Source of the DNA: a virus
IMG/VR virus record: IMGVR_UViG_3300022693_000956
Location: 1 to 29,713 of that record
DNA: 29,713 bases
Strand: one strand, 5' to 3'
Part shown: positions 1-29,713 of the stretch, one piece after another
How positions within the stretch are numbered: position 1 is the first letter of the stretch
How the letters are laid out: every line of letters starts with the position of its first letter
Notes under the pieces: model-generated
Database searches by the model: none
Seen by the model: the letters and a program-made list of their open reading frames with translations, nothing else
What the model was told of the DNA's origin: nothing
Translations under genes and position numbers: made by a program

Positions 1-83
1 CGCGGACCGCGCTGTCGGCCATGGAGTTTCGGATCGCGGCTCCGGGCGTGCCGTTGCGCCTGAGCGCCCGCAAGAGGATTTGA
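1..83 (+). CDS. C-terminal end of an unidentified protein (partial)
   Basis: An open frame enters from the left edge and ends at TGA 81-83, giving 26 residues rich in Arg, Ala and Leu. I cannot assign a family from so short a tail. It converges on the tRNA gene that follows, so it may be a host gene flanking the prophage. The tail lacks the Tyr-containing end expected of a tyrosine integrase, although this does not exclude other phage genes. The coding call rests only on the open frame and position. Confidence 0.4.
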   Translation, partial: RTALSAMEFRIAAPGVPLRLSARKRI

Positions 84-96
84 AGCGACGAGGAGA

Positions 97-171
97 TGGT
101 GGGCGCTGACGGGCTCGAACCGCCGACCCTCTCGGTGTAAACGAGATGCTCTACCACTGAGCTAAGCGCCC
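97..171 (-). tRNA. tRNA-Val (anticodon UAC)
   Basis: The minus strand folds into a full cloverleaf. The acceptor stem GGGCGCT pairs with AGCGCCC (165-171 with 101-107). The D-arm contains AGCTCAGTGGTAGAGC. The anticodon stem TCTCG/CGAGA encloses the loop TTTACAC with anticodon TAC. The T-arm contains GGTTCGAGCC. The 3' ACCA is encoded at 97-100. It is 75 nt and complete. Its 5' end faces the phage genes, which is the opposite of the usual integration into a tRNA 3' end. Confidence 0.95.
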
Positions 172-180
172 CAGGGTGCT

Positions 181-227
181 TTTACGGATAGCTCGGCGGG
201 TTTTATGCCGATTGAGCAGTCCGTAAA
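181..227. repeat. Inverted repeat beside the tRNA gene
   Basis: TTTACGGA (181-188) is matched by its perfect reverse complement TCCGTAAA (220-227). An inner pair TCGGC (193-197) / GCCGA (207-211) gives a nested dyad. It lies 10 bp beyond the tRNA 5' end and 60 bp before the first phage gene. It could be a recombination core, an operator or a transcript hairpin. The rest of 172-287 shows no open frame I trust. Confidence 0.5.
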
Positions 228-287
228 TGGTGCTCCGCTGGTACATATGACCCACCGACCCTTTCGGGCTTTATTTCGGAGAGTCTT

Positions 288-746
288 ATGTCGGTCGTCC
301 CCATAGAGGCTGCGCACTTCTGGTCAAAGGTCAAAATTGGCGGAAGCGCCATGTGCTGGATTTGGAAAGGCCATACCGTCAGCGGTTATGGCCGGTTCCG
401 TGGTGTCCGCGCTCATCGGTACGCGTACCAGCTTCATAAAGGTGAGATCGGTTCCGGTCTGATGGTCCGACACCTTTGCGGCAACAAGCTTTGCGTGAAC
501 CCGGACCACCTTGAAGAGGGCACCATGGCCGATAACGCGCAAGACGGCATCCGATTGGGCGAGACGCTAAGGGGGCAGGATAATGGTCGGTCAAAGATCA
601 CTGAGGATCAAGCGCGGTACGTCTTGAAGAACCCGGATGGTCTGACCGGTGCAAAGCTCGCTCGCAAGTTGGGTGTATCGACCGCGACAATCAGCCTGAT
701 CCGATCAGGGCACCGGTGGGCGCACCTTCAGGACGATGCAGCATGA
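288..746 (+). CDS. HNH endonuclease with C-terminal HTH
   Basis: This 152-residue protein is predicted to cut DNA through an HNH_3-type fold. Near residues 23-45 it has the aromatic block CWIWKG...GYGRF and the AHRYAYQLHKG segment. It is followed by VRHLCGNKLCVNPDHLEEGT (about 60-79), where the His, Cys and Asn/His residues form the beta-beta-alpha-metal core. Residues about 100-146 look like a helix-turn-helix of the kind found after HNH domains (AKLARKLGVSTATISLIRSG), probably for target recognition. ATG 288 is the only sensible start. The stop overlaps the next start by ATGA, so it heads a coupled operon. Such genes are often free-standing homing endonucleases in phages. Confidence 0.85.
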   Translation: MSVVPIEAAHFWSKVKIGGSAMCWIWKGHTVSGYGRFRGVRAHRYAYQLHKGEIGSGLMVRHLCGNKLCVNPDHLEEGTMADNAQDGIRLGETLRGQDNGRSKITEDQARYVLKNPDGLTGAKLARKLGVSTATISLIRSGHRWAHLQDDAA

Positions 747-928
747 GCGCGTGGGAGGGCATAAAGGCCATCTTCGTGCTGATCTATTGGGCTGGAGCGA
801 ACATCGCCGCGATTGGATGTTTCATCGTCTTCGTGCGGTCTGACGATAGCACGAGGGCGGCTGCGTTTTTCGCGCTGGCCCTCGCTCTGATGCTTTCCGC
901 ATCAAACGCGCTGGAGATGGTGCCATGA
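743..928 (+). CDS. Small two-helix membrane protein
   Basis: This 61-residue protein starts at ATG 743, which overlaps the previous TGA as ATGA. Two hydrophobic stretches are visible: about residues 7-27 (IKAIFVLIYWAGANIAAIGC and on) and 36-54 (AAAFFALALALMLSA). A short charged turn, RSDDSTR, separates them. I recognise no family. The overlapping start makes translational coupling to the HNH gene likely. It could act at the inner membrane, but the sequence gives no specific function. Confidence 0.65.
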   Translation: MSAWEGIKAIFVLIYWAGANIAAIGCFIVFVRSDDSTRAAAFFALALALMLSASNALEMVP

Positions 929-984
929 CCATCCTGGCAGAGATAGCCCGCCTTACCCCTACTTATATTGATGAGGAGAATTGA
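925..984 (+). CDS. Possible 19-residue peptide
   Basis: ATG 925 overlaps the preceding TGA as ATGA and runs to TGA 982-984, two bases before the next gene. The peptide is short and acidic at its C-terminus, and matches nothing I know. Its position fits the end-to-start coupling used across this operon. It may equally serve only to carry ribosomes through to the next start. Confidence 0.3.
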   Translation: MTILAEIARLTPTYIDEEN

Positions 985-986
985 GG

Positions 987-1319
987 ATGACCGAAGAAAG
1001 TATGGGCGCATCCCCTAACGGGGTCGGGCTTTCGTCGGCTTCGCCGATCGAGCCGGTTCCCGTCTCGGCGGTTCCCGCTTCAATCCCTTGCGCGTGGCAG
1101 GATTACGGGGCCTCACCCCCGCCAGTGGGAACGAAGGTCGTGATCGTTTGCGATGATGGCTGCTCTACGGCGCTCGCGCTCATGACCGACGATGGCCCTC
1201 TTGATGGTGAATGTGCAGAGCAATTCTACGGCCCCTTTCTCGATGGCGCGATATGGATGCCTTTGCCCGAGGATTACCCGCTTGGCTTCATGCAGTGCAC
1301 CGAAGACGACTGGCATTGA
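987..1319 (+). CDS. DUF551-type protein with repeated leader
   Basis: This 110-residue protein starts at ATG 987, eight bases after GAGGAG; a TTG six bases upstream is less likely. The C-terminal half (about residues 36-103) follows the DUF551 pattern common in phages: W near the start, PPxxGTKVVIV, an acidic variable loop, then IWMPLPEDYP. The family's function is unknown. The first 35 residues are a low-complexity Pro/Ala/Ser leader containing MGAS and VSAVPAS. The same leader opens a different protein at 27877-28128 on the other strand. That points to module shuffling in this phage group. Confidence 0.7.
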   Translation: MTEESMGASPNGVGLSSASPIEPVPVSAVPASIPCAWQDYGASPPPVGTKVVIVCDDGCSTALALMTDDGPLDGECAEQFYGPFLDGAIWMPLPEDYPLGFMQCTEDDWH

Positions 1320-1347
1320 GTTCCAGCACAACTAAGGAGGTAGGAGA

Positions 1348-1581
1348 ATGAGCGACCTTGAACAGCGGTTGCGGGATTACTCTGTAAAGGAGCGACCGCT
1401 GCGAGAAGAAGCCGCCGACCGCCTTCGCCAATACAGGGAGGAAAACGAACGGCTGCGGAATGCGCTCAAACCATTCGCCGCGCCGGAAGTGATCCTTCCA
1501 ACTGGCGTAATTGTTGGCTTGGAACGTCATCATTTCACCGCCGCCCGCACCGCCCTTAAGGAGACAACCGATGTCGATTGA
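1348..1581 (+). CDS. Small coiled-coil phage protein
   Basis: This 77-residue protein starts at ATG 1348 behind a strong AAGGAGG (1334-1340). Residues about 3-43 form a charged heptad-like helix (LEQRLRDYSVKERPLREEA..., then RQYREENERLRNAL), probably a short coiled coil. The C-terminus (HHFTAARTALKE) is another helix. Its last codons overlap the next gene by 11 bp. This layout is typical of small accessory proteins of temperate phages, but I know no function for it. Confidence 0.65.
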   Translation: MSDLEQRLRDYSVKERPLREEAADRLRQYREENERLRNALKPFAAPEVILPTGVIVGLERHHFTAARTALKETTDVD

Positions 1582-1792
1582 GGCTACAGAGGTGGGGTCG
1601 TTGCGCGAGGAAGTGGCGCGGGCGGTGGAGCGCTTCAAAGGGTTGTCGCCTGAAGAGCAAAAAGCGATGCTTCAAGCACAGCGAGAAAGCTGGGTCCGCG
1701 CTATGACAACGCCCTGTGAACATGGCATGCTTGATTTCGAGCAGTGCGGGGACTGCCGATCCCACCTTATGAAAGGTCAAGACCATGAGTAA
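1571..1792 (+). CDS. Small Cys-rich protein, possible metal site
   Basis: ATG 1571 has AAGGAGA about seven bases upstream, so I prefer it to an upstream in-frame start at 1511. The product is 73 residues. The N-terminal half is a charged helix. The C-terminal half has CEHGMLDFEQCGDCRSH, whose Cys and His spacing (C-x-H...C-x-x-C...H) could bind zinc. I recognise a recurring phage motif but no named family. It overlaps both neighbours, so it is cotranslated within the plus-strand operon. Confidence 0.6.
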   Translation: MSIEATEVGSLREEVARAVERFKGLSPEEQKAMLQAQRESWVRAMTTPCEHGMLDFEQCGDCRSHLMKGQDHE

Positions 1793-1967
1793 CTGGAAGC
1801 GAGAAGCATACGACGAGATAGCGCGATCGTGCGCCGATCCTGACCTTGCGCCAGTTTATCGCATACCTGCCCGCAGGTGGTGGCAATTCTGGCTTCCTCG
1901 CTGGCAGACCATTACCGGAATATCGACCAACGCGCTACGTCGGGCAAACGGGCTTCCACCGCTGTGA
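1785..1967 (+). CDS. Small basic Trp-rich protein
   Basis: This 60-residue protein starts at ATG 1785, inside the end of the previous gene. It has an aromatic/basic centre (RRWWQFWLPRWQ, about residues 30-41) and a C-terminal helix ending in ALRRANGLPPL. The WWQFWLPRW segment looks like an interfacial membrane or membrane-contact motif. No family is recognised. Its stop overlaps the GTG start of the nuclease gene as GTGA. Confidence 0.55.
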   Translation: MSNWKREAYDEIARSCADPDLAPVYRIPARRWWQFWLPRWQTITGISTNALRRANGLPPL

Positions 1968-2323
1968 GCATCATCGCCGCCGCTGCCTTGGCTATATGCC
2001 CACCGACTGGAGTGCGCTCAGATTGCGTCGTGGATGGCGATACGGTCTGGTTTGGACGAACGAAGGTCAGGATCGAGAACATCGACACGCCTGAAATCGG
2101 CCAGGCGAAGTGCGCCTATGAGCGGAAACTTGGCGAGCGTGCCCGCGATCGTTTGCTGGCGATCTTGAGCGCCGGGGCCTATCGCGTAATCTACAGCGGA
2201 CGTTCTGATCGCTTTGGACGCCCGCTTGTTCGAATTGCCATCGATGGGAAGGACGTAGGCGATCAGCTGGTCGCAGAAGGGCTAGCGCGCAAATGGGAAG
2301 GCCGACGCCGATCATGGTGCTGA
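1964..2323 (+). CDS. Exported thermonuclease-family (SNase) nuclease
   Basis: This is a staphylococcal-nuclease-like DNA/RNA nuclease of 119 residues from GTG 1964. That start overlaps the previous TGA as GTGA; a GTG at 1877 is possible but would bury the gene. The N-terminus (MSIIAAAALAICPPTG) looks like a short secretion signal, with LAIC resembling a weak lipobox. The catalytic core then follows: VDGDTVWF, the RIENIDTPE strand with its Asp/Glu, ERKLGERARDRL, then DRFGRPLVRI and LVAEGLARKW, ending in WC. These carry the conserved Asp, Arg and Glu positions of the family. Export suggests degradation of DNA outside the cytoplasm, but that role is inferred. Confidence 0.8.
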   Translation: MSIIAAAALAICPPTGVRSDCVVDGDTVWFGRTKVRIENIDTPEIGQAKCAYERKLGERARDRLLAILSAGAYRVIYSGRSDRFGRPLVRIAIDGKDVGDQLVAEGLARKWEGRRRSWC

Positions 2324-2426
2324 GATAGTCCGCCGCCGCTCTCCCGAAAAGCCCCGCATCCCCACCGGATGGACCCAGCACAATGGCGAAGGCTATCCGG
2401 TTGATCCTCTAAGCAAGCCCGCTGTC

Positions 2427-2627
2427 ATGTTCAGGATCGGCAGCAAAACCTCTCGGGATGTAAATACCGCCGAACACTGGATCAATATGGGTGCAGGATC
2501 GTGCTGGGATTGGGAGGAAGGCTCACGCGGGCCGATGGATATCGTCGCCTTCTGGGAAGAGGATGATGTTGTTGAGATCCCGGTGATTGACCTTAGCCGG
2601 TCAGCGAGCGAACAGGGGTTCAGCTAA
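2427..2627 (+). CDS. Phage accessory protein, start unclear (possibly frameshifted)
   Basis: ATG 2427 gives 66 residues with FRIGSKTSRD and DIVAFWEEDD. This resembles small phage proteins that pair a fR-x-G strand with a C-terminal DI-(I/V)-A-(Y/F) strand. The same frame is open back to 2286. It reads through PRIPTGWTQHNGEGYPVDPL, which looks like the usual N-terminal half of such proteins. Yet no ATG, GTG or TTG lies in frame between 2286 and 2427. The gene may have lost its start by an indel, may be joined to the nuclease by a +1 shift near TGC TGA (2318-2323), or may really be shorter. It ends convergently, overlapping the spanin stop. Confidence 0.5.
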   Translation: MFRIGSKTSRDVNTAEHWINMGAGSCWDWEEGSRGPMDIVAFWEEDDVVEIPVIDLSRSASEQGFS

Positions 2628-2911
2628 TTGCAGTCGTAATCCGCGCCGTTATCGTTCAGCCATAGGCACACCCGAACACCCGCAGCCTGGACACGCTCGC
2701 CCCATGCTTCAAGCGCAAGGTCATATTGAAGCGCGGTTGCTTCGTCCGTTGCGATTTCCAAAGGCGGAAGGGGCTTCGGCTCAGTGGCGGCTTCAACGTC
2801 AATCGCAGGCGGGGATAGCACGATCGGGGTAGGCTGCCCGCAGGCGCTCACAGTTAACAGCAGTCCGGCCACCAGCGGCAGCCGCTTCTTCACGTCGCTC
2901 ACTTGCATCAT
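2624..2911 (-). CDS. Rz1-like outer-membrane spanin lipoprotein
   Basis: This 95-residue protein is a predicted o-spanin. In the last step of lysis it joins the i-spanin to fuse the inner and outer membranes. It starts at ATG 2911 (or the adjacent ATG 2908) with AAAGGA just upstream. A basic N-terminus (DVKKR) leads into LPLVAGLLLTVSAC, a clear lipobox with Cys at about residue 22. A Pro-rich stretch follows (PTPIVLSPPAID, then EPKPLPP), as in Rz1 proteins. The gene begins inside the i-spanin gene in another frame and extends past it, the usual overlapping Rz/Rz1 arrangement. Confidence 0.75.
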   Translation of the reverse strand: MMQVSDVKKRLPLVAGLLLTVSACGQPTPIVLSPPAIDVEAATEPKPLPPLEIATDEATALQYDLALEAWGERVQAAGVRVCLWLNDNGADYDCN

Positions 2912-3146
2912 TCGTCCTTTCCGTATCGGCGGCGCGCCGAATGTTCGCAGCCTCGTCAGCTGCGCGGGCCTTCGTGATTGCCTTCGTGGTAGCGCGATCG
3001 AACTGCGCCTGTTTCCACGCAGCCCCATCCGACCGGCCCTTGCAGTAGGCCACCGGAATGCACGCCGCGATGGCGAGGCACAGGGCGAGCCAAAACTTGA
3101 AGGTGAAGCCGGACAGGTAGGATGCGGCGCGGGTGGCGAGGTTCAT
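2799..3146 (-). CDS. Rz-like inner-membrane spanin
   Basis: This 115-residue protein has one transmembrane segment at about residues 17-36 (KFWLALCLAIAACIPVAY). A long periplasmic helix rich in Ala, Arg and Glu follows (AITKARAADEAANIRRAADT), fitting a coiled-coil spanin stalk. The C-terminus has CERLRAAYPD. GGAGG lies ten bases before ATG 3146. The overlapping lipoprotein gene downstream supports the i-spanin call. It is the penultimate gene of the lysis block. Confidence 0.75.
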   Translation of the reverse strand: MNLATRAASYLSGFTFKFWLALCLAIAACIPVAYCKGRSDGAAWKQAQFDRATTKAITKARAADEAANIRRAADTERTNDASERREEAAAAGGRTAVNCERLRAAYPDRAIPACD

Positions 3147-3148
3147 CG

Positions 3149-3406
3149 TCAGTCCTCCCCCTCGTAGAGCGCCGCGAGCAATTCATGCTTTCCGCGCTCA
3201 AGCAGTCCGATCGCATGAAGGTTACCGGTGTCGCCCCACCCGTACATTTGCACCTTTCCATTCTCGGCAAGCTGGACGGCGATCATGGCGGTGGTCGGCG
3301 AGGAATCGCCATCGCTCTCCGCCTCGATGCTATTTGCGGCTTGGCGAAGCATATCTGGGATGGAGCGGCAGTTGCTCTCGTAGAGCACGTGGACTTCAGC
3401 GAGCAT
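3149..3406 (-). CDS. Conserved small phage protein of unknown function
   Basis: This 85-residue soluble protein contains SIPDMLRQAANSIE at about residues 15-28, then beta-rich TTAMIAVQLAENGKVQMYGWGD and a C-terminal helix. The SIPxMLRxxAxxIE pattern followed by a short beta sheet is familiar from phages of alphaproteobacteria, but the function is unknown. It starts at ATG 3406, overlapping the upstream stop by one base. It sits inside the lysis block without lysis features of its own. Confidence 0.65.
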   Translation of the reverse strand: MLAEVHVLYESNCRSIPDMLRQAANSIEAESDGDSSPTTAMIAVQLAENGKVQMYGWGDTGNLHAIGLLERGKHELLAALYEGED

Positions 3407-3672
3407 CAGTCTTCCTCCTCGGTGTGGACCGGATCACCGGGCTTGCCTGTGGGACGATCGGCCAGCACGTCAGTCTTGTGCGCACTGCTTTCGGACGTGC
3501 CGAAATAGAAGCTGAGAGCGAGCGAACCCCAGCCAAGGACAATGCCCGCCGCTAGGTCCATGACCCGCTGATTGCTTTCGGGGACCGTCAGCACGAAAAG
3601 CCCCATCATGAAGGCGGCACCGATCAGGATGCAGGCGCAGGCAAGAACGAAGCGCATGGTCTGGCGGGTCAT
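3406..3672 (-). CDS. Two-helix membrane protein, holin candidate
   Basis: This 88-residue protein has hydrophobic helices at about residues 7-29 (RFVLACACILIGAAFMMGLFVLTV) and 38-57 (MDLAAGIVLGWGSLALSFYFG). A polar tail follows (SESSAHKTD, ending EEED). The FYFGTSESS...KT end is a recurrent feature of small phage membrane proteins next to endolysin genes. It lies directly downstream of the muramidase and overlaps its stop. Either this gene or one of the membrane genes at 4426-5329 should be the holin; the sequence does not decide which. Confidence 0.6.
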   Translation of the reverse strand: MTRQTMRFVLACACILIGAAFMMGLFVLTVPESNQRVMDLAAGIVLGWGSLALSFYFGTSESSAHKTDVLADRPTGKPGDPVHTEEED

Positions 3673-4412
3673 TGCAGCGCCTCCGCCATTTTCTCATGAT
3701 ATCGGTTTTTCGCGTAGCCCGCGCCGTTATAGCCCTTGGCGAAGGCACGGCAGCTATCAGGCGAACCAGCACGGCAAGCGCGTAATTCGTCGGACAGACC
3801 GTTCGCCTCAATGTAGCGAACCAGCGCCTCGAGATGCTCCGTCTCGCTCGCCGCCATGCGTCGGGCGAAATCAAGCGCGCTATCGTAATCAAGTGCCTTC
3901 CAATGGAAGCCCATCACCTGCCAGAGGCCCCAAGATGCACTCTCAAGCGCCGCCTCTGTGTCGCGCTCTGCCATGTCTGCGAGAACCTGCCAGCGAGCAT
4001 CGTAGGACTTCGGGTAGGGCTTCTGGCCCCACTTCGGATAACTGAATGCCGTATGCCCGAAACGCCCGCCGGTCTGACGATAGAAGATATGCGGTTCGGG
4101 AAGGATGATCGGACGGCCGGAATTGTCGAAGCTGGTCCCGCCGCTTTCGACCTTGCGCACCATTTCGATATGCTTGACCGAGACGCCCAACCGATCGGCG
4201 GCGCGCTTCATGTCTTCCGCCGTGATGGCCGGCGCTTTGGTATTGACGAACTGCGCGAGGAAAGCGGCGCGGTCGAAAGCTTCCTTCGGCGCAGTCACAA
4301 CAATGGTGCCCGTCGCTTCGTCTATCGCGGCATCAAGCGCCTTGACCTCGGCGGTGGTGAAGCCTCGTTTCAGCATCAGGCGCACTGCGTCAAAGATGAT
4401 CTCGCGTTTCAT
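3669..4412 (-). CDS. Endolysin, N-acetylmuramidase (DUF3380 type)
   Basis: This 247-residue enzyme is predicted to cleave the glycan strand of peptidoglycan. The N-terminal ~60 residues are a helical region (LMLKRGFTTAEVKALDAAID). The catalytic domain then starts around residue 63. VESGG places the likely catalytic Glu at about residue 89, followed by GRPIILPEPHIF, matching the family's GRPxIxFExHxF. Downstream, ASWGLWQVMGFHW and the terminal FAKGYNGAGYAKNRYHEKMA are also family marks. There is no signal peptide, so it needs a holin for release. It starts at ATG 4412. Confidence 0.9.
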   Translation of the reverse strand: MKREIIFDAVRLMLKRGFTTAEVKALDAAIDEATGTIVVTAPKEAFDRAAFLAQFVNTKAPAITAEDMKRAADRLGVSVKHIEMVRKVESGGTSFDNSGRPIILPEPHIFYRQTGGRFGHTAFSYPKWGQKPYPKSYDARWQVLADMAERDTEAALESASWGLWQVMGFHWKALDYDSALDFARRMAASETEHLEALVRYIEANGLSDELRACRAGSPDSCRAFAKGYNGAGYAKNRYHEKMAEALQ

Positions 4413-4425
4413 TGACCTTCCCCCT

Positions 4426-4821
4426 TCACCAGAACCACACGATCACGAACATCAGCCACACCGTTAGGCACGCGATAAACAGCGGCCACGGCCAGCGAAC
4501 ATGCCGATCAGGAACGGATGGCAGGCTTCCGGCCCACACAAGACCGACCTTGCTCAGGAACAGCCCGAAGAGCGCGAGCGCAAGGACCCAAGCCTCCGAA
4601 CCGATGATGGAAGCCCCTCGCGCCATATCGACCGCGCGGTAGGCGGTGACCCACGTCATCACGAATGCGTGAAGGACAAGGCTCAACGCGATCACAAGGC
4701 GCGCGGAACGATGCGGAGGACGGTCGGCCATGAACGCAGTCGCCACAGCGCCCCAAGCAAAGCACATGAACAGGCTGCCGATGCTAAGTGCACCGTAGAG
4801 CCAGAAAACGAACTCGGTCAT
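4426..4821 (-). CDS. Four-helix membrane protein, holin candidate
   Basis: This 131-residue protein has about four hydrophobic segments: FVFWLYGALSIGSLFMCFAWG, ARLVIALSLVLHAFVMTWVT, AWVLALALFGLFLSKVGLVW and WPLFIACLTVWLMFVIVWFW. It starts at ATG 4821, overlapping the upstream stop as ATGA. I recognise no named family. Its place immediately upstream of the muramidase gene makes a holin or antiholin role plausible. Confidence 0.6.
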   Translation of the reverse strand: MTEFVFWLYGALSIGSLFMCFAWGAVATAFMADRPPHRSARLVIALSLVLHAFVMTWVTAYRAVDMARGASIIGSEAWVLALALFGLFLSKVGLVWAGSLPSVPDRHVRWPWPLFIACLTVWLMFVIVWFW

Positions 4822-5018
4822 GCCTTCAATTCCCCCGCAATATCTTCGATCGCCCCGGTAAGGCCCGAGTGCCTTCGACACTTACCGACTTCGGTTTTGA
4901 GTTTTTCCACGTCCGACCGCAGGGCCTTAACCTCCGCGTCCAGTTCGCCGGGATTGAAGATCGGTCGGAAAGCCGCCTTCAGCCATGCAGCCACACCTGC
5001 TTGCTTGTCCTCGCTCAT
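4818..5018 (-). CDS. Small coiled-coil protein in lysis block
   Basis: This 66-residue protein starts at ATG 5018 in an ATGA overlap with the upstream gene. After a short amphipathic stretch (AWLKAAFRPIF) it has a charged heptad-like helix (LDAEVKALRSDVEKLKTEVG). There is no transmembrane segment. No family is recognised. Overlaps at both ends tie it to the flanking membrane protein genes, so a partner role in the lysis or holin complex is possible but unproved. Confidence 0.55.
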   Translation of the reverse strand: MSEDKQAGVAAWLKAAFRPIFNPGELDAEVKALRSDVEKLKTEVGKCRRHSGLTGAIEDIAGELKA

Positions 5019-5329
5019 TGATTGCGCCTCGCGGTTTCGGCCTCGATGCGACCCATGAAGTTGCGAATGTCCGTCAGGCCGTCTTTGATGGTGCTGGTCG
5101 CCTCCCTCATTGCCGCGACAGCTTCGATGGCCTTGGCGACCTTGCTGAAGGCCCAAAGGAGCGCACCGAGCAGTAGGAAAATGATGCAGAGCATGGCGAA
5201 TAGCAGCGCGCGCCAATCGTTCAGGGTCGCCAGAACCCTGCCAGCTTCGTTTACGTCCAGTGCCGATGGGCTGGCCGCTGACAACAGAAACAAGCAAGGC
5301 AGGGTGGCTAATGCGCGTAGAGGCATCAT
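5015..5329 (-). CDS. Small membrane protein with probable signal peptide
   Basis: This 104-residue protein opens with a cleavable-looking signal (MMPLRALATLPCLFLLSAASPSA). It then has a strong transmembrane helix at about residues 40-62 (WRALLFAMLCIIFLLLGALLWAF) and an amphipathic helical tail with TSTIKDGLTDIRNFMGRIEAE. It lies just after the tail spike gene and begins the lysis block. The layout (signal, helix, coiled tail) suits a holin-associated or envelope protein. The function is not recognised. Confidence 0.55.
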   Translation of the reverse strand: MMPLRALATLPCLFLLSAASPSALDVNEAGRVLATLNDWRALLFAMLCIIFLLLGALLWAFSKVAKAIEAVAAMREATSTIKDGLTDIRNFMGRIEAETARRNQ

Positions 5330-5369
5330 TCATCAGCCGTCCGCATCGGTTGGGGAACAATTAGACGCA

Positions 5370-7667
5370 TCAAGTGGCCACCACCACACCGGCACCGAAC
5401 ACCTGCCACTGATGCTCACTGGCGTTGGTTATTGTCCGCCTGACACTGGCGAAGTCGTCCCCATAGAGAAGCGCATGAGACATCGGCGCAGTGCCGGGAT
5501 CGCTATCCGGGATAAGCGAGATGAGATTTAGGTCCCCGCCAGTAGTCTGCACGCCCTGCGCTTGCGGGCAGTTACGAAGCGCGATCCGCGAAGCGAACGC
5601 CTGCCGAGTATAAGCCGGATCGTAATCGTTCGGGGGGCCGGAAGGTAACGCTGCTGTATTGTGCCAGCTGAAGTCGGCCTTGTTGGTCGCGGAAACTCGC
5701 TTGCGCAGGATCGTGTCGTTATCAACCTCGACCATGCTGCCAATACCACCACCGACGAGGTTGGTATCGTGATTTGCTCCGGCCGAAACTTCGATCAACT
5801 TGCGGAATTTAAAGACCGCGCGCTCCTGATCCTCGCCACCCCACAACTGACTGCTCGTTTCGCAATGCAGTGGATATTGGTTCGCTTCGGCGTGGACGGT
5901 GAACCCGTATTCCCATCCGTCGAGATAGCTTTGAACAGTCGCAGCGGTCGCGCCTGGCGGTCCATTGATAACCGTTTCTCCAGGTCCAGCGCCGAACCAC
6001 CCGCAGAATTCCGGGCGAACGAAGTCGAAGCCATCGAAGGTCTCGGCAGCCAAATGAACCGCGGTAAGTTCGTTCGGATGCGCCAATCGGCATCGCGGAT
6101 CGGCATTCGCCGCATCGATGCTCGCGAACTCCAGCGTGCTTCCCACCATCAAGCGATGCTTGAACGCTGGTGCTTGCATCAGCGCGCGAACCTGGTCCGG
6201 GGTATAGACACAACGCCGATCGATCCCGGACTGGGCAAGCGTCGAATAAACGAACTCTCCCCCTGCTGCCTCCGCGACACCAGGCTCCAGTTCGATGACG
6301 GCATATGCTCCGCGCCACCCGTCCGCGTTCAGAGCCAAGACGCCTCGACCTGCTTTGATCTTGGAATCCCAAGGCGCATCAACGGACTGATATGCCTGAC
6401 AGACAGTGCGCCCAGTCTCGTGATCCACGATGTTGATGAAGCGCGGATGCGTGTTCTTGACGCGACCGATCCGATACTGCCGATCTGGCAGTCCGTAGAG
6501 CCAGATCTTCTTGATGAACTTCTGCAAGAAGCGATCTTCGGTGGCGTCCGCGCCTGTTTCGTCATGGTCATCGCGAAAGGGCAGGAATAGCCCGCTCCCC
6601 TGCAAGCGCGGCTCTGATCTGACGGTGTTCTCAATTGCTGTCGTAACCGATGGACTCGGCTGAAGATCGCCAGTTTTCAGCCCGCCGCCCGCGTAAGGGA
6701 TTGTCGCGGTGTAGGTCCCGAAAGGTGCGCCATCGCGAAAATCGACCAACACCCGACCAACGGGCGTGTCGCTGGGCACTCCAGGGAAAACATCATCAGC
6801 TACAGTCCGCAATTCGATGAAGCGAAGCCCTGTATAGCCAGCCACGTCGAGATAAGCAGTGTTGCCGACCTCGCGCATCAAAGCAGTGAAGGAGATCCCT
6901 GAATGGCCCGCAATACGAATGCGGAAGCGGTCTAGGGAATCTCGCGCGATTTCGCGAACCGTCAGTTCCGTTGGCAGAACGATGGGGACAACCTTGTCAC
7001 CTATGGCCACCGATGGGAAAATGTCCGGTGCACTCACGACGCGTTCCAGCGGATCACCGACCGCTGGAGCGTTGATGAACGGAGTAAGCATGGCAGCACT
7101 GGCAGCAGCGGATTCGGCGGCTTGCGATGCCGTCGCGGTCAGGCTGGCGACAACATCCGCGCCATCCACCTTGATCTCGATGACATCGTTCTGTGCGATC
7201 GTCAGGGAAACGCTGTCGGCAGGCTGAGGCACCTTATCACCTCCACCCGAGAATGCGCCGGTGGGGTCCGCTGCATCTGAATCAATCGTGCCGGGCAGAG
7301 CCCAGAACGGGCCGTGCAGCCGTGTCGTTTCACCGATGCGCAAGGCGTAGGCAAATTCGATAGGCACGCCCGGTTCGGCAGGACGCCCGAGCCCCGCCTG
7401 GTCGGACATAGTGCTTTTGTTAATCCGCAGCGTGATCGTGCTGACCGGTACGCCGTTTTCTACCGTAACCCCGTCGAGCTTAAGGCCCTCGGCAGCTGCG
7501 GTCGTGACGGTCGGTAGGTCGAGGATCGGCGTTCCCGGCGTGTCGGGATAAAGTCGGACCTGCATCGCCAGCGGCACGCCGGTCAGATCGAGACCGATCA
7601 AGCGGATGGTAAGCGTGCGCAGTTCGAAGCGCCGGGCGCTGAGCGCCAGGCGGGCGGATTGTGCCAT
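5370..7667 (-). CDS. Tail spike / receptor-binding protein
   Basis: This 765-residue protein starts at ATG 7667 behind AAGGAAGAG. I prefer this to an in-frame start far inside the upstream gene. The first ~190 residues resemble a tail-attachment region, with short beta repeats and an Ala-rich linker (TASQAAESAAASAAM). The middle is beta-rich and the last ~350 residues look like a distal receptor-binding region, including CGWFGAGPGETVINGPPGAT, which resembles beta-helix spikes. It follows the J-like tip gene, the usual place for host-range genes. An enzymatic activity on host glycans is possible, but I see no certain catalytic motif. Confidence 0.65.
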   Translation of the reverse strand: MAQSARLALSARRFELRTLTIRLIGLDLTGVPLAMQVRLYPDTPGTPILDLPTVTTAAAEGLKLDGVTVENGVPVSTITLRINKSTMSDQAGLGRPAEPGVPIEFAYALRIGETTRLHGPFWALPGTIDSDAADPTGAFSGGGDKVPQPADSVSLTIAQNDVIEIKVDGADVVASLTATASQAAESAAASAAMLTPFINAPAVGDPLERVVSAPDIFPSVAIGDKVVPIVLPTELTVREIARDSLDRFRIRIAGHSGISFTALMREVGNTAYLDVAGYTGLRFIELRTVADDVFPGVPSDTPVGRVLVDFRDGAPFGTYTATIPYAGGGLKTGDLQPSPSVTTAIENTVRSEPRLQGSGLFLPFRDDHDETGADATEDRFLQKFIKKIWLYGLPDRQYRIGRVKNTHPRFINIVDHETGRTVCQAYQSVDAPWDSKIKAGRGVLALNADGWRGAYAVIELEPGVAEAAGGEFVYSTLAQSGIDRRCVYTPDQVRALMQAPAFKHRLMVGSTLEFASIDAANADPRCRLAHPNELTAVHLAAETFDGFDFVRPEFCGWFGAGPGETVINGPPGATAATVQSYLDGWEYGFTVHAEANQYPLHCETSSQLWGGEDQERAVFKFRKLIEVSAGANHDTNLVGGGIGSMVEVDNDTILRKRVSATNKADFSWHNTAALPSGPPNDYDPAYTRQAFASRIALRNCPQAQGVQTTGGDLNLISLIPDSDPGTAPMSHALLYGDDFASVRRTITNASEHQWQVFGAGVVVAT

Positions 7668-7678
7668 GAGGCTCTTCC

Positions 7679-9673
7679 TTATTGTGGCTGGATGGTAGTC
7701 TGTTCGTAAGGATTGCGGCCGCCGCTGCCGGGCGGGAGCGATCCGCCGCCCGACGTCCCAGAGCCGCCCGCGACATCTGTCGTGATGTACCCGCCGAAAT
7801 GGCGCGCCGGATTGTCGGGGCTGTTCTGCGCCGCGAAGAAATCTTCCGTCACCTGCCACGTCACGGCACCGCCTGCGCGCTCCGCATCGTCGTAGAAGAG
7901 ATAATAGGTCGCCTCGGCTTCGAGCAATTCGATGGTGGCACCCGTCACGGCCACCGACTTGTCCGAATAGATGCGGTTGTGATCGCCGATCGTCACGGTG
8001 GTGTCTGTCGCCGTGATGGAGACGGTCGACTGGCTGCTGGTCGAGATCAGGATCTCGTTCAGCGAGGCAGGTGTGCCTGCAGCAGCAGCCACCCCATCGC
8101 GCTCTTCCGCTGTCGGAACATCAACCACTGGCGGCGCTGTTCCGACCTGACCCAGTGCCAGCGCGTGCTTCGCATCGCTTTCGGTCTCGACCGTCAGCTT
8201 CACAGTCATGGTCTGGAAGTCGATCGTGCGGTCTAGCACCACCACCTTCACTCCGGCGAGATTGTAATCGGCCATGTCGTCCGCACAGACGAGGCAGGTT
8301 CCGATCCGATAGCGGCGCATCCGGGGGCCGCAGGGTATCTCGATCGGGCCGCGCTCGCGCAATCGAGCCAGCTTGTAGGTGCAGAGTTCGGCAGCCTGCT
8401 TGGCCTGGTTGCAGAGATTGATCTGCGTCTCGCCCGCGCTTCGCTTCTCGCCCGCATCCGCCGTGACGTATTCGTCGATCACGATCTCATCGCCGGGAAC
8501 GAACTCCCACCGGTGAGCCTCGCTTGCGAATTTCGGTGTGATGGCATTGACCCGCTCGGCAATGCTCTTGCTGCTCGGCAGGCGGACGGGCGCGCCAGTC
8601 AGGTCCTTTGCGCTGATCGTATCGACCGCCACGCGCGGAGCCTGCCAGACCACGCCCAGCTTGCCGCCGGTGACGACAGGAATGCCGCCACCCGCCGCGC
8701 AGATGTCCTTGAGGTTGTCCCAGCGCGGCGGGGCGCCTTCGCCCTCGAATACCGCGCCGCCGCCCTCCCATCCGTTTGCATCGCAGACATTGGCGAACGC
8801 GGCCCAATCATCCCACCATATGCCCTCGACAGGCCCGATCCGGTCGATCATGACTTCCTGAAACCCGATGCCGACGCCCATGGTCAGCTTGCCGTTCTGC
8901 ACCCGGCCCATGGCGTAGGTGACGGCTTGAATTGCCGGGTTTTTGCTGAACTCGTAGGTTGTTTCGTCATACTGCCGGTGCGCGCCCGACCCGTTCGGCA
9001 ACGTTCCGTCCTTGCGCGGATCGTAATTCAGAGCGCCCAGCCACACGCCGCCCAGAGCGGGTAGACCGGATGCGAACCGCTTTCCCTTCTTGTCGAACAC
9101 CGCGATGAAGGCCTGCGCGGCCTGACCCGACAGCTTCGCACTCGCTCCCCATCCGGGGATCGGCGTGTTCGTGCCCTGCGCCAACGCGGATGGCTCCGGG
9201 CATTGCCCGAGCTGCGAATAGGCAAACAGCCAATCCTTGTAATAGCCGTTCGCGACGTTCCCGGTGAAACTGACCGGCTTGTAATCGACCTGGACGGACT
9301 CAAGCGCTTCATACGGCCCACCGCCGCCCGCGACGATCGCGCGGAAATAGAACGGGTTTTCGACATCGTTCGTCTTCGGCCCATACCCTTTCTCGTGGCG
9401 GATCACGCCGCCGAAATAGGTCCGGCCCAAGAGATACGGCTGCGGCGGATTGACCGCGAGGATGGTGTCGGTCACGCTCCCGATGCGCGGCGGTTCCTTC
9501 GCGGTCAGCTGCGCGCCCACGCTTGCGGCTGCGCTGACGACGGTGGCGATGCCTGCGACCGAAACTGTCGTCCCGGCAAAGACCAATGTGCCGCCCGCGA
9601 TCGCCCCAATCCCTGTCGCCGCCAGCGCGACGACGCCCGCGAGAGTTGCGACCTTGCCGAGTGCTCCTGACAT
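7679..9673 (-). CDS. Tail tip attachment protein, J-like central hub
   Basis: This 664-residue protein is the predicted central tail-tip protein (the lambda gpJ role). A hydrophobic Ala/Gly-rich N-terminus of about 55 residues comes first. The segment PPRIGSVTDTILAVNPPQPYLLGRTYFGGV then marks the start of the hub domain. The middle carries tip-protein segments such as RWEFVPGDEIVIDEYVTADA and the MADYNLAGVKVVVLDRTIDF strand. The C-terminus is a beta domain ending in a Gly/Ser-rich tail (GGSGTSGGGSLPPGSGG), likely the spike-contact end. ATG 9673 lies five bases after the stop of a 30-residue peptide gene. Gene order supports the call. Confidence 0.75.
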   Translation of the reverse strand: MSGALGKVATLAGVVALAATGIGAIAGGTLVFAGTTVSVAGIATVVSAAASVGAQLTAKEPPRIGSVTDTILAVNPPQPYLLGRTYFGGVIRHEKGYGPKTNDVENPFYFRAIVAGGGGPYEALESVQVDYKPVSFTGNVANGYYKDWLFAYSQLGQCPEPSALAQGTNTPIPGWGASAKLSGQAAQAFIAVFDKKGKRFASGLPALGGVWLGALNYDPRKDGTLPNGSGAHRQYDETTYEFSKNPAIQAVTYAMGRVQNGKLTMGVGIGFQEVMIDRIGPVEGIWWDDWAAFANVCDANGWEGGGAVFEGEGAPPRWDNLKDICAAGGGIPVVTGGKLGVVWQAPRVAVDTISAKDLTGAPVRLPSSKSIAERVNAITPKFASEAHRWEFVPGDEIVIDEYVTADAGEKRSAGETQINLCNQAKQAAELCTYKLARLRERGPIEIPCGPRMRRYRIGTCLVCADDMADYNLAGVKVVVLDRTIDFQTMTVKLTVETESDAKHALALGQVGTAPPVVDVPTAEERDGVAAAAGTPASLNEILISTSSQSTVSITATDTTVTIGDHNRIYSDKSVAVTGATIELLEAEATYYLFYDDAERAGGAVTWQVTEDFFAAQNSPDNPARHFGGYITTDVAGGSGTSGGGSLPPGSGGRNPYEQTTIQPQ

Positions 9674-9677
9674 CGAT

Positions 9678-9770
9678 CTAACCGAAGATGGCCAAACCGA
9701 GCAGCGTTGTGGCAGGAACTCCTAGCGCGAGAACCAGCGCAACCTGAAGTGGTTTCCTCAATCCCGGCAT
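9678..9770 (-). CDS. 30-residue single-helix membrane peptide
   Basis: This short frame reads ATG 9770 to TAG 9678. Its ATG overlaps the stop of the upstream DUF6950-type gene as TGATG, and it ends four bases before the J-like start, so it fills the gap exactly. The peptide has a basic N-terminus (PGLRKPLQ) followed by a hydrophobic helix (VALVLALGVPATTLLGLAIFG). It may be a genuine tail-operon membrane peptide or a coupling leader for the J gene. No homologue is recognised. Confidence 0.55.
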   Translation of the reverse strand: MPGLRKPLQVALVLALGVPATTLLGLAIFG

Positions 9771-10186
9771 CAGACCCTCCACGCCCCGACATATTCATGA
9801 ACGATCATCGGCACGATGCGCTTCCCGTCCTCGTGCCAACCCAGCGCCTCGTTCCCGGCGTGAAGCAGGATCGCGTCGAACCCTTCCGTCCCGCGCACCA
9901 CCGCCAGATCGCCAAGCAGCATCGACATCGGCGCAATCCGCGCACCGGGCAGCACCGCGTCGAGCATTGCCTCAACGTCGTCCCATCCGCGCTTCTTCAT
10001 TACCCGCCGCGCCCCTAACGCGGAACGAATGTCCGGCATCGGCGGGGGACGGTGGCCCATCTTCCGAAGGTGATAACGCGCCATGTGAACGCAGCTGGTC
10101 CGCGCAGCCCAATCCAGCGGACGCTCACGATACTTCGCCAGCGTGGCTTCAGTAGCGCGCTGGCGGCGCAACAGGTCGGGGATCAT
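9770..10186 (-). CDS. Tail assembly peptidase-like protein (DUF6950 type)
   Basis: This 138-residue protein starts at ATG 10186 in an ATGA overlap. After a helical N-terminus, it has DWAARTSCVHMARYHLRKMG (about residues 25-44). The Cys there fits the nucleophile position of NlpC/P60-like tail proteins and DUF6950. Later strands include LLGDLAVVRGTEGFDAILLH and ALGWHEDGKRIVPM. It lies between the hub-type gene and the J-like gene, the slot held by K/NlpC-like proteins in lambdoid tails. I see no complete Cys-His-His triad, so activity is uncertain. Confidence 0.7.
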   Translation of the reverse strand: MIPDLLRRQRATEATLAKYRERPLDWAARTSCVHMARYHLRKMGHRPPPMPDIRSALGARRVMKKRGWDDVEAMLDAVLPGARIAPMSMLLGDLAVVRGTEGFDAILLHAGNEALGWHEDGKRIVPMIVHEYVGAWRV

Positions 10187-10791
10187 TGCCTCACCAAATT
10201 GTTGAGATAGCCACCGAAGCCACCACCGCCGCCATACCCGCCACCGGACACGCCACCCGGCGGCGCAGCCACACCCCATGCAACAGGGGTTTTCAGCCCG
10301 GTCGCCTGATCGTGCCCCGTCTCTCCCGGCCAGATCGACTTGTGCCACGCCGCGCTCAGCGAATTGCCGCTGTTGCGAAGCAGCAGACGTTCTATCATCG
10401 TTCCGACCTCGAACTGGACCGAGCGCAGGCCCTTGCCGATCTCCAGCACGCTGCGATCGATCCGCCCGTCATAATACAGTTCTGCTTCGGTGATCTGCCC
10501 GCTCGGCGCGTCGAACTCCGCGATATAGACCTTCACGCGCGAACCTTGCAGCGCATCGCTGTCGAGCGTTGCGACGGGCGTGTCCTTGGCCGGAAACACG
10601 CTGAAGCCAGTGGAAGGCAATTCGTCGCCCAGACCTTCCGCGATGGCATCCACCGAGGCTATTGATCCCCAAACCGGGTCGCTGCTGCGATAGGTCTCGC
10701 CTTCGAAGGTGAAAAATCCTCCATCTGTCCACAAAGCGGGTCCGGTAGGAAAATCCACCCGCATCAGCACTGCGAGGCCAATTCGCCGCAT
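10183..10791 (-). CDS. Tail tip / hub protein (DUF2163-like)
   Basis: This 202-residue protein starts at ATG 10791 behind a good AAGGAGG. Its N-terminal domain has MRVDFPTGPALWTDGGFFTF and later VKVYIAEFDAPSGQI, YYDGRIDR, and a long strand with KGLRSVQFEVGTMIERLLLR. This is the layout of the phage tail family that precedes the NlpC-like gene in alphaproteobacterial phages. A Gly-rich tail (GGVSGGGYGGGGGFGGYL) ends it. A strong terminator lies 20 bases upstream of its start, so expression from the far late promoter would need read-through or another promoter. Confidence 0.65.
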   Translation of the reverse strand: MRRIGLAVLMRVDFPTGPALWTDGGFFTFEGETYRSSDPVWGSIASVDAIAEGLGDELPSTGFSVFPAKDTPVATLDSDALQGSRVKVYIAEFDAPSGQITEAELYYDGRIDRSVLEIGKGLRSVQFEVGTMIERLLLRNSGNSLSAAWHKSIWPGETGHDQATGLKTPVAWGVAAPPGGVSGGGYGGGGGFGGYLNNLVRQ

Positions 10792-10811
10792 CCGTTAGCC
10801 TCCTTGATATG

Positions 10812-10839
10812 AAAAGGGCGGCTCCCAGAGGAACCGCCC
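10812..10839 (-). terminator. Rho-independent terminator of the accessory cassette
   Basis: On the minus strand a 10-bp stem GGGCGGTTCC / GGAGCCGCCC (one T-G pair) closes a TCTG loop and is followed by TTTT. It lies 57 bases after the last cassette gene (10896-11153) and 20 bases before the tail-tip gene at 10791. It should end transcripts of the inserted operon. Confidence 0.8.
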
Positions 10840-10895
10840 ATAACTAGCCGTCGCCAGTTTAAGCCCGATGCTTTCGCAGAGCGGGAACCTTGTTT

Positions 10896-11153
10896 TTACG
10901 CTGCGTCGATCAGAGGAAGGCCCTCAAGGTATCGAATATCGTTTGGCGTCATGCATCGCGGTGCGACAGTCGCCTCGCCGACAATAAGTGTCACGTATGA
11001 CCCCAGCGGGTAGTTGGCCGCTTGTTCGGGGGGCATTGGGTGCAGTTCGAGTTCCGCTTTGTGGCCGCTCAAAACCACGATTATGCTATCTTCTTCCGGC
11101 TTGTATCCAGCCTTGAAACGGTGCGCAGTTACCTTCAAAATCCGCTTTTTCAT
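10896..11153 (-). CDS. Accessory cassette protein of unknown function
   Basis: This 85-residue protein starts at ATG 11153. It has a basic first strand (MKKRILKVTAHRFKAGY) followed by beta-rich SIIVVLSGHKAELELH and YVTLIVGEATVAP. It looks like a small soluble alpha/beta or all-beta fold. I recognise no family. It is the last gene of the four-gene minus-strand cassette, nine bases after the preceding stop and just before the terminator. Confidence 0.6.
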   Translation of the reverse strand: MKKRILKVTAHRFKAGYKPEEDSIIVVLSGHKAELELHPMPPEQAANYPLGSYVTLIVGEATVAPRCMTPNDIRYLEGLPLIDAA

Positions 11154-11162
11154 GGCAATGCC

Positions 11163-11336
11163 TCATTCTTTATTGAGAATTTTGCTAGCCACCCAATCGC
11201 CTAAATCTTCGGCGCGAGAGACAGGCTCATTCTCCATTCGGTCTATGTAACGCCACGCCTTTGCGTTGGTCTCAAAATGCTTTTCCGCCACATACCATAA
11301 TCCATCCTGGCCGCGTTCGGGGGCTGGCAGTCTCAT
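11163..11336 (-). CDS. 57-residue accessory cassette protein
   Basis: ATG 11336 overlaps the upstream stop as ATGA, and TGA 11165-11163 ends the frame, so the gene fits the cassette spacing. The product is 57 residues, mostly helical and charged, with LWYVAEKHFETNAKAWRYID, then EPVSRAEDLGDWVASKILN. No family is recognised. Gene context, not homology, supports it. Confidence 0.55.
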   Translation of the reverse strand: MRLPAPERGQDGLWYVAEKHFETNAKAWRYIDRMENEPVSRAEDLGDWVASKILNKE

Positions 11337-11614
11337 TCAGAATACCTCTCGCGCAGTCTATCTTGAATGAAACGACCTAGTGGCGATAACCTCCACCAAT
11401 TCGGCCTTTCATTCTGGATCAGACCAGATCGGGCTAAATCTCCCTTCCTCGGCGCGCCAATAAAAACATCTTCACGTGGCAATCTCAGATAAACATCAGG
11501 CTGCACCGGCAAGAGATAGTCAATCACAGCATCCCAGCTTTGCAATTCTGGCAATTCTGGCGGTTGATTCCAATGTTCAGGCATGACCTGAACCACCTCT
11601 CTGCGCTCAAGCAT
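11333..11614 (-). CDS. Accessory cassette protein, possible winged helix
   Basis: From ATG 11614, which overlaps the preceding gene by 8 bp, the product is 93 residues; an in-frame ATG at 11632 is an alternative. The N-terminal half is Pro- and Glu-rich (PEHWNQPPELPELQSWD). The C-terminal half (KGDLARSGLIQNERPNWWRLSPLGRFI) resembles the helix-turn-wing of small winged-helix proteins, where LARSGLI precedes a WWRL strand and a LGR turn. DNA binding is plausible but untested. It sits second in the HTH-led operon. Confidence 0.5.
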   Translation of the reverse strand: MLERREVVQVMPEHWNQPPELPELQSWDAVIDYLLPVQPDVYLRLPREDVFIGAPRKGDLARSGLIQNERPNWWRLSPLGRFIQDRLRERYSE

Positions 11615-11786
11615 CTGACCGAAACGCCGCATCCAATTCCGACTTACGGAAAAACAGCTGCCGCGCGCCCAATTTAATTGCGGGGAGATGGCCTTTCTCA
11701 ACCATGTGATAGATCGTTCGCGCGGGCAGGCCGCAATACTCACCCGCCGCTTTCGCCCCTTTGATTAAATCGTCTTTCAGTTCCAT
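11607..11786 (-). CDS. HTH_17 / excisionase-like DNA-binding protein
   Basis: This 59-residue protein starts at ATG 11786 behind AAGGAGAA. The whole chain is a MerR-like helix-turn-helix of the excisionase/AlpA class: AAGEYCGLPARTIYHMVEKGHLPAIKLG, then the wing RQLFFRKSELDAAF. Proteins of this class act as excision factors or as small regulators. It leads the cassette operon. It faces the ribbon-helix-helix gene at 11864 across a 77-bp region that holds a palindrome. I favour a regulatory role, since no integrase is nearby. Confidence 0.75.
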   Translation of the reverse strand: MELKDDLIKGAKAAGEYCGLPARTIYHMVEKGHLPAIKLGARQLFFRKSELDAAFRSDA

Positions 11787-11806
11787 CTTGCTTCTCCTTA
11801 TGCGCT

Positions 11807-11837
11807 CACTGATATCAGTGATACATATAGACGGCAA
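11807..11837 (-). promoter_or_regulatory. Predicted promoter with overlapping palindromic operator
   Basis: CACTGATATCAGTG at 11807-11820 is a perfect 14-bp palindrome. On the minus strand a -35-like TTGCCG (11837-11832) and a -10-like TATCAG (11814-11809) are 17 bp apart, so the -10 lies inside the palindrome. A related sequence, AGTGATATAACT, occurs at 11844-11855, centred 36 bp away and next to the divergent start. Such spaced sites fit binding by the divergent ribbon-helix-helix protein. The promoter boxes are only fair matches. Confidence 0.55.
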
Positions 11838-11863
11838 GCGGAAAGTGATATAACTGCTATCGG

Positions 11864-12025
11864 ATGGCGACCGAGAAAAAGACAGCGCGTTTCATTTTTT
11901 CAGCCGAGCCATCTCTGCTCGAATCCATTGACGAATGGCGCGCCAAACAGCCCGGCGTGCCATCACGTGCGGAGGCCGTGAGGGTTTTGATAAGAGCCGG
12001 ACTGCGGCCGCAGAACCAATCCTAG
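11864..12025 (+). CDS. Ribbon-helix-helix (Arc/CopG-like) regulator
   Basis: This 53-residue protein is read from ATG 11864 to TAG 12025 on the plus strand. A beta strand (KTARFIFSA) is followed by helix A (PSLLESIDEWRAKQ), a turn (PGVPSR) and helix B (AEAVRVLIRAGLRP). That is the ribbon-helix-helix layout, with AEAVRVLIRAG matching its second helix. Such dimers bind short inverted repeats, and a TGATATCA palindrome lies 44 bp upstream. It is divergent from the HTH-led cassette operon, so it is probably that operon's repressor and also represses itself. No toxin partner is recognised. Confidence 0.7.
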   Translation: MATEKKTARFIFSAEPSLLESIDEWRAKQPGVPSRAEAVRVLIRAGLRPQNQS

Positions 12026-12079
12026 CGACCTTGATTATCTCTTGCTGGGTGGGGAAGGCGCAGCTTTTTATCTCAATCA

Positions 12080-12685
12080 TCACGCCGTTTCCCGGATCTC
12101 AAACGACAGCAGAGCATGGTGCGCGAGGCTAACCTCCCACGCCATTTCATCGCCCACCAGCGTTCCCTCGATCATCGGCTTGGCGAGATGGACTTTGGCC
12201 CCATCGGCAAAGGGCGCGCGGAGCATTTCGGACAGTGGCAGAACTGCCTTGCCCGTCGCGTCGGCAATCACGCCGCCTGCGACGTTGTGAAGGTAGTGCT
12301 GCGTCTCGCCCAAGCTTTCCTCCACGATCGACAGCCAGAAGCCTTCTTTCGCAGCATAGTGCGGCGTCAGTCCGCGCACCGACAGGAACATACCTGCCTG
12401 TCCCGCACCATCCACGACAGGTGTACCAGGATTGCCCTGATGCACACCTGCCAGTTGGAACGGCACACGCAGACCTTCGCTCTTCGCCCGGATCAAGCGC
12501 GAGACGATCACACGGCCCACTTCCCGCATCACATGGGGCGGAAGACCAAACTGGCACCGATAGCGATTGCCGGGACGATCGATCCTCAGCGCAGCCGCAC
12601 CGCTGGACGGTTCCTGTGTCGCGCCGAAGTCCATCAGCGCAGGCATCATGGCATTCGGCACCACGCCGTCGGGTAATTCGATCAT
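12080..12685 (-). CDS. Minor tail protein downstream of tape measure
   Basis: This 201-residue protein starts at ATG 12685, overlapping the tape-measure stop as ATGA. It is beta-rich, with PGNRYRCQFGLPPHVMREVG, LRVPFQLAGVHQGNPGTPVV and a C-terminal LAHHALLSFEIRETA. I infer a distal-tail or tip-adaptor role from its position directly after the tape measure. I do not recognise a specific family. The accessory cassette separates it from the next tail gene, with which it would normally be adjacent. Confidence 0.65.
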   Translation of the reverse strand: MIELPDGVVPNAMMPALMDFGATQEPSSGAAALRIDRPGNRYRCQFGLPPHVMREVGRVIVSRLIRAKSEGLRVPFQLAGVHQGNPGTPVVDGAGQAGMFLSVRGLTPHYAAKEGFWLSIVEESLGETQHYLHNVAGGVIADATGKAVLPLSEMLRAPFADGAKVHLAKPMIEGTLVGDEMAWEVSLAHHALLSFEIRETA

Positions 12686-15600
12686 GCCATGCTCCGCTTT
12701 CGAGACCGCGCGAGGCTCATCTGCGCGCCGGCCGATCCTGCCCCCGCCGCTTGTGCCGCCATGGGGGCGGCGACTTCGGCGGCATATTCCTGCGACCGGA
12801 ACTTGAAGAGACCGGTCGTATCGACGATCTCAACGCGGGTTCGCCCATTCCCACCCGCGCCCGCTGGCTGCACGCTCAAGGTTTCGCCCTTCGAAACCCA
12901 CGAAACCGGCGCGCCGTTCAGGCTCAGCAGGTTCTTGTCGATGCCGGGGTGTCCTTGGATCACGCCGACACCGCCGCGCGCCTGCTTGGGGACGGCGTAG
13001 GGCGTGCCGCTGAGCAGGTCTGTCGGCGCATTAGGGGCCTTGCCGGTAATACGAGAGAGGAAGGAAGAAAACCCACCAAAAAAGCCGCCGCCACTTGATC
13101 CGCCCGCCGGGAACAAGGCGTCCGCTAACGGGGCGATGATCGCCCGCTGCACTGCGATGCGCAGCAGGTCCGCGATGATCTGGTTCGAGATATTGCGAAA
13201 CACGTCACCGAGGGACCGCACGCCCATCATCGCTTCGACCAGACCGTCATTTAGGGCTTTCAATCCATCAATTTTGATGTCGTCGATGGCCTCGTTGATC
13301 TGCTCCGGCGACTTGTTGATCTGTCTAAGATATTCCTGAACCGGCGTCTCGTTACGGCGTCGGGTCACTTCTCGCCGCTGATCGACGGTTGCATTCAGCG
13401 ATTCCAACGCGATCCGCGCCTGTTCCCGCTCGGCATCGGCAAGCGCCTCATTCGCCGCCACAGCATTCAGTTTGGCCCGCAGGAAAGCGTCTTCCGCATC
13501 CAATATGCGCAGCGCGATCGCCTGACGTTCCGCGTCGGTATCGGCGAGGTCGTATTCAAGCTGGAGGCTTTCGGTCGCAGCACGGAACCGTGTCTCCGCC
13601 AGTTCGGCCTGTTCACGCGCGATCTGCACCGCACGGTCCTGCTCAATCTGCTGCGCGTAAAGCGATTTCATGCCGTCGCGCACGATGATCGTCCCGTCCT
13701 CCAGCAGTTCGCCGGTGACACCGTACAGACGCTCGATCGAGGCCAGTGCCGCGTCTCGCTGCTCGTTGATGATCGCCAGTCGCGCCGCGCGCTCGGTTGC
13801 ACTTAACTCTTCGTCCTGCGCGATCATTCGCGCCGCCTGCTCGGCTTCGGCTTTGATTTGCGCGTTGCGATCGTCGCGCTCAAGATCGAGTAGGTCGCGC
13901 TCAAGGTCGGCGCGCTCGGTCACAGTCTTGGCGAGCTGTATCCGAGCGCGTAGCTCTTCCTGCTGCTGGCGCGCTTGATCGGCCCGTGCCTGTTCCGCCA
14001 TGCGGAGGCGTTCCGTTTCCAATTCGGCGGCGGTGGGGCCGGTCGCCACTTTGGGGGCTTTCGGAGCCTTCGGAGGCTTAATGTCTGCGGGCTGCGCGTA
14101 GTCTTTCGTACCTTCCGCGCCCGGGGTTGTGTCGACGTTGTTCTCGATTGCCAGCGCGAGCAATCGCATTCTCGAAGCGACACCTTCCTGTCGAGCTTCA
14201 AGTTCTGCGATCTCAGCTTCTTGCCTCGCATTCGGGCGGTGATCCTTGGACTTGCGAATGCCGACGCCCAGAAAGCCGCCGCTCTCGACCTGGACATAGC
14301 CCCCGCCGATATCGACCCCCTTTTTGCGCTCTTTAGCGCGGTCGATCCATTCGAATTCCTTCTGGAGTTCCTTGATCTCGGCCACGCGGGCAAGGGTCTG
14401 GATCAGCCGCTTTCCGGCCGCATTGGCATTGTCCATCGAGGACGCGAGCGAATTGACGCCGCCCGCCGCCCCCGCGCTCTTATTGCCGAAATCATCGACC
14501 TGAACGCCAGCCGCGCGCAGCTTCGCCGCCAATTCGGCATTGCTTTCGGTCAGTTCGTCGGTTCGCTCGCTGGATGTTTGCGCATTATTTGCGAGCAGCG
14601 CGACACCGGCGATCAAGAGGCCGAGCGGGCCAAGCATCACGCGCATTGCCGCGCCCGCTGCAATGGCGACGCCTCGGAATATCGTCGCGGCCCCGATCAG
14701 TTTGCCGAAGCCGATCACCAGCGCCCCGATAGGATTCACAATGGCGGTCAAAATCGCCAGCACCGGGCCCATCGCCCCCCGCATTGCGAGGAAGCGAACC
14801 AGCAGCAATGGCAACACCAGCGTGGCGAGGCCGGACAACGCAATCACCACCGGCCCGACAGCTGCCAGGAACACGCCGAAAGCGACCGCGACCTGCTTCA
14901 CCCAAGGCGGGAGGCCGCGAAACGTCTCCACGACGCTTTCGACCACGCCCGCCAGTTTCTGCGCGTACGGGACGAGGATTTCGCCAATCTCCAGCGCGAG
15001 TTCGTGGAAATCGCCTTTGATCTTGCGCACCCGGTTGGCGAGGCTGTCCGAGGTCCGTTCGACATCGCCTTGAGCGTCGCGCAACCCTTCCGCGATCAAT
15101 GCGGAGCGGGCCATCACTTTGCCGTATTCGTTCAGTTCCTGACCGGTCTTTATCAGGCCCATTTCGAGCCCTTTGGCGGCAACGTCCGCTTCGGTGAGGA
15201 ATACGCCGAAATCGCGCAACGGCTCGCTTTCGCCGGTCAGCCCGGAGCGTATCTTGCCCATCGCGGTTTCGAAGTCGGTGTTGTAGAAGCTAGCCGCATC
15301 CTGGGCGAGCTCGGTAAACCGCTGTGACAGGCGCGCCGCCGCCTGCTCATTCTCGGCCGCACCTTTAAAAAGCTGACCGAATGCGAGCGCGCCTTCCTGC
15401 ATCTCGCTTGTGGCGCGGCCCATCGCATCACCGGTTTGCTCGGCCCAGCGATTCATGCTGCCAGACATGCCGCCGAACGTATAATCGAACGCGGATTGCA
15501 ATTCCGCCGCGTCCGCCGCGACCTTCGTGAACAGGACGCCAAGCCCGCTGAGGGGCAAAGTCATGCCAGCGGTCATTTTCTTGCCCGCTGCGGTAACCGC

Positions 15601-15723
15601 ATCGCTCAGCCGACCGGCGGCGCCCATCAGGTTCGTGAAGCCAGCCTGGACGGTTCGGGTGCCTCGCTGGAAGTCGTCAATATCCCACTGGAGGGTCGCG
15701 CTGAGGTTGGCGATCGATCCCAT
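12682..15723 (-). CDS. Tail tape measure protein
   Basis: At 1013 residues this is the longest gene in the window, as expected for the protein that sets tail length. It starts at ATG 15723 behind GGAGAG. The first ~250 residues match phage tape measures: SATLQWDIDDFQRGTRTVQAG, LSGLGVLFTKVAADAAELQSAF, and the MGKIRSGLTGESEPLRDFGV segment. About residues 275-385 are a run of hydrophobic helices (AFGVFLAAVGPVVIALSGLA onward). A long Arg/Glu/Gln coiled coil follows (about 565-800). The C-terminus has SLGDVFRNISNQIIADLLRIAVQ, then a Gly-rich region. The order chaperones - tape measure - tip supports it. Confidence 0.93.
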   Translation of the reverse strand: MGSIANLSATLQWDIDDFQRGTRTVQAGFTNLMGAAGRLSDAVTAAGKKMTAGMTLPLSGLGVLFTKVAADAAELQSAFDYTFGGMSGSMNRWAEQTGDAMGRATSEMQEGALAFGQLFKGAAENEQAAARLSQRFTELAQDAASFYNTDFETAMGKIRSGLTGESEPLRDFGVFLTEADVAAKGLEMGLIKTGQELNEYGKVMARSALIAEGLRDAQGDVERTSDSLANRVRKIKGDFHELALEIGEILVPYAQKLAGVVESVVETFRGLPPWVKQVAVAFGVFLAAVGPVVIALSGLATLVLPLLLVRFLAMRGAMGPVLAILTAIVNPIGALVIGFGKLIGAATIFRGVAIAAGAAMRVMLGPLGLLIAGVALLANNAQTSSERTDELTESNAELAAKLRAAGVQVDDFGNKSAGAAGGVNSLASSMDNANAAGKRLIQTLARVAEIKELQKEFEWIDRAKERKKGVDIGGGYVQVESGGFLGVGIRKSKDHRPNARQEAEIAELEARQEGVASRMRLLALAIENNVDTTPGAEGTKDYAQPADIKPPKAPKAPKVATGPTAAELETERLRMAEQARADQARQQQEELRARIQLAKTVTERADLERDLLDLERDDRNAQIKAEAEQAARMIAQDEELSATERAARLAIINEQRDAALASIERLYGVTGELLEDGTIIVRDGMKSLYAQQIEQDRAVQIAREQAELAETRFRAATESLQLEYDLADTDAERQAIALRILDAEDAFLRAKLNAVAANEALADAEREQARIALESLNATVDQRREVTRRRNETPVQEYLRQINKSPEQINEAIDDIKIDGLKALNDGLVEAMMGVRSLGDVFRNISNQIIADLLRIAVQRAIIAPLADALFPAGGSSGGGFFGGFSSFLSRITGKAPNAPTDLLSGTPYAVPKQARGGVGVIQGHPGIDKNLLSLNGAPVSWVSKGETLSVQPAGAGGNGRTRVEIVDTTGLFKFRSQEYAAEVAAPMAAQAAGAGSAGAQMSLARSRKRSMA

Positions 15724-15743
15724 GTCGGCTCTCCAACGGGTTG

Positions 15744-15787
15744 CAGCCCCCAGTGCGCTGCACCGGAGGCTGAAATGTTTGACATTT
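15744..15787. repeat. Two adjacent hairpins before the tape-measure gene
   Basis: On the minus strand CAGCCTCCGGTGC pairs with GCACTGGGGGCTG around the loop AGC (15744-15772), a 13-bp stem with two G-T pairs. Next to it AAATGT / ACATTT form a perfect 6-bp inverted repeat (15773-15787). They lie in the 143-bp gap (15724-15866) between the membrane-protein gene and the tape measure. No T-tract follows in the direction of transcription, so an RNA structure or processing site is likelier than a simple terminator. Confidence 0.55.
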
Positions 15788-15866
15788 TACTCGAATTCAT
15801 GCGGTGCCCGTCCAACCTAAAGAGCTTTTCCGCCCCAAGGCAGTCCGGCGGTTGCTCGCTGAAATT

Positions 15867-16304
15867 CTATGCGAGAACTGAACCGACTACGATTAGCATT
15901 AGAATTCCAACAATCACGACAAGACCCACATCCAAGCTAGGCTGCGGCTTATCGGAATTTACGTCCGGCAAATCAGGTTTAATTCCCGGAACCTCACTAC
16001 CGTTGGAATTTTGCTCCCACTGCTCACCGCGACGATCTTCGATTGACCCAACTGCACGGCAAAGCGCGGATGTGCAGTAGCACAGCACGCCAGCCAGCGC
16101 TGAAAGTGCGGTGAACCCGAACATTATCGTCTGACCTTGCAATCTTCCCAGATTGACGACGCTCTCGCTCAAATATCCGCCATCGACTGTCGTTTCATAG
16201 CCAAAAGCGGTGACCAAAAAGAGAGCCACAGCGGTTGTGCTGAATACGCTCCCCCAAGTGAAACAAGTATCGGCAATTTCGGCGGCTGTTTTTCTGTCGC
16301 TCAT
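15867..16304 (-). CDS. Three-helix membrane protein, candidate moron
   Basis: This 145-residue protein has hydrophobic helices at about residues 17-36 (GSVFSTTAVALFLVTAFG), 58-80 (TIMFGFTALSALAGVLCYCT) and 126-145 (VGLVVIVGILMLIVVGSVLA). A polar Asn/Ser/Pro-rich linker lies between the second and third. It is not a tail-morphogenesis family I know. Its gene is visibly AT-richer than its neighbours and is flanked downstream by hairpins. It sits between the tail chaperones and the tape measure, where structural genes are normally adjacent. A membrane-based lysogenic function such as exclusion is an inference. No clear ribosome site precedes ATG 16304. Confidence 0.6.
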   Translation of the reverse strand: MSDRKTAAEIADTCFTWGSVFSTTAVALFLVTAFGYETTVDGGYLSESVVNLGRLQGQTIMFGFTALSALAGVLCYCTSALCRAVGSIEDRRGEQWEQNSNGSEVPGIKPDLPDVNSDKPQPSLDVGLVVIVGILMLIVVGSVLA

Positions 16305-16334
16305 CCGGCCAGTTTGCCTTCTGCACGCGCACTG

Positions 16335-17020
16335 TCAATCGGCATGGCCCCGCCCACGGTTCAAGAACATGATCCATAGCTGTGCACCGACATGCTCCGC
16401 GCCCGGTTCCGGCTCTGCTTCTGGTTCCGGCTTTTCTTCGCCCAGCATGGACTCCAGCGTAGGGTAGGTTTCTGGGTCAGCCATTCCTGAAAGCCGACCG
16501 TTCAACCAGGCCAGCGTGATCGTGTTGCGCATCACAGCCGCCGCCTTCTCCGACGCGGCCTGAAGTGCGAGCAAGGTTGAATATGGTGTCTCTAAGAAGA
16601 ACTCTTCTCTGCCGAAACCCGCTTGGCGGTACGAACGGAAGATTGCTTCCCAGTCCCACGCTTCGGTTTCGCCGCATTCTGCGTTGTGCCGTTTCCCACC
16701 GGTTCCGGTGGCACGATACCGACGAGTATCTTCTTGAACGCTTCAAGAGGCTCTCGATCGTCGCCCAAGAACATGTCGAGCGCATTATCTTCGGTGAGGC
16801 CGGGGTGTTGCTGGATAATCGCGCCGTAGAAAATTGCCGCTACCGTCTTGAGCTTGGGCCTCATGCCGCGTTGCATGGCAACCCGCGCCTCTTCCGCCGC
16901 ATCCAAGGCGGAATAGCCGAGAACTTCTTCGGCCTCGATCAAAACGCGATTGTTGAGGGTCAGGTGATATTCCTGACCCTCATATTCGAAAGAGGCCGTG
17001 CCTTCGAGCCGATTGCCCAT
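16335..17020 (-). CDS. Tail assembly chaperone, -1 frameshift fusion (gpGT-like)
   Basis: The downstream frame ending at 16335 has no convincing start; the only candidate is a TTG at 16574 without a ribosome site. It reads upstream as a coherent protein (TEAWDWEAIFRSYRQAGFG, then REEFFLETPYSTLLALQAAS) back into the upstream chaperone gene. A slip at G GGA AAC (16697-16691) would join 110 upstream codons to 118 downstream codons, giving a 228-residue fusion. This is the gpG/gpGT arrangement of long-tailed phages, in which the fusion brings tape measure and tube protein together. The end is Glu/Pro-rich (EKPEPEAEPEPGAEH). Confidence 0.75.
16592..17020 (-). CDS. Tail assembly chaperone, short form (gpG-like)
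   Basis: This 142-residue product runs from ATG 17020 to TAG 16592 without frameshifting. The N-terminal strand pair (EGTASFEYEGQEYHLTLNNR) and helices (LIEAEEVLGYSALDAAEEAR) resemble the GTA/HK97-group tail chaperones. The segment KKILVGIVPPEPVGN leads to the slippery site. The last ~30 residues are basic and low in complexity (AKPKRGTGKQ), as expected of a region that also has to encode the other frame. It lies directly after the major tail protein gene. Confidence 0.8.
   Translation of the reverse strand: MGNRLEGTASFEYEGQEYHLTLNNRVLIEAEEVLGYSALDAAEEARVAMQRGMRPKLKTVAAIFYGAIIQQHPGLTEDNALDMFLGDDREPLEAFKKILVGIVPPEPVGNGTTQNAAKPKRGTGKQSSVRTAKRVSAEKSSS
16691..16697 (-). other. Programmed -1 frameshift slippery heptamer
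   Basis: The minus strand reads GTG GGA AAC GGC in the zero frame, so G GGA AAC is a canonical X XXY YYZ heptamer in the correct register. Slipping to GGG AAA continues the open -1 frame to 16335. The lambda gpG/gpGT site has the closely related G GGA AAG. Confidence 0.8.
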
Positions 17021-17030
17021 CGTCAGCCCC

Positions 17031-17486
17031 TTACGCCGCCGCTGGGGCGGTCAGCGCGCCCTCGGTGTACTGGCGAACGCGGCCGGTCAGGGTCGCATCA
17101 ACCACCGAACCAGCAGTGCGGCTCGGCTTGTCGTAACCGAGCAGGATAATCTCGCCCGTCGCTTCGACCGTGGAGCCGTCGTTCTTACCGCGCAGCACGA
17201 TCTTCATCGGGCGGCGTTCACGGCTCATCAGGTGTTCTTCGATCAGCAGGTGCGTGTCGCTACCGGGGCGATGCTTGATCACCGCCTGGAACGTGGACCA
17301 GTCCGCCAGCCCAGCGAGATAATCCTTGGTCAAACCGCTTTCCATATCGGTGTCTTCGACCTCTTCAACCATGAAGCTAGGCTCCTTGATCGACTTGAGG
17401 CCAAGAACCTTGGTCAGCGTGCCAGAGGCATTGGTCAGGTGCAGTTCTTCGCCGTCCGCGACGACGCCATCAACATGATCGGGCAT
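17031..17486 (-). CDS. Major tail (tube) protein
   Basis: This 151-residue protein has a predominantly beta layout: a short N-terminal loop, GEELHLTNASGTLTKVLGL, SDTHLLIEEHLM, PMKIVLRGKNDGS and a final GSVVDATLTGRVRQY strand. It lies between the DUF3168-type gene and the chaperones, the fixed slot for the tube protein. Start ATG 17486 overlaps the preceding stop. Its size is on the short side for tube proteins but within range. The Ala-rich end (TAPAAA) may be disordered. Confidence 0.8.
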   Translation of the reverse strand: MPDHVDGVVADGEELHLTNASGTLTKVLGLKSIKEPSFMVEEVEDTDMESGLTKDYLAGLADWSTFQAVIKHRPGSDTHLLIEEHLMSRERRPMKIVLRGKNDGSTVEATGEIILLGYDKPSRTAGSVVDATLTGRVRQYTEGALTAPAAA

Positions 17487-17905
17487 TAGTCAGTTCCTTG
17501 TGCTGGTGAGTTGGGGACGAAGAAATCCAAAATCGTCCGAAAGACCTTCAATCCCCCCGGAAGGTCTTCGGGGTCTGCGTCTCGCTCAAAGGCGAGCTGC
17601 GATCGGTTAAACCTGACACCGCCGAACGTCGCCTCGCGCTCCATTTCCGCGATCAGGGCGTCCTTCGTGGCTTTTGCACTCAGCGGTGTAAGGTCGAATA
17701 TCTCGGTGCGAATGCGCGGGCGGGTGAGGCCATCAGTACCGCCTTGATAATAGTTCCTACCGGGCGACACGGTGGTCAGCACAAGCGCAGGAAAGGCGGT
17801 CTTGTCGTTGCTCTTGCGCTCGTTCCAATCAACGGCGGCTCGGCCCTCAGCCCGGCCCCAGGCGATAGGCGCAGCACGCAGGCGGTCTTGCAGGGCTCGC
17901 TCCAT
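17486..17905 (-). CDS. Tail completion / terminator protein (DUF3168 type)
   Basis: This 139-residue protein has an N-terminal helix (MERALQDRLRAAPIAWGRAE), then FPALVLTTVSPGRNYYQGG, RIRTEIFDLTPLSAKATKDA and the closing LKVFRTILDFFV. The sequence PRIRTEIFDLTP and the pattern of a helix between strands are typical of DUF3168 (gp17-like) proteins, which cap the tail tube for joining to the head. It overlaps both neighbours by one base. Confidence 0.85.
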   Translation of the reverse strand: MERALQDRLRAAPIAWGRAEGRAAVDWNERKSNDKTAFPALVLTTVSPGRNYYQGGTDGLTRPRIRTEIFDLTPLSAKATKDALIAEMEREATFGGVRFNRSQLAFERDADPEDLPGGLKVFRTILDFFVPNSPAQGTD

Positions 17906-18264
17906 TAGATCGCCCCTTCAATCCTTGCGCCAACGCGCTCGCCAAAGACTTCGATTACGACACCTTCGTTCGCATCGACCGCTGGTGCGAGCATGGGTTG
18001 CGCGCGGTGATTGACCGTGCCGAACTCCCAAAAATGCCCCTTCCAGTCGCCAATAATCACGCCGACTGTGCCGTCTTCAAACTGCACCGCCTGAATGCTG
18101 TCGCGTAGGTCTCCCCGATCAACAGGCGCTAGTGCGCGCGCATCCTCCGCGATGGGCTCCACCGCGACCAAGCCGTCTTCTTGCAGATTGCGATCAGAGA
18201 CCGCTTCCCCGATGGAGTTGAGATTCGCCAGCGCTTCCTGAACGCCGTCGAGCCGGAACTGCAT
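17905..18264 (-). CDS. HK97 gp10-like neck / tail-joining protein
   Basis: From ATG 18264 the product is 119 residues. ATG 18264 overlaps the upstream stop as TGATG and is preferable to the TTG one codon earlier. It has LDGVQEALANLNSIG, ALAPVDRGDLRDSI (the A-P-V-x-x-G-x-L-R-x-S motif of the gp10 family) and the GHFWEFGTVNHRAQPMLAPA end with E-(F/Y)-G-T. These are strong family marks. It acts at the head-tail junction. Confidence 0.9.
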   Translation of the reverse strand: MQFRLDGVQEALANLNSIGEAVSDRNLQEDGLVAVEPIAEDARALAPVDRGDLRDSIQAVQFEDGTVGVIIGDWKGHFWEFGTVNHRAQPMLAPAVDANEGVVIEVFGERVGARIEGAI

Positions 18265-18509
18265 CAAGCTTCGTCCACTGCCTTTGCGATGTCGGCCTTC
18301 ACAACTGCACCGCTTTTGCCGGTGCCCTTCTTCGGCAGTTCAATGTTCCGCTCTTCGGCTTCGTCTTTCAGTTCGGCCACGGTCGGCTCGACCAGCTCGA
18401 CATGGCCGAAATGAATGTCGGTGGTCGGGCGAGCGTGCTGATACTCTTCGCCCACAGCATGGACGCCGTGCACATTCTGGTGCCAACTCAGGGTTTTCAC
18501 TTTGGGCAT
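18264..18509 (-). CDS. Small head-tail region protein with SAP-like end
   Basis: This 81-residue protein starts at ATG 18509 behind AGGAGG. The N-terminal part (HQNVHGVHAVGEEYQHARPT) is polar. The C-terminal half (VAELKDEAEERNIELPKKGT, then KADIAKAV) resembles the LEM/SAP/Rho-N helix-extended-loop-helix often found on small phage connector proteins. It lies between the head-closure and gp10-like genes, with one plus-strand gene inserted upstream. A nucleic-acid contact role is only suggested. Confidence 0.6.
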   Translation of the reverse strand: MPKVKTLSWHQNVHGVHAVGEEYQHARPTTDIHFGHVELVEPTVAELKDEAEERNIELPKKGTGKSGAVVKADIAKAVDEA

Positions 18510-18554
18510 TTGAGCCTCCTGTTTTAGATAGCGATCGTGTGCAGGGAGAATCGT

Positions 18555-18872
18555 ATGCGTTTGATGCTAATTGGGCTTGTTGCGTTCGGTGTTTCTGGTT
18601 GCGTCGTCACCAAGCCGCAGCTGATTGATCCTTATGCTGTAACTCGGATCGACAGCACAAAATCGCCGAACGACTTTGCCACTTGCGTTGCCAGCGCCCT
18701 TCAAGAAGAGGTGCGGACTGCTCGCGGCAGCACACACGTCATCATCAAAAACCACCTTGGAGTGCACGTCGCGCGATGGGACTTTCTTTCCACCAGCAAC
18801 GGCTCGCAGGCTGAGTTGCGAGCAAGTGCAAAATACGATCCTCAAACTGAGAAGGTAAAAGCCTGCGCTTAA
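18555..18872 (+). CDS. Small lipoprotein on opposite strand, candidate moron
   Basis: This 105-residue protein starts at ATG 18555 behind AGGGAGA. The signal MRLMLIGLVAFGVSGC has a lipobox (VSGC), so it should be acylated and anchored in the envelope. The mature part has NDFATCV near residue 40, GVHVARWDFLS and a C-terminal KVKACA, with two further Cys that may pair. It is clearly related to the lipoprotein at 26039-26350. It lies on the plus strand between minus-strand connector genes and overlaps the next gene's stop. A weak promoter could lie in 18480-18540. Lysogenic conversion or superinfection exclusion is an inference. Confidence 0.7.
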   Translation: MRLMLIGLVAFGVSGCVVTKPQLIDPYAVTRIDSTKSPNDFATCVASALQEEVRTARGSTHVIIKNHLGVHVARWDFLSTSNGSQAELRASAKYDPQTEKVKACA

Positions 18873-19198
18873 CTCGCGCGAACAGCCGTGATTTCCATTT
18901 CACCCCTGTTCGGCGTGTCTGGCGCAATCCCTTCGATGTCCCAAGCCGATCCAGCGTAAGCAATCCGATCCTTCAGCGTGACCGCGCGCGTATCGCTATC
19001 CATCAGTAGCCCGAATGTAGCGACCTGCGAACCTTGTTCCATGGCAGCTTCGCGTCGCTCTGAACCCTTGCCCATCCAGACCTGCGCCCAGCGCTTGAAG
19101 GTGGTGGGCGTCTCGGATTCTACCATCTCGCCGTATTGGTTCTCGGTGGTGGTGAAGCGTTCGAAGGTGATGCGTTTGTCGCGATTGCCAGCCTTCAC
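18869..19198 (-). CDS. Head closure / head-tail adaptor protein
   Basis: This 109-residue protein is read from GTG 19198, which overlaps the preceding stop as GTGA; an ATG at 19225 would overlap by 31 bp. It has the head-closure pattern RDKRITFERF, then NQYGEMVES and RWAQVWMGKGSERREAA, and later DRIAYAGSAWDIEGI. These match the SPP1 gp16/HK97 gp7-like adaptors that plug the connector after packaging. It lies between the connector and gp10-like genes as expected. Confidence 0.85.
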   Translation of the reverse strand: MKAGNRDKRITFERFTTTENQYGEMVESETPTTFKRWAQVWMGKGSERREAAMEQGSQVATFGLLMDSDTRAVTLKDRIAYAGSAWDIEGIAPDTPNRGEMEITAVRAS

Positions 19199-19686
19199 AC
19201 CCGCAAACTCCGGTAGGGACGGCACAGGGCCTCTACAGCCATCATCGCGGCGCTATCGCTCTCTCCGGTGCGCCATTCATCGTATTGCGCTCGAAGGTGC
19301 ACCAGAACGGCGCTGTCGAGGTCCGCAGGGGTGTCGGTGTAACCCGCCGTGTAAGTCAGCAGGACAGGCGTGTTCTGGGCCATGCTGGGCCATGCCGAAA
19401 CCGGATAGGCCCGATCGCGAACGATCCGCGCATCATCAATAAGTCCCGCGCTGCCATCCGAGCCGGTGTAGTCAATGCTCAGGTCGTCCGGGTTCGGGCC
19501 GTAAAACAGCGGCAGGTAGGGACCGAATGCGCTTTCGTCCTGCGCCACCTCGCGCCGGGTCAGCAGCTTGCCGGTGTGGTTCTCGACCCATGCGATTGCC
19601 GCTGCCAGATACTGCGCGATGAGTGCATCTTCTTCATTGTGATCTACCCTCAAATGATTTCGTGCGAGTTCGAGGGTGACAGCCAT
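19195..19686 (-). CDS. Head-tail connector protein (gp6-like)
   Basis: This 163-residue protein has an N-terminal helical bundle: MAVTLELARNHLRVDHNEED, then LIAQYLAAAIAWVENHTGK. This is the start typical of HK97 gp6/SPP1 gp15-type connectors, which bind the portal. The middle contains VLLTYTAGYTDTPADLDSAV, the usual Y-x-A-G-Y and P-x-D-l-x-x-A-V motif, and the end is LRAQYDEW plus a variable tail. It starts at ATG 19686. The family call is strong. Confidence 0.9.
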   Translation of the reverse strand: MAVTLELARNHLRVDHNEEDALIAQYLAAAIAWVENHTGKLLTRREVAQDESAFGPYLPLFYGPNPDDLSIDYTGSDGSAGLIDDARIVRDRAYPVSAWPSMAQNTPVLLTYTAGYTDTPADLDSAVLVHLRAQYDEWRTGESDSAAMMAVEALCRPYRSLRV

Positions 19687-19722
19687 TTACTATTCCTTGC
19701 AACGGTTGGAGGCGGGCATGGG

Positions 19723-19863
19723 TCAGGACTTCTTGCCCTTGGCCTTCGGAGCGGGCTTTTCGTCGGCCTTCTTGTTCTCGCCGGGCAAAAAACCCTCTGA
19801 GTCCGTCATCATCATCTTGGTGCCCACTCGAACCGGACGGTTTGGCTTGTATGCTTTGATCAT
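19723..19863 (-). CDS. 46-residue Lys-rich protein after capsid gene
   Basis: ATG 19863 has AAAGGA just upstream, and TGA ends the frame at 19723. The product starts MIKAYKPNRPVRVGTKMMM, followed by an acidic turn (TDSEGF) and a Lys/Pro/Ala tail (KADEKPAPKAKGKK). It is a small basic protein in the gap between the major capsid and connector genes. It may bind DNA or decorate the head, or could be regulatory; no family is recognised. Its ribosome site lies in a hairpin stem. Confidence 0.6.
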   Translation of the reverse strand: MIKAYKPNRPVRVGTKMMMTDSEGFLPGENKKADEKPAPKAKGKKS

Positions 19864-19870
19864 CTTGGTT

Positions 19871-19931
19871 CCTTTCCTGAAACGCCCGCATCAGGCGCTT
19901 GAGGAAAGGGCGGAGCCTCGCGACCCCGCCC
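19871..19931 (-). promoter_or_regulatory. Tandem hairpins after the capsid gene
   Basis: CCTTTCCT (19871-19878) and AGGAAAGG (19902-19909) are perfect inverted repeats, with CGCC/GGCG pairing inside. This stem holds the ribosome site of the 46-residue gene. Immediately upstream, a second stem GGGCGG / CCGCCC (19908-19931) lies seven bases past the capsid stop at 19939. It resembles a partial terminator or attenuator, which may lower downstream expression relative to capsid. Only TTT follows the second stem. Confidence 0.5.
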
Positions 19932-19938
19932 CAACGTT

Positions 19939-21153
19939 TTAAGCAGCTACGGCAGCGCCGAAGGCACCGTAGACGAAGGCTTCAGGACGCTTGACCGCCA
20001 GAGCGCCGCGTTCCTCGCAGCGGATAGTGATCATGTTCTTCTCGAAGTCATCGTTGTTGGTCGTGGCGATCACGACATTGGCTTCTTCGCGAACGAAGAA
20101 CATTGCGCCGCCCTTGAACGCACCGACCAGCAGGTTACCCTCAAAGGACGGAATGTCCGTCTCGACAACCGGCAGGCCCCACAGTGACGGCGTGAGCGTG
20201 CCTTGCGGGTTGCCGATCAGGTGACGACCAGTGGTATCCTTCTCCGTCTCCATCTTCGCCCAATCGATCGTGTGGAGCACGATGCCGGTCGCAGGAAGGC
20301 GCGCGAGGTGGGTCTGAAGCATGGCAAGGCGCACGTCGTCGATCTGCGTGCGCGCGTCAGGCGCGAACTCAGGAGCGAACGCAGTGGCCTGCGGCACGAT
20401 GCCTTCGATGTTGCCACCGCCGCCCGCGCCGAACAGGATTTCCTGCTCTTCGGCATAGGCGAGGCCATAGCGCATCTCGTCATCCACAGTGCTCTGAAGC
20501 TGCGTGAAGTCGTCGAGGATCTGCTTCGATGCCTTGAACAGGTGGGCGATGGTGACAACCGGGGTCGTCTTCGTCTCGAAGGCGATGGTCGATTCCGGCT
20601 TCAACGTGCCTTCCGGCACCACGGCGGCGTTGTTGGTGAAGCCGGTCTGCTGCACCCAGAAGATCGCCGGAGCGGTCGTGCGGCCCACGCTGATCAGGTC
20701 TCGAATGAAGAGACGCTGGCGCGGGTCGGTCTGGATGCCGGGCATACGCTCGGGCTCGACCACATCAGCGGCCACGCCGCTCGAAAGCAGCGCATTGCGA
20801 ACCGGAGCCGAGTAGCGGGTATTAGCCTGCACTTTGGAAGAGTCGAGGCCCTGGAATGCTTCGCTTTCCACCGCCTGAGCGCCGACCGACTTGCGCGGCT
20901 CGGTGTCGGGGCCGTTACGCACCGACTTCTTCTCGATTTCTTCGAGACGTGCGGTGATCCCGTCCACCTTGTTGGTCGCTTCAGTGTGCTTCGTCAGCAG
21001 GTCATCGACTTCAGCCTTGGTGTTTGCCGAAAGAGTTCCGGCATCCTTGGCTTCCTTCATCGCCGCCTCAGCCTTGCTGCTAAGCTCGTCCGATACGCGC
21101 GACAGATCGGCCGACACGCTCTTCAGCGTGTCGTTCAGTTCCTTATGGTCCAT
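19939..21153 (-). CDS. Major capsid protein (HK97 gp5 type)
   Basis: This 404-residue protein forms the icosahedral shell. The first ~75 residues are a long coiled coil (LKSVSADLSRVSDELSSKAE and on), the delta or internal-scaffold domain removed on maturation. The HK97 fold then starts around residues 115-150 with GVAADVVEPERMPGIQTDPR, LISVGRTTAPAIFWVQQTGF and AHLFKASKQILDDFTQLQS. The late E-loop/A-domain strands include IVLHTIDWAKMETEKDTTG and MITIRCEERGALAVKRPEAF. The FGA end is typical. It lies directly after the protease gene, which probably cleaves it near residue 105-115. Confidence 0.95.
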   Translation of the reverse strand: MDHKELNDTLKSVSADLSRVSDELSSKAEAAMKEAKDAGTLSANTKAEVDDLLTKHTEATNKVDGITARLEEIEKKSVRNGPDTEPRKSVGAQAVESEAFQGLDSSKVQANTRYSAPVRNALLSSGVAADVVEPERMPGIQTDPRQRLFIRDLISVGRTTAPAIFWVQQTGFTNNAAVVPEGTLKPESTIAFETKTTPVVTIAHLFKASKQILDDFTQLQSTVDDEMRYGLAYAEEQEILFGAGGGGNIEGIVPQATAFAPEFAPDARTQIDDVRLAMLQTHLARLPATGIVLHTIDWAKMETEKDTTGRHLIGNPQGTLTPSLWGLPVVETDIPSFEGNLLVGAFKGGAMFFVREEANVVIATTNNDDFEKNMITIRCEERGALAVKRPEAFVYGAFGAAVAA

Positions 21154-21177
21154 GGGAATTTCCTAAATTTGAGTGGG

Positions 21178-22011
21178 CTACGCCCGTTGGAGCTTGAGCT
21201 TCATCGCGGCGGCGCGCAGGTGCGCGAGGCCTTCCAGCTCGTTCAGGTCGTCAGCGCCGGGCATGACAGGATCAGAGGCAGCGCGGGGCATGTCCTCGGA
21301 AAGTTCTTTCATAAGTTTGCGGATTTCCGCTCGAGGCATGTTCGCCTTACGGAGCGCGGCAGCTACTTTGCGGTGAGCGGGCTCCGCGTTGTTCTCGACT
21401 TCCACCAGTTCATCAGCAGGCAGCAGCCGGTCGCAGAATCCCTGCGCCACGGCATCCTCGCCTTTGATAAAAGTCTCAGCGTCCATCATCGCGTGAATGT
21501 CTGACAGAGCGAGATTTGTGCGATCGTTGTAGGACGCCGCGATGACTTCATCGAACACCGTCATATCGTTGTGAGCTTGAAGCATCACTTGCTTGTCGCC
21601 CATGGCGATCCACTGGCTGTTGTGGATGAAAAGCATTCCCGCCTTGGCGATTTGGATGTCATCGCCTGCCATCGCGATGATGGAAGCGGCAGAACCAGCC
21701 ACGCCGACGATCTGAACCGTGACGGGCTCAGGGTGGTTCTTCAGCATATTGAAGATAGCCAGTCCGTCGAAAAGATTGCCGCCAGGCGAGTTGATAATCA
21801 CGGTGATTGGCTTCTCGCCAATGTTGCGAAGTGCGCCTTCGATGCGCTTCGGCGTAACACCTGTTCCGTCCCAGTTTTCGCCGATTTCATCCAAGATGGT
21901 GATCGTGTCAGCCCCCGCCTTAGCGGTGACGGCTCGGTTCCAGCAGTCCAGTGCTTTGGCGTGCGGAACAGGCTGGAGGCCTTTCGGCGGCTCAGGCAGC
22001 TTCAAGTTCAT
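21178..22011 (-). CDS. ClpP-type prohead protease
   Basis: This 277-residue protein starts at ATG 22011 behind GGAGGAAG; the frame is open further upstream but there overlaps the portal. It has the ClpP/SppA-like fold: GVTPKRIEGALRNIG, ITVIINSPGGNLFDGLAIFN (oxyanion region), GVAGSAASIIAMAGD with Ser at about residue 107, and AGMLFIHNSQ with His at about 130. An Asp in KGEDAVAQGFCD may complete the triad. It should cut the capsid N-terminus during maturation. A coiled C-terminal extension (RAEIRKLMKELSEDM) may target it to the prohead. Confidence 0.93.
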   Translation of the reverse strand: MNLKLPEPPKGLQPVPHAKALDCWNRAVTAKAGADTITILDEIGENWDGTGVTPKRIEGALRNIGEKPITVIINSPGGNLFDGLAIFNMLKNHPEPVTVQIVGVAGSAASIIAMAGDDIQIAKAGMLFIHNSQWIAMGDKQVMLQAHNDMTVFDEVIAASYNDRTNLALSDIHAMMDAETFIKGEDAVAQGFCDRLLPADELVEVENNAEPAHRKVAAALRKANMPRAEIRKLMKELSEDMPRAASDPVMPGADDLNELEGLAHLRAAAMKLKLQRA

Positions 22012-23242
22012 TGTCTTCCTCCAGCGGCGGTCCGCCGTTGTGGCCCATCCCATCCACTTCGGTGATAGGAACGTTTTGTTTTTGAATGCGCGGGACATCC
22101 CCGCCTTCGATAGGCGGCAGACCTTCGTGCGCGCGAACCTCGTTTATTGTGATCACGCCAGCATCAAGCAAAGCGCGATAGAACGCCGCGCGTGCCTTGC
22201 TGTCGCCTCTGAGCAAATCTTCGAGATTAAAGGATACCGTGAAGCCTGCGCGCCGATCTTCCGGCGACATCAATTGCTTCACGATTGCCTTCTCGATCTT
22301 CTTCAAACGCTTGCGAAGCGCGAACTTTTGAAAACCCAGAATCTGTTGCTCTAGCCCAGAACCCCAACTGGTCACCTTCTCGGTATGCCCAACCATGAAT
22401 GGGGGGACGTCGAAGGCCCGGCAAATATCTTCCACCGAGAACGCTCGGCTTTCCAGCATTTGGGCTTCGTCAGGCCGAAAGGATAGCGACTCCCACTTCA
22501 TGCCGTCGTCGAGAAGCATAGGGTTGCCGGTATTGCGCGCCCCTTGATATTTTTCGCGCATCAGTTTTTCGAAAACCGCGCGCTGGTCGCCCGTAAATGA
22601 ACGCTCAGTGTGCATGTAGCCGCTGGGGTGCATCCCGTTAGCGAAGGTCGCTCCTGCCGCTCTTTCAACAGCCTGAGCGGTGCCAAAAGTGTTTCTCAGC
22701 ACTGCAATGGGCGACATCCCGCCCAGAGCATTGCCGCCTTTTCCGCGAATGTGGAAAATGCCATCTTCGAAAGACTGCTTTCGCCTGCCTTCTTCGTACC
22801 AAGTATAGCGAATGCGCCCACCAGTGACCCGCTCGACGCTCATGCCATCCGGGCGGATCGGCGTTAGGGCGATGATGCTTCCGTCCGCACGCCGGTCGAT
22901 CTTCGCGTAAGCATTGCCCTGAAGCTCTAAGCCGAGCGTCATTTGCTCCCAGAAATCCACCTCTGTCTGGTCAGCGTTCGGGTCTGACAGAATGCCCTGT
23001 AGCGGATGCTCTGCCCGGACCTTGATAGAGCCCTGCTTTTTGTAAACATCGCAGCTGAGCGAACTGATCGTGCCGCTCAGCAGAGAAACACAGCCCCAAG
23101 CCGCTGAGAGTCCGAGAACTGACGAGGAAGTAACATTCTCTTTTGTGACCGTCTCGCCACCGCCCAGAGCCGCGTACAATTCAGCATCAGCAAGTCCGAA
23201 GGTTCTCCCGACCCATTGGTAGGCGCTGCTCCAAATGCTCAC
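21992..23242 (-). CDS. Portal protein
   Basis: This 416-residue protein is read from GTG 23242, overlapping the terminase stop as GTGA; a TTG at 23263 is less likely. It shows the HK97 portal pattern: [20 protein letters not shown] near the N-terminus, [18 protein letters not shown] (about residues 87-104), and the FVxP-region helix [18 protein letters not shown]. Later come [18 protein letters not shown] and [20 protein letters not shown]. It forms the dodecameric DNA gate at one vertex and ends in NGGPPLEE. It is flanked by TerL and protease, as in HK97. Confidence 0.95.
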
Positions 23243-24927
23243 GCGGCCAGCCCCGCTAGCCAATCATCCGTCGAGACACTGCCACCCGCTTCAGGGTTCC
23301 TCGCCATTAGCATGACGGCGTTGAACATGGCAGAAAGCGGATCAATCTTTGCGCGGCCAGCGGCCTGCTTCGTAATCAGCATCGCGCTACCTCGCATTTC
23401 AACCTTGGCGTTACCGACACACCAGCTCATCATCGGCTGACCGCTGTGGTAAAGCGTGCCGTCCTTCAGCTTCCGCTCGGACCCAGCGATCGCACCGTTC
23501 AATTTGTAACCCTGCTGCACAGCAACCACTTGCTCGCCAGCGATTTCGCGCTCGGCTAGTTCGTCCACGATTGCCGCAATCCCGGCCGCGTCCACGCCGA
23601 CCGCCGCCGCATCAGGGAACAGACCCGCATCGCGAACCCGCTCCACAATATCGGCCACCTCGTACACGTCCTGCGTCGGCTCGACGCATATCGTCAGATC
23701 GCCATCTTTTGCGAAGTCTCGCAAAGTCGGCGCGATTTCCTTCCGCCGCTGCAACACGTCATCGTGCGCCCAGGCATGGCTCCAAAGCAGCCAGTGCCTA
23801 GTCTCCCTACAGCGGCCCAGCACGGCCAAACCCAAAAGGTCGTCAAGTCCACCGCCGTCGATCCCGACCACAGCAACCTCGCTGCGCTCCAGCAGACCGT
23901 CGAGCGTCAAACCCCCTTCGACAGCAGCGTCCTGCCAATATCGACCACCGGCCCAAGCATCATTCCTGAGACCTAGCCCGATCTCGACGTTCAGGTGCTT
24001 CGCGAGGAAAACCTGCTTTGAGCCATCGTCGGCATCGCGGACTTGCTTGAACTGGTCTTCCAGCCATTCCCGATCGACAGAAACGCCGATGTTGGGGTTC
24101 GTGACGTAGAAATTAGCAGGCTTCAGATAATCCTGCCGCTTCAACATTTCTTCTGGGAACTCGTAAAGCACCCCAAGGCTCTTAGGGTCGCGCACCGCGC
24201 CGTCGCGGACGTTTCGGAAGTAATTCAGTTTGGCCTTGAAGACCCCGGCAGGTGCCTCATCCGCTTGTGTCGATAGGTAAATGGTGAAGCCTTCAGGCCG
24301 GGACACCTGCCCACCTGTAGCTTCCCGTAGCATCGCATCGGCTTTTGACTTTTTCCCGAATAGCCAAAGCTCATCGACCAATACGCCAGTGGCTTTCTTC
24401 CCTGAAACCGTATCACTGTCCGCCGCTACCACCTTCAGCACCGCGCCAGTCTGGCGATGCGTGATGGTGCGAATATGATCCTGCACATGAAAGAGGGCTT
24501 CTAGATCGTCGTCAGCCTTCACCATGTCTCGCGCTGGCTGAAAACAATTGTTCGCTACCTCCACCGTCGGGGCAAGGATCAGAAACTCAGCCGACTTGCG
24601 CCAATTCCGTATCAGCGCGGTCATCATAATCGCAGCGGCGATCGTGCTCTTCGTGTTTTTCTTGCTGACCAGCAGCATATACTCGCGGATCAGCCGCCGC
24701 CCGGTCTCAGCATCGTAAGATCCGAAAACCGCAGCCGCAAAGTCCATAATCCATGGCTCGCAGCATTCGCCAATCGTCGGGCTTCCCGCCACATCCACGA
24801 TACGCAGCGCGCGGAACACTTCCATCGCCGCCTCGGCCTCGCTGGGAAACAGCGGGGCGAAGGGAATCATGGATTGTCGTTTGACGATCCGTTGACGCCA
24901 GTCAGGGCAGGCGGTTGACCATTCCAC
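23239..24927 (-). CDS. Terminase large subunit
   Basis: This 562-residue packaging motor and nuclease has a Walker A-like [11 protein letters not shown] (about residues 86-95), with the Gly-less KKNTKS form of the HK97 TerL group. Walker B is [11 protein letters not shown] (about 181-191). The coupling strand [14 protein letters not shown] carries the ST motif. The nuclease part holds the metal-binding acids [11 protein letters not shown] (about 353-363) and [13 protein letters not shown] (about 438-450), plus the Asp in [14 protein letters not shown]. It starts at GTG 24927, overlapping the previous TAG as TAGTG; ATG 24870 is an alternative start. Confidence 0.95.
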
Positions 24928-25214
24928 TAATTTTGCTCTGCGAGGTCCGCTGCTGCACTAAGTCGGCGGGCCATATGTCTCGCCGCCTCAGGGGTAAGAG
25001 CCCCTCCTTCAATAGAAAAACTTGCTCCAGGATTGAAAGGCTCAGCAGACATTGCCAAACCCAAAAAGACTTCATTGCCGACGGCCGCGCAGCCGAACGC
25101 CCTAAAGCGCTGCCAAGCCGTCCAATCAAACCACGAAGAAAAATGTTTCGGCCGTGGACGCTCGGAATCTTTAGGCGGCTCAATGGCGAGAGTTAATCCA
25201 AACTCGTTCTCCAT
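24927..25214 (-). CDS. Small protein between terminase genes
   Basis: This 95-residue protein starts at ATG 25214 behind GGAGGTGACG. It has [35 protein letters not shown] and a C-terminal helix ([20 protein letters not shown]). I recognise no family. It is inserted between the TerS-like gene (three bases upstream) and TerL, so it is cotranslated with packaging genes. An accessory role in packaging is inferred only from context. Confidence 0.6.
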
Positions 25215-25216
25215 CG

Positions 25217-25543
25217 TCACCTCCGGTTATCGACCACCAGTTTCGGCGACTGCGGAACAGCGAAGCGACCCTTTGCAGCAGCATCCGCCGCATCCTGCTT
25301 CTCTTCCTTCTTTCCCTTCGCCGCCTCGCCCGCACGAGCATGAACATATGGGGCGGCAGCCTGGGCCATTGCACGCCGCACCTCATGTGCCTGCTCTTCG
25401 TCCCGCATCACCGCGAGCATAAAGTCCAACGGAGAGAGGTCTTCATTGACCTTTTTTCGTGCGGAAGCCTCACACGCCTTAATGGCGTCGGACACGGCTT
25501 TGGTCTTGCGACCAGCTCCGGGCCGCGATCCACCTCTGGGCAT
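25217..25543 (-). CDS. Probable terminase small subunit
   Basis: This 108-residue protein begins with MPRGGSRPGAGRKTK, the basic GGxRPGAGRK motif found at the start of many phage small terminases. A charged helical body follows (DAIKACEASARKKVNEDLSP, then LDFMLAVMRDEEQAHEVRRA), which suits an oligomeric DNA recogniser. A low-complexity Lys/Ala end follows. It recognises phage DNA for TerL if the call is right. The position just after HNH and before TerL supports this. The start is ATG 25543. Confidence 0.75.
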   Translation of the reverse strand: MPRGGSRPGAGRKTKAVSDAIKACEASARKKVNEDLSPLDFMLAVMRDEEQAHEVRRAMAQAAAPYVHARAGEAAKGKKEEKQDAADAAAKGRFAVPQSPKLVVDNRR

Positions 25544-25643
25544 TTGATTAAACTCCTACGGGGTCAAAAATTCAAAGGGACCGGAAATAATCTCTGCGTG
25601 AGTACCCCGCCGCCACGCAGCCCCCTTGCACTCCTGAACTTTC

Positions 25644-26009
25644 TCAGTCCCCCCGCTCCATCCTCTGCTTGTGCTTGTCATGGCAGGGCGACTTACAGAG
25701 GGTCTGAAGGTTGTCCGCATCCCAGAACAGCCGCTCATTGCCCCTGTGCGGCTTGACGTGATCGCAGACGAGGACCCCTTTGGGTTGGCTTACTCTTCCG
25801 CACATTTGGCAGGTGAAGGCATCCCTGATGAACGTAGCCCAGCGCAGTCGCTTCCATCTCGCCAGCTTATACCAGCCTGCTGTCCCGTCTCTTGGCCTCT
25901 CGCGTTGAATACCGCGCGGGTCAGACGGAAGGTGGCGGATAGAGTTGCCAAGCGAAGCGACCTGAGACTTAAGAGCTTTGAGCTTTGTCATATCGTTCGT
26001 GCTTGCCAT
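25644..26009 (-). CDS. Packaging-associated HNH endonuclease
   Basis: This 121-residue protein has the HNH core RDAFTCQMCGRV, then LVCDHVKPHRGNERLFWDAD and NLQTLCKSPCHDKHK. The two CxxC-type pairs bind structural zinc, and DHVKPHRG with the last His coordinate the catalytic metal. HNH proteins of this kind beside TerS/TerL help terminase cut DNA in HK97-like phages. ATG 26009 is taken as the start, although ATG 25991 is possible; neither has a strong ribosome site. It is divergent from a lipoprotein gene only 29 bp away. Confidence 0.9.
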   Translation of the reverse strand: MASTNDMTKLKALKSQVASLGNSIRHLPSDPRGIQRERPRDGTAGWYKLARWKRLRWATFIRDAFTCQMCGRVSQPKGVLVCDHVKPHRGNERLFWDADNLQTLCKSPCHDKHKQRMERGD

Positions 26010-26038
26010 CGGTGTTTGAGCGAGGCAGTCTCTTGGCC

Positions 26039-26350
26039 ATGCGCTACCTCATCGCTCTGCTCGCTCTGGCCACTTCAGCCTGCACCTCATTCGGAGCGCT
26101 TCAGTCTAGCCCTGTCGATAGCGTCGTGCGGTCGTCCAAGTCAGTCGATCAATTCGCCGCCTGCGTCTCTCGCGAGGTAGGCAAGGCAACCATTCCAGCA
26201 GAAGATGGCGCGCCAATGATCGCAGTAACGAACACTTACGGCAGTCCTCTTGCGACCTTCACCTTCTACCCTGACGGTTCGGGCTCGCGCGCTGATGTGC
26301 GGAAGCATTCCGGTCTGGCAGCGGTCGAGTTTGTGGAGGACTGCGCTTAG
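26039..26350 (+). CDS. Small lipoprotein on opposite strand, candidate moron
   Basis: This 103-residue protein starts at ATG 26039. MRYLIALLALATSAC is a classic lipoprotein signal with Cys at residue 15. The mature part has KSVDQFAACVSREVGKA, a strand pair with NTYGSPLATFTFYPD, then GSGSRADVRKH and a C-terminal FVEDCA. The FA-x-CV motif, the late strands and the final C-A match the lipoprotein at 18555-18872. It diverges from the HNH gene and stands alone on the plus strand in the packaging region. An envelope role in lysogeny is inferred. Confidence 0.65.
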   Translation: MRYLIALLALATSACTSFGALQSSPVDSVVRSSKSVDQFAACVSREVGKATIPAEDGAPMIAVTNTYGSPLATFTFYPDGSGSRADVRKHSGLAAVEFVEDCA

Positions 26351-26528
26351 TTTCCCTCGCTCGCGCGCAGCTCAGATACGCCCCTTCGATGTCGCGGGCA
26401 GCCTGGTGCTTCTGTCTGGGGAGCGAGGGCCGGGCCGAAGCCCGAAACAAAAAAGCGCCCGAGGCCGGTGAGCCGCAGACGCAATGATCCATTTACTATT
26501 TCGGCCTTAAACGAATATCCGCGCAAAG
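26351..26528. other. Non-coding gap with inverted repeat and T-tract
   Basis: No convincing gene is seen in this 178-bp gap between the plus-strand lipoprotein gene and the minus-strand gene at 26529. CCCTCGCTC (26354-26362) is the exact reverse complement of GAGCGAGGG (26421-26429). The minus strand has a GC-rich stretch followed by TTTTTT around 26450-26456 and a small GGGC-TTCG-GCCC hairpin (26433-26444 region). These may end transcription from either side. Confidence 0.4.
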
Positions 26529-27113
26529 TCAAGCAGCTTTTAATCTGACCACGCGCGGAGCATCAACACGCGCCAACATGGCGAGCCCTTCCAATGCCAG
26601 TTCGAGCGCGCTGGCATCTGCCGGATCAATAATCGCCCTAGGCGTCCTGTGAGCGAAGGTGAGCGCGTCAAGCCAGGTCGGCCCGTGGTCAGGATGCACA
26701 TCGATCACCAAGGCGTCGAAATAACGGCGCTGAAGCCGACCCAGACGGTTGAGGCTGTCCAGTGAACGGTTAAGCCATTCTTCGCGCTCCCGCGCCTTCT
26801 CTGGGCACATGGGGACATTGCCGCCGCCAGATCGGTCAGCAAGCGGATTGAAGTAGCCGCCGATCTCGTATGCGGACCAATAAGCCTTCGCGATACGGCG
26901 CGCGGTGTCGAGCATGGCCTTGGCATCCTGACCATCGCCCAGAAGCCCTGACTGATAGGCGCGCCCGATCGCATCGCATCCGTCCTGACCGTAGAGAGCC
27001 TGGATGGCCTGAGCGTGTTCGGTGCCTCGATCATAGGTCGCTGCAATGGATCTCGAAAGGCGACCGCTCTTGGTGCGCTTGCCCGACTTCTTGGGGCGTC
27101 CTCGCTTCGCCAT
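26529..27113 (-). CDS. Conserved phage protein of unknown function
   Basis: This 194-residue protein has a basic start (AKRGRPKKSGKRTKSGRLSR). Helical segments follow with GQDGCDAIGRAYQSGLLG, AKAMLDTARRIAKAYWSAYE and, near the end, RRYFDALVIDVHPDHGPTWL. The RGRPKK start, like an AT-hook, suggests nucleic acid contact. It resembles an uncharacterised family of alphaproteobacterial phages found before the packaging genes. It could be a late regulator, but nothing proves it. Confidence 0.65.
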   Translation of the reverse strand: MAKRGRPKKSGKRTKSGRLSRSIAATYDRGTEHAQAIQALYGQDGCDAIGRAYQSGLLGDGQDAKAMLDTARRIAKAYWSAYEIGGYFNPLADRSGGGNVPMCPEKAREREEWLNRSLDSLNRLGRLQRRYFDALVIDVHPDHGPTWLDALTFAHRTPRAIIDPADASALELALEGLAMLARVDAPRVVRLKAA

Positions 27114-27116
27114 CGT

Positions 27117-27884
27117 CTATCCCCTTCCTGCTTGCTGATCGGTTCCTTTGGGCGCATCCTGACGGACCGCGCTTTCGTCCGTGCCGGATCGAGCCTGCTG
27201 CGCAGTCTCGCCGCTTCGCGCTTCAATCGCTTGCGCGGCGCGGTCAAATAGGTCGATAATCTCGTTCCGGTTGGCCCACATGCTCCCCCGCAATCCGTTG
27301 GCCATGCGCCTGCACTCGGCAGATAGACCTATTTGGGGTTGTGGCGGGGCGTATTGCGCAAGAGCGAAGCGAGCGTTTGACAAACATTCGGGACTTATCT
27401 TGCACCAGTGCGACCGATCCTCCCGTTCGGGCGAAAGATGCGTAGCTTCGTAAATAAACTCCGCCAGTGCATCGAACAGCAAACGGTCTTGTGAAAGGGC
27501 GGGAGCGTTATCCCCCGCCCCCTCTGCGCACCTAGATGTCGGTGCCGCTGTCGCTGACCATGTCGAGCCTCCTTTCATTGTTTCGAGGATGGAAATGTCG
27601 GCGTCGCGTTGGTGGCGCGCATCAGGGCCGAGGCCAGCCAGCAAATTACCGCGAAGCGCGCAGATACACCGGTCAATGTCGGTAACCGCCTGACCCGTCA
27701 CCCGCGCTTCGATCATGCGCCAAACTGGCTCGTATTCAGGCCAGTCACCTTCAACCACAACTGCTTTAGCGACCTGCTCTATTTCTCGACGCTTAAGCCA
27801 CTCGTCGAAACCATCGCCGTTGTCGGGTAGGTGCTTGCGCTTGATTACGATGTAGCGGTCTTCGCGCGTAAATTGTTCAACCAT
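27117..27884 (-). CDS. Large phage protein of unknown function
   Basis: This 255-residue protein starts at ATG 27884, overlapping the upstream gene by 8 bp. The N-terminal third is charged (EDRYIVIKRKHLPDN, EEWLKRR-like helices). The centre has ALAEFIYEATHLSP and CLSNARFALAQYA, and the last 50 residues are low-complexity polar (SGETAQQARSGTDESAVRQD). No family is recognised. It seems to be built from two short domains with a variable tail, as is common in early regions of temperate phages. Confidence 0.6.
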   Translation of the reverse strand: MVEQFTREDRYIVIKRKHLPDNGDGFDEWLKRREIEQVAKAVVVEGDWPEYEPVWRMIEARVTGQAVTDIDRCICALRGNLLAGLGPDARHQRDADISILETMKGGSTWSATAAPTSRCAEGAGDNAPALSQDRLLFDALAEFIYEATHLSPEREDRSHWCKISPECLSNARFALAQYAPPQPQIGLSAECRRMANGLRGSMWANRNEIIDLFDRAAQAIEARSGETAQQARSGTDESAVRQDAPKGTDQQAGRG

Positions 27885-28128
27885 CGCCTGTATTCTCCAA
27901 GCCCTTCAAAATTTCTCGGGCGGTTTCACCGATTTCACGAGGGGCGCGCTTCCAACCCATTGCCTTGACGTGTTCGTAGGCGATGTGGAGAGCGGCGGCG
28001 TTGGTTTGATCCCCCTTCACGCTTCCCGCGCTAGGGACGGAAGCCGGAACGGCGGAGACGGCTTGCCCGGCTCCGTTCACGACGGCCCGGTCCGGCTTGC
28101 CGGAAGCGCCCATATTCTCTTCGCTCAT
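27877..28128 (-). CDS. Small protein with the repeated MGAS leader
   Basis: This 83-residue protein starts at ATG 28128. The first ~35 residues (MSEENMGASGK, then QAVSAVPASVPSAG) parallel the leader of the DUF551-type protein at 987-1319. The rest is a different helical domain (AALHIAYEHVKAMGWKRAPR, then ETAREILKGLEN). A flexible leader shared by unrelated bodies suggests exchange of 5' gene ends or a conserved role for the leader itself. The body is not recognised. Confidence 0.6.
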   Translation of the reverse strand: MSEENMGASGKPDRAVVNGAGQAVSAVPASVPSAGSVKGDQTNAAALHIAYEHVKAMGWKRAPREIGETAREILKGLENTGDG

Positions 28129-28173
28129 GATCCTCGTCCTGCCTGTTTACGCCATTGTGTGATGAATTGTGGG

Positions 28174-28731
28174 CTAGTCAGCGCGGCGCATTGGCGGCCG
28201 TCCGTGATTTGGATGAAAACCAAAGGATTTCTCGGCGCGCTTTCGGGCCGCAATCGCTTCACGTTCTGTAAGGTATGTTCCAAGCCAGTGATCTTTGCCT
28301 GCCACTCGGATCACTGCGAACCATTTGCTATTCCGAGCGCCCACGCCGTGATAAGTTCGCCTTGAGGAAGCAACACGCGCTCGATTTTGTGCGTTTGCCA
28401 GCTTATCGACTTCGCGCAGATTTTCGATACGATTATCAAAACAATTGCCGTTAATATGGTCGATGAATCCGTTTGGTTCTCGCCCATGGTAAATTGTGAA
28501 TATCACCCGCGCCGTTTTGACCGGCACTGCATTAATATTACCGGCAAATCCAAACTTCGTTCGTGTCCTAAGCGCAGGTTTCCCAGCGGCTTTTGTATTC
28601 GCAATCCTCCACCCCTTGTCCGTGTCGAACAAAGATCGCGGTCGGATGCGCCACGTTAAGTCGCCTGTTTTCGGGTCGTAGGAAAAGCATTGCCGCAGAT
28701 ATTCCACGGGTGGTAGGGGATGGTAATCCAT
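28174..28731 (-). CDS. HNH endonuclease with AP2 domain
   Basis: From ATG 28731 (GGAG six bases upstream) the product is 185 residues; the frame extends far upstream but overlaps another gene. The usual opening of this family is seen (PPVEYLRQCFSYDPKTGDLTW). The HNH part has RVIFTIYHGREPNGFIDHIN, with D-H-I-N-G, then NRIENLREVDKLANAQNR. An AP2 DNA-binding domain follows (GVGARNSKWFAVIRVAGKDH, then WLGTYLTEREAIAARKRAE). It is a typical mobile HNH-AP2 endonuclease. It is one of three HNH genes here. Confidence 0.9.
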   Translation of the reverse strand: MDYHPLPPVEYLRQCFSYDPKTGDLTWRIRPRSLFDTDKGWRIANTKAAGKPALRTRTKFGFAGNINAVPVKTARVIFTIYHGREPNGFIDHINGNCFDNRIENLREVDKLANAQNRARVASSRRTYHGVGARNSKWFAVIRVAGKDHWLGTYLTEREAIAARKRAEKSFGFHPNHGRPPMRRAD

Positions 28732-28831
28732 AGCGCACTCCATTGCGTTTTTGGTCAGGGCCGGGCGCTGTTTCCGCAGCGTTTCCGGCCCGATTTTTAT
28801 AGCATGAATCACGGTTTGTTCCAAGCTGCTG

Positions 28832-29059
28832 CTATTCGGATTTCTTGACTGCAACGACATCGCCGGGGTGTTCGATCGGCTTGCCGTTCTCGTCCCAATC
28901 CCATTTCCAGCGCGGTCCAATGATCGGCCATGGGGCTTGCTCGTCCACAATGCCGTTGCGGATTTGAACCCAGACCTTGGACCAGTCCTTCGGTGGGTTG
29001 CGCTTGCCCGAAACAAGCTGGAAGCCGGGGGCCGGAATGCACTCACGACCCACGCGCAT
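28832..29059 (-). CDS. Small conserved early phage protein
   Basis: This 75-residue protein starts at ATG 29059, overlapping the upstream gene by 17 bp. It contains GFQLVSGKRNPPKDWSKVWV, WPIIGPRWKWDWDENGKPIE and ends with GDVVAVKKSE. The Trp-rich centre and beta-type end suggest a small compact fold. No family or function is recognised. It lies in the early operon just after the replication-linked gene. The gap 28732-28831 holds no clear gene. Confidence 0.55.
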   Translation of the reverse strand: MRVGRECIPAPGFQLVSGKRNPPKDWSKVWVQIRNGIVDEQAPWPIIGPRWKWDWDENGKPIEHPGDVVAVKKSE

Positions 29060-29414
29060 CCTCAATCGCGGGGATGTTCCCAATGCGCTTAGCCCCGCCG
29101 CCGCGCTGTTCGGATGCGATTTGGTCAAGGCGCTTGCACAGGTGGGCAAGGCCTTTACGGTGGCGTCCCGTGGCAATTTCCCACTCGTAAAACTGCCTCT
29201 TCAGGATGCCAGGAACGATCTGTCCGTGGTGGGTAGCTTCCTTGCGCACCTCTGCGCAGGCGTACTGAAATTGCGTGGGCCTTAGCTGGGCGAACTCAAC
29301 CACCTCGGCAGTTGCTGCCGTGAGCCAGTCTCGCACCGCTCCGTCCGTCATGCCCACCGGGCGAACCAGGGCCATGCAGCGCTGCATTTCTGTGATGGGG
29401 TCAACCGTATCCAT
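29043..29414 (-). CDS. Early protein next to replication gene
   Basis: This 123-residue, mainly helical protein starts at ATG 29414. It contains GAVRDWLTAATAEVVEFA and ACAEVRKEATHHGQIVPGIL. The latter resembles the V-R-x-E-x-T-H-x-x-Q-I-V-P segment of small unknown proteins that follow phage replication genes. A helicase-loader-like or replication-accessory role is plausible by position only. The readable frame of the upstream replication-type gene would overlap its start by 14 bp. Confidence 0.6.
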   Translation of the reverse strand: MDTVDPITEMQRCMALVRPVGMTDGAVRDWLTAATAEVVEFAQLRPTQFQYACAEVRKEATHHGQIVPGILKRQFYEWEIATGRHRKGLAHLCKRLDQIASEQRGGGAKRIGNIPAIEDARGS

Positions 29415-29520
29415 AAAGCTGTCTCACTTCGTTTCCGATGTCGGCCATGGACCCGCCACGCCCGCTGTTTCCTGTCGATTTTGGTTTGCCGTAGCGGCCT
29501 TCATCCTCGGCTTTTCGTAT

Positions 29521-29713
29521 CTAATTCCGCCACGCAGCCTGCCAGTTCGTCTTGATCGCGTTCGGGCCGTTCGCGCTAGCGGCCCAATCCCGAAACCTCG
29601 CCAGTTCCCGCTCAATTGCCCCCGCTGGCCAAACTGCCACGGCTTTCGCGGTGTCGCCCGTCAGGGGTTCCAGTTCCCAATCCTCGGGAAGTCGGTGGCC
29701 CTTACGTGCGCGG
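29521..29713 (-). pseudogene. Phage replication-type protein C-terminus, in-frame TAG
   Basis: The frame enters from the right edge and reads GHRLPEDWELEPLTGD, then AIERELARFRDWAASANGPN and KTNWQAAWRN before TAG at 29523-29521. The R-L-P-x-D-W and the FRDW...K-x-x-W-x-x-x-W-R-N motifs are typical of the C-terminus of phage replication proteins (DUF1376 or helix-turn-helix replication type). In that motif W normally follows WRN. The same frame stays open after TAG to TGA at 29401, continuing as basic IRKAEDEGRYGKPKSTG. A single base change from TGG would explain the stop, so this may be a recent nonsense mutation. Confidence 0.6.

Follow-up and report, generated by a model that had tools for sequence, protein, structure and literature searches.

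Two related lipoprotein genes of a phrog_914-like family on the opposite strand of a phage late operon: candidate prophage morons of probably separate origin

Results

The window analysed here, the whole 29,713-nucleotide stretch of the IMG/VR virus record IMGVR_UViG_3300022693_000956, contains two small lipoprotein genes on the plus strand, each of which occupies a gap between minus-strand late genes. Gene 1 (18555..18872, +) encodes a lipoprotein of 105 aa (P0001) with lipobox Cys16 and invariant residues Lys36, Cys44 and Cys104, while gene 2 (26039..26350, +) encodes one of 103 aa (P0002) with lipobox Cys15 and invariant residues Lys34, Cys42 and Cys102. Both proteins possess a lipobox (VSGC in gene 1, TSAC in gene 2) and, as the initial annotation had reported, an F-A-x-C-V motif (FATCV at residues 41-45 of gene 1, 18675..18689, +; FAACV at residues 39-43 of gene 2, 26153..26167, +) and a terminal C-A. 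A ribosome-binding-like sequence, AGGGAGA (18543..18549, +), lies 5 nt ahead of the gene 1 ATG.

On one side, gene 1 diverges from a small gene (18264..18509, -) that stands ahead of the neck1 gene (17905-18267, -), with only 45 nt from start to start; on the other it converges on the head closure gene Hc1 (18869..19225, -; phrog_25, 1.3e-13), and the stop codons of the two genes overlap (4 nt). Gene 2 diverges from an HNH endonuclease gene (25644..26009, -; phrog_589, 1.7e-27) at a start-to-start distance of 29 nt, its slot is adjoined by the terminase small subunit gene (25217..25543, -; phrog_641, 1.7e-17), and on its far side lies an uncharacterised gene (26529..27113, -) without a PHROG or Pfam family. 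The GC content of gene 1 (0.53) is below that of most flanking late genes (0.58-0.63), as would be expected of cargo, and that of gene 2 (0.60) is not lowered relative to its flanking late genes. A promoter scan at the two genes, a weak one, gave nothing convincing, and a search for a motif common to the upstream regions of both genes and their relatives found no convincing promoter. Outside the late operon, the window also contains a Staphylococcal-nuclease-like gene (1877-2323, +; Pfam SNase, 1.7e-8).

The relatedness of the two proteins, noted initially by eye, is borne out by profile comparison. Pairwise BLASTP of the two is not significant (E=9.5); within the contig each finds the other by phmmer (E about 5e-6), and both match phrog_914 (4.6e-6 for gene 1, 1.1e-4 for gene 2). 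The initial annotation had named noise-level similarity outside the signal peptide as the result that would undo the relationship, and the similarity held when the mature proteins were compared: a phmmer search with the mature part of gene 1, among ~22,000 ORFs and 400 shuffles, found that of gene 2 at E=0.002 with the next match at E of at least 1.2. A mature-only profile built from 15 sphingomonad relatives, from which signal peptides and window sequences had been excluded, recovered gene 1 at 2.2e-11 and gene 2 at 6.3e-9 (next match E=4.4), and a gamma-proteobacterial mature-only profile recovered them at 2.8e-4 and 2.3e-3 (next match 3.5). An hhalign comparison of alignments A2 and A3 was set aside, given that the window proteins are present in both. 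On these sequence comparisons, we regard genes 1 and 2 as encoding true homologs, also outside the signal peptide. GC-rich phage DNA often has antisense ORFs, many of which are listed in the window, and so the two genes could in principle be chance ORFs with a fortuitous resemblance; yet independent genes encode homologs of their mature domains (1e-9 to 1e-11), and the slot of gene 1 is occupied in another prophage by its ortholog, such that this reading is effectively refuted.

AlphaFold2, for which the input comprised only the window proteins and proteins from fetched related loci, predicts the same beta-alpha-beta4-alpha topology for both proteins, with a pLDDT of about 95 over the mature domain. 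The lipobox Cys, K36, C44 and C104 (C16, K36, C44 and C104 in alignment A3) are invariant across alpha- and gamma-proteobacterial members, and the two mature cysteines are located in the two helices of the predicted fold, where Cys44 and Cys104 probably form a disulphide. In Foldseek searches against the PDB, a KA1-type domain was the best match for both models, at a TM of at most 0.52; this resemblance is too weak for conclusions on function. Among viral proteins, Foldseek gave its best match to one of phiAH14a, in which a phrog_914-type gene lies directly ahead of a tail assembly gene.

We place the window proteins in a phrog_914-like family on the strength of the mature-domain profile match and of the lipobox Cys, the Lys, and the mid and C-terminal Cys. 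PADLOC, Pfam and NCBIfam searches with them gave nothing convincing, and single-protein searches of phage records and IMG/VR found no close relatives of either; the sole IMG/VR match to the sphingomonad relative L225 (L237) was rejected, its similarity being confined to the signal peptide. In phages of Pseudomonas, Luteibacter and Serratia, the lipoprotein gene shares the strand of the tail operon and is located between its genes K and I, and 80/80 fetched IMG/VR contigs are consistent with this arrangement. Neither window gene is in the K-I slot, which does not in itself define the protein family, gene 1 being at Hc1/neck1 and gene 2 beside HNH/TerS. Four Pseudomonas phage contigs (L313-L315 and L317, about 4001-4420) encode a 140-aa lipoprotein with a signal peptide near-identical to that of the K-I family, followed by an unassigned mature domain of another type; this suggests that mature domains have been swapped while the signal peptide was conserved, and that the cargo is exchangeable.

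Copies of the family also occur outside recognisable phage genes in Pseudomonas genomes, and two genomes of sphingomonads (L233 and L234, about 9800-10200) have a weakly matching lipoprotein gene flanked by gatCA and gatB, hinting at a host-chromosomal branch. Such copies on host chromosomes, away from any recognisable prophage, show roles of the family in the host as well. No match to phrog_914 was found in related viral records (0/50), some of which may be fragments. An E. coli control sequence also matches phrog_914. Two further opposite-strand lipoprotein genes were observed in prophages: a small one (phrog_9924; L117:14521-14769, -) in a prophage of Pseudomonas viridiflava whose major capsid protein marks it as related, and one in a Bosea lupini prophage (L086:16301-16669, -), where it is flanked by a tail gene and the tape-measure gene and carries FAAC by eye. 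The latter is not recognised by the family profiles and is not counted as a member; it is possibly an analogous moron.

Of 398 sphingomonad-family genomes searched by profile, 26 gave matches, the weakest of them doubtful. Nine late-operon members were found among sphingomonads, counting genes 1 and 2, and 9/9 lie on the strand opposite to the late operon, in four slots. Five (L187, L188, L194, L227 and L230) are in the J/K slot; L225 is in the Hc1/neck1 slot, converging on Hc1 exactly as gene 1 does; and L228 adjoins the major tail protein gene. A single ancestral insertion may underlie all five J/K cases, and the effective number behind 9/9 is consequently between four and nine. Elsewhere, L192 starts directly behind a CI-like repressor gene (HTH plus S24-peptidase), in the manner of rexAB behind lambda cI, while L229 adjoins a phage integrase gene and L189 is near one.

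The initial annotation had left the pair as either duplicated or separately acquired, and the lipoprotein phylogeny does not support the former. In the maximum-likelihood tree, which has long branches, gene 1 groups with L225 (support 97/89), and the two window proteins are united in 0% of 200 bootstrap trees, which speaks against a recent tandem duplication in this phage; the best scores of gene 2 are to L195, L225, L192 and L190. Since gene 1 pairs with its syntenic ortholog in another prophage and never with gene 2, two separate acquisitions appear to fit the sequences better than duplication.

Discussion

The interpretation of the two genes as envelope cargo, already proposed from sequence, is strengthened by our analyses, which place two related lipoproteins on the wrong strand, each in a gap between late genes. 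They are extra genes of the late operon, absent from relatives and placed for independent expression, features which describe a moron by architecture only. Opposite-strand, post-repressor and integrase-side niches hold lysogen-expressed genes, which makes the moron interpretation of the family in sphingomonad prophages the safe one; for genes 1 and 2 we consider it very probable that they are independently expressed morons. Published prophage transcriptomes describe morons as typically located either downstream of cI or antisense to lytic genes (PMC7067206).

A mechanism can be proposed in three steps. Judging from strand and position, each gene would have transcription of its own, uncoupled from that of the late operon, and the lipoprotein could thus be made in the lysogen while the virion genes are silent; the lipobox predicts that the product would be anchored by lipid; and the anchored protein may then interfere with incoming phages, which is the least secure step, and two divergent copies would cover two targets. 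To the overall reading, in which genes 1 and 2 are prophage morons of the phrog_914-like family that were acquired separately, are made in the lysogen, alter its envelope and perhaps exclude rival phages, we give close to an even chance, if marginally less.

As regards function, superinfection exclusion appears the likeliest single role of the two genes, although we hold it only tentatively, at somewhat below even. It is supported by position, because the proven exclusion lipoproteins Cor of T1 and Rtp45 of Rtp are likewise encoded opposite to the tail operon, next to J. Five relatives are found beside J on the opposite strand; the window genes, also on the opposite strand, are at head-module sites instead. 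Counting against an exclusion moron, the Pseudomonas, Luteibacter and Serratia genes are co-directional with the tail operon, and host-chromosomal relatives exist. Additionally, across 49 Pseudomonas loci the distance between lipoproteins tracks that of the neighbouring I (Spearman 0.50) and shows a Spearman correlation of about 0 to 0.14 with the C-terminal third of J. The simplest form of receptor-matched exclusion is thus disfavoured, at least in Pseudomonas, by the missing co-variation with the J tip, with which a block at the stage of DNA entry, or a different role in the envelope, would be compatible. A PADLOC scan gave no match for the window lipoproteins. A bolder version, in which the family is a new and widespread class of exclusion lipoproteins with a KA1-like fold, unrelated to Cor or Llp, exchangeable across alpha- and gamma-proteobacterial prophages and directed here at two targets, seems to us rather doubtful.

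Several alternative functions may be considered. One is a lysogenic-conversion lipoprotein that, like Bor or Lom, changes the envelope to the benefit of the host (through stress, surface or adhesion) and is not aimed at other phages; the same genomic niches, the host-chromosomal relatives and the missing co-variation with the J tip speak for it. However, the gamma-phage gene is almost fixed in the K-I tail-tip slot and five sphingomonad loci place the gene between K and J, locations that pure host-fitness cargo would not need; we consider this reading unlikely on balance. The same-strand K-I slot, found in all Pseudomonas contigs examined, would instead suit a late lytic periplasmic lipoprotein with a part in virion assembly or release, one that stops progeny from re-adsorbing to debris or aids maturation of the tail tip, a role made improbable by the opposite strand of all sphingomonad late-operon cases, by the repressor-operon position of L192, and by the gene not being essential, as phrog_914 is matched in none of those 50 related viral records, some of which may be fragments. 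Outer-membrane spanins (Rz1-like) of lysis systems are also small phage lipoproteins. However, a different pair of genes beside the endolysin, for an overlapping membrane protein and lipoprotein (2799-3146 and 2624-2893, -) without a Pfam match, fits Rz/Rz1 by architecture only, and the products of genes 1 and 2 are predicted folded alpha/beta domains, encoded at a distance from the lysis genes and on the other strand, so that a spanin is a highly implausible identity for them.

Under the moron reading, the wrong-strand lipoprotein pair represents a pattern more general than a single phage, as the prophage relatives show, and the uncharacterised phage family phrog_914 acquires a concrete functional hypothesis. 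Prophages of Pseudomonas and sphingomonads, a large set of them, possess a small envelope lipoprotein whose gene is positioned at the tail tip or where lysogens could express it. Should these proteins block superinfection, they would constitute a broad exclusion family beyond the enteric model phages, one that lacks a PADLOC entry and whose fold has so far not been associated with exclusion.

Exclusion lipoproteins of the Cor/Llp/Rtp45 type bind phage receptors from the periplasm (PMC9586334, PMC12685063). Cor of T1 resembles the present family in being a small phage lipoprotein with two mature cysteines whose gene lies near J on the opposite strand; however, it has 75 aa and its mature part lacks detectable homology to the window proteins. 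Rtp45, which blocks LptD, is likewise encoded opposite to the operon of J and beside it, but has 76 aa and is without homology. The gene of Llp, the phage T5 lipoprotein that blocks FhuA from the periplasm, adjoins a receptor-binding protein gene (PMC9586334), and its profile match to the family is confined to the signal peptide (E=1.7). Homology to Llp, Cor or Rtp45 was consequently rejected, there being no similarity between mature domains. STMMW_20121 of prophage ST64B, like the window genes, is antisense to lytic genes, and it has its own promoter and is transcribed in lysogens (PMC7067206); it is a different protein, of unknown function there too. As for phrog_914 itself, this family of unknown function has the lipobox, Lys, mid Cys and terminal Cys in common with the window proteins, although its gamma members are in the same-strand K-I slot whereas the window members, which are distant, occupy head-module sites and face the other way. 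Phage lipoprotein morons are a familiar kind of gene, and the family to which these two belong is a widespread, uncharacterised one.
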